Part shown: piece after piece, positions 1 through 64,000 of the stretch
Position numbering within the stretch: the stretch's first letter is position 1
Layout of the letters: the number at the start of each line of letters is the position of its first letter
NCBI RefSeq assembly: GCF_019880225.1
Contig: NZ_CP082284.1
Location: 2,356,001-2,420,000 of the forward strand
Direction of reading: 5' to 3'
Length of the DNA: 64,000 bases
DNA from: Halobaculum rubrum
GTDB taxonomy: Archaea > Halobacteriota > Halobacteria > Halobacteriales > Haloferacaceae
The notes under the pieces: generated by a model
What the model was told of the DNA's origin: nothing
The model's database searches: none
What the model saw: the letters and a program-made list of their open reading frames with translations, nothing else
Program-made: the position numbers and the translations under genes

Positions 1-388
1 AGATGCGCGCGGCCATTCGCTTCGCGCTCGTCGAGTCCGCCGAACCGGGGAACGAGCGGTTCAGGTCGCGGTCGTACACCGGAAGGTAGCGCTGTTGTGC
101 GAGAAAGCCCGGAACGTTCAACACGGGCAGACAGATGAGCGTACCCGCCAGGTCCGCCAGGTCCCACTCGTGTGCCACCTCTCTGACGACCTCGATCCCG
201 TTGAGTTCGTCGCCGTGGGCGGCCGCCGAGAGGAAGGCGGTCGGTCCCGGCCGCTCGCCGTTGATGATCGTCACCGGGATCCGGACGGGGTCGCCGAGAT
301 ACGTCTCCGACACCACGAACCGGATGTTCTGTCGCTCTCCCGGGTCCACCCGACCCCCGTTGTACGTGAAGACGTCGGCGCCGGTCAT
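1..388 (-). CDS. Succinylglutamate desuccinylase/aspartoacylase family protein (partial, 5' part only)
   Basis: The gene runs off the left edge; only the N-terminal 129 residues are present. They carry the zinc-ligand pattern of the AstE/AspA metallo-carboxypeptidase-like family, H58-G-D-E61 in AAAHGDELNG, and the DLNRSFPG motif at residues 108-115. Known members hydrolyse the amide bond of N-acyl amino acids or trim C-terminal residues; the substrate here is unknown. The start ATG at 388 is preceded 23-32 nt upstream by an ACTTTATCAC TATA-like box, so the message is probably leaderless. It is divergent from a RimK-type ligase fused to a retropepsin-like domain, a neighbour set I recall recurring for this family, so it may act on the same peptide tag. 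The missing C-terminal half should hold the remaining zinc ligand. Confidence 0.85.
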   Translation of the reverse strand, partial: MTGADVFTYNGGRVDPGERQNIRFVVSETYLGDPVRIPVTIINGERPGPTAFLSAAAHGDELNGIEVVREVAHEWDLADLAGTLICLPVLNVPGFLAQQRYLPVYDRDLNRSFPGSADSTSAKRMAARI

Positions 389-410
389 GGTCGCCGGTGT
401 GCGACCGAGC

Positions 411-420
411 GTGATAAAGT
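411..420 (-). promoter_or_regulatory. Predicted TATA box of the aspartoacylase-like gene
   Basis: On the minus strand this reads ACTTTATCAC and sits 23-32 nt upstream of the ATG at 388. That is the spacing expected for a haloarchaeal leaderless promoter. No Shine-Dalgarno sequence lies between it and the start. Confidence 0.5.
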
Positions 421-540
421 ACCGCGTCGGCCGACCGACGTTCGGCCCGCCGGGGCCGCCCCGACGGCGGTTCGTGCCCGTGACCCACACGGTCTTTCGC
501 CGACCGTGACACATTTGATGCCCCCGACGAGTCATCGTGT

Positions 541-1899
541 ATGACTGACGATCCGGTACGCGTCGGGGTACTCTCCCTCCACACGAGCAAGGAGACGAAG
601 GCGATCTGCAACGCGGTCGAGGCCCTGGGCCACGAGCCCGAGTGGCTCCGGCGGGAGAACGCGGCCGTCAGCATCGAGGACGGCGAGGTCGCGATCGAGC
701 CGGACGTCGACGTGATCGCCAACCGGATGCTGCTGTCGAACATCGAACAGCCGGCGGAGGGACTCGGTCTCGCGCACACGTTCGGCCGCGCACGACCGAT
801 CCTCAACGACCCGTCGGCCGTGCTCACGGCGATGCACAAGTTCGCCTCCGCCGTCGCGCTGGTGGAGGACGGCGTCCGCGTCCCGGACGCGCTGCTGGCG
901 CTGTCGAACGACCGACTCAATCAGGGTCGCGATCGGTTCGGGTCGGAGGGCGTGTACAAGACCGCGATCGGGACCCACGGCGGCGGGACCTGGAAGATCG
1001 ACCTCGACGAGCCGGTCAACCCGATGGTCGGGAACCGGCAGGCGTTCCTGCAGGAGCTCATCGACCGCGACGATTCGAGACATCACGACACCCGCGTGTA
1101 CGTCGTCGGCGGCGAGATCGTCGGCGCCATGAACCGCTACGCCCCGGATGGAGACTGGCGAACCAACGTCGCGCTCGGCGGCGACGTGGAGGACGCCACG
1201 ACCTCGCTTGACGACGAGGCGGCGGCGATGGCGCTGCAGGCGGCCGAGACGGTCGGGCTCGATTACGCCGGCGTCGACCTCGTGCAGGGGTACGACGGCT
1301 GGTACGTGCTGGAAGTGAACCCGACCGCCGGATTCAAAGGGCTGTTCGCAGCGAGCGGTCGCTCGCCGGCGCCCTACATCGCCCGGCTGGCCATCGAGCG
1401 CGGCGGCGGCAGCGTCGACGACGACCGCGTCGAGGAGCTGTCGGCGGTGCTCGACGATTCGACGCCGGCGTGTATGCCCGCCGAGCGCCGGATCAACGAC
1501 GGGCAGACCCCGACTATCGGGTACATCGAGCAGGTCAACGTCGCCGGGACGCAAGGAGCGACACAGGCGTACGCGAAGTCCGACACCGGCGCGACCCGCT
1601 CGTCGATCGACACGCAGCTGGCCGCGGAGATCGGCGCCGGGCCGATCAAGAGCATGACCCGGGTCAAGTCGGGGTCGGTGAAGTCCGGGAAGGCTCGGCC
1701 GGTCGTCGACCTCGTCGTCGGGATCGGCGGCGAACAGCACACCGTCACCGCCAGCGTCGAGGACCGCTCGCACATGGAGTACCCGCTCCTCCTCGGACGC
1801 GACATCCTCCAACACTACCGCGTCGACGTGCAGCGCCGTGCCGACGAGGGCCGGAACCCCGAGAGCGACGAGGAGGAAGAAGAGGGCTCCGAGGAGTAG
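541..1899 (+). CDS. RimK-family ATP-grasp peptide ligase fused to a retropepsin-like ('ATP-dependent zinc protease', PF05618-type) domain
   Basis: A 452-aa two-domain protein. Residues 1 to about 300 are an ATP-grasp ligase of the RimK/LysX type, with the characteristic end motif YVLEVNPTAGFKGLF; family members add glutamate or similar amino acids to a protein or peptide carboxylate. Residues about 325-435 resemble the PF05618 family: an aspartic-protease-like D348-T-G-A motif (KSDTGATRSS) and a downstream PLLLGRDIL near 415, as in retropepsin folds. The last 20 residues are Glu-rich. So one polypeptide appears to combine an amino acid ligase with a possible peptidase. The divergent aspartoacylase-like gene could be a second trimming enzyme. 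Domain calls are firm; target protein and amino acid are unknown. Confidence 0.88.
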   Translation: MTDDPVRVGVLSLHTSKETKAICNAVEALGHEPEWLRRENAAVSIEDGEVAIEPDVDVIANRMLLSNIEQPAEGLGLAHTFGRARPILNDPSAVLTAMHKFASAVALVEDGVRVPDALLALSNDRLNQGRDRFGSEGVYKTAIGTHGGGTWKIDLDEPVNPMVGNRQAFLQELIDRDDSRHHDTRVYVVGGEIVGAMNRYAPDGDWRTNVALGGDVEDATTSLDDEAAAMALQAAETVGLDYAGVDLVQGYDGWYVLEVNPTAGFKGLFAASGRSPAPYIARLAIERGGGSVDDDRVEELSAVLDDSTPACMPAERRINDGQTPTIGYIEQVNVAGTQGATQAYAKSDTGATRSSIDTQLAAEIGAGPIKSMTRVKSGSVKSGKARPVVDLVVGIGGEQHTVTASVEDRSHMEYPLLLGRDILQHYRVDVQRRADEGRNPESDEEEEEGSEE

Positions 1900-1969
1900 C
1901 ACGCGGTAGCGACTCACGCCCGCCGGACAGGCCGGACCGCTTTTCCCTCTCGGGTGACCAGTGTTTAAT

Positions 1970-2167
1970 ATGGGCTTCGGGAGCTACGATGAATCCGAGC
2001 AGGAACGTCAGCAGAACGACGGCGCCGACGCGGCCGACGGGTCGACCGTCGACGCCCACGAGAACGACCACGAGGGCGAGGCGAGCTTCGAGGCGGGCGC
2101 CTCGACCGACGACCTGGTCTCGCAGCTGCAGACGATGAAGGACGAAGACGAGGACGACGAGGAGTAA
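1970..2167 (+). CDS. Small acidic haloarchaeal protein (DUF5786-like)
   Basis: A 65-aa protein beginning MGFGSYDESEQE and ending in an Asp/Glu run (MKDEDEDDEE). I recognise this start as a widespread haloarchaeal family (recalled as DUF5786) of unknown function. A GTG nine bases upstream would give MFN-MGFG, but the MGFGSYD start matches the family. An AT-rich TTTAAT lies just before the ATG. There are no membrane segments or cysteines. Confidence 0.75.
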   Translation: MGFGSYDESEQERQQNDGADAADGSTVDAHENDHEGEASFEAGASTDDLVSQLQTMKDEDEDDEE

Positions 2168-2324
2168 TCCCGGTCCCGAACGGGAGGGGAACGCTTCGGA
2201 CCGACGCGTGACCGACGGCGATAGTTCGCCACGCGGTGTCGCCCGATTTTCGCCGATCTCGATACGCAGACGCGTCCGTCCGGTCGCGGGACGAGAATAT
2301 CGTTCCTGAAACTCGGCGGCGAAG

Positions 2325-2332
2325 GTATATCA
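2325..2332 (+). promoter_or_regulatory. Predicted TATA box of archaellin gene 1
   Basis: GTATATCA lies 65-72 nt upstream of the archaellin ATG at 2397, which leaves a leader of roughly 40 nt. The second archaellin gene has a CTATATG at a similar distance (61-67 nt), although the two leaders are not otherwise alike. Confidence 0.4.
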
Positions 2333-2396
2333 ACGCGGTGGACGCCGATCCGAGTATACCCGATCCGCCGCCGCGGACGGGTCGGAACGACACACA

Positions 2397-3008
2397 ATGT
2401 TCGAATTCATCACGGACGAGGAAGAGCGCGGGCAGGTGGGTATCGGAACCCTCATCGTGTTCATCGCGATGGTGCTGGTGGCGGCGATCGCCGCCGGCGT
2501 CCTCATCAACACCGCAGGATTCCTCCAGAGCAAGTCACAGGAGACCGGACAACAGAGCAGTAAGCAAGTCAGTAACCGTCTGCAAGAGGTCGCCACGGTC
2601 GGGAACGTTACTGGCGATCCCGAGAAAGTGGACTACGTGAACGTGACGGTGACGCAGGCACCTGGTGCTGGTGAGATCGACCTCCAGAATGCAACCGTCA
2701 CTTGGATCGGACCACAGGGAACGTACCAGCTGACGCACGGTGCGAACTACAGCGCCGATGGAGGAGGGGTGGCGGCGGATACCCAGGAGTTCGGTCACAA
2801 GGTGACGAAAGACGCGGACAACTCCGCACCGGTACTGAACGACCCTGACGATCGTCTTCAGCTTGTCTTCGATGTCAGTGCGTACACCGACAATCTCGGT
2901 GAGGGTGAGGAAGTGACGATCAAGATCAACACGATGGCCGGGGCGACGACGAGCATCCGCTTCACCGTCCCCGAAGCGCTCGGACAGAAGGAAGCCGTCG
3001 AGCTGTAA
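2397..3008 (+). CDS. Archaellin (archaeal flagellin), copy 1
   Basis: A 203-aa archaellin, structural subunit of the archaellum filament. The class III signal peptide [12 protein letters not shown] is expected to be cut after G12 by the preflagellin peptidase. It is followed by the hydrophobic assembly helix of about 30 residues ([16 protein letters not shown] and on). Four N-glycosylation sequons are visible in the exposed part (NVT twice, NAT, NYS). The C-terminus [20 protein letters not shown] is the conserved archaellin end. It stands alone: no fla accessory genes lie nearby. Codons 1-48 are almost identical at nucleotide level to those of the archaellin at 29253, while the middle is divergent. 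Confidence 0.95.
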
Positions 3009-3102
3009 GTCGGCTCCTCTTCTCACACTCTCTCGACACCACCCGACGCCGAGTGGCAACGCGATCGGTTCGTTGTATCGACCCGGTCGCCCCTCGGTGT
3101 CG

Positions 3103-3762
3103 CTACTCCTCCTCGACGACCTCGTCGACGCTCGCGGCGATGTCCTCCTTCGCCCGCCACAGGTACAGCGACGCGTAGCTGCGGTACGGCGCCCAGCGCT
3201 CGGCCGCCTCGACCATCTCCGCCCGGCTCATCTCGCGGCCGTACAGCTCCTCCATCCCCTTTCTGATCCCGAGATCGCCGACGGGGAACACGTCCGGTCG
3301 CCCGAGCGAGAACAACAGCTGCATGTTCGCGGTCCACTCGCCGACGCCGGTGATCGCGGTTAGCTCCTCGCGCACCGCCTCGTCGTCCATCGCGGCGAAC
3401 GCCTCGCGATCCCAGTCGTTGTCGGCGAACGCCTCGGCGACGTTGCCGACGTACCGCGTCTTCTGTCGGGAGAGGCCGGCATCCTTCAGCGTCTCCTCGT
3501 CGGCCGCGAGCAGTCCCTCGGGCGTCACCTCCACCGCGTCGAAGAGGCGTTCGCGCGTCGCCGCCGCGGACGCCATCGACACCTGCTGGCGAAGGATCGA
3601 CACGACGAGCCGTTCGAACGGGTCCGCGGCGGGATCGACCGTGAGCGGGCCATGGCGGTCGATCACGGGGCCGAGCCGGTCGTCGCCCCGGAGCGCCTCC
3701 AGCGCCTCGCGGTCGGCCGGGTCGAGATCGTCGAACGCCTCGGCGTCTGCGTCCACTGGCAT
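3103..3762 (-). CDS. DNA-3-methyladenine glycosylase II-like (HhH-GPD) base-excision repair enzyme
   Basis: A 219-aa HhH-GPD glycosylase of AlkA type. It removes alkylated bases from DNA, giving an abasic site. The helix-hairpin-helix is at about residues 134-146 (LTAITGVGEWTANM), followed by the catalytic aspartate D163 in FPVGDLGIRKGM. The N-terminal part RLVVSILRQQVS is the usual first helix pair of the fold. No iron-sulfur cysteine cluster is present, which separates it from endonuclease III. The gene is monocistronic, convergent with archaellin 1. Confidence 0.88.
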   Translation of the reverse strand: MPVDADAEAFDDLDPADREALEALRGDDRLGPVIDRHGPLTVDPAADPFERLVVSILRQQVSMASAAATRERLFDAVEVTPEGLLAADEETLKDAGLSRQKTRYVGNVAEAFADNDWDREAFAAMDDEAVREELTAITGVGEWTANMQLLFSLGRPDVFPVGDLGIRKGMEELYGREMSRAEMVEAAERWAPYRSYASLYLWRAKEDIAASVDEVVEEE

Positions 3763-3929
3763 ACCTCGTGGTGGGCGGGCGGACGAGAAACGACTTTCGG
3801 GGACGGAACTGAGATCGTTCGAGGACTGGGAACCGTTCGAGGCCGGGCGTGCAACTCCGGAAAACTGGTGTCGTGTTTGCGTCGCGGCGGAGGGAAACGT
3901 TGAATCGGCGGGACTCCGACGCGACGCAC

Positions 3930-5909
3930 ATGGACGTTGATGACGTAGAAACGGTCGCGGTACTGGGCGCCGGAAACATGGGCCACGGGATCGCGGAGGT
4001 CGCCGCGCTCGCGGGGTTCGACGTGAACCTGCGGGACATCAACGAGGAGTTCGTTCAGAACGGCTACGACCAGATCGAGTGGTCGCTCGGTAAGCTCGCA
4101 GAGAAAGACCAGATCTCCGAGAGCGACGCCGACGCCGCGCTCGACCGCGTGACGGCTGTCGTCCCCGTCGAGGACGCCGTCGCCGACGCCGACCTCGTGA
4201 TCGAGGCGGTGCCCGAGAAGATGGACATCAAGAAGGACGTGTACACCGAGGTCGAGGAGCACGCGCCGGACCGCGCCGTCTTCGCGTCGAACACCTCCAG
4301 CCTCTCGATCACGGAGCTGTCGGAGGTGACCGAGCGCGAGGAGCGCTTCTGCGGGATGCACTTCTTCAACCCGCCGGTGCGCATGCAGCTCGTCGAGGTC
4401 ATCTCGGGCGCGCACACCGCCGACGGGACGATGGATCTCGTCGAGGACGTCGCCGAGCGGATGGACAAGACCGCGGTCCGCGTCCGGAAGGACTCGCCGG
4501 GCTTCATCGTCAACCGCGTGCTCGTCCCCCTGATGAACGAGGCGGCGTGGCTCGTCCACGAGGGCGAGGCGACCGTCGAGTCGGTCGACTCCACGACGAA
4601 GTACGACATGGGGCTCCCGATGGGGAGCTTCGAGTTGGCCGACCAGGTCGGCATCGACGTGGGCGTCCACGTGCTCGAGTACATGCACGAGGTGCTCGGC
4701 GACGCCTACGAGCCGTGTCCGCTGCTGACTGAGAAGGTCGACAACGAGAACCTGGGCAAGAAGACCGGGACGGGGTTCTACGACTACGAGGACGGCCCCG
4801 GCGCGGAGATCCCTTCCGACGAGGTCGACGAGGACGTCAAGCACGCCCTGCTGGCGGTGATGGCCAACGAGGTCGCCGGCCTGATCGGCAACGACGTCGC
4901 CGACGCCGGCGACATCGACCAGGCGGTGAAGCTCGGGGCGGGCTTCCCCGACGGTCCCGCGAAGATGGCCGACGGGATCGGTCTCGACGCGTTGCTCTCG
5001 ACGCTCGAGGAGCGCCACGAGGAGACGGGCGCCGAGCGCTACGAGGCGGTCGACTACCTCCGCGAACTCGTCGACGAGGGTCGCGGCTTCTACGGCGGCG
5101 ACGGCGACGAGGCCGGGGACGCGGTCGAGTTCGAGACGATCCGCATCGAGCGGGAGGGCCGCGTCGGCCACATCGTCCTCGACCGGCCCCACCGGATGAA
5201 CACGATCTCCGGCGAGCTGCTGGACGAGCTCGGCGTCGCGATCGAGGAGCTGGAGGCCGACGACGACGTGCGCGCGGTGCTGGTCACCGGCGAGGGCGAG
5301 CGCGCCTTCTCCGCCGGCGCCGACGTACAGAGCATGGCCGCCGGCGGCGGCGACCCGCTGCAGTCGGTCGAGCTCTCCCGCAAGGGCCAGTCGACGTTCG
5401 GGAAGTTCGAGTCGTCGGACCTGCCGGTCGTCGCCGGCATCGACGGCTACTGCCTCGGCGGCGGCATGGAGTTCGCCACCTGCGCGGACATGCGAGTCGC
5501 CTCCGAGCGGTCCGAGCTGGGCCAGCCGGAGCACAATCTCGGCCTGCTACCCGGCTGGGGCGGCACCCAGCGCCTCCGTCACATCGTCGGCGAGGGCCGC
5601 GCCAAGGAGATCATCTTCACCGCCGACCGCTACGACGCGGAGACGATGGCCGACTACGGCTTCATCAACGAACTCGTCGCGAACGACGAACTCGAGGAGG
5701 CGGCGATGGACCTCGCGCAGGATCTGGCCGCCGGGCCGCCGGTCGCCCAGCGCTACACGAAGCGCGCGATGCTCGCCGGACGCGACGACACCGACGCCGG
5801 GCTGGAGATCGAGGCGCAGGCGTTCGGCCAGCTGATGAACACCGAGGACCTCATGGAGGGCGTGATGGCGTTCATGTCCGACGAGGATCCGGAGTTCGAA
5901 GGGACGTAG
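3930..5909 (+). CDS. Fused 3-hydroxyacyl-CoA dehydrogenase / enoyl-CoA hydratase
   Basis: A 659-aa bifunctional beta-oxidation enzyme. The N-terminal half has the NAD-binding motif VAVLGAGNMGHGIAE (about residues 8-22) and two 3-hydroxyacyl-CoA dehydrogenase C-terminal domains (KTGTGFYDYEDG near 280, then about 305-385). From about 395 it is a crotonase-fold enoyl-CoA hydratase (GHIVLDRPHRMNTIS; oxyanion-hole segments AFSAGADVQ and IDGYCLGGGMEFA). The order dehydrogenase-hydratase is opposite to bacterial FadB, a layout I recall in haloarchaea. The start at 3930 was chosen because the protein begins directly with the Rossmann strand. An in-frame extension to 3849 is Arg-rich and unlike the family. 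No other fatty-acid genes are adjacent. Confidence 0.92.
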   Translation: MDVDDVETVAVLGAGNMGHGIAEVAALAGFDVNLRDINEEFVQNGYDQIEWSLGKLAEKDQISESDADAALDRVTAVVPVEDAVADADLVIEAVPEKMDIKKDVYTEVEEHAPDRAVFASNTSSLSITELSEVTEREERFCGMHFFNPPVRMQLVEVISGAHTADGTMDLVEDVAERMDKTAVRVRKDSPGFIVNRVLVPLMNEAAWLVHEGEATVESVDSTTKYDMGLPMGSFELADQVGIDVGVHVLEYMHEVLGDAYEPCPLLTEKVDNENLGKKTGTGFYDYEDGPGAEIPSDEVDEDVKHALLAVMANEVAGLIGNDVADAGDIDQAVKLGAGFPDGPAKMADGIGLDALLSTLEERHEETGAERYEAVDYLRELVDEGRGFYGGDGDEAGDAVEFETIRIEREGRVGHIVLDRPHRMNTISGELLDELGVAIEELEADDDVRAVLVTGEGERAFSAGADVQSMAAGGGDPLQSVELSRKGQSTFGKFESSDLPVVAGIDGYCLGGGMEFATCADMRVASERSELGQPEHNLGLLPGWGGTQRLRHIVGEGRAKEIIFTADRYDAETMADYGFINELVANDELEEAAMDLAQDLAAGPPVAQRYTKRAMLAGRDDTDAGLEIEAQAFGQLMNTEDLMEGVMAFMSDEDPEFEGT

Positions 5910-5984
5910 GCGAGACCGCAGGTCTCGCGAACGGCGAGGTCCTCGGGCCGAGCCGCCCAGTAAGCGATGCGGGATGTGGCCCGG

Positions 5985-6602
5985 TCAGGCCAGCTTGAAC
6001 GCCCGGATCGTGTCCCGTTCGGTCGGCTCGTTCACCACCTGTACGCCGCCCAACTCGGAGAACACGTCTCGCCAGTTCCGGTGGTACAGCGGGAACTCGT
6101 CGTCGACGTAGCTCACCTCGGCGCCCTCGCGACCCCGCTTCGCGCCGTTGCCCTCGTTCTCGGCGGTGACGAGCAGGTCGTCGCAGACCCGCACGACCTC
6201 CTCGAACACCCACACGTCGTCCGGGTGGACGTGCTGGAGCGTCTCGACGGAGTACACCGCGTCGAACGCGTCGTCGTCGAACTCCGGGAGCAGGTCCTCG
6301 ATGGCGCCCGTGTGAAACTCGCCCGTCTCCGCGAGCGTCGGGAAGAACTCGCCCATCACGTCGAACGACTCGTCGTTGATGTCGATGCCGGCGAGGCGGT
6401 CGAAGCCGTTGTGCCGGAGGTGTTCGAGGTGGCGACCCGAGCCGCAGCCGAGTTCGAGCACCCGGGCGTCCGTGCCGACGTAGAACTCGATCGCCGATCG
6501 GATCGCCTCGCTCACCTCGTCGGGTCCCTCCTCCGCGTAGTAGCGCGGGGAGAACTTCCCCTCGCGCTCGGCCCAGTCCTCGCGGACCTCGTCGGGGTTC
6601 AT
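5985..6602 (-). CDS. Class I SAM-dependent methyltransferase
   Basis: A 205-aa methyltransferase. Motif I is VLELGCGSGRHLEHL, motif II carries the acidic residue in GIDINDESFDVM, and motif IV-like DAVYSVETLQHVHPDD follows. The start ATG at 6602 gives MNPDEVREDWAERE; the frame stays open upstream but that part looks non-coding (Ala/Arg/Pro). The substrate cannot be told from sequence. It is co-oriented with the downstream-numbered SDR gene but separated by 115 nt, so operon membership is uncertain. Confidence 0.82.
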   Translation of the reverse strand: MNPDEVREDWAEREGKFSPRYYAEEGPDEVSEAIRSAIEFYVGTDARVLELGCGSGRHLEHLRHNGFDRLAGIDINDESFDVMGEFFPTLAETGEFHTGAIEDLLPEFDDDAFDAVYSVETLQHVHPDDVWVFEEVVRVCDDLLVTAENEGNGAKRGREGAEVSYVDDEFPLYHRNWRDVFSELGGVQVVNEPTERDTIRAFKLA

Positions 6603-6717
6603 ACCCGCCGGAACGGACCCCGAGCGTAAACCTCCGCCGGAGTCGATGGCGACCGGGTCGCCTGCGGTACGGGGGGATCGATCCGTGGCCCGCGCGGCAC
6701 CCGCGATCGGCGGCGTC

Positions 6718-7542
6718 TCACTCCTCGCGGCGTTCCCGGTAGTCAGGCAGGAAGTCATCCTGTAGCACCGCCGACCGACCGCCGTCGATCGTGAGGCTCG
6801 CGCCGGTGACGAATCCCGCCTCGTCGCTGGCGAGGAACGCCACCGCCGCGGCGACGTCCTCGGGGACGCCGACCCGGCCGGTCGGGTGGATGCTCGCGAG
6901 TTCCTCGCGGCGCTCCTCGTCCATGTCGCCGGTGGTCCGGTCGATGGCGACCCAGCCGGGGTTCACCGTGTTGACGCGCACGTCGGGGCCGAAGTCGAGC
7001 GCCATCGACCGGGTCATCCCGTTGATGCCGGCCTTGACCGCGTTGTACGGGAAGATGCCCGGCGTCGTCGCGAACGCGTGGTTACTGGACATGTTGACGA
7101 TCGCGCCCTCGTCCATGTGCTCGCGGGCGTGCTTCGCGCAGAGCCAGTAGGATCGGAAGTCCGTTTCGAGGACGAAGTTCCAGTCGTCCAGTTCGGCCTC
7201 GTCGGCGGCGGTGTACGTCTCGACGCCCGCGTTGTTCACGAGCACGTCGAGGCGGCCGAACTCCTCGGCGGTCGCCTCGAACAGCGCCGCGATGTCGTCG
7301 GGGTCGCGCATGTCCGCGCGGACGAAGACGGCCTCGCCGCCGGCGTCCTCGATGGCGGCGACGGTCTCGGCGCCGGCGTCCTCGCTGCGGCCGGTGACGA
7401 CCACTCGTGCTCCCTCGGCCGCGAGTCGCTTCGCGACGCCCGCGCCGATGCCACGGGTGGAGCCGGTGACGACGGCGACCGTCCCGTCGTATCTGGATCG
7501 TGGTTCGAGTTCGTCGATGGCGGAGGTGTCGAAGCTGGTCAT
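6718..7542 (-). CDS. Short-chain dehydrogenase/reductase
   Basis: A 274-aa classical SDR. It has the cofactor motif TGSTRGIG (26-33), NNAG (103-106), catalytic serines in NMSSNHAF (152/153), Y166-x3-K170 (PYNAVKAG), and the family C-terminal pattern FVTGASLTIDGGRSA. It is an NAD(P)-dependent oxidoreductase; the residues seen do not fix the substrate. It lies 341 nt downstream of a galactonate/gluconate-dehydratase-like gene in the same orientation. A role in oxidising a sugar or sugar acid for that pathway is therefore reasonable but only inferred. Confidence 0.88.
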   Translation of the reverse strand: MTSFDTSAIDELEPRSRYDGTVAVVTGSTRGIGAGVAKRLAAEGARVVVTGRSEDAGAETVAAIEDAGGEAVFVRADMRDPDDIAALFEATAEEFGRLDVLVNNAGVETYTAADEAELDDWNFVLETDFRSYWLCAKHAREHMDEGAIVNMSSNHAFATTPGIFPYNAVKAGINGMTRSMALDFGPDVRVNTVNPGWVAIDRTTGDMDEERREELASIHPTGRVGVPEDVAAAVAFLASDEAGFVTGASLTIDGGRSAVLQDDFLPDYRERREE

Positions 7543-7883
7543 TCGTTCGTCGTGTCTCGGTCGGGTGACTTGATGATTGGTTCGCGATCGGTCGGTGTCA
7601 GCGTCAGTTTCGAGGTGGGGAACGTGGCCGCGACGAACCGCCCGAAAGCCCCCGCCGTGCTACGCTCGCGCGACTCGCTGCGCGCGTTCGCTCCCGTCAG
7701 TCGCTCACGTGCTTACTTCGTCGGGCTTCGCGTAGCCCGGCGGCCCCTTTCAGTCCCACCCGATCCTTGGACGGGCATCGGTGTCACCGGCGGCCGTCCG
7801 GCGTCGTCATCCCGGACTACCCACGTACTGCGGCGGGGAGTCGGGGATCGCCGTTCGTGGATAGTCCGGCTGTTGCCGCCGGT
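7543..7883. other. Gene-free interval upstream of the SDR gene
   Basis: These 341 bases lie between two minus-strand genes. The part nearest the SDR start is a plausible promoter region. The middle, about 7635-7760, is a low-complexity segment rich in CG, with repeated CGCTCGCGCGACTCGCTGCG-like words and a strong hairpin (separate entry). I see no gene in it. Confidence 0.6.
7719..7742. repeat. Hairpin within a repeat-like intergenic segment
   Basis: CGGGCT (7722-7727), loop TCGCGT, AGCCCG (7734-7739) forms a perfect 6-bp stem that extends to 9 bp with one G-T pair. It sits in a segment whose composition and wording resemble dispersed intergenic sequences I remember from Halorubrum-type genomes. 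It could act as a terminator of the dehydratase-to-SDR direction or be a scar of a repeated element; the sequence alone does not decide. Confidence 0.4.
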
Positions 7884-9035
7884 TCACCACTCGGCGACGC
7901 TCCCGTCCGGGCGGCGCCAGACGGGGTTGTGCCAGTCGTCGTGGCCGTCGCGTTCCTCGAGCACGTCCTCATCGATGTCGACGCCGAGTCCCGGGCCATC
8001 GGGAACCGGAACGAAGCCGTCCTCGTACTCGAACACCGACGGGTCCGCGAGGTAGTCGAGCACGTCGCTCGTCTCGTTGTAGTGGATGTCGAGACTCTGC
8101 TCCTGGATGAGCGCGTTCGGCGCGACGGCGTCCAGTTGGAGACAGGACGCGAGCGCGACCGGGCCGAGCGGGCAGTGCGGCGCGATCGACACGTCGTAGG
8201 CGCCGGCCATCGACGCGATGCGGTGACACTCGGTGATGCCGCCCGCGTGGCTCGGATCCGGCTGGATGATGTCGACCGCGTTCTCCTCCAGCACCTGCTT
8301 GAAGTCGGTGCGGTGGAACAGCCGCTCCCCGGTCGCGATGGGGGTGCTGGTGCTCGCGGCGATGTCGGCGAGCGCGTCGTTGTGCTCGGGGAGCACCGGC
8401 TCCTCGATGAAGAACGGGTCGTAGGGTTCCAGTGCCGCCGCGAGCTGTTTCGCCGCGGTCTTCGTCGCCCGACCGTGGAAGTCGATGCCGATGTCGACCT
8501 CCGGCCCCACGGCCTCGCGGACCGTACGCAGGCGCTCGGCGGCCTGCTCGATCGTGTCGGGGGACTCGACGCGCTCCAGTTCGGGCGTCGCGTTCATCTT
8601 CAGCGCGGTGAAGCCCGCGTCGACCTTCTCGGCGGCCGCCTCGGCAACGCCCGCGGGGCGGTCGCCGCCGACCCACTGGTACACCCGGACGCGTTCGCGG
8701 ACCGGCCCCCCCAGAAGCTCGTGGACTGGGGCGCCGAGGTGTTTCCCCGTCAGGTCCCACAGCGCCTGATCGATCCCCGCGATGGCGGACATGAGAACGG
8801 GGCCGCCGCGGTAGAACCCCCCGCGGTACAGTCGCTCCCAGTGGTCCGCGACGGGGGCGGGATCCTCGCCGAGCAGGTACTCCTCGACGAGTTCCTCGAC
8901 GGCGCCGCGGACCGTCCGCGCGCGCCCTTCTACCACCGGCTCGCCCCAGCCGACGGAGCCATCGGCACACTCTAGCTTCAGAAACAGCCACCGCGGCGGC
9001 ACCGCGTACAGCTCGTAGTCGACGATCTCGGTCAT
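7884..9035 (-). CDS. Galactonate/gluconate dehydratase-like enzyme (enolase superfamily)
   Basis: A 383-aa member of the mandelate racemase/enolase superfamily. Metal-binding acidic residues occur in the expected order: GIDFHGR, FIEEPVLPE and IATGERLF. A late histidine lies in SIAPHCPLGPV, the pattern of D-galactonate dehydratase-type enzymes. In haloarchaea this family includes the sugar-acid dehydratase of the semiphosphorylative Entner-Doudoroff route, so gluconate, galactonate or another aldonate is possible. The product would be a 2-keto-3-deoxy sugar acid. No matching aldolase or kinase is in the window. The SDR downstream may supply the aldonate. Confidence 0.82.
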   Translation of the reverse strand: MTEIVDYELYAVPPRWLFLKLECADGSVGWGEPVVEGRARTVRGAVEELVEEYLLGEDPAPVADHWERLYRGGFYRGGPVLMSAIAGIDQALWDLTGKHLGAPVHELLGGPVRERVRVYQWVGGDRPAGVAEAAAEKVDAGFTALKMNATPELERVESPDTIEQAAERLRTVREAVGPEVDIGIDFHGRATKTAAKQLAAALEPYDPFFIEEPVLPEHNDALADIAASTSTPIATGERLFHRTDFKQVLEENAVDIIQPDPSHAGGITECHRIASMAGAYDVSIAPHCPLGPVALASCLQLDAVAPNALIQEQSLDIHYNETSDVLDYLADPSVFEYEDGFVPVPDGPGLGVDIDEDVLEERDGHDDWHNPVWRRPDGSVAEW

Positions 9036-9145
9036 ACTCGCGTGTCCCGGTCGGTCCGCAAAAGTTCACAGGTGTCCCGTCCGTGGACGGTCGCCAGCGT
9101 CCGCGGGCATCCGCCGACCTCCGCCGGCGTTTCACGAGGCCGGGG

Positions 9146-9610
9146 CTACCGCAGTTCGATCGTCAGCGTCTCGCGGACGCCGCGATCGAGACGGCGGTAC
9201 CGCGGCGACGTGCCGGACCGATCCACGTCGAACACGCGCAGGGAGACGACGAGCCGCCCCGCATCCGGCACCGTCGCTCGGACCACCGGTCCGGTCGCCG
9301 TCACGACGAGGTACGGCGGCGCGGCGACCGGGGAGGCCGGGAGCGTGACTCCGAGCGCGTCCGTGCCGGTCGCGAGCAGTCCGGGGAGGTGTTCGAGCGC
9401 ACCCGCCGCGTCGAGCGCCTCCCGCATCGCGGGGACGACGGCGTCGCGGTCGGCCGTCGACGGGCGACCCTCGGGGGCCTCCCGGTCAGTCCACCGCTCC
9501 GCTACCGCGTCGGCGACGCCGTCGACGGCGTCGAGCACCGGGCCGTGTTCGGCCAGCAGTCGCTCCCGGACGGCGGCCTCGGGATCGGTGTCGCGCCCGT
9601 CGGCTGTCAT
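9146..9610 (-). CDS. Conserved haloarchaeal protein of unknown function
   Basis: A 154-aa protein starting MTADGRDTDPEAAVRERLL. The N-terminal half is helical and acidic. The C-terminal half is beta-rich (PPYLVVTATGPVVRATVPD, RLVVSLRVFDVDRSG) and ends in LTIELR. It has no signal peptide, membrane segment or recognisable catalytic motif. I do not recognise a function. The ATG at 9610 is the only sensible start, since upstream sequence in frame looks non-coding. Confidence 0.65.
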   Translation of the reverse strand: MTADGRDTDPEAAVRERLLAEHGPVLDAVDGVADAVAERWTDREAPEGRPSTADRDAVVPAMREALDAAGALEHLPGLLATGTDALGVTLPASPVAAPPYLVVTATGPVVRATVPDAGRLVVSLRVFDVDRSGTSPRYRRLDRGVRETLTIELR

Positions 9611-9736
9611 GGTCGCTCGGTCATCCGGTCGCCCGGTCGGCGCCCCCGATTGTAAGCGCATCGGGGACCGCGGCGGGACGCCGCGTCGGCGGCCGCCACC
9701 GACCGCTTTTTGCCGCGCCGACGCCGACTCCGGGGT

Positions 9737-10006
9737 ATGAGCATGAGCACGGACGAAGTCGAAGCGGCCATCGAGGCCGGCATTCCGGACAGTGAAGCGA
9801 CCGTTACGACGCCCCGAGTCCCCGACGAGGAACACGAGGACGCCCACTTCGCCGCGGTCGTCGTCTCGCCCGCCTTCGAGGGGAAGTCGCTCGTCCAGCA
9901 GCACGAGCTGGTGTACGACGCCGTCGGCGACGCGATGACCCGGGAGGTGCACGCGCTGGAGATCAAGACGTACACGCCCGAAGAGTACGAGGAACACGGC
10001 GAATAG
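9737..10006 (+). CDS. BolA-family protein
   Basis: An 89-aa protein with the BolA signature: the loop VVVSPAFEGKSLVQQHELVY followed by the helix and VHALEIKTYTPEEY, including the invariant histidine before ALEIKT. BolA proteins partner monothiol glutaredoxins in Fe-S cluster handling in other organisms; its role in archaea is unclear. A CTTTTTGCC TATA-like box about 25 nt upstream suggests a leaderless message. A second ATG at 9743 is an alternative start. Confidence 0.82.
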   Translation: MSMSTDEVEAAIEAGIPDSEATVTTPRVPDEEHEDAHFAAVVVSPAFEGKSLVQQHELVYDAVGDAMTREVHALEIKTYTPEEYEEHGE

Positions 10007-10041
10007 GTCTCGGCTGCGGTTCCGGCGATCGGCAGCAGTTG

Positions 10042-10869
10042 CTACTCCGGTTCCGTACCGAGGCTCCGCACGTCGTCGCCGAGGCGGAGCGTCCCGCCCA
10101 CGCTTCCGTCGGGAACGGCCGTGTTCACCATCAGCCGGAACGCGTGGTCGAAGCGCGCGCCACCGCTCCAGTCGGGCATCGTCTCCTCGCGCTTGCGGAC
10201 GAACCGCGTCCGGAAGTCGTCGAACTCCGCGCCCGTGTCGGGGTCGCGCGAGGGGACGACGCAGCGCTGGCAGGGGTTCACCCCGAGCAGTTCGGCGCCG
10301 CCGACCCGGAAGCGAACCCGCTCGTCGGGCTCGGCGACGAGTCGGTCCTCGACGAACGGCTCCTCGCTCGCGAGTTCGACGTTCGCGCGGAGGCGCCGGC
10401 GCATCGAGTCGACGCCCACGCAGTCGAACCACGAGGCGACCTCGCGGAGCGTCCCCCGCGACACCACCGTCGGCCCCGTCAGCTCCGTGTCGTCCGGATA
10501 GCCCCCCGCTCGCTCGCCGATCAGATCCACCTCGTCGCCGAGGAACGCCCCGACCCACGACGCGATACCCTCTCGCTCGTCGGGGTCGTCGAGGTCGAAC
10601 GTCGCGGGCGCGGGGGCGTCGACGTCGTGTGGGGCCGCAAGCGAAACGATCCGTGCGTCGAGGTCGAACTCCGCGGACACGCGGTGGATCCGTCGTTCGT
10701 TCTTCCCGTTCACGTAGTCGCCGTCGGCGTCGACCAGCGCGAACTCCCGGTCCCGCGAGAGCCCACCGCCCGGCGCGAGTGCGGCGGCGTCCACGTCGAC
10801 CCCGTCGAGCGACTTGATCGGGAACACCCGGATCCGATCGAGCGTCGTCGCGAGCGCGTCCTCGCTCAT
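10042..10869 (-). CDS. MOSC domain protein (YcbX/mARC-like)
   Basis: A 275-aa protein with an N-terminal MOSC_N beta-barrel (RIRVFPIKSLDGVDV, then the conserved LSRDREFALVDADG). The MOSC domain follows, with RRRLRANVELAS and a cysteine pair in GVNPCQRCVVPSRDP, where the molybdenum-ligating cysteine of this family is expected. It is probably a molybdenum-cofactor-dependent reductase of N-hydroxylated compounds or a sulfur-transfer protein. The start at MSEDAL (10869) is preferred to an ATG 12 nt upstream; both are possible. No molybdenum-cofactor genes are adjacent. Confidence 0.82.
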   Translation of the reverse strand: MSEDALATTLDRIRVFPIKSLDGVDVDAAALAPGGGLSRDREFALVDADGDYVNGKNERRIHRVSAEFDLDARIVSLAAPHDVDAPAPATFDLDDPDEREGIASWVGAFLGDEVDLIGERAGGYPDDTELTGPTVVSRGTLREVASWFDCVGVDSMRRRLRANVELASEEPFVEDRLVAEPDERVRFRVGGAELLGVNPCQRCVVPSRDPDTGAEFDDFRTRFVRKREETMPDWSGGARFDHAFRLMVNTAVPDGSVGGTLRLGDDVRSLGTEPE

Positions 10870-11034
10870 TGGCTGGTCCACGACGCCGCGCCCGTTGAAT
10901 CGATCGGTCGGCGATGCCGCCGTCGCTGTCGTCCCCGTCGGCGCGATCGCCGCCGCTGCCGCTGTCGCCGGAGCACGGGTCGAGAAGACGGGAACCGGAT
11001 CGGACCGCGTCGCAGTCGGCCGGCCGGGGTCGCG

Positions 11035-11790
11035 TTACTCCTCGTCTGCTTCGTCGCCGTCCGCGTCCTCGTCGCTGACCAAGTCGAGGCTCTCGACGAG
11101 GTCCGTGATCTCGTCGGCCGTGAAGGCGGTGTAGCCGTCCTCGGAGACCGTCGAGAGGGAGACGTCGTTCGCGGTGAGCTCGTCGTTGATGTCGAACAGC
11201 GCGCGCAGCGCGAGCCCGATCCCGTCGTCGAGCGTGAGGTCCTCGCTCCACTCGTCCTCCAGCAGCTCCTGGATCTCCTGGCGGGAGCCGCCGATGGCGG
11301 TGGCCTTCCACTCGTGGGGCGTCCCCGAGGGGTCGGCGCCGAACAGGCGCGGGCGACCGTTCTCGAAGCCGCCGATGAGGAGCGCGGCGCCGTACGGGCG
11401 CGTGCCGCCGCGCTGGGTGTTCTCCTGGATGTGGTCCGTGATGTACTTCGTCAGCGTCTCGACGCCGACCGGTTCGCGGTAGCGCAGGCGGTTGCCCTGC
11501 GCCATCCGGCGAGCGTGGTCGATGAGCTGCCGGGCGTCGGCGACGTGGCCGGCGCTGGCGGTTCCGACGTGGTCGTCAAGCTTGTGGAGCTTCTCGATGG
11601 ACTCCGACTCCATCAGGCTGGAGGACGCCTGTGCCTGCGCCGCGAGCACGACGCCCTCGCTCGTCCTGACGCCGACGGAGGGCGCGCCGCGAGAGACTGC
11701 CTCGCGGGCGTACTCGACCTGGTAGATGCGGCCGTCCGGGGAGAACAGCGAGGTTCCGCGGTCGTACGCCTGCTGGTCGTTCCCCCTCAT
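11035..11790 (-). CDS. psmA: Proteasome alpha subunit, probably the divergent second paralogue
   Basis: A 251-aa 20S proteasome alpha subunit. It shows the N-terminal gate helix and signature [20 protein letters not shown], the [12 protein letters not shown] segment and [11 protein letters not shown]. Alpha subunits form the outer rings of the core particle and dock AAA ATPases. The usual haloarchaeal alpha-1 stretch with a VDKR-like motif after VVLA is replaced here by AAQAQASSS. This makes me think it is the second alpha (alpha-2 type) found in many haloarchaea. The acidic tail [13 protein letters not shown] is typical. It stands alone, without an RNase P or exosome gene neighbour. Confidence 0.9.
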
Positions 11791-11936
11791 CGGTCACCAC
11801 CGACGTGAATCGTCGTCGCGAGTGCGGTCATCGCTCATGGGTATGGGTCCACGCGGGAAAAACCCTCCCTAAACGGAGTTTTGGCGGGCGGAGGAACCCC
11901 GCGAGACGTGAGGTGAACCCAGCCGGTGGCGGAAGC

Positions 11937-11976
11937 AGACGCGATCGCTGGCGGAGAGACGCGATCGCCGGCGGAG
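11937..11976. repeat. Tandem 20-bp direct repeat upstream of aIF-1A
   Basis: Two adjacent 20-bp copies, AGACGCGATCGCTGGCGGAG (11937-11956) and the same with one T-to-C change (11957-11976). Each contains the palindrome GCGATCGC. The pair ends 65 nt before the aIF-1A start and upstream of its TATA box. It may be a recent slippage duplication or a paired protein-binding site. Confidence 0.7.
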
Positions 11977-12041
11977 GTGCCCTCACACGAGGCGTCTGTC
12001 GAATACACGTACTTATCCCACTCGGTCACCTACCCGTCGCC

Positions 12042-12326
12042 ATGAGCGACGACACCCAGAACCGCAAGCCCCTCAGGATGCCCGACGACAACCAGGTGTT
12101 CGCCACCGTCACCGACATGCTCGGCGGCCGACGCGTCACGCTCCGCTGTGCCGACGGCGAGGAGCGAATGGGCCGGATCCCCGGCCGGATGCGCTTCCGA
12201 ACGTGGGTCAAGGAGGGCGACATCATCATCGCGGAGCCGTGGGACTGGCAAGACGAGAAGGCCGAAGTCGTCTGGCGCTACGAGTCCGACGACGCCCAGC
12301 AGCTCCGCGAGGAAGGCCACATCTGA
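12042..12326 (+). CDS. eif1A: Translation initiation factor aIF-1A
   Basis: A 94-aa OB-fold factor that binds the 30S A site during translation initiation. Signature segments are [46 protein letters not shown] and [10 protein letters not shown]. The length is usual for the archaeal protein. ACTTATCC at 12010-12017 is a TATA box 25-32 nt upstream, so the transcript is probably leaderless. Confidence 0.96.
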
Positions 12327-12346
12327 GACCGGCGGCGTCCGATCGC

Positions 12347-13162
12347 TCAGGCCGCGTCCGGTCCGTCGGTCACCTCTACCGGCTCCAACCCGCGTTCGGC
12401 TAGCTCCGCCTCGATTCGCTCCACTCGGGGGGCGATCACGTCCGGCCGATGGCTGTCCGTCCCGACCGCGACGGCGGCGCCGTGGTCGGCCAGCGCGTCG
12501 AGAAAGTCCGGCGAGGGGTGGAACTCGCCGTACTCGTCGAGCACGCGGCCGGCGTTCAGCTCGGGGACGGTCCGCGACTCGGCGAACGCCGCGGCCGCCC
12601 GCTCGTAGTGCTCCCGTGTCGCGAGCCCGCGTAAGGCGGGATTGCGCTCAACGAGGTCCGGGTGTGCCGCGATCGCGAACAGCTCCGACTCCGCGAGCGC
12701 GACCAGCTTCTCGAAGTACTCGTCGACGAGCGCGCGACGTTCCCGTTCGGGCTTGCCCGCGAAGTGCTCGCGGACGTGGACGTTCACGTCCTCCAGGTCG
12801 TGGACGCTCCCGATCGCGTAGTCGAACGCCGCCTCGTCGAGGAACGACGCGATCGCGGCCTCGTCGCGGGGTTCGTAGTCCAGCTCCACGGCGTCGAACA
12901 GGCGTACGTCGACGCGGTCGCGAAGCCGGTCGATCGCGTCCCGGCGCCGTTCGTAGGTGAGATCCAGATTGAACCCCATCTCGCGGCGGTAGCGGTCCTC
13001 GGCCGGCTCTTCCGAGACGACGCAGTGGTCCGCGATGCCGATCCCGGACAGCCCCGCCTCCGCGGCGGCGTCGGCCATGAACTCGATGAAGTACCCGTCC
13101 GAGTACGTCGAATGGACGTGGTAGTCGTGGTGCACGACGGAGTCGAGGGTGGCCCCCTTCAC
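12347..13162 (-). CDS. PHP-domain phosphoesterase (histidinol-phosphatase-like)
   Basis: A 271-aa PHP-superfamily metal-dependent hydrolase. Metal-ligand motifs appear in order: DYHVHSTYSDG, GIADHC, AVELDYEP, IGSVHDLED, IAAHPDLV and VGTDSHRPD. These are the features of HisK-type histidinol phosphatase, but other phosphoesters are possible. hisC lies elsewhere in the window (36.8 kb), not adjacent. The start ATG at 13162 leaves a short extension before the first strand; the message may instead start at a downstream GTG. Confidence 0.82.
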   Translation of the reverse strand: MKGATLDSVVHHDYHVHSTYSDGYFIEFMADAAAEAGLSGIGIADHCVVSEEPAEDRYRREMGFNLDLTYERRRDAIDRLRDRVDVRLFDAVELDYEPRDEAAIASFLDEAAFDYAIGSVHDLEDVNVHVREHFAGKPERERRALVDEYFEKLVALAESELFAIAAHPDLVERNPALRGLATREHYERAAAAFAESRTVPELNAGRVLDEYGEFHPSPDFLDALADHGAAVAVGTDSHRPDVIAPRVERIEAELAERGLEPVEVTDGPDAA

Positions 13163-13205
13163 GAATCTTCGGGACCCGTGCCACCGCTTCCCGACCGCCC
13201 GATCC

Positions 13206-14081
13206 TCAGGCGTCCCCGTCGGCGCCGGCGCCGAGCGGGTCCGCGATCTCCGTCGCCACGAGCGCGTCGGCGAGCGCGGTGTAGTCCGCCGAGCCGTCGA
13301 GCTCGTTCAGCCAGCGCGGGGGGATCGCGTCCGTGCCGAAGCGCGCTCCCGCGACCGCGCCGGCGACGGCGCCGAGCGCGCTCGCGTTGCCGCCGCGGCT
13401 CACCGCCGAGACGACCGCTTCCTCCGCGTCGTCCGCGGCGGCCGCCTCGTGGAGCGCGGTCTCGAACGTCGCCGACCGGTCGCCGTGAGGATCGATGGCC
13501 ACGGCGCCGCGGTCGCCGACGACCGACAGCGTCTCCCGCACCGCAACCGGGGCGTCGCGCGCCACGGCGACGGACATCGCCGTCGAAACCGCATCCGCGA
13601 TCGTCTCTCCGTCGACGAGTTCGCCGACGACCACCGCGAGCGCGGCCGCGGTTTCCCCCACCGCGGGTTCGGGGTCCGTGTCGGACGCGGCGGCGCGCTC
13701 GGCTGCCGCCGCCGCTCGGTCGTCGGCGGTCCCCGTGAGGAGGCCGAACGGGACGCCGGCGAGGGGCGAGGCCACGTCGGTCGTCGGCCCGGAGTCGACC
13801 GGGAGGTCCGACGGGAAACTCCCGAGAGGGTCGAGGAGCCGGTCGGCGGCCGCGACGGCGGCGGTCGTGGGGGCGGTGGTCGTTCCAGCCCGGCGGCCGT
13901 CGGCGCCGAGCATCTCGGTCACGCGGCCGTAGCGGTCGCGAACTGCGGCCGCGGCCTCGCCGGCGACGGGGCGACCGAGGGCGTCGCCGCAGGCCAGTGC
14001 GAGAAGGCTCGCGCGAGCGCGGTCGCGGCGAGCGACGGACGGGTCCGCCGCTTCCGCCGGTTCGGAGTCGGAATCGGTCAC
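13206..14081 (-). CDS. ADP-ribosylglycohydrolase-fold protein with degenerate metal site
   Basis: A 291-aa protein (GTG start; an ATG at 14111 would add 10 residues) with the helical DraG/ARH architecture: an ALACGDALGRPV opening, and a late segment GNASALGAVAGAVAGARFG followed by IPPRWLNEL. In active family members the first motif is followed by an acidic TDDT and the late one reads GGDxDT, supplying the two magnesium ions. Here these are TAPT and GGNAS, so the acidic ligands look lost. It may be a catalytically dead ADP-ribose-binding protein or have changed function. The gene follows GTP cyclohydrolase III in the same direction with a 57-nt gap. Confidence 0.68.
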   Translation of the reverse strand: MTDSDSEPAEAADPSVARRDRARASLLALACGDALGRPVAGEAAAAVRDRYGRVTEMLGADGRRAGTTTAPTTAAVAAADRLLDPLGSFPSDLPVDSGPTTDVASPLAGVPFGLLTGTADDRAAAAAERAAASDTDPEPAVGETAAALAVVVGELVDGETIADAVSTAMSVAVARDAPVAVRETLSVVGDRGAVAIDPHGDRSATFETALHEAAAADDAEEAVVSAVSRGGNASALGAVAGAVAGARFGTDAIPPRWLNELDGSADYTALADALVATEIADPLGAGADGDA

Positions 14082-14138
14082 GAGCGGTGGATCGGGGCGC
14101 GGACGACACAACCGTGTCGGTGCCGAGCGAACGGGTTC

Positions 14139-14894
14139 TCAGGCGAACTCGACGACCGTGCCCTCGTACCGGCAGTCCTCGAGGGCGTGCTTCGCCGCGA
14201 AGCCGGCCTCGTGGGGCGTCGCGCCCGAGCCGACGCCGACCTTGAGCTGGACGTCGGCGTCCGCGGCGACGTGGTCGATGGCCCCCGTGTAGTCGTCGTG
14301 TGAGAGGTCCGGGCACGCCGCGATGACGTTGTCGCCGCCGACGAAGAAGGAGAGCGCGCCGTGTTCCTCGCGCATGTACTTCATCAGCGAGGCGTACCCC
14401 TGCTCGATGTTGATGAACGAGTCGAACTCGTTGAGTCGGTCGGTGTACTTGCCGGTCGCGTCGTTCACGTCGAAGTGCGCGACGTGGACGTCGTCGTCCG
14501 CCGGGTCGCCCCCGCGGAACTCGCCGGCGAGCGCCTCGCTGCGGTCCGACGACTGCGCCGAGCCGGCCGCTTGCACGCGCTCGGTCGCGGTTTCGAGGGC
14601 GTCGATCGGCACCTCGTCGACGCCGACACCGAGACTCACGGTGACGGGATACCGGTTCCCCACGGACTCCTGAAGCAGTTCGTGATCCTGTCGGTCGAGG
14701 CCGTTCGTCACCGCGACCATGTTGTCGAAGCGGGTGAAGAAGACGTAGCCGCCCCGGTTGCCGATGTACTGTGCGATGTCCGCGAACAGGCGCGACTGCA
14801 GCGTCTGGAGGTCCATCTCCCGACGCGGCTCCGGCGTCACTGTCCACGGGCCGTAGTTGTCGATCTGCACCAACGTCAGCTGCGCGGCGGTCAC
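14139..14894 (-). CDS. gch3: GTP cyclohydrolase III
   Basis: A 251-aa archaeal enzyme converting GTP to the formylamino-pyrimidine nucleotide that feeds riboflavin and coenzyme F420 synthesis. It shows LTLVQIDNYGPWTVTPEPRRE at the N-terminus and two palm-like halves; the second contains the GGDEF-like metal site FFVGGDNVIAAC. Conserved FTRFDNMVAVTNG lies in the first half. A GTG start at 14894 gives the usual MTAAQLTLVQ beginning. The upstream in-frame ATG at 14939 would add 15 residues unlike the family. Confidence 0.92.
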   Translation of the reverse strand: MTAAQLTLVQIDNYGPWTVTPEPRREMDLQTLQSRLFADIAQYIGNRGGYVFFTRFDNMVAVTNGLDRQDHELLQESVGNRYPVTVSLGVGVDEVPIDALETATERVQAAGSAQSSDRSEALAGEFRGGDPADDDVHVAHFDVNDATGKYTDRLNEFDSFINIEQGYASLMKYMREEHGALSFFVGGDNVIAACPDLSHDDYTGAIDHVAADADVQLKVGVGSGATPHEAGFAAKHALEDCRYEGTVVEFA

Positions 14895-15078
14895 TGTACC
14901 CGATCCCGGGACCGCCGACACATACGCGTTACCGTTCACGGATCCGTGACGGGGACCGTCGACGGCGACGGTCGCGATTTCGTCGTCGACGCCGACCGAC
15001 TCGCGACCGTCGCTGTGGCCGAGACGGGCACCCCACGATGGGCGATGCGTTCAACAGCGTGCCGCGCCAACGGCGGCT

Positions 15079-15921
15079 GTGATACGCGGCGTCGTGCTCG
15101 ATGTGGACGGAACGGTCGTGCGCGGACGTAACCCGCTCCCGGGAGCGCCGGAGACCGTCGAGTCCCTCCGCGATGTGGGCCTCGACGTCTGCTTCTGCTC
15201 GAACAACCCGACGAAGGGGCCGCCGGCGTACGTCGACCGACTGGGGGCCGCCGGGATCGACGCACGCGTCGACGAGGTGGTGACCGCCGCCGACAGCACG
15301 GTCGCGTACCTCCGCGAGCACCACGCCGACGACGCGTTGTACGTCCTCGGGGAGGGGGGCCTCATCGATCAGTTGTCGGCCGCGGGGCTGTCGGTCACCA
15401 GCGACCACAGCGAGGCGACCGCCGGCGTCGTCTCGATCGACCGCTCGTTCGACTACGACGAGCTCTCGCGGGCGCTGACGGCGCTCGGGGACGGAACGCC
15501 GTACGTCGGCACCGACCCGGACCGGGTGATCCCCGGACCGGACGCGCTGGTCCCCGGATCGGGCGCGGTGCTCAACGCCGTCCGAGGGGTGCTCGACCAC
15601 GACCCCGACGCGGTGCTCGGAAAGCCGTCCGCGACCGCCCGCGAGTTGGTGCTCGACGTGCTCGGGCATCCGCCCGAGGAGTGCCTCGTCGTCGGCGATC
15701 GACTCGACACGGACATCGCCCTCGGCGCCGACGCCGGGATGACGACCGCGCTCGTCCTCACGGGCGTCACCGACCGCGAGGACGTCGCCGACTCGCCGTA
15801 CGAGCCGGACCACGTCCTCGACGACCTCCGCGAACTCGACCGTGTGCTCGACGGGGAAGCCGCGGCGGACGCTACCGTCGAGTTCTCATCCGGCGGGTCG
15901 GCGAGCGCTGACGACCGGTAG
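15079..15921 (+). CDS. HAD-superfamily phosphatase (NagD/HAD-IIA type)
   Basis: A 280-aa HAD hydrolase. Motif I is D8-V-D10-G-T, motif II the SNNPTKG segment, motif III the lysine in VLGKPSATA, and motif IV VVGDRLDTDIALGADAGM. The C2a-type cap between motifs II and III places it in the NagD-like group that dephosphorylates sugar phosphates or nucleotides. A GTG start at 15079 is needed to begin at MIRGVVLDVDG. The acidic Ser/Gly-rich tail has no known role. Confidence 0.86.
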   Translation: MIRGVVLDVDGTVVRGRNPLPGAPETVESLRDVGLDVCFCSNNPTKGPPAYVDRLGAAGIDARVDEVVTAADSTVAYLREHHADDALYVLGEGGLIDQLSAAGLSVTSDHSEATAGVVSIDRSFDYDELSRALTALGDGTPYVGTDPDRVIPGPDALVPGSGAVLNAVRGVLDHDPDAVLGKPSATARELVLDVLGHPPEECLVVGDRLDTDIALGADAGMTTALVLTGVTDREDVADSPYEPDHVLDDLRELDRVLDGEAAADATVEFSSGGSASADDR

Positions 15922-16023
15922 TCGACCCGCGAGCGATTCGTGGACGACCAGTCGTCGGTCCGCGAGTGAACCGCCGATACAGTTTTGATCGTTCGGTTGA
16001 TAGGATCCGCCGGGGATCCGATC

Positions 16024-16620
16024 ATGACCGGCAGAACCATTCTCGAACTCGCGGGCGACTTCGTGGAGGACTACGAGGTCATGGTACCGTACCAGGCGCT
16101 GGAGACGGTGGGCCACGAGGTCCACGCCGTCGCGCCGGAGAAGGCGGAGGGAGACTCGGTGAAGACCGCGATCCATGACTTCCGCGGCGACCAGACGTAC
16201 CTCGAGGAGCGCGGTCACGACTTCGTTGTCGACGGCGCGGTCGGGGACGTGGACCCGGCCGACTACGACGCGCTCGTCGTCCCCGGCGGGCGCGCGCCCG
16301 AGTACCTGCGCACGAATCCGGACGTGCTCGACGTGGTTCGGCACTTCTTCGAGGCCGACAAGCCCGTCGCGGCCCTCTGTCACGGCCCGCAGATACTCGC
16401 GGCCGCGGGCGTTCTCGACGGGCGGCGGATCACCGCCTATCCCGCGCTCGAACCGGAGATGGAGGCCGCGGGCTGTTCGTGGGTCGACGAGGTCGTCGTC
16501 GACGGGAACCTCGTCACTGGACAGGCGTGGCCGGACCACGCCGAATGGCTCGCTGCGTTCCTGAACGTGCTGGGAACCGACATCGACCACGGGGTCGAGC
16601 CCGCCGCCGCGGACGATTAG
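16024..16620 (+). CDS. DJ-1/PfpI family protein
   Basis: A 198-aa protein of the class I glutamine amidotransferase-like superfamily. The nucleophile elbow is AALC119-H120-GPQ, with an acidic partner near E15 and the strand [15 protein letters not shown]. Relatives include the PfpI-type intracellular hydrolase and the DJ-1/Hsp31 glyoxalase-chaperones. The residues here fit the PfpI side, but activity is not predictable. The start ATG at 16024 matches the family's beginning ([19 protein letters not shown]). It appears monocistronic. Confidence 0.85.
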
Positions 16621-16762
16621 GCGAGGCCGATCGCGGGGGAGCCTCGACGGAACGACGGCGAGGCTTGTGAGCCGAGCCGTCCACGACCGGGGTTCGAACG
16701 CACTCTCGGGGGCACGAACAGTGCCGTCGTCGAGAATCGCGTACGGTACTGTCTGACGAAGA

Positions 16763-16769
16763 CTTATAT
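16763..16769 (+). promoter_or_regulatory. TATA box of the 49-aa protein gene
   Basis: CTTATAT in GACTTATATCC lies 24-30 nt before the ATG at 16793, with no ribosome-binding site between. This is the geometry of a leaderless haloarchaeal promoter and supports the small gene being real. Confidence 0.5.
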
Positions 16770-16792
16770 CCGAGAGCGTGGTACCTGTTGAC

Positions 16793-16942
16793 ATGGAAGA
16801 GCGCGACTCACCGTACGTCTTCCGTGACGAGCCGGACGACCCAGTCGGGGTCGTGAGCGACCGCACCGACGAGGAGGTCGTGATCATCGACGGCCGCGCG
16901 ATGACGTACCGATCCTACCGCGGCGACGACGGCCGTCGCTGA
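16793..16942 (+). CDS. Small acidic protein, 49 aa
   Basis: A 49-codon open frame, MEERDSPYVFRDEPDD through DDGRR, ending in TGA. It shows haloarchaeal character (11 Asp, few hydrophobics), a central VVIIDGRAMTYRSYRG and a well-placed TATA box. There are no cysteines and no membrane segment. I do not recognise a function. Composition and promoter argue that it is translated. Confidence 0.6.
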   Translation: MEERDSPYVFRDEPDDPVGVVSDRTDEEVVIIDGRAMTYRSYRGDDGRR

Positions 16943-17030
16943 GTTCGCGGACGACGCGGAGCGACCGCTCCCGGACGGTGATCGGTCGATCCCCGAAAAG
17001 CCGGACCGCCCGTCGGCGGCGGCGTTAACC

Positions 17031-17429
17031 TCAGAAGGCGTCGGCGTGGGTCGTGATGTCGGCGCGGAGTTCCTCGCGGAGCGCCGAGTGGACGTGGCAG
17101 ATGCCCTCGGCGCGCTCGACCACGTCGGCGAGCGTCTCGTCGTCGAGGTCGGCCTCGACGTGAATGTCGAAGCGGATCGCCTCGAGGTCGTCGTCGTCGT
17201 CGAGGTCGGCCTCGGCGTCGATCTGGACCGTACCGAGGTCCTCGTGCCCGCGCTGCTTTGCGCCGACGCGGAAGGCGGGCAGGAAGCAGGAGGCGTAGTC
17301 GGCCACCAGAACGGAGTTGGGGTCGGGGCCGTCCTCGCCGAGCGCGTCGACGGTGAGCGAGAAGTCGCCGACCTCACTCGTGCTGGTGAAACCCTCTTCG
17401 CTGACGGTTGATGTCTCGATGTCTGACAT
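17031..17429 (-). CDS. OsmC-family protein
   Basis: A 132-aa OsmC/Ohr-superfamily protein. The two redox cysteines are C48 (VADYASCFLPAFRVGAK) and C111 (AEGICHVHSALREEL), the pair that reduces organic hydroperoxides in characterised members. It is therefore likely a cytosolic thiol peroxidase, though some OsmC relatives serve other roles. The gene appears monocistronic; an acidic run DLDDDDDLEAIR is halophilic adaptation. Confidence 0.86.
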   Translation of the reverse strand: MSDIETSTVSEEGFTSTSEVGDFSLTVDALGEDGPDPNSVLVADYASCFLPAFRVGAKQRGHEDLGTVQIDAEADLDDDDDLEAIRFDIHVEADLDDETLADVVERAEGICHVHSALREELRADITTHADAF

Positions 17430-17530
17430 ACGGTACAGTGGACGGGCGGTTCGCGCGTAAACCTTGTTACTGCGGTATGTGACTCGCGAACACGCGCGAC
17501 ATCCGTTCGAGGGGTCGGGGAGTCGGCCGA

Positions 17531-18247
17531 CTACTCGCCGATCGTGAACGTCTCGTCGTCGCCGAGGACGACCGCCTCGGCGTCGCTGCCGGTCGCGCGC
17601 ACCTCGCGGACGAAGTCGTCGGTGTCGATCTCGATCGGCGGGAACGAGTCGTAGTGCATCGGGAACGCGTAGTCGACGTCGAGCCAGTCGACGGCGATGG
17701 CCGCCTGCGCCGGACCCATCGTGAAGTGGTCGCCCGTCGGCACCGCGGCCGCGTCGGGCTCGAGGAACGGCGCGATCACGTCCCTCATCTCCGACATCAG
17801 GGCGGTGTCACCGGCGTGGTAGAACGTCGTGCTGTCGGGGTCGGCCTCCTGGGTGGGCTTCGTCTCGGAGATGACGTAGCCTCCAGGCGTGCCCCCGGAG
17901 GCGCCGTAGCCGGTGTCGAGGCCGTTCGTGTGGTCGGCGCGGACCATCGTCACGAACGCGTCGCCCAGCTCGACAGTGCCACCCAGGTTCATTCCCGTCG
18001 TGTCCTCGACGCCGTACTCGTCGGCGACGTAGCCCGTGACTTCCGGGGTTCCGACGACGTGAGCGCCCGGGAATCGATCCACGTCCGCGATGTGGTCGGC
18101 GTGCCCGTGCGTGAGCAGCACGTGATCCGGGTCCAGTTCCCCGGGATCGGTGTCGGTGTGGGGGTTGTCGAAGAACGGGTCGATAAGGAAGGTGGTGTTC
18201 TCGATCTCGACCGTCCAGGTGGAGTGACCGTGCCAGGTGAGGTCCAT
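17531..18247 (-). CDS. Metallo-beta-lactamase-fold hydrolase (UPF0173 type)
   Basis: A 238-aa metal-dependent hydrolase. It starts [18 protein letters not shown], has the zinc signature [13 protein letters not shown], then [18 protein letters not shown] and a late [12 protein letters not shown]. This set is typical of the UPF0173/UlaG-like branch, whose natural substrates are mostly unknown. The start at 18247 is chosen because the protein opens with the first beta strand; an ATG nine bases upstream is the alternative. Confidence 0.87.
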
Positions 18248-18342
18248 GGGTGTCATGCGGCCGTGTGTTCGGACGAATTACACATAAAACCGGCCGACGA
18301 CGGAGGGCGCTTCCGGTGGGACGCGCCCCGCTCCCTGAGGGC

Positions 18343-18813
18343 TCAGTCCGCTGGCTCCGCTCTCGCCCGCGCGTTCGCCAGCCCGGAGAGCCGGTGGACG
18401 TAGTCGTCCAGGTCGAGCGCGAAGCCGCGCTCGCGCGCCTCCTCGACGCCGATCCACGAGAACTCGAACTCGCTACCGTGCTCGTCGCCGCCGTCGCGGA
18501 CGACGTGGGTCCAGCCGTCGCGGGGCTCGTGAACGCTCGCGTGATAGAAGTGCCGTACGTACGCCTTCGGCGGCGAGTCACGGCGGCTCCACACGTCGGT
18601 CGCCAGCTTATCGACGCTCGAAAGCGTCGCCAGCCCGCTCTCCTCGCGTACCTCCCGGAACAGCGCGCTCCGCGGGCGTTCGCCGGATTCGATCGTTCCT
18701 TTCGGGATCTGGAGCCCGTCGTGTCCCGGTCCCTCGAACACCAGTAGCTGCGAGCCGCCGCGAGTGATGTACGCGCACGCCTTCCCGACGTACGTGGTCT
18801 CCGGCTCGGTCAT
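18343..18813 (-). CDS. Nudix hydrolase
   Basis: A 156-aa Nudix protein. The complete Nudix box GTIESGERPRSALFREVREE-SG has the Gx5Ex7REVxEExG pattern at about residues 39-61. It hydrolyses a nucleoside diphosphate linked to another group; the substrate is not deducible. The C-terminal helix is Ala/Arg-rich. A GTATATAC box is 45-52 nt upstream. Confidence 0.88.
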   Translation of the reverse strand: MTEPETTYVGKACAYITRGGSQLLVFEGPGHDGLQIPKGTIESGERPRSALFREVREESGLATLSSVDKLATDVWSRRDSPPKAYVRHFYHASVHEPRDGWTHVVRDGGDEHGSEFEFSWIGVEEARERGFALDLDDYVHRLSGLANARARAEPAD

Positions 18814-18857
18814 ATGAGTTCCTTGACGCGTTCGATGGTAAAGGTACCCCTGATGTT

Positions 18858-18865
18858 GTATATAC
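18858..18865 (-). promoter_or_regulatory. Predicted TATA box of the Nudix gene
   Basis: The self-complementary GTATATAC lies 45-52 nt upstream of the Nudix ATG at 18813, giving a leader of about 20 nt. It lies in an AT-rich patch that stands out in otherwise GC-rich DNA. Confidence 0.45.
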
Positions 18866-18977
18866 TCCTACTAGGTATTTCGCCAGGATATGGACGGACG
18901 ATCACCGATTCGGGGGTCGGCGAGGGCGAGAACCGCGAGGACCATCCAGCCCGATGGGTAACCGGCTCCAGCGACGG

Positions 18978-21900
18978 TCAGACGGTGAACCTGGTGACGG
19001 TGGTCGCAGCCGTCTCCAGATCGGCGTCGCTGGCGGCGGCGACGGTGATGTCGTTCTCGCCGTAGCCGATGTCGAGGGTCGCCTCGAACTCGCCGTCCTC
19101 GGGGTCGACGACCGCCGAGTCGACGGGCGTCGTCACGGCGACGCGCGCGCCGGTGGTCTCGCCCGAGACGACGACCGTGTTCCCCTGGAAGTTCGTGTCG
19201 ACGCGCAGCGCGGGCTTCTCGTCGCTGTCGTGGAGCCGCCGATCGAGGAAGCGCTCGCGGACGAACGCCGGCGTCTCGGCGGGCTCGCCGGCGTCGACGC
19301 CGTGTGCCAGGCGGACGAACTGCGCCATCGACCACGCCAGCGGCGTCGCGCTCCCGGTTCCCTCCCCGTAGCCCCAGTCGTACTCGGTCCGGTAGTCGCG
19401 GTCCCACACCTGCTCGGCGATCATCCGCCCGGAGTTGGCGAACCGCTCCATCGTCCGCAGCAGGGCCGTCGGCTCGAGGTCGGGCTCGCGGTCGGTCTCG
19501 GCCGGATCCGCCCGAAGCTCGTACTCGCCGCGCTCGCCGGTGAGGAGGGGCCACAGGCGGCCCTTCCCGTGGTTCTCGACCGACCACGGCGCGCCCACGT
19601 CGCCCTCGTCGCGCTCGCCGTAGCCGTCGCCGTTGTAGCGGTAGAAGGCGACTCCGGCGGGCAGGTCGACCCGGATGGTGTCGTCGACCTCGCGCACGGA
19701 GTTGCGCACCGTCTCGTCGTCCCACGGCTTGATCCCGAGGCGCACGAGTTCGAGGAAGCCGGCGTCGATGACGTCGCGCTCGTCGAGGCGCGGGCCGTCG
19801 TTGGCGAGCGTCCGCAGGTGGCCGGCCTCCGGGTCGCCGTCGCGGGTGACCCGGACGTAGTACGGCGTGTGCGTGTGGCGACCGGTACCCGAGTCGGTGG
19901 CCGTCCACGTCTCCACCTCGCCGGTCCAGCGGTCGGCCAGCGCGAGCCACACGAGCGCGTCGGCGTCGTCGCCGACCTCCAGCGCGAGCTTCCCGGCGCA
20001 CGCCAGCCCGGCGATCTCTGCGGCGATCGACGACGGCGAGTAGCCTGCCTCCTCCTCCCAGCGCTCCTGGCCGCTGGCGGGGCCGTTGCGGGCGACGTAG
20101 TCGGCCGACCGACGGACGTGCTCGTAGTCGTACAGCGTGTCCGCGAAGTCGACGCCCGCCTTCCACAGCTGGTAGGCCATCACCGCCGGGAACGAGATGT
20201 TGTCCATCTGCTCGCCGCCCCAGCGGGTGATCCCGTTGAGGTAGGTGTTCTGCGGGATGAAGCCGTCCTCGTCCTGCTGGTACTCGTAGATGTACGCCAG
20301 CTGGTCGACGGCAGTGTCGATGTCGCCGGTGAGCAGCGAGGCGGTGAACACCTGATACAGGTCCCGCGCCCACACGAAGTTGTAGCCGTACCCCTTCTGC
20401 TCGTCGGCGTGGACTGCCTCGCCCCACGGTACCGACGGCGAGGCGACCGAGGCACCGAGATACGTCTTGTCCTCGACGGCCCGCAGCGTCATCAGCGCCG
20501 TGCGGTACTGGTTCGCGAGGTCGTCGTCGCCGGCGACGGCCTCGGGAAGCGGCCGGTCCTCCAGGAACGCTCGCCAGGAGTCGTGGTACGCCGTCTCGAC
20601 CGCCTCGAACCCGGTCGCGAGCGATCCGACCGCCTCGCCGAGCGCCGCCGAGGCGTCGGCCTGCCGCGCGAACCCGAGCGACAGCGTCTCGCTGGTGTGT
20701 CTGCCGGCGCCGAGGCGACCCACGAGGACGACGTTGTCGTCGTCGATCGACGAGCGCGTCCGCGGCACCTCGCCGGTCGCGAACAGCGCCGCCAGCTCGT
20801 CGCTGCCGGCGGCACAGACGGTCGCCCAGTCGAAGCGGTCGGCCGTCGCCATCGCGACGGCGACGGAGTAGCCGTCGCCGTCCTCGTCGACGAGCCGCGC
20901 GTCGTCCCGCTCGCCCGTGTAGGCGCCGGGGTCGCGGGCGACGAGGTGGTGGCTCCCCGGCTGGCCGAGGCGCAGGCCGCGGTCGCGCGTGCCCGTGTTC
21001 GTGAGCGCCGTGTCCGCGGCCGCGAACACGTGGTACTCGCTCCCGTCGGCGGCGCGGAAGTCGACGTCCGCGACGAGCGCGTCGTGGGCCGGGTCGACCG
21101 CGTACTCGACGCGGAGCTCCCACTCGTGGCCGCGACCGTCGCCCGTCTCGGTGATCACGTGCTCGTACGCCAGCGCGTCGTCCGCAGTCGGCCGGACACG
21201 TCGCTCGACGGTGTCCTCGTCGCTGCGCTGCCCTTCGACGTGCGTCCGAACCGTGTAGTCGTCGGCGGCCGCAGAGACGATGAAATCCAGCGTGCGAAGG
21301 TTCATCAGGTCCACACGGGGGAACCGCACCTCCGTGAGCGCCCCCTCGGTCAGCGTGAACCAGACGCGCGAGGCGTCCGGATCGCCGTGGTCGGCGACGG
21401 TGCCGACGCCGAACTTCTCGCCGGTCGTCCACCGCGGCCGGTCGGTGGGCGCCGACGGCGCCGCGGCCGCACTGGGGAGGGCGTCGCGCTCGGCGAGCGT
21501 GGCGGTCACGCCCAGCCGGAAGCAGTGGGCGTACCCGAGCGGCGTCGCGCTGTCGGGCGTGCCGTCGTCGTACCATTGCTCCGGGAGGTAGCCCATCCGC
21601 GTCGTCAGGGGTCCGCCGTCCTCGATCAGCCCGTACAGCTCCGCCGCCCGGTCGAGCAGTCGCGCGCCGGTGTCCTCGCGGCCGCGGTCGCTCAGCAGCC
21701 CCCCGAGCGTCGCGGCGGCGCCGGCGCCCATCGCGGTCGCGAGCGTCCACACCTTCTCGCCGTCCTGCCCGTCCGTCCGCCACTCGTCGCCCTCGTAGCG
21801 GATCAGCCCCTCGACGGCCGACTCGCTCGGGTCGCGATACAGCCCGTCGAGCGACGCCCGGACGTGATCGGTCACGCGGTCGAGGGCGTCGTCCCCGACA

Positions 21901-23537
21901 TCGATCCCGTCGACGGCGTCGACGGCCGCGAGGGCGTCGACGAGCGAGAACGTCGACGCGTCCAGACGGTCGTCCCGTTCGCCGTCGGCGAGCCGGACCG
22001 CGTACGTCCCGCTCCCGTCGTCCCACAGCGCATCGAGCGCGTCGAACGTCTCCTCGGCTGCCGCACGCGAGCGCTCGGCGAGTGCGTCGTCCACCGGCGC
22101 GCGCGCGACGGCGGCGTACGCCTCGACGAACGTCGCGGCGGTGTGAGTGAACCGGCCCGACATGTCCTCCCAGAGGTTCTGACAGCGACGGGGGAGCCCG
22201 TCCTCGTCGCGGCTCTCCTGGAGCGAGTCGACGCCGGCGGCGACGCTCTCGCGGATCTCCCGTTCGTCGTCGGCGGACAGCGCGTCGCGGTGCTCACGCA
22301 GGAGCGTCGCGAGGAACGCGACGGTGATCGCGGTCTGATCGGCCTGATACTCGTCCGAGCCGACGCGCCCCTCGACGTGCGCGTTGGCCCAGCCGGGAGC
22401 GAGCGACCCGTCGACCGCCCACACTCGGTGGGGCCAGGAGCCGTCGGGCTGTTGGGTCTCACAGTAGAACCGAGCGCTTCTCACGAGCGACTCGGGGTCC
22501 AGATCCAGCCCGAGCGGCTCGTTGGTCTCCAGCAGCTGCTGGGAGATACGCGCGTCGTCGCGCAACCAGGTGTAGCCGTAGCCGCCGGAGTTGCGGTAGA
22601 ACGGGTCGAACTCCGGGCCGGCGATCCGGGCGCCGCTTGGCGCCTCAAGCAGCGACAGCGCCCGCATGTCGGCGCGGACCGTCCCCCGACGCGGCCCGTC
22701 GTCCGCGACCGCGACGGCGCCGCGCTCGCGCGCGACAGTCCGGAGTTCGTCGGCGTCGGCGTGGTCGGTCGCGCACTCGCGGAGGTCGGCGAGGGCCCGC
22801 TCGCGCTCGGTGTCGCCGTCGGTCAGCGCGGTCACCAGCGTCGTCCGGAGCCCGCGACCCGCACGCTCTAAGGGCGCGGCGACGACCACGTCGCCGCTGA
22901 GGTGCGTGTCCTCGTAGCGGTTGAGCGCGCCCTCCCGCGGGAGCGCGATGGGATCGGGATCGAGCAGCTCCTCGAACCGCTCGGGGATCTGCGCTCGGAC
23001 GTCCTCGAGGCCCGTGGAGGCGGTGACGAAGTCGTGTTCCTCGCGATGGAACACCTCCACCGCGTCGCCGCCGACCGGGCCGTCGCCCTCGTGGATGAGC
23101 CGGCCGACGCGTGTCTCCTGCCCCTCGGGCGCGAGCGTGAGGAAGGCCACGAGGTGCGCCTCCGACGGGATCGACCCGCGCAGTTCGACGTGTGTGACGT
23201 GCTCGCGCCCGAGCGTGAGGTCGTACTGATGGACGGTGAACGCGCCGGCGTCGTACTCCGTCTCCACCAGCGTCGTCTCCCGATAGTAGTGCTGACGGAC
23301 CGTCTCCAGCTCGTCGAACCAGTACGTTCGCTCGCCAGTCTCGATCCCGAACCGGGAGCGGTCGATGCCCGAGAGGCCGGACAGCGCCGACGAGAAGTCG
23401 CGTATCCCGCCCGTAGGGGCGACGTGGACGAGCCGGTCGCCGCGTCCGGACAGCGCGCCGTGGACGGTGCTCGCGGTGCCGGCGGAGCCGTGCTCCCGGT
23501 CGCGTTTGTAGTCGTTGAGTGCCGTTCGCAGCCGCAT
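18978..23537 (-). CDS. Giant double-module GH15 glucoamylase/glucodextranase-like enzyme
   Basis: A 1519-aa protein with two complete GH15 units. Module 1: N-terminal beta-sandwich about 1-300, then an (alpha/alpha)6 barrel about 300-690 with YGYTWLRDDARIS, likely acid in NLWEDMSGRFTHT and base in GYLPEQWYDDG. Module 2: a glucodextranase-N-like domain about 705-960 (FGVGTVADHGDPDASRVWF), then a second barrel about 1000-1410 with YNFVWARDLYQVF, acid in RWEEEAGYSPS and base in IAEQVWDRDY. A C-terminal Ig-like domain follows (1425-1519). It is expected to release glucose from alpha-glucans. It has no signal peptide, so it is cytosolic. The gene lies downstream of the GH13 amylase in the same orientation. 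Confidence 0.9.
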   Translation of the reverse strand: MRLRTALNDYKRDREHGSAGTASTVHGALSGRGDRLVHVAPTGGIRDFSSALSGLSGIDRSRFGIETGERTYWFDELETVRQHYYRETTLVETEYDAGAFTVHQYDLTLGREHVTHVELRGSIPSEAHLVAFLTLAPEGQETRVGRLIHEGDGPVGGDAVEVFHREEHDFVTASTGLEDVRAQIPERFEELLDPDPIALPREGALNRYEDTHLSGDVVVAAPLERAGRGLRTTLVTALTDGDTERERALADLRECATDHADADELRTVARERGAVAVADDGPRRGTVRADMRALSLLEAPSGARIAGPEFDPFYRNSGGYGYTWLRDDARISQQLLETNEPLGLDLDPESLVRSARFYCETQQPDGSWPHRVWAVDGSLAPGWANAHVEGRVGSDEYQADQTAITVAFLATLLREHRDALSADDEREIRESVAAGVDSLQESRDEDGLPRRCQNLWEDMSGRFTHTAATFVEAYAAVARAPVDDALAERSRAAAEETFDALDALWDDGSGTYAVRLADGERDDRLDASTFSLVDALAAVDAVDGIDVGDDALDRVTDHVRASLDGLYRDPSESAVEGLIRYEGDEWRTDGQDGEKVWTLATAMGAGAAATLGGLLSDRGREDTGARLLDRAAELYGLIEDGGPLTTRMGYLPEQWYDDGTPDSATPLGYAHCFRLGVTATLAERDALPSAAAAPSAPTDRPRWTTGEKFGVGTVADHGDPDASRVWFTLTEGALTEVRFPRVDLMNLRTLDFIVSAAADDYTVRTHVEGQRSDEDTVERRVRPTADDALAYEHVITETGDGRGHEWELRVEYAVDPAHDALVADVDFRAADGSEYHVFAAADTALTNTGTRDRGLRLGQPGSHHLVARDPGAYTGERDDARLVDEDGDGYSVAVAMATADRFDWATVCAAGSDELAALFATGEVPRTRSSIDDDNVVLVGRLGAGRHTSETLSLGFARQADASAALGEAVGSLATGFEAVETAYHDSWRAFLEDRPLPEAVAGDDDLANQYRTALMTLRAVEDKTYLGASVASPSVPWGEAVHADEQKGYGYNFVWARDLYQVFTASLLTGDIDTAVDQLAYIYEYQQDEDGFIPQNTYLNGITRWGGEQMDNISFPAVMAYQLWKAGVDFADTLYDYEHVRRSADYVARNGPASGQERWEEEAGYSPSSIAAEIAGLACAGKLALEVGDDADALVWLALADRWTGEVETWTATDSGTGRHTHTPYYVRVTRDGDPEAGHLRTLANDGPRLDERDVIDAGFLELVRLGIKPWDDETVRNSVREVDDTIRVDLPAGVAFYRYNGDGYGERDEGDVGAPWSVENHGKGRLWPLLTGERGEYELRADPAETDREPDLEPTALLRTMERFANSGRMIAEQVWDRDYRTEYDWGYGEGTGSATPLAWSMAQFVRLAHGVDAGEPAETPAFVRERFLDRRLHDSDEKPALRVDTNFQGNTVVVSGETTGARVAVTTPVDSAVVDPEDGEFEATLDIGYGENDITVAAASDADLETAATTVTRFTV

Positions 23538-23560
23538 TCACCCGTGAAACTACTCGCGTG

Positions 23561-23568
23561 GTTAAAGT
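23561..23568 (-). promoter_or_regulatory. Predicted TATA box of the GH15 gene
   Basis: On the minus strand CTTTAACC lies 24-31 nt upstream of the ATG at 23537, as in a leaderless promoter. The giant GH15 gene can therefore be transcribed separately from the GH13 gene, which ends 157 nt upstream of its start. Confidence 0.45.
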
Positions 23569-23694
23569 CTCCGCGGTACGTGAGCAGTTGCCACTCTCCC
23601 GACCGCGGTCGCGAACCCGCCCGACCGACCGGAGTCGCCCTGAGCCGACCGGAGCCTGCCCGAACCGACCGACTGGCGACGGTCCTCGCGTTCC

Positions 23695-25737
23695 CTACCC
23701 GTGAATCGGGATGACGACTACGTCGTCGACGGTCACCGCCCCGTCGCCCGTCCCGACCGTCGACCCAGTCACGAGGTCCTCGTCCCCGACGGCGGCGTCG
23801 ACGGCGACCGTCGCGACGCCGCCGGCGAAGTTGAGCGCGACGACGACCGCCTCGCCGTCGGCCGCCTCGCGGCGGTAGGCGACGACATCGTCGTCCGTCC
23901 CCGCGCGTACGTCGTAGTCGACGCGCGACAGATCGGCCCGATGCTGGAGCGCCGGGTGCTCGTCGCGGAGGGCGAGCAGGCGACGGTAGTGCTCGGTGAG
24001 ATCCTCGCGGGCGTTCTCGTAGTCCAGGCGGTCCCGCTTTCCGAGCTGGCCGGTCTCTTGGCCGGCGTACACCATCGGCGCACCGGGGAGCGTCGCCAGC
24101 GCGCCCGCCGACGCGAACGCCGCGGCCTCGCCGTAGGCGGCGAGATAGCGCGGTTCGTCGTGATTCTCGTGATACAGCATGAACGAGGCGTGGTCCGGAA
24201 AGCCCACGCGTCGGCGCTCGTCCACGGCATCGAGGATCTCCTTGGCACGCTTGTTGCCGTCGCCGACCTCCCGCAGACAGAACGCCGTCGTCGAGTCGAA
24301 GTGCATGTCGAACAGCCCGGACTGGAAGTCCGGGATGTACGGGATCGTCTCGTCGAGGAGGAAGAACTCCGAGTCGTGCGCCTTCACCCGGTCGTGCACC
24401 TCCCGCCAGAAGCCGTCCGGCACCGCCCACGCCATGTCACAGCGGAACCCGTCGACCAGCGGCGCCCACTCCTCCACCACGTCGAGGAGGTGCCGGCGCA
24501 CTGCGAGCGTGGAGAAGTCGAAGTTGGCGATCAGCTCCCAGTCGAAGTACGTCCCGGGCTCGCCGTTCTCCTGCCACTCGTACCACGAGCGGTAGGGGCT
24601 GTCGGGGTCGCCGTACGCGTCCTGAAAGAACGGATGATCGCGCGCGGAGTGGTTGCACACGAGATCGAACAGGACGCGGATGTCGCGGTCGTGGGCCGCC
24701 TCGATCAGCGCCCGATACTCCTCGCGGTCGCCCAGATCCGACGCGATCGCGAGGAAGTCGGTGATGTTGTAGCCGTGTGGCGCCCCGTCGTGTTGGAGGA
24801 CGGGCGTGAGCCACAGCGTGTCGACGCCCAGCTCGTCGAGCCCGTCGAGCCGCTCGCGGATCGCCGCGAACTGCGACCGCTCGCGGTCCGCGTCCCCGAA
24901 CGTGCGCACGTACACCTCGTAGATGGTCGAGTCGAGCGCCCACGACGGCGGATCGTACGGTCGATCGACGGTCACGGTTCCGCGCCCACTGTCGGCGTCG
25001 ACTCCGCGTTCCCCGTCGGTGGCGCCGTCGCGGTCGCCGCCGCTGTCGCCGCTCCCGCCGCCGTCGCTGCCCCCGTCACCCCGGGATGGCGATCGTCGCA
25101 CGTCGACGGCGTCGGGCACGCCGTACGCGTCGTCGGTGAGCGGAACTGCGTACACCCGGGCGCGATCCCCGAGCACGGAGCGCTCGATCGTGAGCGTTCG
25201 TCCCTCGACGGTCACGTCCGACTCGTCGAGGTCGTCGCGGTCGTCGAGCAGGAACTCGACGCGCCTCGTGGACGCCGGCGCGAGCTTCGCGTGGATCCGG
25301 ACCGCCTCCTCGTCGACGGCTGTCTCCAACTGGACGCGAGGGCGCTCCGGTTCCTCCCCGTCGCCGACGGGTTCCGCCTGTGTTCCGGAGCCGACTGCGC
25401 CGCCGGAGCCGGACTGGTCGCTCCGTCGTTTCGATTGCTCGCTACGGCCCGCATCGCCGCTGGCGGAGCGGCCGCCGTCCGCGCTCGGGGCGGTCCCCTC
25501 GGCGAACGCCCGCACGGTCAGGTCGTGGGTCGCCCGACCGTCGGTGAGGCGAAGCAGATAGCGGCCGGGAACGTCGGGCTCGAACCACTGGACGGGTTCG
25601 TCGCCGAGTTCCGCCGTCGAGCCGGACGGCGCGGTTACGACGCTCCACTCGTAGTCGACGTTCGGGTCGGGATCGCGCGGCGCGAGTTCCACGGCCTCGC
25701 CCGCCGCGCACACGCGCGGTTGCCCCGGATGCTCCAT
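23695..25737 (-). CDS. Cytosolic GH13 alpha-amylase with N-terminal PKD-like domain
   Basis: A 680-aa GH13 enzyme. Residues about 1-78 form a PKD/Ig-like domain (VDYEWSVVTAPSGS, GRYLLRLTDG). Two Gly/Ser/Asp linkers flank a beta domain (about 135-205). The TIM barrel starts near 265 and shows the four conserved regions: FDLVCNHSA near 360, DGFRCDMAW with the nucleophile near 433, FLLDETIPY with the acid near 462 and YHENHDEP near 524. It cleaves or rearranges alpha-1,4-glucans. There is no signal peptide. It is co-oriented with the GH15 gene and belongs to the glucan locus. Confidence 0.9.
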   Translation of the reverse strand: MEHPGQPRVCAAGEAVELAPRDPDPNVDYEWSVVTAPSGSTAELGDEPVQWFEPDVPGRYLLRLTDGRATHDLTVRAFAEGTAPSADGGRSASGDAGRSEQSKRRSDQSGSGGAVGSGTQAEPVGDGEEPERPRVQLETAVDEEAVRIHAKLAPASTRRVEFLLDDRDDLDESDVTVEGRTLTIERSVLGDRARVYAVPLTDDAYGVPDAVDVRRSPSRGDGGSDGGGSGDSGGDRDGATDGERGVDADSGRGTVTVDRPYDPPSWALDSTIYEVYVRTFGDADRERSQFAAIRERLDGLDELGVDTLWLTPVLQHDGAPHGYNITDFLAIASDLGDREEYRALIEAAHDRDIRVLFDLVCNHSARDHPFFQDAYGDPDSPYRSWYEWQENGEPGTYFDWELIANFDFSTLAVRRHLLDVVEEWAPLVDGFRCDMAWAVPDGFWREVHDRVKAHDSEFFLLDETIPYIPDFQSGLFDMHFDSTTAFCLREVGDGNKRAKEILDAVDERRRVGFPDHASFMLYHENHDEPRYLAAYGEAAAFASAGALATLPGAPMVYAGQETGQLGKRDRLDYENAREDLTEHYRRLLALRDEHPALQHRADLSRVDYDVRAGTDDDVVAYRREAADGEAVVVALNFAGGVATVAVDAAVGDEDLVTGSTVGTGDGAVTVDDVVVIPIHG

Positions 25738-25877
25738 GACAGGCCGCTCGAACGGTAGCGGTTTCGCTCTTTCGCCGTCCGGGCGTCGCCGACCGACGTG
25801 AGTCGCCGACCCGTGGATGTGATCCCTCCCGAGCGGGACCGGGGAATCGCTAAGTGCCCGCCGATAGATGGCCCGAT

Positions 25878-26333
25878 ATGGACGGGAACGCCGAGGACGC
25901 GGGACCGGGCGAGCGGGAGGCTGCCGACGGGGACGAACGCCCGGTCTCGGTCGACGTGGAGATCGCCGACGGTCGGACGGTTATCGTCGTCGCGGGCGAC
26001 AGGGACGCCGCGGTCGTGGTCCAGTCGGCCTCTGGCGAGCGGATCTACCTCCCGCCGGAGGACTTCGATCGCCCGCCCGAATCGGAGCGGGACGAGCGGC
26101 AGGACTCGTACGGCACGGGCACCCGACCGTCCGACAGTCCCTATCAGTCGGCGACCTCCGACAGCCCGTACCAGTCGGTCGCTTCGGACAGTCCCTACCA
26201 GTCGCCCGGCGAGTCGGACAGCCCGTACCAGCGCGGCGGCCCCGCGTCCGACCGGGTCGGACTGGAACCCACCGCAGACGGCTTCCGGATCGTCCACCCG
26301 GAACCGGTGACCGATCTCCGGCTACTCAGGTGA
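25878..26333 (+). CDS. Protein with DSPYQS tandem repeats, unknown function
   Basis: A 151-aa protein in the glucan locus. Residues about 20-65 are a compact beta-rich segment (RPVSVDVEIADGRTVIVVAG, DAAVVVQSASGERIYLPPED). Residues about 85-120 carry four imperfect repeats of SDSPYQS. A short C-terminal beta segment ends TDLRLLR. There is no signal or membrane segment. Function not recognised; the linker-like repeats could be a phosphorylation or protein-binding tract. The gene is divergent from GH13 and convergent with the GT4 gene (10-nt gap). Confidence 0.75.
   Translation: MDGNAEDAGPGEREAADGDERPVSVDVEIADGRTVIVVAGDRDAAVVVQSASGERIYLPPEDFDRPPESERDERQDSYGTGTRPSDSPYQSATSDSPYQSVASDSPYQSPGESDSPYQRGGPASDRVGLEPTADGFRIVHPEPVTDLRLLR
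26130..26237 (+). repeat. Coding tandem repeat (four SDSPYQ units)
   Basis: Four units of about 27-30 nt encode SDSPYQSAT, SDSPYQSVA, SDSPYQSPGE and SDSPYQRGG. Codons alternate (agtccctat/agcccgtac), so the copies are not a fresh exact duplication; the amino acid pattern is conserved over the nucleotide one. Confidence 0.85.
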
Positions 26334-26343
26334 GCGCGAGAAC

Positions 26344-27435
26344 TCACCGTTCCCCGTCCCGATTTCCGCGTTCCCCCGCCAGGATCCGCTCGTAGAAGGC
26401 GTCGTGCTCGTCGGCGACCTGATCCCAGGTTCGCTCCTCGTACTCGATCGGCGTATCGAGCGAGAGCGCACGCTCGATGCCGGCAGCGATCGCGTCGGAG
26501 TTCGGCTCGACCTCGATGAGACAGTCGTCGGGGAGCACCTCCGCGGCGCCGCTGGGGCCGGCGACGACGCGGGTGCCGACCGACAGCGCCTCGACGATGG
26601 TGATCCCGAACGGCTCCGCGAGCGACGGCGAGACGAACAGATCCGCGCTCGCGTAGTAGTCGCCCAGCTCCGCCTCGGGAACGTAGCCGACGAACTCGAC
26701 GCGGTCGTCGATCCCGAGCAGCTCGACGAAGCGCTTCAGCTGCTCGGTGAGGTGACCGGTGCCCCCGATGACGAGCGTCACGTCGTCGCGCCGGAGCGTC
26801 GGCAGCGCGTACAGGAGGTACGCCAGCCCCTTCTGGTCGGTGTGCCTGCCGACGAAGAACAGCATCGGTCCGTCGATCCCCAGCTCGGCTTTCAGATCGC
26901 GCCCCGTCGGCTCGACCCGGGAGAAGCCGTTGTAGACGACCTCCGCGTCCCCCCCGTACTCGTGGGCGATCTTGCGGGCGGTGAACTCGCTCACCGCCAG
27001 GAGGTGATCCGAGCGGTTCACTACCCGCTCTTCGGTGCGCTTCTCCCGCTCGGGCGGGTCGGCGTTGCGATCCGACGACAGCGAGTGGAACGTCGTCACC
27101 CACTCGACGTCGTGGGTCGCCTGCGCGCGCGAGCCGGGGTTGTAGCCGAACCAGTCGTTCGTGTGGACGATGTCCGCCTCGGCCGCGCGCTCCACGAACG
27201 CGCCCGAGAGGCGGCCGATCCGGGTGATGATGTCGCCGTCGCCGGTGGGGACGCCGTGGATCCCGTCGCGTCCCTCCGGGGCGTACTCCGCCGGCAACAC
27301 CAGCTCCACCTCGACGCCCTCACGAGCGTCGAGGCGATCGAACAGCTCGCCGACCGCCGTGTCCAGTCCGCCGGTCACGTTCGGCGGGAACCCCCACCCG
27401 AGCATCAGGACGGTGTACGGCATCGACTCGGACAT
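26344..27435 (-). CDS. GT4-family glycosyltransferase (glycogen/starch synthase-like)
   Basis: A 363-aa GT-B glycosyltransferase. It begins MPYTVLMLGWGFPPNVTGGL, with the glycine-rich acceptor loop, has LLAVSEFTARKI and FVGRHTDQKGLAYLL, and the C-terminal nucleotide-sugar motif SPSLAEPFGITIVEAL with the paired glutamates. The retaining mechanism and its place between amylolytic genes and malQ suggest a role in alpha-glucan chain synthesis, but a trehalose or other glycoside function cannot be excluded. The start at 27435 gives MSESMPYTVL; the internal ATG 12 nt on is equally good. Confidence 0.86.
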   Translation of the reverse strand: MSESMPYTVLMLGWGFPPNVTGGLDTAVGELFDRLDAREGVEVELVLPAEYAPEGRDGIHGVPTGDGDIITRIGRLSGAFVERAAEADIVHTNDWFGYNPGSRAQATHDVEWVTTFHSLSSDRNADPPEREKRTEERVVNRSDHLLAVSEFTARKIAHEYGGDAEVVYNGFSRVEPTGRDLKAELGIDGPMLFFVGRHTDQKGLAYLLYALPTLRRDDVTLVIGGTGHLTEQLKRFVELLGIDDRVEFVGYVPEAELGDYYASADLFVSPSLAEPFGITIVEALSVGTRVVAGPSGAAEVLPDDCLIEVEPNSDAIAAGIERALSLDTPIEYEERTWDQVADEHDAFYERILAGERGNRDGER

Positions 27436-27493
27436 TGCGGGTGCGGTACTTAGTCACTTGGCGTTGCTGTGAAGGTTCGACCCGGCGAACCGA

Positions 27494-27512
27494 CTCGGGG
27501 TCAAGCCCCGAG
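27494..27512. repeat. CTCGGGG-TCAAG-CCCCGAG hairpin, possible remnant of a TnpB element end
   Basis: A perfect 7-bp inverted repeat (27494-27500 and 27506-27512) with a 5-nt loop. Read on the minus strand it is CTCGGGGCTTGACCCCGAG, which resembles the terminal hairpin I remember at the 3' end of haloarchaeal IS200/IS605 tnpB genes. It lies between two divergently transcribed genes, so a terminator role is unlikely. No tnpB coding sequence remains in the 186-bp gap. Confidence 0.4.
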
Positions 27513-27621
27513 GCACTCGGCCTGCTCCGCCTGTAGACGGGTCCCGAACGGCTCGCGCGACCACCTGCGATCCGGTCGACAACCCGGTACTTGATACCGC
27601 TTGCCCGTGACTGCGTATCCG

Positions 27622-29133
27622 ATGCGGTTCGACAGACGAAGCGGCGTCCTGCTCCACCCCACCGCGCTGCCCGGCCCCTACGGGATCGGGGATCTGGGCG
27701 CGGGCGCGCGCTCGTTCCTCGACTTCCTCGATCGAGCCGACCAGTCGATCTGGCAGGTGTGTCCGCTGGGACCGACCGTCGGGATCCACGGCCACTCCCC
27801 GTACCAGACGTTCTCAGGGTTCGCCGGGAACCCGCTGTTGATCGACCTCGTCGACCTCGCCGAGCGGGGGTATCTGATCGACGAGGAGATCGACGTGGAC
27901 GCCGGCGGCGACGGGGCCGGGGTCGACTTCTCGCTCCACGAGGTGCGCTACGACGCCGTCGAGTCGTTCAAACTCGATCGCCTGCGCGTGGCCTTCGAAC
28001 GCTTTCGCGAGGTCGCGAGCGACGACGACCGAGCGTCGTTCGCCGAGTTCCGCGACCGCGAGGCCGACTGGCTCGCCGACTACGCGCTGTTTCGCGCGCT
28101 CAAAGCCGAGTTCGACGAGACGCTGTGGACGGAGTGGCCCGAGCCGGCTCGGACGCGCGACCCTGACGCGCTCGCGGCGTATCGCGAGGATCTCGCCGAC
28201 GAGATCGAGTTCCGGGCGTTCTGCCAGTGGACGTTCGACCGGCAGTGGCGCGACCTGCGCGCGGCCGCCGCCGACCGCGGGATCGAGATCCTCGGCGACC
28301 TCCCGATCTACGTCGCGCTCGACTCCGCGGACGTGTGGGCCGCGCCCGCGGCGTTCGACCTGACCGACGACGGTCGCCCGGCCGCCGTCGCGGGCGTTCC
28401 GCCGAACGCGGGCGACTCCGGACAGCGCTGGGGGAACCCCGTGTACGACTGGGATCACCTCGCCGAGACGGGCTACGAGTGGTGGATCGACCGGCTCCGC
28501 CGGCTGTTCGACACGGTCGACTACGCCCGCCTCGACCACTTCAAGGGGTTCGACGAGTTCTGGGCGATCCCCGCCGACAGCGACGATCCCGCCGACGGCG
28601 AGTGGCGGGAGGGGCCGGGCGACGCGTTCTTCGAGACCGTGCGCGAGGAGTTCGACCGCCTCCCGTTCGTCGCCGAGGACCTCGGGTTCCTCGACGCCGG
28701 GAGCGCGGCGCTGCGCGAGGCGTTCGACCTCCCGGGAATGCGCGTGCCCCAGTACGCCGACTGGTGCCAACAGGGGCACATGTATCAGCCGATGCACTAC
28801 CCGGAGGACTGCGTCGCCTACACCTCGACCCACGATACCGACACGGCCGTCGGCTACTACGAGTCGCTCGACGACCGGCAGCGCGACTGTCTTCACTACA
28901 ACCTCGGCACCGACGGCGTCGATATCGAGTGGGATCTCGTCGAGGCGGTGTGGAACTCCGAGGCGACGCTCGCCGTGACGACGGTACAGGACCTGCTCGG
29001 CCTGGACAGTCACGCCCGATTCAACACTCCGGGGACGACCGACGGCAACTGGCGGTGGCGCGTCACCGAAGCCGGCCTCGACGGCGCCGTCGCGGACCGG
29101 CTCGCGCGGATCACGGACGCGACCGTCCGGTGA
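27622..29133 (+). CDS. malQ: 4-alpha-glucanotransferase (amylomaltase, GH77)
   Basis: A 503-aa GH77 enzyme that transfers alpha-1,4-glucan chains, releasing glucose. Landmarks: RRSGVLLHPTALPGPYGIGD at the start, GHSPYQTFSGFAGNPLLIDL, DLPIYVALDSADVWA, RLDHFKGFDEFWAIPA with the nucleophilic Asp, FVAEDLGFLD with the acid Glu, and TSTHDTDTAVGYYESL. The start ATG at 27622 is preferred over an upstream TTG at 27601. It closes the glucan locus and is divergent from the GT4 gene. With GT4, GH13 and GH15 it could maintain a cytosolic glycogen or maltodextrin pool. Confidence 0.95.
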   Translation: MRFDRRSGVLLHPTALPGPYGIGDLGAGARSFLDFLDRADQSIWQVCPLGPTVGIHGHSPYQTFSGFAGNPLLIDLVDLAERGYLIDEEIDVDAGGDGAGVDFSLHEVRYDAVESFKLDRLRVAFERFREVASDDDRASFAEFRDREADWLADYALFRALKAEFDETLWTEWPEPARTRDPDALAAYREDLADEIEFRAFCQWTFDRQWRDLRAAAADRGIEILGDLPIYVALDSADVWAAPAAFDLTDDGRPAAVAGVPPNAGDSGQRWGNPVYDWDHLAETGYEWWIDRLRRLFDTVDYARLDHFKGFDEFWAIPADSDDPADGEWREGPGDAFFETVREEFDRLPFVAEDLGFLDAGSAALREAFDLPGMRVPQYADWCQQGHMYQPMHYPEDCVAYTSTHDTDTAVGYYESLDDRQRDCLHYNLGTDGVDIEWDLVEAVWNSEATLAVTTVQDLLGLDSHARFNTPGTTDGNWRWRVTEAGLDGAVADRLARITDATVR

Positions 29134-29170
29134 GCCTGCCCCGTCTCTCGACCGCCGATATTAACCTTGA

Positions 29171-29176
29171 TTTTTT
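29171..29176 (+). terminator. Oligo-T run after malQ
   Basis: Six T residues 38 nt after the malQ stop, in an AT-rich patch. Archaeal termination uses such T tracts, so this is a plausible end for the malQ transcript. No GC hairpin precedes it. Confidence 0.4.
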
Positions 29177-29185
29177 GCGGCTGAG

Positions 29186-29192
29186 CTATATG
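29186..29192 (+). promoter_or_regulatory. Predicted TATA box of archaellin gene 2
   Basis: CTATATG lies 61-67 nt upstream of the ATG at 29253, about the same spacing as the GTATATCA of archaellin 1, implying a leader of roughly 35-40 nt in both genes. Confidence 0.4.
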
Positions 29193-29252
29193 TAGGGGAG
29201 CGGCCTCAACTGAAGCAACCGGCGTGCGAGAGCGCGCGGGAGTACACCACAG

Positions 29253-29867
29253 ATGTTCGAATTCATCACGGACGAGGAGGAGCGCGGGCAGGTGGGTATC
29301 GGAACCCTCATCGTGTTCATCGCGATGGTGCTGGTGGCGGCGATCGCCGCCGGCGTCCTCATCAACACCGCAGGATTCCTCCAGAGCAAGTCACAGGAAA
29401 CGGGTCAACAGTCGAGTAAGCAGGTCAGTAACCGGCTGCAAGAGGTCGTTACCGTAGGAACGGCCAACACGACTGACGATACGATCAAGAGCGTCAACGT
29501 AACCGTTACGCAGGCGCCCGGCGCCGGCGAGATCGACCTCGCGAACGCGACGATCAACTGGATCGGCCCGCAGGGGACCGAGACTCTGACCCACACCGAT
29601 TCCAGCGGGACGGACTGGCAGTTCAAGACCCACGCGGTGAAAGACACCGACGACACCGCCAACCCCACGGTCCTCAACGACGCTGACGACCGCTTCAACA
29701 TCGAGTTCGAGCTAAAGGACAACGGGTATGGAGACACGAACGCACCGAACAATCTCGGTGAGGGCGACGAGGTGACGATCAAGATCAACACGATGGCCGG
29801 CGCGACGACGACCATCCGCTTCACCGTGCCCGAGTCGCTCGGACAAAAGAAAGCGGTCGAACTGTAA
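29253..29867 (+). CDS. Archaellin (archaeal flagellin), copy 2
   Basis: A 204-aa archaellin with the same class III signal peptide and assembly helix as copy 1: the first 71 or so residues are alike and the first 48 are identical in protein. Three N-glycosylation sequons are visible (NTT, NVT, NAT). The middle (about residues 72-150) differs strongly from copy 1, and the C-terminus [20 protein letters not shown] is again conserved. Over codons 1-48 the genes differ at a single silent base; from codon 49 on silent differences appear at once. No archaellum accessory genes are nearby. Confidence 0.95.
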
Positions 29868-29968
29868 GCGCGACACTCTCCGCGGTTCTCTCGTTTTCGA
29901 CCCTCGCGGCGACACCGCGAGGGCTTCGACTCCAAACGCCTAAGCCCCGGCCAGCCGACTCGCCGGCA

Positions 29969-30706
29969 ATGCGCTACGCACGGATCCGCGACCCGGCAGG
30001 CACCGTTCGCCGCGGCACGTACGACGACGGCAGCGTGACCGCGGGCGGCGAGACGTACGACACCGAGTCCGACGACGTCGACCTGCTCGCGCCCTGCGAG
30101 CCGTCGAAGATCGTCTGCGTCGGTCGCAACTACGCCGACCACGCCGAGGAGCTCGGCAACGAGGTTCCCGACCGCCCGCTGCTGTTCCTCAAGCCGCCGA
30201 ACGCCGTCGCCACCCCCGGCTCGACGGTCACGCTCCCGACCGGGAAGGAACGCGTCGATCACGAGGCCGAGATCGCGTTCGTGATCGGCGAGCAGGCGCG
30301 CAACGTCGCCGCCGCGGACGCGATGGACTACGTCGCGGGCTTCACCTGTCTCGACGACGTGTCGAACCGCGACGACCAGAACGAGGAGCAAAACTGGGTG
30401 CGCGGGAAGGCGTTCGACGGCGCCGCGCCGATCGGCCCCTGCATCGCCGATCCCGAGCACGTCCCGGACGACGCCGCCGTCGAGCTCCGCGTGAACGGGG
30501 AGACGAATCAGTCGTCTTCGCGCGACTACTTCATGTTCTCCATCCCCGAACTCGTCGAGGAGATCACGACGTACATGACGCTGGAGCCGGGCGACGTGGT
30601 CGCGACCGGAACGCCCGCGGGCGTCGGCCCGCTCTCGGACGGCGACCATGTCGAGGTAGAGATCGAGGGCGTCGGCGTCCTCGAACACGACGTGCGGCAG
30701 GGCTGA
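29969..30706 (+). CDS. Fumarylacetoacetate hydrolase family protein
   Basis: A 245-aa FAH-superfamily enzyme of the FAHD1/HpcE type. It shows IVCVGRNYADHAEELG, the metal-ligand Glu residues in RVDHEAEIAFVIG, the Asp in FTCLDDVSNRD, KAFDGAAPIGP and a typical GDVVATGTPAGVGPL. Members decarboxylate oxaloacetate or hydrolyse acylpyruvates and related catabolites; the specific substrate is unknown. The start ATG matches the family beginning MRYARIRD. It is convergent with tpiA. Confidence 0.88.
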   Translation: MRYARIRDPAGTVRRGTYDDGSVTAGGETYDTESDDVDLLAPCEPSKIVCVGRNYADHAEELGNEVPDRPLLFLKPPNAVATPGSTVTLPTGKERVDHEAEIAFVIGEQARNVAAADAMDYVAGFTCLDDVSNRDDQNEEQNWVRGKAFDGAAPIGPCIADPEHVPDDAAVELRVNGETNQSSSRDYFMFSIPELVEEITTYMTLEPGDVVATGTPAGVGPLSDGDHVEVEIEGVGVLEHDVRQG

Positions 30707-30780
30707 ACCACCGATCCGTCGTCCGCAGTAGCGAGGGATGGACCCCGACGGCCGACGGGCCGCGTTTCTCCGCGCTCGGT

Positions 30781-31440
30781 CTACAGGCCCGAGACCAGGT
30801 CCCGAAGCACCGCCTCGGGGTCGTCTGCCTTCGCCACGCCGGAGGCGAGAAGCACGCCCGTCGCGCCCAACTCGCCCGCGGCGGCCACGTCCTCGCCGGT
30901 TGAGACGCCGGCGCCGCAGAACAGGTCCACGTCGGCGTCGACCGCCTCTACCGCGGCGACGGAGTCCTCCACGATCGCCGGGTCCGCGGTCGCGACCGAT
31001 ACGTCGCCGCCGATGAGTTCGGGCGGCTCGACGGCCACTGCGTCGGGGCCAAGCGCCGCGGCGGCGCCGCACTGCGCGGGGTTGTTCGCGCACACGACCG
31101 TCTCGAGATCCGCACGATCGGCCGCCGCGAGCGAGGCGTCGATGTCGGCCAGCTTCAGCCGGTTCTCGGAGTGGTTGATCAGCGTCCCCGTCGCGCCCGC
31201 GTCGGCGACCGCCTCCGCGAGCGTCGATCCGGTGTGGCTACCGTGCTCGACGGGCGAGACGTGCTGGGCCCATGTCTCGACGCCGGTGTCGGCCACGGCC
31301 GGGAGGTGCGCCGCCTGCGGTGCGACGGCGACGCGCGCGCCGGTGTCGTCGGCGACGGTCGCGCACGCCTCGGCGATCTCGACGGGGTTGCACGGGTACG
31401 CCTTCAGGTTGACGAGGATCAGGGTGTCGGAGTCGCTCAC
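30781..31440 (-). CDS. tpiA: Triose-phosphate isomerase
   Basis: A 219-aa archaeal-type enzyme interconverting dihydroxyacetone phosphate and glyceraldehyde 3-phosphate. Catalytic residues: N11 and K13 in VNLKAYP, H90 in [10 protein letters not shown]138 in [11 protein letters not shown]. The phosphate-binding GAGVSTGED and [12 protein letters not shown] follow. The length (about 30 residues shorter than bacterial forms) is normal for archaea. Confidence 0.96.
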
Positions 31441-31533
31441 GAGAACACTGTCGTGGGGACGCGTGAAAAGTCGCTTCGGTCGCGACAGCGGTTGCGGACG
31501 ATCGGAGCGATCCCCGTTATCTGGCGCCGTCGA

Positions 31534-32064
31534 CTACTCGTCGTTGCGCTTGACCACGTCGCCGAGGGTCATGTTCCCCGATGAGGAGCTCTCCCAGTCG
31601 GCGTCGTCGACGGACTCGCCCTCGACCAGCGAGATGCCGAGCTTCTTCTCGAGCTTCTGTTGGACGCCGTCGGAGGGGAGGATGTCCCCGCGCTCGAGCT
31701 TTCGGATGACCGAGGCCTTCTCGTTGATGTCGCTCGCGAGGTCCTCCTGGCTCAGCCCGGTCGACTCCCGAGCCTGCCGGATCCGGTCGTCGTAGTCGCC
31801 CGTGACTGTCTCCATGTCGTCGAACATGTCGTGCTGGCGCCGCGAGGACGACGAGGAGGACGACGAGGAGCCCCCGCTCCCGGAACTCGACGAGGAAGAC
31901 GAAGACGAGGAGGTGGAGTACTTCGTGGACGCCGAGGAGGCGCTCTCCGTGCGGACCTCGGTGCCGAAGTCCGAACAGTCCGAGCATAACTCCAGCTCCG
32001 CGCCCTCGACTTTCGTGGTGGTGAGCGACGCCTTCTCCGCGCCGCACATCTCACACTGGGGCAT
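31534..32064 (-). CDS. mbf1: Multiprotein bridging factor 1 (MBF1-type) regulator
   Basis: A 176-aa protein. An N-terminal zinc ribbon (C4-x2-C7 and C27-x2-C30) is joined to a C-terminal HTH (about 92-150; GLSQEDLASDINEKASVIRKLERG). MBF1 links regulators to TBP in eukaryotes; in archaea it has also been tied to the ribosome. The connecting linker is an unusual run of two serine blocks of 10 and 9 residues. The start is at 32064 because upstream in-frame sequence lacks coding character. It is divergent from the 45-aa peptide gene. Confidence 0.92.
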   Translation of the reverse strand: MPQCEMCGAEKASLTTTKVEGAELELCSDCSDFGTEVRTESASSASTKYSTSSSSSSSSSSGSGGSSSSSSSSSRRQHDMFDDMETVTGDYDDRIRQARESTGLSQEDLASDINEKASVIRKLERGDILPSDGVQQKLEKKLGISLVEGESVDDADWESSSSGNMTLGDVVKRNDE

Positions 32065-32126
32065 ACCTCGACCTAGCGCGGTGTGCGGTATAAAACGTGT
32101 GCCACCATCGTCCCGTTCGGGGATCG

Positions 32127-32135
32127 TATATATAT
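32127..32135 (-). promoter_or_regulatory. Predicted TATA box of mbf1
   Basis: A TATATATAC box on the minus strand, 63-71 nt upstream of the mbf1 ATG, in an AT-rich divergent promoter region shared with the 45-aa peptide gene. Confidence 0.45.
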
Positions 32136-32166
32136 TCGAAATATCAGTAGTTGGTTCGGGCGAGTT

Positions 32167-32189
32167 GATATCAGAATATTTCCGATATC
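32167..32189. promoter_or_regulatory. Palindrome cluster upstream of the 45-aa peptide gene
   Basis: GATATC (32167-32172), AATATT (32175-32180) and GATATC (32184-32189) stand in a 23-bp block 34-56 nt before the ATG at 32223. Three short palindromes in such a tight array in an otherwise GC-rich genome suggest a regulator-binding site near the core promoter. Confidence 0.4.
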
Positions 32190-32222
32190 TTGATTTTGAA
32201 ACCAACCATCGCTGCAAGTACA

Positions 32223-32360
32223 ATGTCCGAAAGTGATGCAACGATGTCGCACTGGCTCGCCGACCACCCGCGGATGATGGGCGCGCTGTTCTCGCTCGTG
32301 CTGCTCCTGTCGAGTGCGGGGAGTGCGGTTGCGGGTGCGACAGTCACGTCTGGTCCGTAG
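32223..32360 (+). CDS. 45-aa hydrophobic peptide (DUF7503-like)
   Basis: MSESDATMSHWLADHPRMMG is followed by one hydrophobic segment (ALFSLVLLLSSAGSAVAGA, about residues 21-39) and ends at VTSGP. I recognise the pattern as a haloarchaeal family of about 45 residues, recalled as DUF7503; function unknown. It is either a single-pass membrane peptide or a short precursor cut at a signal-peptidase-like AVAGA. Its last 17 bases overlap the 3' end of the convergent CHAT-protease gene. The upstream region is AT-rich with palindromes. Confidence 0.75.
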   Translation: MSESDATMSHWLADHPRMMGALFSLVLLLSSAGSAVAGATVTSGP

Positions 32361-34686
32361 ATGCCAGCATCTCCTCGGTAATATCCAGATTCCACAATAG
32401 CTCGCCGTCAAACCGTACTGGGAATCTGCCGGACTTCAGGCACTCAAACAGCCTGTCGACCGAAGTAATAATTCTGCTGGTACCCCCAGTTCCGATCCAC
32501 TGTTTCTCTACCCCCATCATGATCGGCTTCGCCATACCACCCAAGCCATGTCGCTTTGTCGGATACCAGTTCGGAGTAACTTGCACTTCTCGTTCTTCCA
32601 AATCGGTTTCTGAGATCTCCAACAGGAATCCAACCCCAGTTGAACACTGACACAACTGCACCAGCGGATCCCCCGCGATACTGTACGCGCTCTCGGCGAA
32701 CGGTCCCGTCCCGACCACGTCGAGCGCGGCGTACAGGGGGAAGCCGGCGTCGAACAGCCGCGCCAGGTCGCGGCCGACCCGGGTCGCCAGCGAGTTCGGC
32801 AGGTCCGTCAGCGACACCACGCCGCCGAGCGCGCCCGCCTCGACCAGTCCCATCCCCTGCTGGTAGGACGTGCAGGCGTTGAGGAGGAACGCGTCGACGC
32901 CCGTCCGTTCGAGGCTCCGGAGGTCGAGGAAGCCGTCCGCACACTCCATGCCGCGCTCGTCGACGTGCCCGACGTAGTGGAAGAAGTCGTGTTCCTCGGC
33001 GAGCAGGTCGCGAAGCTCGTCGCGGGTCAGATCGCGCTCCTCGCGGATGTCGAAGGTGACGTGATCGCGGAAGCCGTACGTGTCGCCCAACTCGTCGATC
33101 ATCGCCTCGTCGTTGCAGACGACGGTGACGCCGATGGTGAGGTCCTCAGCTGGCGTACGATCGAGGCGTCGCCGATACGTCTCGACGGTCGGCTTTGCCG
33201 CCCGCATGGGGAACCCCGGGCCGATCCACGCTTGTGCGATGCTATCGGCCGACTGCGGAGTCACGATCGATTCGGAGTCGTCGAGGGCGTTCTGGGTCGG
33301 ACCGCTGGTCGTCCTCGGAGTGCGCGTCGCGGGGGCTTCGGCGTCGGCGCTCCGCGTCAGCGTCGCGCCGCGGACCGCGTCTCGCGAGGCGCGAACGAAG
33401 TCGTCGAGTTCGGTCACGCCGCCGTCGCTCGTCGCCGTACTCCGTGGCGGCGGCGAACGCACCACCGACAGGTCGGCCGCGAGGAACGGCAGCGCCGAGT
33501 CGTTCTCGGCGGCGGGCACTACGTCCGTCGTGTGGGGCCACTCGAGGCAGTCGAGCGTCGCATCCGGCGGTACGTCGAGGTAGGCGGCGGTCCGCTCGGC
33601 GAGGTCGGCCTCGTACCACTCCGTCCACGGCGGATCGAGACGCTCGGTGAGCACCTCGTGGACGTGAAGGTTCACGTCGTACAGGCCCGCAGCGCAGGCC
33701 CGCGTCGCGCAATCGAGGGTGAAACAGTGCCGCAGGAGATCTTCCAGCTCGGCGGCGAGCGCGTCGGGGTCCCGCGGTAGGTCGTGCCGGTACTCGCCCG
33801 CGCGGAGATACGGCTCTGCGCTCTTCTCGACGGTCGCGGCCAGGTAGAACGCGAGCGGCGTCGCCGAGAACAGCGCGTCGTACTCGAACGGCAGCCCCAG
33901 GGTGACGCCCGTGTCGACGCGCTCGACGAACCGCGGCGTCGCGAACGTCTCGCCGCGCTCGATCAACGGCGGGTGTCCCCGCAGCGTCGGGAACGAACGC
34001 TCCGGGGAGGTGGTCGCCAGCGCCGACCCGAACGTCGAGATCGCCCGTGCGAGCCCCGCCGGCGACTCGGGTACCGTCACGGTCCCCGCCGGCGACGTGC
34101 GCCGCGACCGCGCGCCGAGCAGGATCTTCCCCGTGTCGTCGCGGCGACCGTGGGCGCAGCGTTCGTCGCCGGCGACCCCGGCGCCGACGGCGGAGCTGGA
34201 GTCGCTCCCCGGGATCTCCAGCGAAACCTGCGGGTATCGGTCCTCGTAGGAGACGCGCGCCGGTCCGTCGACGGCGACGTACGTCTTCACGGGGGCCGTC
34301 GACAGCTCGAGGACGTGCGGACCCTGGGGGATCCGGGCGGGCGCTTCCGCCGTCGCGGTGGCGACCAGGGAGTTCTCCGCGTCCCGAACGTACACGTCGG
34401 CCGTACAAAGCGGCGTTATCGACGTGGCCTCGACGGCCCAACAGCCGTCGACGGGCGCGTGAAACCGGTCGGCCGCCGCGAGTCGCGTCGCCGAGGGATG
34501 GGATCCGACAGCAGTACCCGCCGCGGCGACCGGAAGGCGAACCTCCTCGATCGCGTCGACGAGCTCGAAGCGTCCGGGGCTGCGACCCCGTGCCGGGACG
34601 AGTCGAACCGCGGCCGCGTCGGTATCGCCGGCGCCGTCGACGGCGGCATCCGCGCTCGTCGACGGTCCGGAGTCTCGTGTCGTCAT
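32344..34686 (-). CDS. CHAT-domain caspase-like protease
   Basis: A 780-aa protein. The C-terminal half holds a CHAT domain with the His/Cys dyad: H570 and H574 in FFHYVGHVDERGM (one of them catalytic) and C605 in AFLLNACTSYQQGMGL, then GALGGVVSLTDL. CHAT proteases are clan CD peptidases used in bacterial cell-death and defence systems. The N-terminal 450 residues are beta-rich then helical, with no TPR repeats that I can see. It lies 4 nt downstream of its partner gene, so the two are co-transcribed. The last 100 or so codons (32344-about 32660) are near 48% G+C by hand count of one line, against about 73% just upstream. Confidence 0.82.
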   Translation of the reverse strand: MTTRDSGPSTSADAAVDGAGDTDAAAVRLVPARGRSPGRFELVDAIEEVRLPVAAAGTAVGSHPSATRLAAADRFHAPVDGCWAVEATSITPLCTADVYVRDAENSLVATATAEAPARIPQGPHVLELSTAPVKTYVAVDGPARVSYEDRYPQVSLEIPGSDSSSAVGAGVAGDERCAHGRRDDTGKILLGARSRRTSPAGTVTVPESPAGLARAISTFGSALATTSPERSFPTLRGHPPLIERGETFATPRFVERVDTGVTLGLPFEYDALFSATPLAFYLAATVEKSAEPYLRAGEYRHDLPRDPDALAAELEDLLRHCFTLDCATRACAAGLYDVNLHVHEVLTERLDPPWTEWYEADLAERTAAYLDVPPDATLDCLEWPHTTDVVPAAENDSALPFLAADLSVVRSPPPRSTATSDGGVTELDDFVRASRDAVRGATLTRSADAEAPATRTPRTTSGPTQNALDDSESIVTPQSADSIAQAWIGPGFPMRAAKPTVETYRRRLDRTPAEDLTIGVTVVCNDEAMIDELGDTYGFRDHVTFDIREERDLTRDELRDLLAEEHDFFHYVGHVDERGMECADGFLDLRSLERTGVDAFLLNACTSYQQGMGLVEAGALGGVVSLTDLPNSLATRVGRDLARLFDAGFPLYAALDVVGTGPFAESAYSIAGDPLVQLCQCSTGVGFLLEISETDLEEREVQVTPNWYPTKRHGLGGMAKPIMMGVEKQWIGTGGTSRIITSVDRLFECLKSGRFPVRFDGELLWNLDITEEMLASTDQT

Positions 34687-34690
34687 ACGG

Positions 34691-35533
34691 TCACCGAAGG
34701 GCGTTCCATTCTGTCGTTCCCCAGCCGATGATGTGCCATCGTTCCTCTGGAACGGACGCCGTTTCGCGACGCCGAAGCTCGACGATCACGTCGAGTTCGT
34801 CGTCGAGCAACTCGACGAACTCGGCGACAACGGGGTCCGAACGGGGCTCCCCGCTGACGGGGCGAGGGAGATGAAAGTGTGCCATGCCGCCGCGGTCGCG
34901 TGTGGTCCGCGACACCTCGCGCAACAGCGACCCCGTCGCGTCGCCCCCCAGCGTCGCACTGAGCATGTCGATCCGGTAGACGCCGACGCGAAGCCCCAGC
35001 CGGTCGGAACGATCCCCGTCGACATCGGCGATGGCGTCCAGCACCGCGGTTCGGATGGCCCCCGGGTCCCCGACCGCCGTCGGGCCGGCGTCCTCGTCGA
35101 CGCCCCCGTCGAGGTCCAGCCGATCCGGCCCGGCGTCGGAGTCGCCGGCCGTTCCCGTCGTGCCGGCCGCTTCGGAGGCCGAGTCGAACCCGCTCGAGGC
35201 GCTCACGTCCGTTCCGGATGCGGCGGCCGGATCCCGGACCGCCCCGTCGAGGCGGACGACCGCGGCGTCGTCGTTCGCGGCGTCGACGCCGTCGGGAAGC
35301 CACGCGTTCGGTGCCTCCGTTGCGCCCGTCGTGAGCGCGAGCACTCGCCGGCGCCGCCGGTGCGGCGCGCCGAAATACCGCGACGACGCGACGCGGTAGG
35401 CCTCGTCGGAGACGTCCCCGGTGACGAGCACGCAACACCCGTCGTCGAGCTCGGCCAGCGCCGCCGAGAGCGGCCGATCGGACCTCCGGCCGATCGGCCC
35501 GTCGGCGTCGGGTCCGTCCGTCGTGCCGGTCAT
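34691..35533 (-). CDS. Partner protein of the CHAT protease (DUF7504-like)
   Basis: A 280-aa protein. The ends are conserved-looking: RPLSAALAELDDGCCVLVTG near residue 20, then RVGVYRIDMLSATLGG, GMAHFHLPRP and a final ERWHIIGWGTTEWNALR. The central part (about 85-165) is an Asp/Gly/Ser low-complexity stretch. The secondary structure resembles a decayed RecA/KaiC-like fold without a Walker A motif, which is how I remember the haloarchaeal DUF7504 family. It probably acts with the CHAT protease encoded 4 nt downstream. The ATG at 35533 is preceded by GGCGAAGGT and a TATA box. Confidence 0.72.
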   Translation of the reverse strand: MTGTTDGPDADGPIGRRSDRPLSAALAELDDGCCVLVTGDVSDEAYRVASSRYFGAPHRRRRRVLALTTGATEAPNAWLPDGVDAANDDAAVVRLDGAVRDPAAASGTDVSASSGFDSASEAAGTTGTAGDSDAGPDRLDLDGGVDEDAGPTAVGDPGAIRTAVLDAIADVDGDRSDRLGLRVGVYRIDMLSATLGGDATGSLLREVSRTTRDRGGMAHFHLPRPVSGEPRSDPVVAEFVELLDDELDVIVELRRRETASVPEERWHIIGWGTTEWNALR

Positions 35534-35545
35534 ACCTTCGCCATT

Positions 35546-35557
35546 CCCCCCGGGGGG
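35546..35557. promoter_or_regulatory. CCCCCCGGGGGG palindrome in the CHAT operon promoter
   Basis: A perfect 12-bp palindrome 13-24 nt upstream of the first gene of the CHAT operon. It lies between the GTATTTTTGT box (35558-35567, minus strand) and the start codon. A protein bound here would block initiation. Chance occurrence is possible in GC-rich DNA, but exact 6+6 runs are uncommon. Confidence 0.4.
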
Positions 35558-35567
35558 ACAAAAATAC
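35558..35567 (-). promoter_or_regulatory. Predicted TATA box of the CHAT operon
   Basis: GTATTTTTGT on the minus strand, 25-34 nt before the ATG at 35533, the position expected for a leaderless promoter. Confidence 0.45.
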
Positions 35568-35599
35568 CCGTCCACGCACGTGCCTCACCCGACGGAGCG

Positions 35600-36217
35600 T
35601 CACCGGATATCCGACCAGGCGCCCCAGAAGCGCTGGACCGCGGTGAAATGGCCGACGACTGCGAACACGACGAGCAGCAGGGCGACCGCACCCAGGCCCG
35701 CGACGAGCGGTCCCGGGACCGCCGCGGCGACGACGCCGACGACGCCGACGAGCGCGAGCCGGTCCGCACGACCCAACAGCCCCCCGTACTCGCGGCCGAT
35801 ACCGACGGCCTGGATCTGCGTGCCGAGATACGAGGTCATCAACACGCCCGTCACCGCCGCGAGGCCGAGTCCGTAGCGGCCGATCCCGGCCGCGAGTCCC
35901 ACGAGCAGCGCGATGTCCGCGTAGCGGTCGAGCACGTGGTCCAGCAGGTCGCCGCCGGAGGAGTCGGTGCCCTGTGCCCGTGCGAGCGCGCCGTCAACGA
36001 GATCGAGCCAGCCGTTCGCGAACACGAGCGCCGACCCGGCGACGTACGACAGCGGCGCCTCCGAGGGGGGTGCGAGGCCGAACGCGACCCCCCCGGCGAC
36101 CGCACACGCGAACGCGAGCACGCTTACGCCGTCAGGCGAGAGCCCGAGCGCGTCGGCCGCACGGACGAACGGCGACAGCCCCTTCTCCGCCAGCGGTCGG
36201 AACTGATCCAGCGTCAT
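35600..36217 (-). CDS. CDP-alcohol phosphatidyltransferase family membrane protein
   Basis: A 205-aa integral membrane enzyme with the diagnostic motif DGALARAQG followed by GGDLLDHVLDRYAD (D-G-x2-A-R-x8-G-x3-D-x3-D), about residues 75-97, and roughly six membrane helices. It transfers an alcohol phosphate onto CDP-archaeol-type lipids; archaetidylinositol phosphate synthase or a similar head-group enzyme is likely. Its ATG overlaps the stop of the adenylate-kinase-like gene (ATGA), so it is the third gene of the hisC operon. Confidence 0.88.
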   Translation of the reverse strand: MTLDQFRPLAEKGLSPFVRAADALGLSPDGVSVLAFACAVAGGVAFGLAPPSEAPLSYVAGSALVFANGWLDLVDGALARAQGTDSSGGDLLDHVLDRYADIALLVGLAAGIGRYGLGLAAVTGVLMTSYLGTQIQAVGIGREYGGLLGRADRLALVGVVGVVAAAVPGPLVAGLGAVALLLVVFAVVGHFTAVQRFWGAWSDIR

Positions 36218-36822
36218 CGGTACTCCAGGAAGTCGACCTCGCCGGCCGAGGGCTCGCGGTCACCGTCGAGCACCCGCCCGAGTTCGGTCGCGACCTCGTC
36301 GGGGTCGCGGTCGGTCGTCTCGATCTCGTACACCCGGTCCTCGCCGAACCGTTCGACCGCCTCGCCGAGAATCACGTCGAGCGCCTCGCTCTCGCGGTTC
36401 TCCCGGGCGCTCGCCTCGCTTTCCCCGCGCTCGACGAGCCGTCGTTCGAGCACGTCGGGGCGGCACCGCAACACCGCGACGCGGTCGGCGTCGAGATAAT
36501 GGGCCAGGTGGGAGTCGACGACGCCCGTCCACTCGCCGAGGTGCTCGGCGACGGCGTCGAGGTCGGCGACGAGCGAGTCGCGCTCCTCGTCGCGGTCGGT
36601 GTACAGCCCCTCCTCGCGGATCAGGTCGTTGAGGTGGACGATCGGAAGGCCGTATTTCTCGGCGAGCAGGTCCGTCGCCGTCGTCTTGCCCGTCCCGGGC
36701 GTGCCCGTGACGACGAGGCGGTCGACGGGACCACCGCCGTCGACGCCGATATCGCCGTCGGTGGACGTCGCGCCGACCGCATCCTCGCCGTCCGGCTCCG
36801 TCGCGTCGGCGCCGTCGGTCAC
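36214..36822 (-). CDS. Adenylate kinase-like NMP kinase (archaeal Fap7-type)
   Basis: A 202-aa P-loop protein. The Walker A motif is G40-TPGTGKTT, then IVHLNDLIREEGLY and GVVDSHLAHYL, with the HxH-like pattern of the Fap7/AK6 group of atypical adenylate kinases; Fap7 homologues help process the small ribosomal subunit. The first 32 residues are an acidic extension not usual in the family. The only available start is GTG at 36822, which overlaps the hisC stop (GTGA). Its own stop overlaps the next start (ATGA), so translation is probably coupled. Confidence 0.85.
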   Translation of the reverse strand: MTDGADATEPDGEDAVGATSTDGDIGVDGGGPVDRLVVTGTPGTGKTTATDLLAEKYGLPIVHLNDLIREEGLYTDRDEERDSLVADLDAVAEHLGEWTGVVDSHLAHYLDADRVAVLRCRPDVLERRLVERGESEASARENRESEALDVILGEAVERFGEDRVYEIETTDRDPDEVATELGRVLDGDREPSAGEVDFLEYR

Positions 36823-37913
36823 GCTTCGACCCCGGGCTCCAGGTCCGCGAGCACCTCGTTCAGCGTCGCGACCGCCTCGCGCGTGTCCTCTTCGGTTCCA
36901 CAGGAGACCCGGACGCACTCTGGGAGCCCGAACGAGCCGGTGTCGCGGACGATGACGCCCCGCTCCCGTGCGCGCTCGGCGACGGCGCTCCCGTCGCCCA
37001 CCTCCGCGAGGACGAAGTTGCCGGCGCTCTCGAACGTGGGCGCGTCCAACTCGTCGGCGATGTACTCGCGAGCCCACTTCGCCGACTCGACGCTTTTCTC
37101 GACGTGCTCGTCATCGTCGAGCGCCGCGAGCGCGGCGTCCAGCGCGACGGCGTTGGCCGCGAACGGCGTGTTCACGCGGGCGTACGCGTCGGCCCACGCC
37201 TCCGGGACGAGCGCGTATCCGATCCGCAGCCCCGCGAGCCCGTACGCCTTCGAGAAGGTGCGCGTGACCGCGACGTTCTCGTACTCGTCGAGGAGGCCCG
37301 CCGCGGAGGGCGCCTCGGTGTACTCGCCGTACGCCTCGTCGGCGACGACGAGCGTCTCCTCGTCGACAGCCTCCAGCAGCGCGACGAGTTCCTCCCGCGG
37401 AAGCTCGGTGCCGGCGGGGTTGTGCGGGGTCGTCACGTAGACGATCCGCTCCCCGTCGTAGGCGTCGAGGACCGCGTCGGCGGTCTGCGCGAACCCGTCC
37501 GCCTTCCGGAGCGGGTACGTCGAGACCTCGCCGTGATGATAGCGGGCGCTCATCGGGTAGTACGCGAACCCCGGCTCCGGAACGAGCACCCGGTCGCCCG
37601 GCGAGAGCATCGCCCGCGCGAGGTAATCCAGCGCCCCGTCGGCGCCCGGGCTCACCCACACCTGCTCGGGGGCGAGGTCCCACGTCTCGGCCAGCGCCTC
37701 GGTGAGGTCCGCGTGGGCGGCCTTCGGGTAGACGTGAGCGGACTCTGCGGCCTCCCTCGCGGCCGCGACGGCCCTCGGCGAGGGGCCGAACGGGTTCTCG
37801 TTCGAGGAGAGTTTCACCAGTTCCGCCGGGTCGAGCCCGAGATCGCGGGCCACCTCCTCGACGCCGCGGCCGGGGACGTACGGCGCGTTCGCCGAGAGGT
37901 CGCGCGTGTTCAT
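36819..37913 (-). CDS. hisC: Histidinol-phosphate aminotransferase
   Basis: A 364-aa PLP-dependent class I/II aminotransferase of histidine synthesis. It shows KLSSNENPFGPSPRAV, the VSPGADGALDYLARA cofactor segment, TPHNPAGTELPREEL, VVADEAYGEY and the PLP lysine in RTFSKAYGLAGLRIGYAL. A late RVSCGTEEDTREAV binds the substrate carboxylate. First gene of an operon with the AK-like and CDP-alcohol transferase genes. A TTCTTAAG box 23-30 nt upstream of the ATG indicates a leaderless start. Close relatives acting on aromatic amino acids are an alternative. Confidence 0.92.
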   Translation of the reverse strand: MNTRDLSANAPYVPGRGVEEVARDLGLDPAELVKLSSNENPFGPSPRAVAAAREAAESAHVYPKAAHADLTEALAETWDLAPEQVWVSPGADGALDYLARAMLSPGDRVLVPEPGFAYYPMSARYHHGEVSTYPLRKADGFAQTADAVLDAYDGERIVYVTTPHNPAGTELPREELVALLEAVDEETLVVADEAYGEYTEAPSAAGLLDEYENVAVTRTFSKAYGLAGLRIGYALVPEAWADAYARVNTPFAANAVALDAALAALDDDEHVEKSVESAKWAREYIADELDAPTFESAGNFVLAEVGDGSAVAERARERGVIVRDTGSFGLPECVRVSCGTEEDTREAVATLNEVLADLEPGVEA

Positions 37914-37935
37914 GCGCGAGAGAAGTGGTGGACGC

Positions 37936-37943
37936 TTCTTAAG
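37936..37943 (-). promoter_or_regulatory. Predicted TATA box of the hisC operon
   Basis: CTTAAGAA on the minus strand lies 23-30 nt upstream of the hisC ATG at 37913, which fits a leaderless promoter for all three overlapping genes. Confidence 0.45.
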
Positions 37944-38039
37944 CGTGCTCACACCGGGCGGCTCGCGGTCGAGTTCCGGCGACGGGATCGACCGCCCGAC
38001 GGCCCAGGATTCACCATCGTGCGGTCCCTTCCGGAGACG

Positions 38040-38801
38040 ATGACGGACACGAACCCGACGGCCCGCCGATCCGCGGCGGTGCGCGCGCTCGTCGACCGCG
38101 ACCCCGCCCGCGCGGGCGACCTGTACACGGTTGTCGGGCGCGGCGCCCTCGCCGGCCTCGAGGCGGAAGCGGCCGACCGCGAGGTACTGGGGGCCGACGC
38201 GACGTACGGCGGGTACGGGATCCGATACCTCCTCCTCGCGACGTTCGCGTACCGCGCCGCCGGGGTCGACCGCCGCGCCGGCCTGCGCGCCCGTGAGGGC
38301 AGCGCGGTCGCGGCCGACTACGCGAGCCGCTTCGACTCCGACGCCGAGCGCGCGTGTTGTTTCGAGGCGATGGGTGATCTCGGCGCCGCCGGCGGCATCG
38401 ACAATAACGGCGCGGACGCGTACGACCGGGCTGTCGATCTGTACCGCGACGCTGCGGACCCCGATCCGCTCTCGCGGGCGACCGAGCCGCTGTTCGAGGC
38501 CGTCCGTTTGGGGGCCCAGCAGGCCGCCCGGAACACGCCTCACGCCTTCGACTGGGACGACCTTCACGGGTCGGACCCGAGCTCCGGCGACTACCTCGCC
38601 CGCCGCCCCCGGATCAAGCGCTCCCGGATGCCGACGGTCGCCGAGACGGTCTCGGAGACCGGCTTCCTCGCGCCGCCGCGGGGCACGACCGAGCACAACA
38701 ACGCGACCTACGTCTGTCCCGAGTGCGGGCGGTCGGAGGTGAACTGGATCGCGGGCATCGAGGTGTGTCTCGACTGCGACGTGCGAATGCGCGGAAAGTA
38801 G
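38040..38801 (+). CDS. Haloarchaeal protein with C-terminal zinc ribbon, unknown function
   Basis: A 253-aa protein. The first 190 residues are helical and Ala/Asp/Arg-rich (RDPARAGDLYTVVGRGALAG; CCFEAMGDLGAAGGIDNNGA), reminiscent of TPR-like packing but without clear repeats. Residues about 228-250 form a zinc ribbon (YVCPECGRSEVNWIAGIEVC, then LDC). Such ribbons are common in nucleic-acid or protein-binding haloarchaeal proteins. Function not recognised. An in-frame GTG 24 nt upstream is an alternative start. Divergent from the hisC operon. Confidence 0.7.
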   Translation: MTDTNPTARRSAAVRALVDRDPARAGDLYTVVGRGALAGLEAEAADREVLGADATYGGYGIRYLLLATFAYRAAGVDRRAGLRAREGSAVAADYASRFDSDAERACCFEAMGDLGAAGGIDNNGADAYDRAVDLYRDAADPDPLSRATEPLFEAVRLGAQQAARNTPHAFDWDDLHGSDPSSGDYLARRPRIKRSRMPTVAETVSETGFLAPPRGTTEHNNATYVCPECGRSEVNWIAGIEVCLDCDVRMRGK

Positions 38802-38807
38802 GCGTCG

Positions 38808-39179
38808 CTATCGGCCGAGCGCGCGTCGAAGACGGCCGAGAATTCCGTCGCCCGTCTCAGGGCCGCCGCCGAACAGTTCTCGTTCCACCGCGTCGAGCTC
38901 GCCATCGCCGAAGCGGTCGTCCGCCCGGGCCTCGACCAGCCAGTCGCGCCACTCCTCGTCGCTGCGAACGCCGCGCGACTCGGGCCCCCACTGCTCGCGG
39001 AGCGCCGCCCGGTCCTCGAACGGCACGTCCATGTCGCCGCCGCCCCACACCAGCGGCGAGAGCGCGAACGCGTACTCCGCGTGATCGAGGGGACGAAACC
39101 GGTACGGGTAGCCGTTGAAGTCGAACACCTCGTCGGTCCCGACTGTCTCGCCCGTCGGAAGTTCGAGCGTCACGTCCAT
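38808..39179 (-). CDS. Small haloarchaeal protein, unknown function
   Basis: A 123-aa protein (MDVTLELPTGETVGTDEV) with an acidic, aromatic middle (DFNGYPYRFRPLDHAEYAFAL, written here in part) and an Arg-rich end (ILGRLRRALGR). There are no cysteines, membrane segments or known motifs. It is convergent with the zinc-ribbon gene (6-nt gap) and lies 36 nt downstream of hflX in the same direction, so it may be co-transcribed with it. Confidence 0.6.
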   Translation of the reverse strand: MDVTLELPTGETVGTDEVFDFNGYPYRFRPLDHAEYAFALSPLVWGGGDMDVPFEDRAALREQWGPESRGVRSDEEWRDWLVEARADDRFGDGELDAVERELFGGGPETGDGILGRLRRALGR

Positions 39180-39215
39180 ATCGGCAGAAGGTGTTCCACG
39201 GGGATGTGCCTTCGG

Positions 39216-40580
39216 CTACCCGTCCTTGCTGTCTGTCCGGACATCTGCCGGCCGAAGGTCGGCTGCCCGACGCTCCGCCTCGTCGACGACGGACGGCTTG
39301 CCCGCGAACCTGACCTCGATCGACTCGGGCCCGTACGTCACGTCGGCGTCGCCGCGCTCGTGGAGCCACGAGACGAACGCCTGCGACTCCCCCGAGGGCG
39401 GCAGCTCGAACGTCGCCGTCGAACCCGGGAGCGACGCGACTACCGCGTCGCGGAGGTCGTCGATCCCCGTCCCGTCGAGCGCGCTGATCGCCACGGGTTC
39501 GCGGGTCTCCACGCCGGATTCGGCGAGCACGTCAGCGACGATCCCGAGCGCGGCCTCTCGACCTGCAGCGTCCAGCCGGTCTACCTTGTTCATCACGGGG
39601 ATCACGGGGCCCGTCGCGTCGGCCGCGAGCACCTCCACGGTCGTCTCGACGCGCCGGCGGAGGCGGTCCTCGTCGGCGCCGGCGTCGACCACCGCGAGCA
39701 CGGCGTCGGCGGCGCCGACCTCGTCGAGCGTCGCCGAGAACGAGCGCACGAGGTCGTGCGGGAGGTCCGCCACCAGTCCGACCGTGTCGGTGAGCAGTAC
39801 CCGGCGTCCCTCCAGCGTCGCCCGCCGCGTCGTCGTCTCCAGCGTCTCGAAGAGGCGGTCCTCGACCGTCACCGACTCCGCGAGGTCGTCGTTCAGGTTC
39901 TCGTCGCCGAACGCGTCGTCGCCCGAGGTGCCCGAGGACTCCGCGTCGACGTCGTCCGCCAGCCGGCGCAGCAGCGTCGACTTCCCCGCGTTCGTGTAGC
40001 CCGCGAGCGCGACCAAGTCGAACCCCTCCGCGCGTCGTCGCGCCCGGCGGGCGGCGGCCGCGTCGGTCAGCTCGTCCAGCTTCGCCTCCATCGCGTCGAT
40101 ACGCTTCTCCATGTCGAGGACGGGCGATCCCTTCTCGGTCGCCGCGTTCAACAGCGATTCCTCGGTCGCGCGGCGCACCCGGGGAAGCTCGTACCGGAGC
40201 GTCGCCAGATCCACCTGCGTTGTCGCGGCCGTCGATCCGGCGCCATCGGCGAATATCTCTAGGACCAGCCGGTAGCGATCCGTCAGCGTCGTCCCGGCCG
40301 GGAACAGCTCCAACAGGTCGGTGTACTGCCCCGGCGAGAGCTCGCCGTCGAAGACGACCGCATCGGCGTCCGCTTCGGCGACGGCAGTCGCCAGCTCCCG
40401 CGCCTTCCCGCCGCCGAGGTTGTACCGCAAGTCCTCCGCGCGCCGCTGGGTTACTTCGCCGACTACGTCGTAGCCCGCAGCCTCCGCGAGGCGCCGGATC
40501 TCCGTCGTGTCGGGTGTCTCGTCCGCGTCGCGGGCGGCGACGACCGCGCGCCCGCCGTCGAGTCTGTCTCGTACGTTCAC
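39216..40580 (-). CDS. hflX: HflX-type GTPase
   Basis: A 454-aa ribosome-associated GTPase. The N-terminal HflX domain (DLRYNLGGGKARELA, FDGELSPGQYTDL) leads into a coiled linker (DMEKRIDAMEAKLDEL) and a G domain: G1 GYTNAGKST near residue 200, G3 DTVGLVADLP, G4 NKVD. Between G1 and G3 is an acidic insert (SSGTSGDDAFGDENLNDD). HflX splits stalled or hibernating ribosomes in bacteria. The ATG at 40580 (MNVRDRLDGGRAVVA) is the natural start. Confidence 0.94.
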   Translation of the reverse strand: MNVRDRLDGGRAVVAARDADETPDTTEIRRLAEAAGYDVVGEVTQRRAEDLRYNLGGGKARELATAVAEADADAVVFDGELSPGQYTDLLELFPAGTTLTDRYRLVLEIFADGAGSTAATTQVDLATLRYELPRVRRATEESLLNAATEKGSPVLDMEKRIDAMEAKLDELTDAAAARRARRRAEGFDLVALAGYTNAGKSTLLRRLADDVDAESSGTSGDDAFGDENLNDDLAESVTVEDRLFETLETTTRRATLEGRRVLLTDTVGLVADLPHDLVRSFSATLDEVGAADAVLAVVDAGADEDRLRRRVETTVEVLAADATGPVIPVMNKVDRLDAAGREAALGIVADVLAESGVETREPVAISALDGTGIDDLRDAVVASLPGSTATFELPPSGESQAFVSWLHERGDADVTYGPESIEVRFAGKPSVVDEAERRAADLRPADVRTDSKDG

Positions 40581-40819
40581 TGTGTGTCGTGACCGCGCGC
40601 CGGTCGCCGTCGGGAGGGGAGTCCCGACGGGTCCAACCCGCGGTCGCTCGTTCCATCGGCCGTCCGTCCCAGGGGTGCCGTCACCCCTGCCGTGCCGACC
40701 GACGCGTCCTCGCCGACGCGTCGGTCAGCGGGACGAGGAAGAGGTCTCCATCGAGTCACTGTTAGTGGGACGCGACAAGAGGCTTGCTCCGGTGTGGTAT
40801 CTACTGACGTGCTAGAAAC

Positions 40820-41101
40820 TCAGTCCACGGCCTCGATCACGTAGTGGTGCTCGTCCTGTTTCACCAGGTCCGCCGCCTCGCGCATGCTCACGGCGTAGCC
40901 GGTGGGCCCGTGTTCGAGCTCGTGATCGGCGTTCACCCGGACGAGGTTACCGATCAGCTGCGCGGACGGCGGCTTCTGTGCGGCGCCGCAGTCGTACACG
41001 GTGAGGAGTTCGTTGCCGTCGTCGGTCTCGTAGACGATCACCCGGGCGTGCGCCGCGAGCCGCCAGCGATCCGCGCCGCTGGGGGGCAGCTTCAGCGTCA
41101 T
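40820..41101 (-). CDS. Small protein co-transcribed with a HerA-type ATPase
   Basis: A 93-aa protein (MTLKLPPSGADRWRLAAHAR) with a beta-rich middle (VIVYETDDGNELLTVYDCGA) and an acidic C-terminus. Its ATG overlaps the stop of the HerA-like gene (ATGA at 41098-41101), so the two are coupled. Function not recognised; the tight coupling suggests a partner or regulator of the ATPase. Confidence 0.7.
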   Translation of the reverse strand: MTLKLPPSGADRWRLAAHARVIVYETDDGNELLTVYDCGAAQKPPSAQLIGNLVRVNADHELEHGPTGYAVSMREAADLVKQDEHHYVIEAVD

Positions 41102-42978
41102 GGCGCCACGTCCGGGTCGAGGCCGGCGCGCGCCTCGATCTCCGCGATCACCTCGACGAGGTCCTGTTCGTCGGTGTGCTCGCCGTACACGCGCCGGACG
41201 AGCGCCGGGAGCGTGTAGGCGTACTCCCCGCGGCTGCGGTGCTCCACGAAGCCGGCGCGCCGGAGCACCTTGTTGCGGGCGTACGCGTACCGCCGGTTGC
41301 CGGAGCCGTCGGCGGCGCGGTGTGCCTCGACCGGCGTCGTGCGGCCGGCATGTCGATACGCGCCGAGCATTCCTCGGGTGACGTCCTCCAGCGACTCCAC
41401 CGCGCGGGCGACCCCCGCGACGACGGCCTCACGGTGGCGCAGTTCGTCGCCGTCGAGGAACGCCGCCGCGTCCTCGACGCCGTCGAACCCCGAGCGCGAG
41501 CGGGCCGGCGAGATGTCGACACCGTCGGTGGGCGGGGGCGCGCTCCCCTCGCGCTCGTCGCTCGCGTCCCCCGTCGCGTCGGCAGCGTCGCCGGCGGCAT
41601 CGCTCGCCTCCGTCGCCGCCGCGGTTCCGTCGTCGGCGACTGTGGCGGTCGCGGCGGCCACCTGCCCCTCGGCGTCCTCGGACGCGGCAGCGTCGCCGTC
41701 ACGCGTGTCTACCCCGGTAGCCGCTCGGGCCGATGCGGGCGTCCCGCCCGCCGCAGCGGTCGACTCCTCGTAGTCGTGAAGCTCGGCCTGGTCGTCGGCC
41801 GGCCGCCCCCCGAACGCGGCGTCCCCGTCGCGACGCCGCGGTTCGGGCGCGGAGCCGTCGTGGGAGGTCGGCGCGGCGGCGACCGGATCCTCGCCGGGAG
41901 ATCCCTCGTCCCCGCCGCGATACGGCGCGTCCGCCTTCTGCAACAGCGCCTGCGCGAAGGTGTCGGCCATCTCCGACATGTCGCGCGCCTCCTCCAGTTC
42001 CCGTTCGAGCTGCGTGATCCGCTGCTCCTTCTTGTCGAGTTCCTGTCTGAGGTCCGCGAGCTCCGATTCGGTCCGCTCGCGCTCGTCGGTGATCGTCTGC
42101 AGCTCCGACACCAGATCCCCGGAGACCGACTTGAGGTCGGGCCGCTCGAAGTCGTCGAGGCCGGGCGTCGCGCCCGCGTCGAACGTCTGCTTGCGGTGAA
42201 ACTGCACTCGCCGAATGGACTCGGCCCAGTCGGTCATCAGGAACGCCTCCCCGTCGTCCATGTCCTCGATGGCCTCGCCGTACTTGCTGCCGAGGATCCG
42301 CGAGACGACCTTCGTGTCGTTGTCCCAGGTGAGCCGATGCCAGCACAGCCAGTCGCACTGGGTGATGAAGTCCTTCTTCACGTCCGCCGGGCGCTGGGAG
42401 ATGCCGACGATGCCGAGGCCGTGCTTGCGTCCTCGCTTGCCGATCTTGATCAGCGTCTTGCCCGTCTTGTCCATCCCCGCGCCCTCGGGGATGTACTCGT
42501 GACACTCCTCGACGAGCATCAGGAACGGCTTCTTCAGCTTCTTCTCCTTGGCGAACAGCTGTCTGGCCGTCTCGCGGATCAGTTCGGAGGCCTCGTCCTC
42601 GTCGAGGTAGCCCGAGACGTCGAGGATGATCGGGACGTTCTCCTCTAAGGCGAGCGACGCGATCTTCCCCGCGTGCTCGCTCGACACCTGGATGTCACAC
42701 TCCTCGTCGGCGCCGACGTGGAGTATCTCGAACTCCTCTTTCAGCCCGTAGTACTCCCCGTCGGAGTCGACGATGAGCACCGGAAAGCTGTTCGAGAGCA
42801 GTTTCTCGATGACGACCGAGGCGGTGTTGGACTTGCCGGACCCCGATTTCCCTGTGATGAACCCGCGCCCAGTCAGGATCTCGACCACCGGAAGCGAGAT
42901 GGGCGTGCCCGCCGACAGCCCCGACTCCCCGCCGGCTCCGTCGCTCACGTCCGCGACGGTGATGGTCTCGTCGCTCAT
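41098..42978 (-). CDS. HerA-like DNA translocase/ATPase with long low-complexity linker
   Basis: A 626-aa protein. The N-terminal ATPase has Walker A GKSGSGKSN (43-51) and Walker B FLMLVEECHEY near 155, then GISQRPADVKKDFITQCDWL, as in HerA/DUF87 proteins that move along DNA. A coiled coil (about 290-345; ELDKKEQRITQLERELEEA) and an Ala/Asp-rich stretch (about 370-510) lead to a C-terminal helical domain resembling winged helices (RNKVLRRAGFVEHRSRG). HerA usually pairs with NurA nuclease for end resection; no nurA is adjacent, so this may be a specialised relative. Confidence 0.86.
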   Translation of the reverse strand: MSDETITVADVSDGAGGESGLSAGTPISLPVVEILTGRGFITGKSGSGKSNTASVVIEKLLSNSFPVLIVDSDGEYYGLKEEFEILHVGADEECDIQVSSEHAGKIASLALEENVPIILDVSGYLDEDEASELIRETARQLFAKEKKLKKPFLMLVEECHEYIPEGAGMDKTGKTLIKIGKRGRKHGLGIVGISQRPADVKKDFITQCDWLCWHRLTWDNDTKVVSRILGSKYGEAIEDMDDGEAFLMTDWAESIRRVQFHRKQTFDAGATPGLDDFERPDLKSVSGDLVSELQTITDERERTESELADLRQELDKKEQRITQLERELEEARDMSEMADTFAQALLQKADAPYRGGDEGSPGEDPVAAAPTSHDGSAPEPRRRDGDAAFGGRPADDQAELHDYEESTAAAGGTPASARAATGVDTRDGDAAASEDAEGQVAAATATVADDGTAAATEASDAAGDAADATGDASDEREGSAPPPTDGVDISPARSRSGFDGVEDAAAFLDGDELRHREAVVAGVARAVESLEDVTRGMLGAYRHAGRTTPVEAHRAADGSGNRRYAYARNKVLRRAGFVEHRSRGEYAYTLPALVRRVYGEHTDEQDLVEVIAEIEARAGLDPDVAP

Positions 42979-43161
42979 TACCGAACCCTGGCTTCCCACC
43001 GGGCTTAAACTTCTGCAGTCGCGTCCGACGCGCGTCAGACGCCGGGGGTCGTCGGAAGCTGCGGATAGACGCCCCCGACGTTGCCGGAGCCGGCATCCCG
43101 GGACGCGTCGAGAACACAGCCGCGGTGTGGGTTTAGGTGCCCACCGGTCGACAGCTCGCGC

Positions 43162-44031
43162 ATGGACACGAGCCTCGAACTCCACGCGGCCGACGCGACC
43201 GGCTGGCGGGCCGGTCTGTACGACGACATCCGACACACCTTCCGCGCGCCGGTCGTCAACTGGATCTGGCGGACGGCGACGGCGAACCACCCCGAGTTCA
43301 CTCGATACCTGTGGGGCCAAGTGAAGCCCGCATTCGAGACGCGCGCGTTCGCCGCGGCGTCGGTCGCGTACCGCGACGCGGTGCTCTCGGCCGTCGACGG
43401 CCCCCGCTACCGTCCCGGCGATCTCGACCTCGCGCCGGCGGAGGCGCGGGAGTTGCGCGGCCAGATCGGCACCTTCGACGCCGTCGCGCCGCGGCTCGCG
43501 GTGCTGTTCGAGCTGGTCGACCGGGCGATGAACGGCGGCGACGTGGGGACCGCGGTCCCCGACGATCGGAGCGCGACCGAGCCGTACCCCGCGGGGCTGG
43601 ACGCGAACCGCGGACTCGACCCCTCGATGGTCGCCGTCGACGACGTCCCCGAGTCGGCCGCCGGGACGGTCGCGTCGATCCGGGACTTCCACGGCTTCGA
43701 CGAGGGGCTCCCGAGCGTCTACCGCTGTCTCGCGCAGTGGCCCGGCTTCCTCGACCGGCTGTGGACCGACCTCGAACCGCACCTGCGCTCGGACGAGTTC
43801 GAGGCCACCCTCGCGGACGCATCGGCGGTCGTCGACGAGTACGTCGAGGGGCTCGCCTACCGCCCGGCGCTCTCGCGGGAGGCGGCGCTGGCGGCCGGAT
43901 TCGACGAGGACGCCGTCGACGACATCGCCGGGCTGTTCGTCGAGTTCAACGGCGGGCCGGTCGAGACGGTCATCCCCGCGCTACCGCTGTTCGCCGACGC
44001 CGTCGGCGTGAGCGGGCGGCGACGGCTGTAG
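43162..44031 (+). CDS. DehI-family protein (halocarboxylic acid dehalogenase-like)
   Basis: A 289-aa, largely helical protein of two related halves (TFRAPVVNWIWRTATANHPE and LPSVYRCLAQWPGFLDRLW). I recognise this as the DehI family, whose founding member hydrolyses 2-haloalkanoic acids. Most archaeal relatives are untested and could act on other substrates. The start ATG at 43162 is preferred because the upstream frame is Arg/Pro-rich. It is divergent from the HerA-like gene with a 183-nt gap. Confidence 0.72.
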   Translation: MDTSLELHAADATGWRAGLYDDIRHTFRAPVVNWIWRTATANHPEFTRYLWGQVKPAFETRAFAAASVAYRDAVLSAVDGPRYRPGDLDLAPAEARELRGQIGTFDAVAPRLAVLFELVDRAMNGGDVGTAVPDDRSATEPYPAGLDANRGLDPSMVAVDDVPESAAGTVASIRDFHGFDEGLPSVYRCLAQWPGFLDRLWTDLEPHLRSDEFEATLADASAVVDEYVEGLAYRPALSREAALAAGFDEDAVDDIAGLFVEFNGGPVETVIPALPLFADAVGVSGRRRL

Positions 44032-44076
44032 CCACACGGTGTGCCGGCGCCGAACGACACCGGCGAAGGCGGCCGG

Positions 44077-44478
44077 TCACCCGGCTGCCCGGACCGCCTC
44101 GACCGCCTCGTGCCACTTGCGGGCCACCTCGTCGGCGCGCTCCTTCTTGTCCTCGATGTCCTGCTGGTCGCGAAGCCAGTACAGGTCCGTGTAGAAGGCG
44201 ACCAGCGTCTCCACTTCACCGTCCGTCAGATGTCCCACGCGGTCGGCGTTGCTCTCGTACACCTGCGGCGGCTCGACGCTCGCTGCGAGCGCCTCGTAGC
44301 GGCCCTCCTCGGCCAGGTCCGCCACGTACGACAGCGCCTCCAGTTCGGTCCGGAACGCGAGCCGGAGATGGTCCGTCTCGGCGCGTCGCCGCCGGCGGAA
44401 CACGAAGTACGACCCCGCGGCCGTCGCTACCGCGCCCACGAGACTCCCGAGCACGAGTCCGGTCGCGACGCCTGCCAT
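44077..44478 (-). CDS. Single-pass membrane protein, unknown function
   Basis: A 133-aa protein with one N-terminal transmembrane helix (MAGVATGLVLGSLVGAVATA and on, stopped by RRRRR at about 29-33). A cytosolic helical domain follows (LRLAFRTELEALSYVADL, WLRDQQDIEDKKERADEV). There are no cysteines or catalytic motifs. Function not recognised. It is convergent with the DehI-like gene and lies 77 nt downstream of dinB. Confidence 0.68.
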   Translation of the reverse strand: MAGVATGLVLGSLVGAVATAAGSYFVFRRRRRAETDHLRLAFRTELEALSYVADLAEEGRYEALAASVEPPQVYESNADRVGHLTDGEVETLVAFYTDLYWLRDQQDIEDKKERADEVARKWHEAVEAVRAAG

Positions 44479-44555
44479 ACTCGAGTTGTGTCGTCGGCGC
44501 CCGAAAGGTCCGTCGGCGGACGGCGGCGCGTGGACGTCGACGGCGCCGTCCCGCG

Positions 44556-45929
44556 CTACTCGAACTCCCCGAGGTCGACCTGCCCTCGTCGTCGCCGCCG
44601 GCGTTCCCGCTCGGCGTCCGTATCGCCCTCGTCGGCCCACTCATCGAGTGTCGCGTCCCCCGAGAGTGCGCGTCGTGGGGCGCCGTCATCCGTACCCTCG
44701 CCCGTGGGTTCGGCGGCGGTTGCCGCGCTCGCGTCGCCGGCGGCGACGCCCTCGTATCCGCCGAGGGTCGCCTGTTCCTCGGCGGCAAACGAGAGGTTCG
44801 ACACCCGAACGCCGAGCTTCCGAACCGACTCGCCCGCGAACTCCTCGAGGAGGTCGAGCGCCACCTCCTCGACGAGGTCCGGGTCGTCGACCGGGCCCGG
44901 CAGCGAGTCGGCGCGCGTGTTCACGTCGAACGGCGGGCGGACGACCTTCACGCCGATGGTGCGGTACATCGCCCCGCGCGAGCGCGCTCGCTCGGCCACG
45001 TCGGCCGCGAGGGCGCGAACCCGCTCGCGTTGGGTGTCGGCGTCGCCAGTCCGGCTCGCGGACTCACGCGACAGCGACTTCGGACGTCCCGCGGGCGTCA
45101 CCTCGCGGTCGTCTCTCCCGTTCGCGCGCTCGTGGAACTCCCTGCCGCGCGAGCCGAACCGCGCCTCCAGGTCCGCCGGGTCCGCCGCCGCGAGGTCGCC
45201 GGCCGTCTCGATGTTCATCTCCGCGAGATCGCTCGCGGTGACCGGGCCGACGCCGTGGATGTCGGAGACGGACAGCGGTGCAAGGAAGTCGGCGGCCTCG
45301 CCGGGCTCGACGACGGTGAGTCCCTCGGGCTTGTCGTAGTCGGAGGCGACCTTCGCGGTCGCCATGTTCGGCGCGACGCCGACGCTGGCGGGCACGCCGG
45401 CCTCGCGCTCGATGCGCTCGCGGACGTGGCGGGCGAGCCCTTCCGCCAGTGGGGCGTCGCCCGAGCCGTCGCCGGTCTCCCACGAGGTCCGGTCGGTCAC
45501 GTCGAGGTACGCCTCGTCGATGCTCACCTCCCGGACCGTATCGGCGGCGTCGTGGAGAACGCCCTTCACCGTCGAGGCGACCTCCTTGTAGAACGCCATG
45601 TCGACGGGACGGTAGTGGCCCGACTCCGCGGGATCCGGCGCGTCCGGGTCCGCGGGATCCGCGTCGGCGACGCGGGGCAGCCGCTCCAGCGCCCCCGAGA
45701 TGGGTTGAGCCGACTCGACGCCGAACTCGCGCGCCTCGTAGCTCGCAGTCGCGACCGCGCCGATCGTCTCGCCCGGCTCGTACCCCATCCCGACGACGAC
45801 GGGGTCGCCCGCGAGTTCGGGCTCCTTCAGGCGCTCGCAGGAGGCGTAAAAACAGTCCATATCGACGTGGAGGACGACGCGCTCGTCGCGATCGTCCGGC
45901 GTCGGTGCCCCCGGGAGCGTCTCCTCCAT
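44556..45929 (-). CDS. dinB: DNA polymerase IV (Y-family, DinB)
   Basis: A 457-aa translesion polymerase. Catalytic residues are D23 and D25 in LHVDMDCFYASCE and the SIDEAYLDVT motif, with a HhH at ISDIHGVGPVTASDLAEM-like positions. The little-finger domain follows. The last seventy residues are a linker (Ala/Gly/Asp, then RRRRRR) ending in QVDLGEFE, which fits the QxxLxxF core of a PCNA-binding box. The ATG at 45929 is preferred over one at 45953. Confidence 0.93.
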   Translation of the reverse strand: MEETLPGAPTPDDRDERVVLHVDMDCFYASCERLKEPELAGDPVVVGMGYEPGETIGAVATASYEAREFGVESAQPISGALERLPRVADADPADPDAPDPAESGHYRPVDMAFYKEVASTVKGVLHDAADTVREVSIDEAYLDVTDRTSWETGDGSGDAPLAEGLARHVRERIEREAGVPASVGVAPNMATAKVASDYDKPEGLTVVEPGEAADFLAPLSVSDIHGVGPVTASDLAEMNIETAGDLAAADPADLEARFGSRGREFHERANGRDDREVTPAGRPKSLSRESASRTGDADTQRERVRALAADVAERARSRGAMYRTIGVKVVRPPFDVNTRADSLPGPVDDPDLVEEVALDLLEEFAGESVRKLGVRVSNLSFAAEEQATLGGYEGVAAGDASAATAAEPTGEGTDDGAPRRALSGDATLDEWADEGDTDAERERRRRRRGQVDLGEFE

Positions 45930-46011
45930 ACGAGACAGTGACTCCCCGAACACCCAAAAACCGTCGCCACCCGCGGTGACCGTGAGACCCGATGACCGCG
46001 AGCGCGGATCG

Positions 46012-46440
46012 TTATTTCAGCCGCTCCTGCAGGACCGAGGGGTGCGCCGCGGTGACGCCCTCGACGCCGCCGATCTCCTCGGAGATCACGTCGCCGAGTT
46101 CGTCGCCGTCGGCCGCGCGGACCTCAGCCATGAACATGTGGTCGCCCGAGGACGTGTATAGCGAAACGACAGACTCGAGCTCCTGCAACGCGCGCGTCGC
46201 CTCGACGTAGCGCTCGCTGTCCACCTCGATGCCCACGAGCGCGATCGTCTGCCCGGAGAGCTTCTTCGGGTCGACCTCCGCGGAGTAGCCGACGATGACG
46301 CCGTCGTCCTCGAGCCGGTTGATGTACTTGCGCACCGTCGGTTTCGAGACGCCGGCGCGGTCGGCGATCTCGGCGTAGGATGCCTGCGCATCCTCCTCGA
46401 GCGCTTCGAGGATGCGGTCGGCCGTCGAGGAGGTACTCAT
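46012..46440 (-). CDS. Lrp/AsnC-family transcription regulator
   Basis: A 142-aa regulator. An N-terminal winged HTH (ASYAEIADRAGVSKPTVRKY) is followed by the RAM/AsnC ligand-binding domain (ALVGIEVDSERYVEATRAL, GDHMFMAEVRAADGDEL). These proteins sense amino acids or related metabolites and bind DNA as dimers or octamers. It follows the oxidoreductase pair in the same direction but has its own promoter, GGTATTTTTT at 46463-46472. That places the start at 46440, with 46446 as an alternative. Two copies of an inverted-repeat word lie upstream and may be its operators. Confidence 0.88.
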   Translation of the reverse strand: MSTSSTADRILEALEEDAQASYAEIADRAGVSKPTVRKYINRLEDDGVIVGYSAEVDPKKLSGQTIALVGIEVDSERYVEATRALQELESVVSLYTSSGDHMFMAEVRAADGDELGDVISEEIGGVEGVTAAHPSVLQERLK

Positions 46441-46460
46441 TGCCATATGTTTCGCGCCGC

Positions 46461-46472
46461 AGAAAAAATACC
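46461..46472 (-). promoter_or_regulatory. TATA box of the Lrp gene
   Basis: GGTATTTTTTCT on the minus strand, 21-32 nt before the ATG at 46440, consistent with a leaderless transcript separate from the upstream oxidoreductase operon. Confidence 0.5.
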
Positions 46473-46522
46473 TTGCGAATGAGAAAACGGGACTCGTGGG
46501 GACGGCAATCATCGAGAGTGAC

Positions 46523-46557
46523 CGGTTCGACCGTGCCGCAGTCGTGCGGTTCGACCG
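46523..46557. promoter_or_regulatory. Two copies of CGGTTCGACCG upstream of the Lrp gene
   Basis: CGGTTCGACCG occurs at 46523-46533 and 46547-46557. Each copy is an inverted repeat CGGT-TCG-ACCG, and the copies are 24 bp apart. They lie 50-95 nt upstream of the Lrp TATA box, just after the end of the oxidoreductase beta gene. They are candidates for an operator, possibly autoregulatory, or for part of the operon's terminator region. Confidence 0.45.
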
Positions 46558-46575
46558 CTCACTCCCGCCGCCGGC

Positions 46576-47514
46576 TCACTTGTGGTTGTCGATGAACCGA
46601 TCGTACGAACGCTCCCACTCGTAGTCGTCGTCGAAGTACCGCTCCGCGAGCGGCTCGTCGGGCATCTCGCCGATCTGCTGCTTCTCCTCTTGGTAGGAGG
46701 GGCGCTCCTCGTCGCGGTAGTACACGCCGGTGAGCACCTCGCCCTCGTACAGTTTGTCCTCGGTCTCGCGCATCAGCTCCTGCGCCTCGGCGCGGTTCGT
46801 CGGATCGAAGTCGTAGTCCTCGGACTCGTTGATGTCCGTGTACGGGACGTACTGCTTGGCGTCCTTGTTCCACGTCGGACACTGCGTCAGGAAGTCGATG
46901 TGCGCGAACCCGTCGTGCTCCATCGCCTCCTTCAGGATGCGCTGGGCCTGGTTCGGGTTCACTGCGGCCGTCCGGGCGACGAACGACGCGCCCGAGGTCA
47001 GCGACAGCGAGAGCGGACGGATCGGCGTCTTCGCCGAGCCGTGGGGCTGCGTCTTCGATTTGTGCCCCTTCGGGCTGGTGGGGGACGTCTGGCCCTTCGT
47101 CAGCCCGAATATCTCGTTGTTGAACACGATATACGTCATATCGTGGTTCTCCCGGGCGGTGTGCATGAAGTGGTTCCCGCCGATGCCGTAGCCGTCGCCG
47201 TCGCCGCCGGCGGCGATCACTTCGACGTCGGGGTTAGCGAGCTTCGCCGCGCGGGCGACCGGCAGCGAGCGGCCGTGGATCGTGTGGAACCCGTAGCTGT
47301 CGAGGTAGCTGTTCAGCTTGCCCGAACAGCCGATCCCCGTCACGAGCAGCGTCTCCTCGGGCGTGCGCCCGACCTCGGGCAGCGCGCCCTTTAGCGACTT
47401 CAGGACGCCGAAGTCGCCACAGCCCGGACACCACGTCGGCTGCGGTTCGATCTCGGGCGTGTACTCGTTGCGGTCGACCTCCCGTTCCTCGCCGATTGCA
47501 CTGAATGCGCTCAT
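46576..47514 (-). CDS. porB: 2-oxoacid:ferredoxin oxidoreductase beta subunit (probably pyruvate)
   Basis: A 312-aa thiamine-diphosphate subunit that oxidises a 2-oxoacid with CoA, passing electrons to ferredoxin. C29-PGC32-GDFG, GIGCSGKLNSYL with a third cysteine, and AAGGDGDGYGIGGNHFMH for thiamine diphosphate are visible. The alpha gene ends two bases upstream, so they form an operon. Haloarchaea have separate pyruvate and 2-oxoglutarate enzymes. From memory the 312-residue length and the aromatic-gene neighbourhood match the pyruvate enzyme, but the sequence does not prove it. Confidence 0.85.
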   Translation of the reverse strand: MSAFSAIGEEREVDRNEYTPEIEPQPTWCPGCGDFGVLKSLKGALPEVGRTPEETLLVTGIGCSGKLNSYLDSYGFHTIHGRSLPVARAAKLANPDVEVIAAGGDGDGYGIGGNHFMHTARENHDMTYIVFNNEIFGLTKGQTSPTSPKGHKSKTQPHGSAKTPIRPLSLSLTSGASFVARTAAVNPNQAQRILKEAMEHDGFAHIDFLTQCPTWNKDAKQYVPYTDINESEDYDFDPTNRAEAQELMRETEDKLYEGEVLTGVYYRDEERPSYQEEKQQIGEMPDEPLAERYFDDDYEWERSYDRFIDNHK

Positions 47515-47516
47515 TG

Positions 47517-49409
47517 TCAGTCACCTGCCGCGGGCACGAACTTCGTCTCGTTGCCGGGGAGCTCCCCGTCGTCGACGATCTTCGTGGTGAACCCTTCGAC
47601 GATCTCCGCGGGCTCGAAGGGGTTGCCGTTGTACTTCAGCAGCGAGGAGAGCAGCTCCCCGTGCGTGCCGAGCTCCTTCTGGGTCAGACCGCGGAACTGT
47701 GCGGACGCGTTCATCTCGACGACGAGCGCCTCCTCGACGGAGTCGAGGAACGCACGCACCGTCTCGACGGGGTACGGCGCGAGTTCGGCGACCGTCAGCG
47801 CCTTCACCGACGTGCCGTTCTCGTTGAGGCGGTCGACCGCCTCCTCGACGGTCCCCTGCTGGGAACCGAACGTGAGGATGCCGTATTCGGCGTCCTCGGG
47901 CCCGTACTCGATGAGCAGGCCGTCGTCGTCGAGGTCGGCGCGGATGGCGTCGAGCTTGCGCTGGCGACGGTTCATCTGCGCGACGCGGTTGTCGGGGTCC
48001 TCCTCGATGTGACCGGCCGGGTTGTGTTCGTTCCCGGTCGCGAGGAAGCGACCGCCCTTCTGACCGGGCACCGAGCGCGGCGAGACGCCGTCCTCACCGT
48101 CGTGCTGGAAGCGGTGGAACTTGCCGTCGGCCGTGTGCGGCTGGTCGGCCAGTTCCTCCTCGGTGAGCGTCATACCGATGTCGCCGTTGGGCTCGCGGTC
48201 GAAGTGCGAGGCCGGGACGTTCGTCAGCTCGCCCGACAGCTTCTGATCGTAGATGATCATCGTCGGGATCTGGTACTCGTACGCCAGTTGGAACGCCCGG
48301 CGCGACGCCTCGTACGCCTCGGCGACGGTGCCTGGCGCGAGCACGACGCGCTGGGAGTCGCCCTGCGAGGTGTACAGGACGTGTTCTAAGTCCGCCTGCT
48401 CGGGCTTCGTCGGCATCCCCGTCGACGGCCCGGCGCGCATCGCCTCGATGAGCACCAGCGGCGTCTCGGTCATCTCCGCGAGGCCAAGCGGCTCGCCCAT
48501 CAGGGCGAACCCGCCGCCCGAGGAGCCGGACATCGCCTTGACGCCCATGTGGGAGGCGCCGATGGCGAGCGCGGCCGCCGCGATCTCGTCTTCGACCTGC
48601 TCGGAGATCCCGCCCAGTTCGGGCAGGTTCTGGCTCATGATGGTGAACACCTCGGTCCACGGCGTCATGGGGTAGCCCGCGATGAAGCGGCACCCCTCGT
48701 CGATGGCGCCGTAGGCGATGGCGTCGGAGCCGGACATGAGCAGCTGATCCTCGTCGTGGTCGCCCGTGGGGACGGACACGTCGGGTGCGTCGACGTCGTA
48801 CTCCTCGTGGACGAGGTCGTACGCCGTCTCCATGATCTCGACGTTCGGCTCGAGGATCTTCTCGGGCATCGCGTCCCGCATCAACTCCTCGATGGCCTCG
48901 AGCGGGATGCCGGTGATAGCGCACGTGACGCCGACGCCGGCGGTGTTGCGCATGACCTCCCGGCCCTGCTCGCGCGCGAGCGACCGGAGGTCGATATCGT
49001 ACACGTGCCAGTTGTTCTCCTCGACGCGCTCGTCGAAGTTCGGTACCTCCGAGGGATCGAGGAGGCCCGAGTCGTAGACGATGACGCCGCCCTCGCGGAG
49101 CTCGTCGAGGTTCTCCGCGAGCGGCTTGGCTTCCTCGTTCCCGTAGTAGGCTTCTTCCTGCGGGTTACGGGCGAACGAGTCGCCCAGCGCCAGCAGGAAG
49201 TTGTAGCCGTCGCCCCGGGACTTGACGGGATCGGCGGAGGCGCGTACCTCGACGTAGGTGTGGCCGCCCCGGATGCGCGAGGGATAGTGACGATGCGTGA
49301 AGACGTGGAGCCCCGACCGCATCAGGGCCTTGGCGAAGTTCTGACTGGTCGAGGCGATACCGTCGCCCGACCCGCCAGCGATCCGCCAGATGAGTTCGTC
49401 GGCTGACAT
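47517..49409 (-). CDS. porA: 2-oxoacid:ferredoxin oxidoreductase alpha subunit (gamma-alpha fusion, probably pyruvate)
   Basis: A 630-aa subunit. The N-terminal 190 residues are the gamma-type domain (IWRIAGGSGDGIASTSQNFA, RSGLHVFTHRHYPSRIRGGH). The rest is the alpha domain with FIAGYPMTPWTEVFTIMS, MSGSSGGGFALM and a late ALTVAELAPYPVETV. With the beta gene (2-nt gap) it forms the heterotetrameric archaeal enzyme feeding acetyl-CoA or succinyl-CoA. The start ATG at 49409 has GGAGG 15 nt upstream and a TATA box, so unlike most neighbours it may use a leader with a ribosome-binding site. Confidence 0.87.
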   Translation of the reverse strand: MSADELIWRIAGGSGDGIASTSQNFAKALMRSGLHVFTHRHYPSRIRGGHTYVEVRASADPVKSRGDGYNFLLALGDSFARNPQEEAYYGNEEAKPLAENLDELREGGVIVYDSGLLDPSEVPNFDERVEENNWHVYDIDLRSLAREQGREVMRNTAGVGVTCAITGIPLEAIEELMRDAMPEKILEPNVEIMETAYDLVHEEYDVDAPDVSVPTGDHDEDQLLMSGSDAIAYGAIDEGCRFIAGYPMTPWTEVFTIMSQNLPELGGISEQVEDEIAAAALAIGASHMGVKAMSGSSGGGFALMGEPLGLAEMTETPLVLIEAMRAGPSTGMPTKPEQADLEHVLYTSQGDSQRVVLAPGTVAEAYEASRRAFQLAYEYQIPTMIIYDQKLSGELTNVPASHFDREPNGDIGMTLTEEELADQPHTADGKFHRFQHDGEDGVSPRSVPGQKGGRFLATGNEHNPAGHIEEDPDNRVAQMNRRQRKLDAIRADLDDDGLLIEYGPEDAEYGILTFGSQQGTVEEAVDRLNENGTSVKALTVAELAPYPVETVRAFLDSVEEALVVEMNASAQFRGLTQKELGTHGELLSSLLKYNGNPFEPAEIVEGFTTKIVDDGELPGNETKFVPAAGD

Positions 49410-49423
49410 AGGTACTGATCGGC

Positions 49424-49428
49424 CCTCC
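49424..49428 (-). promoter_or_regulatory. Shine-Dalgarno of porA
   Basis: GGAGG on the minus strand, 14 nt before the porA ATG. It is one of the few clear ribosome-binding sites in this largely leaderless window and supports the start at 49409. Confidence 0.5.
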
Positions 49429-49470
49429 GATGGGCAGTGTTTGACGATTGTTCTGCCCGGGACAAATGCC

Positions 49471-49480
49471 TTGCTATAGG
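49471..49480 (-). promoter_or_regulatory. Predicted TATA box of the porAB operon
   Basis: CCTATAGCAA on the minus strand lies about 62-71 nt upstream of the porA ATG. With the ribosome-binding site this gives a leader of about 35-40 nt. Confidence 0.45.
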
Positions 49481-49692
49481 TTCGCAAAGGGTCGATCGTG
49501 AGGGTTTCGAGGATCGATCGCGACGAGGACCGATCGACCGTCCAGTCGATCCGGACCTACGGCAGCCAAACCGATTCGCCAGGTGTCACCTCCGTCGATC
49601 GATATCTGGCCACTCCCCTGTGTGACCGACGGGACACGGAGGCACGGAAGTTCCGATCTCCCGTGGATAATTTTTCCAAGAAATTCTAAAAT

Positions 49693-49717
49693 CTTATAAG
49701 AGATACAGAGATATCTC
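49693..49717 (+). promoter_or_regulatory. Promoter of the PKD protein gene with two palindromes
   Basis: CTTATAAG (49693-49700) is a self-complementary TATA box 28-35 nt before the ATG at 49728. GAGATATCTC (49708-49717) is a perfect 10-bp palindrome between the box and the start, so a bound regulator would sit on the initiation site. Confidence 0.5.
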
Positions 49718-49727
49718 GCGTCAGGGC

Positions 49728-52454
49728 ATGAGATGTGTTCCACTGATCGTCGCGGCGCTCCTCGTCGTGGCGACCGTTCCCGCGCCGGTCGCCGCACACG
49801 GGGTGGCGGAGAACGACCCGCCGCTCGCCGACGCCGGCCTCGATCAACACGTCGAACGCGGCACGGTAGTGTGGCTCGACGGCGGCGGTTCCCTCGATCC
49901 CGACGGGAAACTTGTCGCTCACGAGTGGTCGATCCGTACCCCCGACGGTCGGGAGATCGAACCGAACGATCCGACCGCGGTGTCGACGACGTTCACCGCG
50001 TCGACGGTCGGCCGATACGAGGTCACGCTGACGGTCACAGACGATCACGGAGTCGAACGAAGCGACACGCTGTACGTCGATGTCGGCGACCCCGAGGGGG
50101 AGAGCGTCGGGTCTGGACCGGCGAACTCGACGCCGCAGCCGAACGAACCGCCCGTCGGTCGTATCGACGGACCGGACAGCGTCGTCCGCGGCGAGCGAGC
50201 CACGTTCACCGCCGACGTGTACGACCCCGACGGGTCGGTCACGTCGTACGCCTGGTCGGACGGGCGATCGACCCGCGAGATCGACCGAACCGTCGATCTC
50301 CCGGCGGGCGAGACGTTCGCGTTCAGCGTCCGTGTCACCGACGACGACGGCGCGACGACGACGTTCCGGAAGTCCGTCCGGGTGCTGGCACCGGACGATG
50401 ACACCGGGGGCGCGTCCGCCTCCACCGACCCAAGTAACGAGCGGCCGACCGCCCGGATCGAGGGCCCCGACCGCGTCGCGTCCGGCCACGACGCGACGTT
50501 CGTTCTCCGAGGGAGCGACCCGGACGGAACCGTCGTTCGACGACTGTGGCCCGAACGCTCCGAGACCGGGGCGGTCGTCGAGCACGCGTTCTCACGGCCG
50601 GGAACGTACACGGTTCGCGGCGTCGTCGTCGACGACGACGGCGCGCGAACGACGGCGACGAAAACCGTCGAGGTGTACGACGAGGGGCCCCCGGTGGTCT
50701 CGATCGACGGTCCCGACACCGCGAAAGCGGGGAGTACACAGGAGTATACGCTCGAAGCGTACGATCCGGACGGAGGAGAACTGACGATCAGTTGGGACCC
50801 GGGGCAGACGCAGTGGGAGCGCGAATCGAGTCAGTTCGTGAACAACGTCGAGATCGATGGTATGCTCGGGGACACGATGGAGGTCTCGGCGACGGTTACG
50901 GACGATGAAGGGAACACGGTGACTGTAGTGAAGGAGACGAACGTGGAGACTCAGACGAGCTTCGGAACCGGAGAATCCATTCCCTATATCTCGGAAATTT
51001 CGTCGAGATACGCCACTGACGACACAAAACAGACTTCGGAAACAGATTCTGTTGAACTCGGCACCTACGAATTTCTCGCAACCGTCACACACGAGGAGCG
51101 GAAGATCGTCCGCGCCACATGGCGGGTGAACGACACGAACAGCGCGGTCATCGTCGACACACTTGGCCGGTTTTCCGGCACCCGAGACACGGAGATTCAC
51201 CACATGTTCGTCTCCGAGCAAGGAGGCAAAGTTACGAGAGAGGTGTCGCTCTCGGCGGTCGATGCTGACGGCGACCGGAGTGAACAGAAGTGGGTGAGCC
51301 GCGTGCACTCCGTGCAGACTCACGACGACATCGTATTCTATGCGATGAAATCCGGAGATTCCGCACGAAAGACCAGCTTAGAGGTGGAGCCGGGCGATCA
51401 GGTCGAGTTCACCGTCGGATCGCACCAGAACTACCGCCTCGCCTTCGGTGACGGGGATGCTGCGCGCGGGTCGGGGACGTCGGGATTGCAGAACGTCGAG
51501 ATCGCTCACACGTATCGTGACCCTGGGACGTACAAGGCCAGACTGATCTCGACGCAGGGTCCGAAGGGTGAGGCGCTGAAGACTGTCGATGTCACGGTCC
51601 AGCCGAAATCGTATACGGAGTATTGGTATGAACGTACGGGGAGCACAATAGAACGAGTCATTTCTGAGCAGCGACCCACGGGGAAAGACTGGTTCAAAAA
51701 ATCGGTATACGACTCCGGGACGTTCTTTACAGGACAAACAGTAACCGTGAGAGCCGATGCAGGGCGACCGTCGATGCTCGGGGACGATTGGGTTTCGAAG
51801 GGCACGAGGGTCGAAAGGCGTTCGCGCCGGATCACTCGCGTCAGGCAGTCGGATCCCGACGGCGAAGGAGACGACTGGCAGCTCGTAGAACGGAACGTTC
51901 GTACCGAGGAGCAAACGTACTACGAAGACAAGTATCAGTGGCTTTCGAGCCGCTACAGGCGTTCGGAATGGAGTTTCACCGGCGAGACCAGAACCGAGCG
52001 CGTGGTCGTCGGCGACGGACACGACCACGACCGCGAGCGGCACACGCGAACAACGAGGACCTGTACGAACTGGGATCTAGACTTGAGTCCATACGGCGGG
52101 TTCTCACGCGAGTGTTCCAACTGGCAATACGACACCGATGTCTGGTACACTGGACACGACCACAGTGGCTACACGTACTACGAGACAGACTACCTGTACA
52201 AGACCGAGGTTGAACGAACCCGAACAGTTCACTACCACGAGTACGCGAGCGAGCGCGAGTTCACCGTTACCACAGAGACCTTCGCAGAAACGGACTCCTG
52301 GACCGAGTGGCTGTGGGAGCGCGAGGGAAGTACCCTCAGACAGGAGCAATCGCTAAAGAGACCCGAGCCTGGAACATATATTCCCGGGACACTCCGTATA
52401 GTCGAAGTTCGGTGTGGATCTGAGGAGAGCAATCACGATTCAGTCATGTGCTGA
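49728..52454 (+). CDS. Secreted PKD-domain surface protein with Tyr/Trp-rich C-terminal region
   Basis: A 908-aa exported protein. A Sec signal peptide (residues 1-23, ending PAPVAA-HG) precedes about four PKD domains (about 30-120, 145-225, 240-315, 325-410), each with the DPDG-x-V-x-x-x-W-type core. The remaining 490 residues are beta-rich and unusually full of Tyr, Trp and His. They contain two copies of a TEYWYERTGST-like motif near 629 and 858, and two cysteine pairs. There is no C-terminal membrane anchor. G+C drops from about 75% in the PKD part to about 48% after residue 410, by hand count of sample lines. Probable adhesion or surface-structure role, inferred from PKD domains only. 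Confidence 0.8.
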   Translation: MRCVPLIVAALLVVATVPAPVAAHGVAENDPPLADAGLDQHVERGTVVWLDGGGSLDPDGKLVAHEWSIRTPDGREIEPNDPTAVSTTFTASTVGRYEVTLTVTDDHGVERSDTLYVDVGDPEGESVGSGPANSTPQPNEPPVGRIDGPDSVVRGERATFTADVYDPDGSVTSYAWSDGRSTREIDRTVDLPAGETFAFSVRVTDDDGATTTFRKSVRVLAPDDDTGGASASTDPSNERPTARIEGPDRVASGHDATFVLRGSDPDGTVVRRLWPERSETGAVVEHAFSRPGTYTVRGVVVDDDGARTTATKTVEVYDEGPPVVSIDGPDTAKAGSTQEYTLEAYDPDGGELTISWDPGQTQWERESSQFVNNVEIDGMLGDTMEVSATVTDDEGNTVTVVKETNVETQTSFGTGESIPYISEISSRYATDDTKQTSETDSVELGTYEFLATVTHEERKIVRATWRVNDTNSAVIVDTLGRFSGTRDTEIHHMFVSEQGGKVTREVSLSAVDADGDRSEQKWVSRVHSVQTHDDIVFYAMKSGDSARKTSLEVEPGDQVEFTVGSHQNYRLAFGDGDAARGSGTSGLQNVEIAHTYRDPGTYKARLISTQGPKGEALKTVDVTVQPKSYTEYWYERTGSTIERVISEQRPTGKDWFKKSVYDSGTFFTGQTVTVRADAGRPSMLGDDWVSKGTRVERRSRRITRVRQSDPDGEGDDWQLVERNVRTEEQTYYEDKYQWLSSRYRRSEWSFTGETRTERVVVGDGHDHDRERHTRTTRTCTNWDLDLSPYGGFSRECSNWQYDTDVWYTGHDHSGYTYYETDYLYKTEVERTRTVHYHEYASEREFTVTTETFAETDSWTEWLWEREGSTLRQEQSLKRPEPGTYIPGTLRIVEVRCGSEESNHDSVMC

Positions 52455-52549
52455 CGGCTAATTACGAATATACAAGTACGATAAATTATTATTGACGCTA
52501 TGGAAATCACAACTGTTCGGACCGATCTGTTCCGTCGGAGGTCGGTACT

Positions 52550-53215
52550 GTGAATAGGAAGTACACAACCGCGCTCGCACTCGTCGCGATGATCTCTCTG
52601 GCAGGATGTCTCTCTTTCGTCGGATCGAATTCCGATCCAGTTGTCCGTAGCCAAGAGCCAGTAGAAATGGATGGTACCAGCCCCCAGCCACCGAAATTTG
52701 CCCATCATCAGTCGGATAGCGATGTCGAAACTCCCCCGCCGTTAGAGAATAAAACTCCACGCGAAGACATTAATGTTACACTATCTGAAATAATATTGAT
52801 TGATAAAATAAACGACTATCGAGCGGATAGTGGTTCTGGACGTTTAGTGTCGGATCCCAGACTTGCCCGTATCGCTCGCCATCACTCATACGATATGGCC
52901 ACACGCGATTTCTTCAATCACACCAACCCCGATGGAGAGACGTTCGCTGATCGGGTCCAGGAAAGCAGTTATGCCTGCGGTGGCGGTGGCGAAAATCTCA
53001 GGGGAGTCTTCTGGAACAGGAGCTATTCACAGACGGAAGAGGAGCTCGCAGAAGTCATTCTCCGTGGATTCATTGAGTCCCCGGAACACAACACGGGGAT
53101 GCTCCTCCCGAGCCACGACACTATTGGCGTCGGGATATACATCGCCGAGGACGGGCGAACGTACGCCACAGTAAATTTCTGCGACGCTAACCCGGGAGAG
53201 GAAAACGAACCATGA
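52550..53215 (+). CDS. CAP (SCP/PR1)-domain lipoprotein
   Basis: A 221-aa protein. A lipoprotein signal with lipobox SLAGC20 is followed by a Pro/Ser-rich spacer and a CAP domain from about residue 80: INDYRADSGSGRLVSDPRLA, HHSYDMATRDFFNHTNPDG, GGGGENLRG and the late SPEHNTGMLLPSHDTIGVG. The histidines and GENL segment are the family's conserved site. CAP proteins may bind lipids or sterols or act as peptidases; bacterial roles are mostly unknown. The GTG start is required. The gene is AT-rich (one line, 52741-52800, is 18 of 60 G+C), indicating recent acquisition. Its stop overlaps the next start (ATGA). Confidence 0.88.
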   Translation: MNRKYTTALALVAMISLAGCLSFVGSNSDPVVRSQEPVEMDGTSPQPPKFAHHQSDSDVETPPPLENKTPREDINVTLSEIILIDKINDYRADSGSGRLVSDPRLARIARHHSYDMATRDFFNHTNPDGETFADRVQESSYACGGGGENLRGVFWNRSYSQTEEELAEVILRGFIESPEHNTGMLLPSHDTIGVGIYIAEDGRTYATVNFCDANPGEENEP

Positions 53216-53925
53216 ATTGGTTCGATCACGGCCCCACGCGAAGACACTTCCTCGCGGCCACAGGTACCGCGACACTCGCCGGAACGTCCGGCTGCCTCGG
53301 CTGGCTGCGCGGCGACTCCGAGCGCGACGAACCCCGCGGCGGCTGGCACACCGAGGAGTTCACGACCGCCGAGGAGACAAAGACCTTCAGCTATCGCGAG
53401 GGAACTCGCACACCCTATCCCGGAGTGAAGCAGATATACGCGGGCGGCGGCACGCTCGTGCTCGTCTGTTTCGATTACGCTCACGAGCCGTCGATCCGGT
53501 GGTGGCGCGAGGAGTTCCCGAAGCTGTCGGACCTCCTCGCGGACGGCGCCTTCCGCCCGACGCTGCTCATGTTCCCGCTTCCGGTCAACGAGTGGTCGAT
53601 GCTGCTCCCGAGCGCGGTGTTCGAGGTCCGCGCTCGGGGGACCCGAGCCGACGCGTGGCGGTTTCACGAACTGATCGTCGAGGCGGCCCCGGACTACTCG
53701 TTCGACCTACTTCGGGAGTCGGCTTCGGAGGTCGGCGTCGACGGAGCAGCCGTAGTCGAAGCGGCAGAAACTCGGCGGCGGCGGAACCAGACGCTCTCAG
53801 ACCGCGAGTTCGGTCGTGACAGCGGCGTCGACGCGGAGTCGATCCCGGCGTTCCGGTGGGGAACCGACCCGATCGAAGGGTCCACCGCCGCCGAGATCCG
53901 GGAGTTCGTCGAATCACGAAACTGA
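53212..53925 (+). CDS. Tat-exported lipoprotein with thioredoxin-like fold lacking the CxxC
   Basis: A 237-aa protein. A twin-arginine signal (R10-R11-HFLAATG) and lipobox GTSGC28 anchor it outside the cell. The mature domain reads like a DsbA/thioredoxin-4 fold: TLVLVCFDYAHEPSIRWW, TLLMFPLPVNEWSML, an Ala/Arg-rich helical insert, then ESIPAFRWGTDP-IEGSTAAEI with the cis-Pro-like position. Where DsbA-type enzymes have a CxxC, only one cysteine is present (VCFDYAHEP), so it is probably not a standard oxidoreductase. It overlaps the CAP gene by 4 nt and has normal high G+C, unlike that gene. Confidence 0.75.
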   Translation: MNWFDHGPTRRHFLAATGTATLAGTSGCLGWLRGDSERDEPRGGWHTEEFTTAEETKTFSYREGTRTPYPGVKQIYAGGGTLVLVCFDYAHEPSIRWWREEFPKLSDLLADGAFRPTLLMFPLPVNEWSMLLPSAVFEVRARGTRADAWRFHELIVEAAPDYSFDLLRESASEVGVDGAAVVEAAETRRRRNQTLSDREFGRDSGVDAESIPAFRWGTDPIEGSTAAEIREFVESRN

Positions 53926-53969
53926 GTCGAACCGAGAACGAGTCCGCTGATCGCCTTATCGGGCGCGCC

Positions 53970-55157
53970 TTACTCCTCGTTCTCGGGACTGCTCGGGTGA
54001 TACTCGGTATCGTACTCGCCGACCTGTCCGTCCAGCCGGTCGGGATTGATCCGCCCGCCCAGCAGCATGAAGTCCAGCACGGTGCAGTACAGCATCGCCT
54101 CGACGACCGGCACGGCCCGCGGCGGAAGCACGGGGTCGTGGCGCCCGACGACCTGTACCTGCTTCTCCTCGCCGGTCTCCCAGTCGGCCGTCGTCTGCTC
54201 TTTCGGGATCGATGTCGGCGCGTGCCAGGTCACCTCGCCGTGGATCGGCTCGCCGGTCGTGATGCCGCCCTGCAGGCCGCCGTGGTCGTTGCCGACGGGG
54301 ACCGGGTCGCCCTCCTCGCTGACCGTCTCGGGGTGGTCTCCCTCGTCGAACTCCCAGTCCTCGTTGCGGTCGTGGCCCGTGACCTCGCGGGCCTCGCGAC
54401 CGAGGCCGAACTCGAAGGCCGTCGTCGCCGGGATCGACATCATCGCCTGTCCGAGACGCGCGGGGACGGAGTCGAACCGCGGCGCGCCGAGCCCGCGCGG
54501 GACGCCGCGCGCCTCGAACTCGATGGACCCGCCGATGGAGTCGCCGGCCTGCTGATACTCGTCGATCAACTCGCGCATCTCCTCGGCGGTCTCGGGGTGC
54601 GCGCAGCGGACCTCGTTCTCCTCGCTGTGTTCGATCAGCTCCTCGAAGCTCACGTCGGGGGCGACGATGTCACCGATCTGATTGACGTGGGCTTTGATCT
54701 GCACGTCGTAGTCGCTCTGGTCGAGCACCGCCTTCGCGACGGCGCCGCCGGCGACCCAGTTGACGGTCTCGCGCGCCGAGGAGCGCCCGCCGCCGCCCCA
54801 GTTGCGCGTGCCGAACTTCGCGGAGTAGGTGTAGTCGCCGTGGCTCGGGCGGGGCGCAGTGACGAACGGCTCGTACTTTCCCGAGCGGGCGTCCTTGTTC
54901 TGGATGACCATCCCGATCGGCGTTCCCGTGGTGTAGCCGTCCTGGATGCCGGAGTTGATCGTCACCTCGTCGGGCTCGCCGCGGCTGGTCGTGATCATCG
55001 ACTGGCCCGGCTTTCGGCGGTCGAGATCGCGCTGAATTCGCTCCTCGTCCAGTTCCACGCCGGCCGGAACTCCCGAGACCGTACATCCCATGGCCTCGCC
55101 GTGGCTCTCGCCGTAGGTGGTCAGCCGGAACAGCCGACCGAACTCGTTGCCGTTCAT
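53970..55157 (-). CDS. aroC: Chorismate synthase
   Basis: A 395-aa enzyme converting EPSP to chorismate with reduced flavin. It opens GRLFRLTTYGESHGEAMGC, has RRKPGQSMITTSRGEPDEV, RPSHGDYTYSAKFG, GGGGRSSARETVNWVAGGA and NDHGGLQGGITTGEPI, with the two conserved histidines. The acidic insertions are halophilic. The start ATG at 55157 is the family start (MNGNEFGRLF). aroA and tyrA lie 3-8 kb away. Confidence 0.97.
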   Translation of the reverse strand: MNGNEFGRLFRLTTYGESHGEAMGCTVSGVPAGVELDEERIQRDLDRRKPGQSMITTSRGEPDEVTINSGIQDGYTTGTPIGMVIQNKDARSGKYEPFVTAPRPSHGDYTYSAKFGTRNWGGGGRSSARETVNWVAGGAVAKAVLDQSDYDVQIKAHVNQIGDIVAPDVSFEELIEHSEENEVRCAHPETAEEMRELIDEYQQAGDSIGGSIEFEARGVPRGLGAPRFDSVPARLGQAMMSIPATTAFEFGLGREAREVTGHDRNEDWEFDEGDHPETVSEEGDPVPVGNDHGGLQGGITTGEPIHGEVTWHAPTSIPKEQTTADWETGEEKQVQVVGRHDPVLPPRAVPVVEAMLYCTVLDFMLLGGRINPDRLDGQVGEYDTEYHPSSPENEE

Positions 55158-55252
55158 GCCCCTGTTCGGTGGGTCGGCGGTATAAAATGCGGCGAAGGTG
55201 CGAAGAACCGCCGGGCGGTGGCGTCCGCCGAGGAGGACCGCGATCGCCTCGA

Positions 55253-56632
55253 TCAGCGCTCGTGAATCCGCATCCGCACTGGTTGCGTCGGCCGGGTTGT
55301 GATACTCGCTTGCAGATTCGCCTCGAGGTCGACCGGGTCCACCACCTCGAACGCGAACCGGCGCAGCAGCGTCGCGAGGATCAGCTTTGTCTCCAGCAGC
55401 GCGAAGCGGTCGCCGACGCACCGGCGCGGCCCCGAGGAGAACGGGAAGTACGCCAGCGGGTGTAGCTCTCGTTCCATCTCGTCGGTCCACCGCTCGGGCC
55501 GAAACGCGAGCGGGTCGTCGTAGTGGGCGGGATCGCGGTGAACGACCCACTGGCTGATCGCCACCGGTGTTCCCTCCGGGATCCGGTAGCCGCCGAGTTC
55601 AACGTCCTCGGTCGGCTCCCGGAGGATCCCGTGCACCGGCGGGAGCAGTCGCATCGACTCGGTAACGACCTGATCGAGGTACTCGAGATCGCGGACGGTG
55701 TCGAAGCCGGCGGGCTCGTCGCCGAGTTCGGCCTCCAGTTCGTCGAGGAGCCGTTGCTCGATATCGGGATGACGAGCGAGCAGGTGAAGCGTGAACGTCA
55801 GCGACAGCGCCGTCGTCTCGTGGCCCGCCAAAAGCAGCGTCTTCACCTCGTCGCGAACCTGTTCGGCGGCCATCTGCTCGCCGTCCTCGTCTTCAGCGGT
55901 GAGGAGTGCCGAGACCACGTCGGCGTCGGGCGCGATCTCGCCCTCACGTAGCGCGCGACGCTTCTCGTCGACCAGTTCGTCGACGATGCGGTCGAGCGAG
56001 GCGACCGCCTCGCGGAGCTTCTCTCGGCCGAGCGTCGGTACCGACGCCGGAAGGAGATCGAGCAGGCTGCCGCCCGCGGACTGCTCCATCACGGTGTCGA
56101 GCGCGCCGCCGATCGCGGGCGTACGGTCGCGGATGTCGACGCCCATCAGCGCGCGGGCGACGATGTCGAGGGTCAGCCCCATCATGTCGCGGTGGACGTC
56201 GCGGACCTCGCCGTCGTCCCAGCGGGCGCTCGTCCGCTCGGTCGTCTCGACCATCATGTCGGCGTAGCCCGCGATGCGGTCGGGCGTGAACGCCGGCTGG
56301 ATCAGGTGTCGCTGCCGGCGCCAGAAGTCGCCCTCGCTGTTGAGCAGGCCGTTGCCGAGCACCGGCCGGAGCTGCTGCTGGAACAGATCTCCCTTCACGT
56401 ACTGCTGGTTCTCGGAGACGAGCACGCGCTGGATTGCGTCCGGGTCGGTCAGGAGGAACACGTCCTGACCGAGGATCCGGTAGCGCGCGACGCCGCCGTA
56501 TTCGGCGGCGACGCGGTCGCGGAAGGCGAAGAAGTCCCGTTGGTTCTCCAGGAACGAGCCGAGGACGGGCAATCCGTCGGGGCCAGGGGCGGCTTCTGGG
56601 GGGCGTGCGGTGGAGAGATCCGTGTCGCTCAT
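55253..56632 (-). CDS. Cytochrome P450
   Basis: A 459-aa soluble P450. I-helix oxygen-binding AGHETTALSLTFTL, the ExxR pair in VTESMRLLPP, the PERF-like FRPERWTDEM and the haem loop FPFSSGPRRCVGDRFALLE with the axial cysteine near 405. It hydroxylates an unknown hydrophobic substrate; a ferredoxin would be the electron source in haloarchaea. No partner reductase is adjacent. The start ATG at 56632 is preferred over a GTG- or ATG-led extension. Confidence 0.95.
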   Translation of the reverse strand: MSDTDLSTARPPEAAPGPDGLPVLGSFLENQRDFFAFRDRVAAEYGGVARYRILGQDVFLLTDPDAIQRVLVSENQQYVKGDLFQQQLRPVLGNGLLNSEGDFWRRQRHLIQPAFTPDRIAGYADMMVETTERTSARWDDGEVRDVHRDMMGLTLDIVARALMGVDIRDRTPAIGGALDTVMEQSAGGSLLDLLPASVPTLGREKLREAVASLDRIVDELVDEKRRALREGEIAPDADVVSALLTAEDEDGEQMAAEQVRDEVKTLLLAGHETTALSLTFTLHLLARHPDIEQRLLDELEAELGDEPAGFDTVRDLEYLDQVVTESMRLLPPVHGILREPTEDVELGGYRIPEGTPVAISQWVVHRDPAHYDDPLAFRPERWTDEMERELHPLAYFPFSSGPRRCVGDRFALLETKLILATLLRRFAFEVVDPVDLEANLQASITTRPTQPVRMRIHER

Positions 56633-56716
56633 GTCGGAGGTTACACGCCAGCCGCCCATAGCGGTTGGTGAACGCGGGGTCGGTTCCGTGGAGTTGTCGA
56701 CGGCCGCGGCGGTACC

Positions 56717-57910
56717 TCAGAACGCCGCCTCCAACACCGCCCGCGCGTCCGCTTCCGTGAGGTCGTACCCATCGGACGCGTACGACAGCAGCGAGTCGGC
56801 GGCGGCCACGCGCGCGGCCTCGTTGATTCCCCCCTCGTCGACGCCGTCGATCGCCGACAGCGACGCCGGCAGACCGAGGGCGTCGCGGACGCGTTCGACT
56901 TCGGCGATCGCTTGTTCGACCGTTCCGACCTCGAACGCCGCTGTCAGCATCGAGAGGTCGACGCCGGCGTCGGCCATCGCCCGCAGCGCGTGAGGTGCGA
57001 CCGCCGCGTGTGCGAGCCCCTGCTGGATGCCGAACGCGTCGCGCAGGCCGTGGCCGAACGCGTGGATGGCGTTGATCGTCATCTCGCCCGGCCGCGAGAT
57101 ACCGTACTGCGCGAGCACGACGCCGGCGACCGCGCGGTCCATCGCCGCCGCGTCGTCGGTCATCTCGGGGAGTCCCTCCGCCAGCAGCCGAACTGCCCGG
57201 GTCGCAGTGGCGTCGGTGACGGCCGTTCGGTTCCGGGAGTACAGCGACTCGATCGCCTTGTCGAAGCCGTTCATCGCCGACCCCGCGAGCACGCCCTCGG
57301 GCGTCGTCTCGAACAGCGCCGGATCGTAGAACAGCGCCTCCGGAATCAGTTCGCGGCCGCCGACGCCCGTCGAGACCATCTCCGTGCCCCCGGTGCCGTC
57401 GTCGACCTCGGCGGCGATACCGGCGATGACCGACAGGTCCGCGCCCGCGAGGGTCGTCGGCACCGGGAACAGCGGCGTCAGGGTTGCGGGGTCGTCCGGG
57501 GTCGCGATCCCTCCGGTTTCGACCACTTCCTCGCGGGTTTGATCGAGCGACAGACCGCGGGCGCGCAGCACCGACGCGACCGTCGCCACGTCGAGGCTGG
57601 AGCCGCCCCCCACGGGGACGAACGCGTCGACGCCCAGCGCGTCGGCTCGTTCGACGGCGCGGGCGGCCTCCCGCAGGCGCTTGTCGGGCGTCGTCCCTGC
57701 GAACACCTCCGCGAGGCGGTCGCCGAGGCCGTCGCCGACGGCGTCCATCAACTCGGCGTTGCCGGCGACGTTCGAGCCGCAGACGACGAGCGCGGCCTCG
57801 CGGTCGCGCTCGTCGAGCGCGTCGCCGATGTCGGCGATACAGCCGCGGCCGTAGTGGATCGCGCCGGGGTCGTAGTCGAACGCGAACGGCGGCGTGTCGA
57901 GCGCGGACAT
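56717..57910 (-). CDS. Iron-containing alcohol dehydrogenase family protein
   Basis: A 397-aa group III (Fe-dependent) alcohol dehydrogenase-like enzyme: FVPVGGGSSLDVATVASVL for NAD(P), FPVPTTLAGADLSVIAG, NGFDKAIESLYS with a metal aspartate, and histidines in NAIHAFGHGLRDAFGIQQG. In the usual family the first metal aspartate and three histidines bind iron; the pattern is present here. The alcohol or aldehyde substrate is unknown. It precedes the P450 gene in the same direction with an 84-nt gap, so the two may be co-transcribed and act on a shared substrate. Confidence 0.88.
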   Translation of the reverse strand: MSALDTPPFAFDYDPGAIHYGRGCIADIGDALDERDREAALVVCGSNVAGNAELMDAVGDGLGDRLAEVFAGTTPDKRLREAARAVERADALGVDAFVPVGGGSSLDVATVASVLRARGLSLDQTREEVVETGGIATPDDPATLTPLFPVPTTLAGADLSVIAGIAAEVDDGTGGTEMVSTGVGGRELIPEALFYDPALFETTPEGVLAGSAMNGFDKAIESLYSRNRTAVTDATATRAVRLLAEGLPEMTDDAAAMDRAVAGVVLAQYGISRPGEMTINAIHAFGHGLRDAFGIQQGLAHAAVAPHALRAMADAGVDLSMLTAAFEVGTVEQAIAEVERVRDALGLPASLSAIDGVDEGGINEAARVAAADSLLSYASDGYDLTEADARAVLEAAF

Positions 57911-58067
57911 GTGGTCGAGCGTCGGCCGCCCGGGCGAAAACGGCATCGGCGGCGGAAGTCGTCGGCGCGGTCCGGTAAGTTTCCGCGCTGGCAGACGCGG
58001 TTCGACGCGGGTCGGCCGGCGTCGTTCGTTCGCGTTGTCGACCGACTACCGATCGCTTTGGTCCCGT

Positions 58068-58114
58068 TCTGTCCCGGTTCGATCACGGATACCGAGGGTT
58101 GTCCCCGGGACAGA
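58068..58114. promoter_or_regulatory. 10-bp inverted repeat upstream of the 64-aa protein gene
   Basis: TCTGTCCCGG (58068-58077) and CCGGGACAGA (58105-58114) are exact reverse complements separated by 27 bp. They lie just upstream of a CCTATT TATA-like box (58121-58126), itself about 31 nt before the ATG at 58157. This is the usual place for an archaeal activator or for a looped operator. Confidence 0.5.
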
Positions 58115-58156
58115 GGTACCCCTATTGCCGTGGCCGGGGTACTGTCGGCTCACACC

Positions 58157-58351
58157 ATGACACAGTTCGACCGACGAACGGCGTCGAAGCTCAGTATCGT
58201 TACGACGGTGGTCGACGCGGCGATGGCGTTCGCCCGCGGCCGACGCAAGGAGGCGCTCGTGCTCCTCGGTGCGGCGGCGCTCTCCACGCGCGTGCCCGGA
58301 CTCGGAACGGCCGTCTCCCTGCTCTCGCGGGTAGTCCGTCGGGTCAGGTGA
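58157..58351 (+). CDS. Small basic protein, 64 aa
   Basis: A 64-aa protein (MTQFDRRTASKLSIVTTVVDAA) with one amphipathic or membrane-associating helix (ALVLLGAAALSTRVPGLGTA) and an Arg-rich end (RVVRRVR). The net basic charge is unusual in a halophile proteome. It lies alone between two minus-strand genes and is preceded by an inverted repeat. Function not recognised. Confidence 0.65.
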   Translation: MTQFDRRTASKLSIVTTVVDAAMAFARGRRKEALVLLGAAALSTRVPGLGTAVSLLSRVVRRVR

Positions 58352-58442
58352 GTCGCTCGGGCTATCGGCTCCGGTGAACCGCCCGGATCGACGGACCCCC
58401 CGAACAGGTCCGACCGCCGACGCAACTCGCCCTCGGCGGCCC

Positions 58443-59765
58443 CTACTCGGTCGAGACGGCCGCGCCGAGGTCGGCCATCGCCTCGAAGAACCCGGGGAAC
58501 GACACGTCGACGTGCTCGGCGCCGGTGACGGTCGTCTCGCCGTCGGCGACGAGACCGGCGACCGTCAGCGCCATCACGAGGCGGTGGTCGCCGCGGCCGT
58601 GGACGGTCGCGCCGCCGAGCGTCGAGTCGCCGCCGTGGACCGTCAGCGAGTCCCGCTTCTCGGTCACCTCGGCGCCCAGCCTCTCCAGCGACTCGGCCAT
58701 CGCGGCGACGCGGTCGGTCTCCTTGTAGCGGACGTGCTCGGCGTTCACGATCCGTGTTTCGCCGTCGGCGACGGCGCCCAACACGGCGATCGTGGGGAGC
58801 AGGTCGGGCGTGTCACCCACGTCGACCTCGACGCCCGAGAGCGACGACGCGCGGACGGCGATCTCGCCGGCGTCCTCGTCCCAGTCGATGTCGGCGCCCA
58901 TCCGGTCGAGGATGTCGACGATGGCGGAGTCGCCCTGCGCGCTCGGGCGGGCGCCCCCGACGACGACCGCCTCGCCCTCCGCGGCGGCGACGGCGCCCGC
59001 CGCGAGCAGGTACGACATCGAGGAGAAGTCGCCGGGGACGGCGTACTCGTCGGCCTCGTAGGACTGCCCGCCTGGCACCCGAAAGCCCGTCTCCGTGCGC
59101 TCGGTGTCGACGCCGAAGTCGGCGAGCACCTCGCGGGTGATCTCGACGTACGGCGCCGATTTGAGCTCGGTTTCCAGGTCGATCTCGATCCCCTCGTCGG
59201 TGACCGCACCGGCCATCAGCAGGGCGGTGACGAACTGCGAGGAGACGTCGCCGGGGATGGCGACCGTCCCGCCGGCCATCGCGTCGCCGACGACGAGCGG
59301 CGCCCGCCCGTTTCGGCGGGTCGACTCCGCGCGTCCCCCGAGCGATTCGACGGCGTCAAGGAGCGGCCCCTGGGGTCGCGAGCGCAACGACTCGTCCCCG
59401 GTGAGGATCGCGAGGCCGTCGGTCAGCCCCGCGGCGGCGGTGACGAGTCGCATCGTCGTCCCGGAGTTCGCGCAGTCGATCACGTCGTCGGGAGTGGTCG
59501 GTCGGCCGCCGAATCCCTCGACCTCGACGCCATCGGCGCCGCCGCCTTCTTGCTCGTCCCCGTCGCCCTCGTTCGTCCACACGACCTCCCCGCCGAACGC
59601 CTCGACCGCTCGGCCGGTGGCTCTGGGGTCTGCTGAGTCCAGCGGGCCCGTGACGGTCGTGCCCGCTCCGTAGCCGGCGGCGAGGATCGCCCGGTGAGTG
59701 TAGCTCTTCGACGGCGGAGCGCGAGCGCGCCCGGCGATCCGGGACGGAGAGACGTGTACGTCCAT
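58443..59765 (-). CDS. aroA: 3-phosphoshikimate 1-carboxyvinyltransferase (EPSP synthase)
   Basis: A 440-aa two-domain enzyme of the shikimate route. It has [14 protein letters not shown] for phosphate binding, [64 protein letters not shown] with the catalytic aspartate, and [19 protein letters not shown]. An acidic loop ([14 protein letters not shown]) is a halophilic insertion. The start ATG at 59765 ([12 protein letters not shown]) is clear. It makes the substrate of AroC. Confidence 0.97.
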
Positions 59766-59893
59766 GTGCCGGAGATGCGGGCGGTCGGGCAAGTGTGTAC
59801 CGACCGCGACACCCGTTGCGGCGTGTCTGTGCTGCCGCCGGCCTTGTCGACGACTCACACGGACACACGTATCACACCGTATCAATCAGGCAA

Positions 59894-59912
59894 AGATAAT
59901 ACAACAGTTGTA
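59894..59912. promoter_or_regulatory. TATA box overlapped by a palindrome upstream of the 58-aa protein gene
   Basis: AGATAATA (59894-59901) lies 26-33 nt before the ATG at 59927, fitting a TATA box. TACAACAGTTGTA (59900-59912), a 6+1+6 perfect palindrome, begins within it. A dimeric repressor at this site would compete with TBP. The surrounding 60 bases are the most AT-rich of this part of the window. Confidence 0.5.
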
Positions 59913-59926
59913 GTTAATATTATGAT

Positions 59927-60103
59927 ATGGAGGAAACGCACGCAGAACGTCTCCTCGACGAACTGCTCGACCGGGGGCTGGTTCCCGGCGAGCGCATCGA
60001 GGAGGTGCAGCGGATCCGCGAGTCCGGGGAGATCTGGGGGGCGCTCGAGTACGCGATGAACGGCGAGATCAGCGAGCGGTGGCGATCGGAGGCGGTCGTC
60101 TGA
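59927..60103 (+). CDS. Small helical protein, 58 aa
   Basis: MEETHAERLLDELLDRGLVP through SERWRSEAVV, ending in TGA; acidic and predicted mostly helical, with conserved-looking tryptophans (EIWGALEYAMNGEI). No cysteine and no membrane segment. The upstream TATA box and palindrome argue for regulated expression. Function not recognised; a DNA- or protein-binding accessory is possible. Confidence 0.62.
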   Translation: MEETHAERLLDELLDRGLVPGERIEEVQRIRESGEIWGALEYAMNGEISERWRSEAVV

Positions 60104-60209
60104 CTGTCGACCGTGACGGCCGGACTCGCTTGCTGGCCACGTTCGCGGCTCATCCGTCCCGTTCCTCGCGACGAAAACGACTATCCCGGCGGTCGCCGCA
60201 TCCTCCGGT

Positions 60210-61427
60210 ATGACACGCACGCTTGACGCCCTCGACGACCGTCTCGCGGCGACGGACGCCGACGCGTACTGTATCGAGGCCGGGAGCGCCGACTCGAATC
60301 AGCTGTACCTCTCGGGGTTCGACGCGCCCGACCCGTTCTTCACCGCCTACACTGGCGAGGAACTCGCGGTCCTCACCTCCGGACTCGAGTACGGCCGCGC
60401 GAAAAAGGAGTCGCACGCCGACACCGTCGCCCGGCTCTCCACGTACGACTACGCCGAGCGCGCCGCCGAAGCGGGACAGTCCACGGCACTTGCGGGCGTG
60501 TACGCCGACTTCCTCGCCGATCTGGGCGTCGAGTCGGCGCTCGTCCCCGAGCGCTTCCCGGTTGGCGTCGCGGACGGGCTTCGTGAGGCCGGGATCGGGG
60601 TCGACGTGGACCGTGACGACGTGATCGAGACGGTCCGGGCGACCAAGACCGACGAGGAACTCGACGCCGTCAGGCGTGCGACGGCCGCCAACGAAGCCGC
60701 GATGGCCGCCGCCGAGGACCTCATCGCCGCCGCCGAGGTGGCCGACGACGGGACCCTCGTGATCGAGGAGGGGGTTGAGGGCGGAGACGGCGCGGACAGC
60801 GAGGAGACCCCGCTCACCAGCGAGCGCGTGAAAGAGGAGATCGAGGTCACCCTCCTCCGACACGGCTGCGCGCTCGACGAGACGATCGTCGCCTGCGGCG
60901 CCGACGCCGCCGACCCACACGACCGCGGGTCGGGCCCCCTCGAGGCGGGCGAGAGCGTCATCGTCGACATCTTCCCCCGAGAGAAGGCGAGCAAGTACCA
61001 CTCGGACATGACCCGCACCTTCTCGAAGGGCGAGGCGAGCGACTCGATCGCCGAGTGGTTCGAGCTGACCGAGGCGGCGCTCTCGGCCGCGCTGGACGCC
61101 GTCGAGCCAGGCGCCACCGGCGCCGAGGTGCACGCCGCCGCATGCGACGTGTACGAGGAGGCGGGTCACCCGACGCTCCGGTCGGACCCGGACACCGAGA
61201 CGGGATTCATTCACTCGACGGGACACGGCGTCGGCCTCGACGTGCACGAACAACCGGGACTCAACTCCCGCGGCGGGGAGTTGGAGCCGGGGCAGGTGGT
61301 CACCGTCGAGCCCGGGCTGTACGACCCCGCGGTCGGCGGCGTCCGCATCGAGGACATCGTGATCGTCACCGAGAACGGCTACGAGAACCTCACCGAGGAC
61401 TATCCCGTGGAGCTGGTGGTAGAGTGA
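60210..61427 (+). CDS. M24-family aminopeptidase (Xaa-Pro peptidase)
   Basis: A 405-aa creatinase/prolidase-fold peptidase. An N-terminal creatinase domain (about 1-150) precedes the pita-bread domain whose five metal ligands are visible: D in [10 protein letters not shown] in [10 protein letters not shown] in [14 protein letters not shown] in [10 protein letters not shown] and E in [11 protein letters not shown]. It cleaves the bond before proline in peptides or a related dipeptide. The start ATG at 60210 gives [18 protein letters not shown]. Confidence 0.93.
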
Positions 61428-61538
61428 GCGTCCGCGCGCACACCCTGCGAATGAACCGGGGGCCCCGACGCTCAGCCGGGACCCGAGCCGGAAGCGATCC
61501 CCGACGAGGATTTGGTCGACGCGGCCCATCGGTCGCCT

Positions 61539-62033
61539 ATGAGCCTGTTCGAGCGGGTCGCCGACGCGTTCCGCGAACCGGGTGCCGGCGACGGGTCGGA
61601 GGTCGACATGACTGACTCGGACGACGCTGCCGGTTCGGGAGACGGTCCCGCGGACGAGCCGGCGGAGAACGGCGCGGACGAGCGAACCGACGCCGTCGTC
61701 GCCGTCTGCCAGCGGGCCCCCGATGGGATCCGCACTTACACCATCGAGATCGACGCCGAGGCCGCCGATGGCGCCGAGGTCACGGAAGTCACACCCGGCC
61801 TGTTGGAGGCGCACTTCGAGGTCGTCGAGGGCGGCGTCGGCGAGGACCACGTCACGGTCCGCGCGGTCGACTTTCGCGGCGAGGCGCGCACGGTCGAGGC
61901 GGGGACGCTCGTCGGCGTCCGGTTCGCCGCGCCGGTGGCGCCGGCGAACGTGCGGATGCGGCTGTTGTCGGCGGAGGACCACGGCGGCGACACGCTCCCC
62001 TCGGAGTGGTTCCGGATCGCGGCCGTGGAGTAG
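61539..62033 (+). CDS. Haloarchaeal protein of unknown function
   Basis: A 164-aa protein. An acidic N-terminal 50 residues (MSLFERVADAFREPGAGDG and on) lead to a beta-sandwich-like part (TYTIEIDAEAADGAEVTEV, DHVTVRAVDFRGEARTVEAG, LVGVRFAAPVAPANVRMRL). No signal peptide, catalytic motif or cysteine pair. Function not recognised. The start at 61539 omits a short Arg/His-rich extension. Confidence 0.65.
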   Translation: MSLFERVADAFREPGAGDGSEVDMTDSDDAAGSGDGPADEPAENGADERTDAVVAVCQRAPDGIRTYTIEIDAEAADGAEVTEVTPGLLEAHFEVVEGGVGEDHVTVRAVDFRGEARTVEAGTLVGVRFAAPVAPANVRMRLLSAEDHGGDTLPSEWFRIAAVE

Positions 62034-62111
62034 CGGCCGGGATCACCCCGCCCCCGCGTCCGACCCGCCCCGACCGATACCCTTTCGGTCGCCACCCCGA
62101 TAGCGGGAGGC

Positions 62112-62900
62112 ATGAAGTTGCTCGTCGTCGGCGCCGGGGAGATGGGCCGGTGGGCCGCGCGGACCCTCCGCCCGGTCAGCGAGCGCGTCGCGCTCGCGGA
62201 CACGAACCCCCAGACCGCGATGGACGCCGCCGAGGACGTCGTCGACGGCCGGGTCGTCCCGCTCGACACCGACGAGTCGTTCGACTGCGTCGTCCTCGCG
62301 GTGCCGATCCCCGTCGTCGCCGACGCCGTCGCGAAGTACGCCGCCAACGCCGCCGACGGCGCGATCGTCGACGTCTCCGGCGTGATGACCGAACCGCTCG
62401 CGGCGATGGACGAACATGCGGCGGGCGAGTACGCCAGCTTCCATCCGCTGTTCGCCCCGCCCCGCGGCCCCGGCCGGATCGCGTACGTCCCCGGCGAGGC
62501 GGGACCGCTCGTCGAGCGCGTCCGCGAGCGACTGCGGGAGGTCGACAACGAGGTGTTCGAGACGACCGCGGGCGACCACGACGACGCGATGGAGAAGGTT
62601 CAGACGGGTGCCCACACGGCCGTTCTCGCGTACGCGCTCGCCGCCGGCGACGTGGACGAGCGCTTCCACACGCCCGTCTCCGAACCGCTGGCCGAGTTGG
62701 CTCGCACCGTCACCGAGGGCGAGCCCCGCGTGTACGCCGACATCCGCGAGACGTTCGCCGGCGCCGACGCGGTCGCGGAGGCGGCGCGGGCGCTCTCGGC
62801 CGCCGACCGCGACGAGTTCGAGACGCTGTTCGGGCGCGCCGGCGACGCCGTGGGCACCGAGTCGCGCACCGGAGAGGGCGATCCGCCCGGCGACGAGTGA
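62112..62900 (+). CDS. tyrA: Prephenate dehydrogenase
   Basis: A 262-aa NAD(P)-dependent enzyme making 4-hydroxyphenylpyruvate for tyrosine. It opens with MKLLVVGAGEMGRWAARTL (Rossmann), then DCVVLAVPIPVVADAVAKYA, GAIVDVSGVM, the substrate-site SFHPLFAP and helical C-terminal domain with a dimer-forming AHTAVLAYALA. It fits the aroC/aroA pair 3-9 kb away. The strongly acidic end (DEFETLFGRAGDAVG and EGDPPGDE) is typical of halophiles. Confidence 0.88.
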   Translation: MKLLVVGAGEMGRWAARTLRPVSERVALADTNPQTAMDAAEDVVDGRVVPLDTDESFDCVVLAVPIPVVADAVAKYAANAADGAIVDVSGVMTEPLAAMDEHAAGEYASFHPLFAPPRGPGRIAYVPGEAGPLVERVRERLREVDNEVFETTAGDHDDAMEKVQTGAHTAVLAYALAAGDVDERFHTPVSEPLAELARTVTEGEPRVYADIRETFAGADAVAEAARALSAADRDEFETLFGRAGDAVGTESRTGEGDPPGDE

Positions 62901-63053
62901 GGACGCCGAGACAGAACCGTTACCCACCCCGACCGAGTAGCCGCCGGCAATGAGTCACTCGCCGCACCCGAGACCACACCCGCGGCCACGGGCGCGTTCG
63001 GTCCACGAGCGCGCCCGGACGCCGCGGTCGGCGACGCCCGCGAGGTGGTCGCC

Positions 63054-64000
63054 GTGAGCGTCGACCGCGAGGCGCTGCGCGACACCGCGAAGTACCTCCG
63101 CAACGTCCGCCCGGTCGACCCAGACGAGGTGTACGAGTACCTCCCCGACCGACCGCATCCGGCCGTCGTACGCACCGCCCTCCGCGAGGAGGCGTTCGAT
63201 CTGGGGCTGTTCGAGCGCGAGGACGGCACCTTCGTCCCTGCGACCGAGGAGCCGGTCGACCCGCCGGGGTGGTCGCCGGAGTCGTTCCCCGACAACCATG
63301 CCGAGGCGATCGAGGATCTCCTGTTCGAGCGCTACGGCCTCGACTGGCACGAGGGTGACTCGGGCGACACGCTTCGGGAGACGATCGACCGGCTGAAGGA
63401 GGACTACTACCGCGGCAGGCCCGTCGAGTACGACGCCGACGCCGCCCTCGCGTACGCGGTCTACCACCAGCCGGACTTCTACGCCGCCGTCGGCTACGTC
63501 CTCGACCGACTCGCCGACCGAGGATTGCTCCCCCGGACGCTCCGCGTGTTCGACGTGGGCGCGGGCACCGGCGGCCCCGCGCTGGGACTCCACGACTACC
63601 TCCCCGACGACGCGCTGGTCGACTACCACGCGATCGAGCCGAGCACGAACGCGGACGTGCTCGACGAGCTGCTCGACGACACCCGACCGAACGTCCACAC
63701 CACGGTCCACCGTGAGACCGCCGAGGCGTTCGACCCGGACGCAGTCGGCGAGGTCGACCTCGTCCTCTTCGGCAACGTCCTCTCGGAGCTGGACGACCCC
63801 GAGGCGGTCGCCTCCCGGTATCTCGACGCGCTCGCCGACGACGGCTCCTGTGTCCTGCTTGCGCCGGCGGACCTGAACACCTCGACGGAACTGCGTCGCG
63901 TCGAACGCGCGCTGACCCCGCCCGACGGCGACGTGAGCGTGTACGCGCCCGACCTGCGGCTGTGGCCCGGCGACGCCCCCGACGACCGCGGGTGGTCCTT
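63054..64000 (+). CDS. Rsm22-family (METTL17-like) SAM methyltransferase, 3' end beyond window
   Basis: A partial protein of about 315 residues. An N-terminal helical domain (EALRDTAKYLRNVRPVDPDE and on) precedes a methyltransferase core with motif I RVFDVGAGTGGPALGL, VDLVLFGNVLSELDDP and DDGSCVLLAPADLNTST. This order is that of the Rsm22/METTL17 family, which acts on the small ribosomal subunit in mitochondria. The start is GTG at 63054 or 63045; an ATG at 62950 is out of frame. Zinc- or iron-sulfur cysteines expected in the missing part cannot be checked. Confidence 0.75.
   Translation, partial: MSVDREALRDTAKYLRNVRPVDPDEVYEYLPDRPHPAVVRTALREEAFDLGLFEREDGTFVPATEEPVDPPGWSPESFPDNHAEAIEDLLFERYGLDWHEGDSGDTLRETIDRLKEDYYRGRPVEYDADAALAYAVYHQPDFYAAVGYVLDRLADRGLLPRTLRVFDVGAGTGGPALGLHDYLPDDALVDYHAIEPSTNADVLDELLDDTRPNVHTTVHRETAEAFDPDAVGEVDLVLFGNVLSELDDPEAVASRYLDALADDGSCVLLAPADLNTSTELRRVERALTPPDGDVSVYAPDLRLWPGDAPDDRGWS

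Follow-up and report, generated by a model that had tools for sequence, protein, structure and literature searches.

A peptide gene and a caspase-fold protease gene with matched hypervariable ends in haloarchaea: a possible peptide recognition module

We found that, across the haloarchaea, the gene for a short DUF7503 peptide lies tail-to-tail with the gene for a caspase-fold CHAT protease, and that the abutting 3' ends of the two genes, which encode the peptide tail and the protease C-terminal domain (C-domain), are hypervariable, vary together, and have been replaced as one block in sister species. We tentatively propose, with confidence a little short of even, that the locus is a two-gene cognate recognition module, pherotype-like in nature and composed of a polymorphic peptide and a receptor-protease. 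The locus was examined in a window of 64,000 nucleotides from Halobaculum rubrum (contig NZ_CP082284.1, positions 2,356,001 to 2,420,000), and its features are listed in table 1. The three-gene arrangement described in the first-pass annotation of this window proved to be real, with every coordinate correct: the genes for the 280-aa and 780-aa proteins are co-oriented and separated by 4 nt, and the convergent gene for the 45-aa peptide overlaps the 3' end of the CHAT gene by 17 bp. The limits given for the cassette are an expectation for the window, extrapolated from pairs of sister species in a different genus, where nothing but this block was replaced.

Table 1. Features of the DUF7503-CHAT locus in the Halobaculum rubrum window (position 1 is the first letter of the window)
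Feature	Position	Strand	Description
CHAT protease gene	32344..34686	-	780 aa, caspase-fold; no transmembrane helix predicted
DUF7504 partner gene	34691..35533	-	280 aa; KaiC/RecA-like fold lacking a P-loop; same orientation as CHAT and upstream of it
DUF7503 peptide gene	32223..32360	+	45 aa, MSESDATMSHWLADHPRMMGALFSLVLLLSSAGSAVAGATVTSGP; PF24335 match
Conserved peptide leader, residues 1-37	32223..32333	+	A short N-terminal stretch, then H-P-R and a hydrophobic core, with a signal-peptidase-like A-V-A site
Variable tail, predicted mature octapeptide GATVTSGP	32334..32357	+	Near-invariant C-terminal Gly-Pro; putative cleavage product
Catalytic segment of CHAT	32872..32979	-	H570, H574 (HYVGH) and C605 (LNAC)
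Hypervariable CHAT C-terminal domain, ~residues 690-780	32344..32619	-	Proposed recognition domain for peptide tail
Exchangeable cassette, expected extent	32331..32619	.	Peptide tail and CHAT C-domain, joined by 17-bp 3' overlap

The peptide matched Pfam DUF7503 (PF24335; 64.5 bits, E 6.6e-18) and the partner protein matched DUF7504 (PF24336; 101.3 bits, E 1e-28), both with a gathering score of 27; Pfam lists both families without function. The AF2 model of DUF7504 (pLDDT 78.8) led Foldseek to KaiC (E 6e-6). DUF7504 adjoined CHAT in only about half of the loci and is thus not a required sensor of a trigger, a role that had been suggested for it earlier. The AF2 model of the window CHAT protein (pLDDT 82.7, pTM 0.84) showed a caspase-type fold, with Foldseek matches to separase, SAVED-CHAT, gingipains, Csx29, and procaspase-3. 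In the family alignment (n=42), H570, G573, H574, N603, and C605 were invariant; the earlier assignment as a CHAT protease with the catalytic residues H570/H574 and C605 therefore stands on both fold and conservation. By its fold and conserved His-Cys pair, the protein is a predicted cysteine protease, and its maximal hydropathy over 19 residues was 1.2. The Pfam CHAT profile PF12770 did not match the window protein, nor did a search of its own genome with this profile return a match; it matched 15/42 family members with a best E of only 3.6e-4 and is too weak for this CHAT family. A sequence search of the PDB returned no match.

A genome-contig scan recovered two relatives only, and a genome search was used instead; the class-wide CHAT count came from a search with an alignment. 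The locus was present in 271/292 haloarchaeal genomes (93%), and DUF7503 together with CHAT in 250/292, giving an overall range of 86-93%. DUF7503 was never found without CHAT (250/250 DUF7503 genomes among the 292 searched), and the peptide gene was tail-to-tail with the CHAT gene in 42/42 independent DUF7503 loci. This recurrence, like the Pfam matches of peptide and partner, goes well past what chance would give. Linkage of the families in other genomes, on which the first-pass annotation had made its reading depend, was thus found, and its idea that protease and peptide are functionally connected is supported. Divergent CHAT paralogues had a convergent hydrophobic open reading frame ending in GP at six loci, against a background of ~1%. 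In genus g13 and others, CHAT was intact and no peptide was detectable. Among the neighbours of the loci, none was widely conserved except CHAT and, in part, DUF7504, and no dedicated transporter or processing gene was found as a conserved neighbour.

Defence loci are usually patchy in distribution. At E <= 1, no component of the locus matched any defence model in PADLOC-DB; no homologue was found in 2.9 million viral contigs and a phage collection, and the neighbours of the locus in the window are housekeeping genes. Because the locus is near-universal and matched no known defence model, the defence reading is weakened. A defence island was also considered and rejected. Abortive infection against viruses, which had been proposed from the window, appears very improbable: the peptide would serve as bait or sensor and viral antagonists would drive the hypervariability, and CHAT proteases are indeed part of CRISPR systems and of other kinds of defence (PMC10028731), but nothing at the locus points specifically to abortive infection, a virus arms race alone would leave a matched change of two host parts unexplained, and presence in 93% of genomes differs from a patchy spread.

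The peptide consists of two parts that evolved very differently. In an alignment of the leader from 43 loci, P and G were invariant, and [AV]-x-[AG] occupied positions -3/-1 in all. The tail was usually 7-9 residues long and ended in Gly-Pro in 42/43 peptide loci, the exception being the peptide of locus L124. Within genera, dN was 0.017-0.028 for the leader, 0.23-0.31 for the tail, and 0 for the GP. As many as 68 different last-9-residue tails were observed among 88 peptides, and charged residues accounted for only 6/616 tail positions. In divergent families, the predicted mature part differed in length, and the A-x-A and GP pattern was kept. The leader shows more conservation than a plain Sec signal would call for, and it may have another partner.

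Within genera, the last ~90 residues of CHAT were as hypervariable as the peptide tail, and the protease domain and the leader were conserved; in Halobaculum, C-domain identity was 19-77% versus 87-96% for the protease domain. The figures for the C-domain were pS 0.29 to 0.75 and pN 0.08 to 0.49. Partial Mantel tests of tail against C-domain given the body were positive in 6/6 genera (p 0.0005-0.05, combined p 5e-9), and r(tail, C-domain) reached 0.92 over 22 sister pairs. In genus g27, the tail correlated with the C-domain (r 0.66), neither correlated with the flanks, and the correlation between the tail and its own contiguous leader was only 0.13. Simple linkage is weakened as an explanation, since the tail does not follow its contiguous leader; co-inheritance may nevertheless explain part of the co-variation, because tail and C-domain are physically linked. 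In three CHAT sets without the peptide, the C-domain hypervariability was largely gone. Since CHAT genes without a peptide lacked such variable ends, we rejected the view that 3' ends vary in general as an artefact. Moreover, cassette replacement was observed in three sister pairs, in which a ~400-bp core was mostly 30-65% identical between flanks of 93-100% identity, and the replaced block corresponded exactly to the peptide tail and the CHAT C-domain.

From this evolutionary pattern, we propose cognate recognition between tail and C-domain, which the first-pass annotation had not suggested. DUF7503 would be the precursor of a short peptide, the conserved leader would carry the peptide across the membrane, and signal peptidase would cut after A-x-A, releasing a free, uncharged peptide of ~8 residues that ends in Gly-Pro (here GATVTSGP). 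The tail would re-enter the cell to meet CHAT, a putative cytosolic caspase-fold protease whose C-terminal domain of ~90 residues would bind the cognate tail. Binding would turn the protease on or off, with differentiation or cell death as examples of what might follow. Since tail and C-domain adjoin at the abutting 3' ends, matched pairs could be exchanged as one cassette. Against this model count the physical linkage of tail and C-domain, the strong conservation of the leader, the missing transporter or processing gene among conserved neighbours, the L124 peptide that lacks GP, and the genomes that have an intact CHAT and no detectable peptide. With somewhat greater reserve than for the module itself, we suggest an archaeal peptide pheromone or self-recognition system, in which each haloarchaeal lineage would secrete its own short -GP peptide and detect it through the corresponding domain of a caspase-like protease. 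Pherotypes would spread by cassette exchange of ligand and receptor parts, and kin identity would thereby be coupled to controlled proteolysis or to the death of the cell.

In other CHAT systems, triggered CHAT proteases drive cell suicide. This, together with the co-variation of tail and C-domain, would also suit an intracellular pair resembling a toxin and antitoxin, in which the newly made peptide, still in the cytosol and not yet inserted into the membrane, would bind to the C-domain and hold back (or activate) a death protease. Losing the short-lived peptide would then trigger killing, and hypervariability would prevent cross-neutralisation. The peptide is perhaps too short for co-translational export, which would allow its tail to contact CHAT inside the cell. 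However, the locus is near-universal rather than patchy, and intact CHAT persists in g13 and others without a detectable peptide, which is therefore no obligatory antitoxin; we hold such a pair to be unlikely. A version close to the earlier idea that the protease cuts the peptide, in which CHAT would bind its cognate DUF7503 via the C-domain and cleave the leader region to release a membrane-active or signalling fragment, accounts for the obligate linkage and for the pairing of constant protease with constant leader and of variable C-domain with variable tail. We nevertheless consider it quite unlikely, given that a signal-peptidase-type site sits exactly at the border of leader and tail and that ordinary substrate recognition offers no reason for swapping ancient alleles.

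Matched variable parts are also exchanged as cassettes in polymorphic toxin/immunity loci. The signal-like leader would fit secreted, halocin-like antagonism as well, with a peptide that harms non-kin and a C-domain that recognises its own variant, so that CHAT destroys the peptide or protects the cell; but an uncharged tail of ~8 residues is not toxin-like, 780 aa is large for an immunity protein, and the peptide never occurs without CHAT, yet CHAT occurs without the peptide, which together make this explanation improbable.

The recognition module that we favour resembles ComQXPA and other pherotype loci of Firmicutes, in which the peptide precursor adjoins the receptor and the mature peptide and part of the receptor are variable, with only 65-70% identity between alleles of comQ clusters (PMC4408185). 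The haloarchaeal locus likewise has a matched hypervariable peptide and proposed receptor part within conserved flanks; however, it has no histidine kinase ComP and no isoprenyl transferase ComQ, its genes converge, its proposed receptor domain forms one polypeptide with a caspase-fold protease, and the host belongs to the Archaea. RRNPP systems, which are described for Firmicutes and their elements (PMC10075063), similarly place a small propeptide gene beside that of an intracellular receptor, and Rgg/SHP has a short hydrophobic precursor (PMC3679016). The DUF7503 leader, A-x-A, and variable tail may fit the pattern of an RRNPP propeptide, its export being putative; but CHAT matched no TPR or HTH family, its structural matches are proteases, and there is no relation in sequence or fold. 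Csx29/Craspase and SAVED-CHAT share the CHAT protease domain by fold (PMC10028731; PDB 7zoq, 8tl0), whereas no Cas protein, SAVED, or TPR part was seen in the haloarchaeal locus; there, CHAT has the 45-aa peptide as a conserved partner, joined at roughly every second locus by a KaiC-like protein. Unlike bacterial gasdermin/CHAT systems, the locus has no adjacent gasdermin, and the window neighbours belong to other families.

Literature searches returned no paper naming DUF7503 or DUF7504, none on CHAT with haloarchaea, none on haloarchaeal peptide pheromones, and no report of peptide-based cell recognition in archaea, where quorum-sensing signals are mostly unidentified (PMC12240190). Peptide-based recognition thus appears to be undescribed in archaea, and the locus to be of a kind for which we found no archaeal report. 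The sequence directly gives the part proposed as ligand, which makes synthetic peptides that match it immediately accessible. The tail-to-tail order would be a simple answer to a joint change of specificity, as it places the variable ends of ligand and receptor on one stretch of DNA. Caspase-type protease activity is known in Haloferax volcanii, its gene long unassigned (PMC3615174); the CHAT family is a candidate source, although proteases of the CHAT type do not necessarily cleave caspase substrates. In the genome searches, DUF7503 was found in Haloferax volcanii too. The joint variation of the tail and the CHAT C-terminus could not be seen from the window alone. No convincing orphan copy of the C-domain was found near the loci; a single match to a short C-domain segment, in locus L148, is probably the frameshifted end of that locus's own CHAT gene.

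The three genes of the locus are listed in the table, and the positions assigned to them in the first-pass annotation were correct on re-examination of the window. DUF7503 and DUF7504 are Pfam families without an assigned function, and a literature search gave no paper naming either; for the 780-aa protein, neither Pfam nor NCBIfam nor PADLOC gave a hit.

Genes of the CHAT-peptide locus and the adjacent aMBF1 gene (window positions)
Gene	Position	Strand	Assignment	Arrangement
280-aa partner	34691-35533	minus	DUF7504 (Pfam, 101.3 bits)	
780-aa protein	32344-34686	minus	CHAT-fold protease	4 nt after the 280-aa gene
45-aa peptide	32223-32360	plus	DUF7503 (Pfam, 64.5 bits; cut-off 27)	converges on the 780-aa gene, 17-bp overlap
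aMBF1	31534-32064	minus	multiprotein bridging factor	divergent from the peptide gene

Aligning the 780-aa protein's family (42 relatives) showed H570, G573, H574, N603 and C605 to be invariant, and 15 of the family members gave a weak Pfam CHAT match (best E 3.6e-4). The AlphaFold2 model (pLDDT 82.7, pTM 0.84) structurally matched separase, SAVED-CHAT, gingipains, Csx29 and procaspase-3. The invariant H570/H574/C605 and the modeled fold thus bear out the earlier CHAT protease call, and the protein is a CHAT-fold protease of predicted activity. Hydropathy revealed no transmembrane helix in it. DUF7504 has a KaiC-like fold, and no P-loop was seen in its sequence.

Each of the 43 DUF7503 loci that were fetched (42 of them independent; ~35 genera from ten families) had the peptide gene tail-to-tail with a CHAT gene, with 3' ends ranging from a 17-bp overlap to a gap of ~260 bp. 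Among 292 haloarchaeal genomes, for which two listings were crossed by hand, DUF7503 was found in 250 and the CHAT family in 271; all 250 DUF7503 genomes carried both, and 21 carried CHAT alone. Of the three-family grouping noted in the first-pass annotation, DUF7503 was accompanied by CHAT in every locus and genome covered, but DUF7504 was present in only about half of the 43 loci, mostly upstream of CHAT and co-oriented. In the CHAT-only genomes G048 and G072 (loci L103 and L102), the CHAT gene was fragmented and DUF7503 was gone, as in a joint decay of the pair. At five loci of CHAT-only genomes (L089, L090, L095, L096, and L111), a convergent hydrophobic ORF ending in Gly-Pro, uncalled or only marginally called by the DUF7503 profile, lay at most 31 bp from the CHAT end, and a second CHAT copy at L129 was likewise accompanied; as background, this ending occurred in 1.0% of open segments overall and in 0.6% of those that were hydrophobic. 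The pair was also present on named plasmid records of Halomarina sp. BND7 (CHAT annotated as "caspase family protein") and Halorussus vallis (peptide unannotated).

The N-terminal leader of the peptide was strongly conserved across the 43 loci ([YWF]LA-x-[HN]P[RK]M-x-G-x-LFT-x-LLLLSQAG) and was followed by [AV]-x-A (last position G in 2/43) and a variable tail, GATVTSGP in the window. A signal-peptidase pattern was satisfied in 43/43 peptides, and 42/43 ended in Gly-Pro, which is the unbiased figure, as this ending was a selection criterion for a further set of 88 peptides; the peptide at L124 lacks it. The tails of the 88-peptide set were almost uncharged (6 charged of 616 residues). Within three genera, dN was 0.017-0.028 in the leader and 0.23-0.31 in the tail, with none in the Gly-Pro. 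In divergent families, the hydrophilic stretch past the cleavage-like site was longer and the Gly-Pro end was kept; thus, a predicted secreted product fits the peptide better than a membrane anchor. At L133-L170, a conserved block rich in A+T preceded the peptide gene by ~100 bp, and the leader codons had fewer synonymous changes than the CHAT codons, a possible sign of regulatory or RNA-level constraint. The aMBF1 and peptide genes may have a common upstream region, in which GATATC repeats are present.

Along the CHAT gene, both synonymous and nonsynonymous changes stayed level through the protease domain and rose sharply over the last 90-110 codons. From the body to this C-domain, pS rose from 0.37 to 0.77 in genus g27 (genus labels as assigned by the genome-search tool), from 0.37 to 0.81 in g2, from 0.42 to 0.64 in g7, and from 0.29 to 0.75 in the genus of the window; the respective pN values rose from 0.05 to 0.35, 0.10 to 0.43, 0.09 to 0.26, and 0.08 to 0.49. 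The high synonymous change indicates old C-domain alleles and not relaxed selection alone. An artefact of the 3' end could be a source of such hypervariability; however, CHAT sets without a peptide, although from few lineages, argue against it and tie hypervariability to the peptide. In g13 (six genomes; CHAT intact, no peptide detectable), the C-domain was hardly above the body (ratios of 1.17 for pS and 1.44 for pN), compared with 1.5-2.6 and 3.0-6.5 in peptide-bearing genera; without a visible peptide, the g44 set gave 1.04 and 1.5, and the two g74_2 genes a pN ratio <1.

Identity within the window's genus was 87-96% in the protease domain but 19-77% in the C-domain, and the relative with 77% was the one with the identical tail. 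With the peptides of the set selected for Gly-Pro ends, tail and C-domain distances were positively correlated in 6/6 genera after partial Mantel control for the protease region (r = 0.54, 0.24, 0.50, 0.40, 0.31, and 0.45; p = 0.0005, 0.006, 0.0005, 0.006, 0.035, and 0.05; combined p = 5e-9). As these tests are liberal under shared ancestry, the evidence for exchange of tail and C-domain as one cassette weighs more. In g27, promoter, leader and protease-region distances were mutually correlated (r = 0.30-0.72), and tail and C-domain distances correlated with each other (r = 0.66) but not with that set (-0.08 to 0.13); the tail was decoupled from the leader despite their direct contiguity. In three sister pairs, the flanks were 93-100% identical in most windows, whereas a ~400-bp block from the leader/tail junction to the protease-domain end was mostly 30-65% identical. 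Across 22 sister pairs (protease identity >=0.95), tail identity was 0.60 with a replaced C-domain versus 0.97 with the same C-domain (r = 0.92). Exchange was clearest in g27 and g2, since in g7 the two blocks were not independent of their flanks.

The simplest reading of these sequence patterns is a cognate pair, in which the tail would be the ligand, the C-domain its recognition domain, and the protease the output. Export is suggested by the leader's positive side and by the cleavage-like site, and the peptide would accordingly act from outside, much as in Firmicutes systems whose intracellular receptors detect exported propeptides (PMC10075063). Alternatively, the two may act as toxin-antitoxin-like partners in the cytosol, as toxin and immunity protein, or as protease and substrate. 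The defence role put forward earlier was weakened: PADLOC found no known defence system, no relatives were found among viral contigs and phages, and the locus is near-universal in the class. As a ligand-receptor pair, the locus would work like the pherotype loci ComQXPA (PMC4408185) and Rgg/SHP (PMC3679016); however, no protein of those loci occurs in it, and its putative receptor is joined to a caspase-fold protease in one polypeptide. The newness that we claim lies in the genetic architecture, in which a short peptide and a caspase-fold protease have hypervariable ends that match; should the pheromone reading hold, the system could also count as a new, unrelated variant of the pherotype kind. 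The quorum signal of Haloferax volcanii (<= about 3 kDa, proteinase K-resistant), in an account that makes no mention of short Gly-Pro peptides (PMC12240190), is probably something other than the DUF7503 product. The caspase-like activity of this species has no assigned gene (PMC3615174), and the present CHAT family is a candidate for its source.

Genome G124 (loci L096, L106, and L111) had 12 CHAT-family matches and no DUF7503, an apparent lineage-specific expansion in which some copies had longer convergent hydrophobic ORFs ending in Gly-Pro. Tandem CHAT-peptide pairs, tandem peptide genes and three consecutive CHAT genes were observed at L117 (G273; 3365-10608), G012:C1 486534-486796 and G023:C1 417046-423293. 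Distant CHAT relatives (E about 1e-70) occurred in four genomes (G299, G308, G317, and G326) of a family from the same phylum outside the haloarchaea. At L091 (1119-1277, minus strand), a hydrophobic ORF ending in YYGP lay on the 5' side of a divergent CHAT gene and pointed away from it, the sole case seen on that side.
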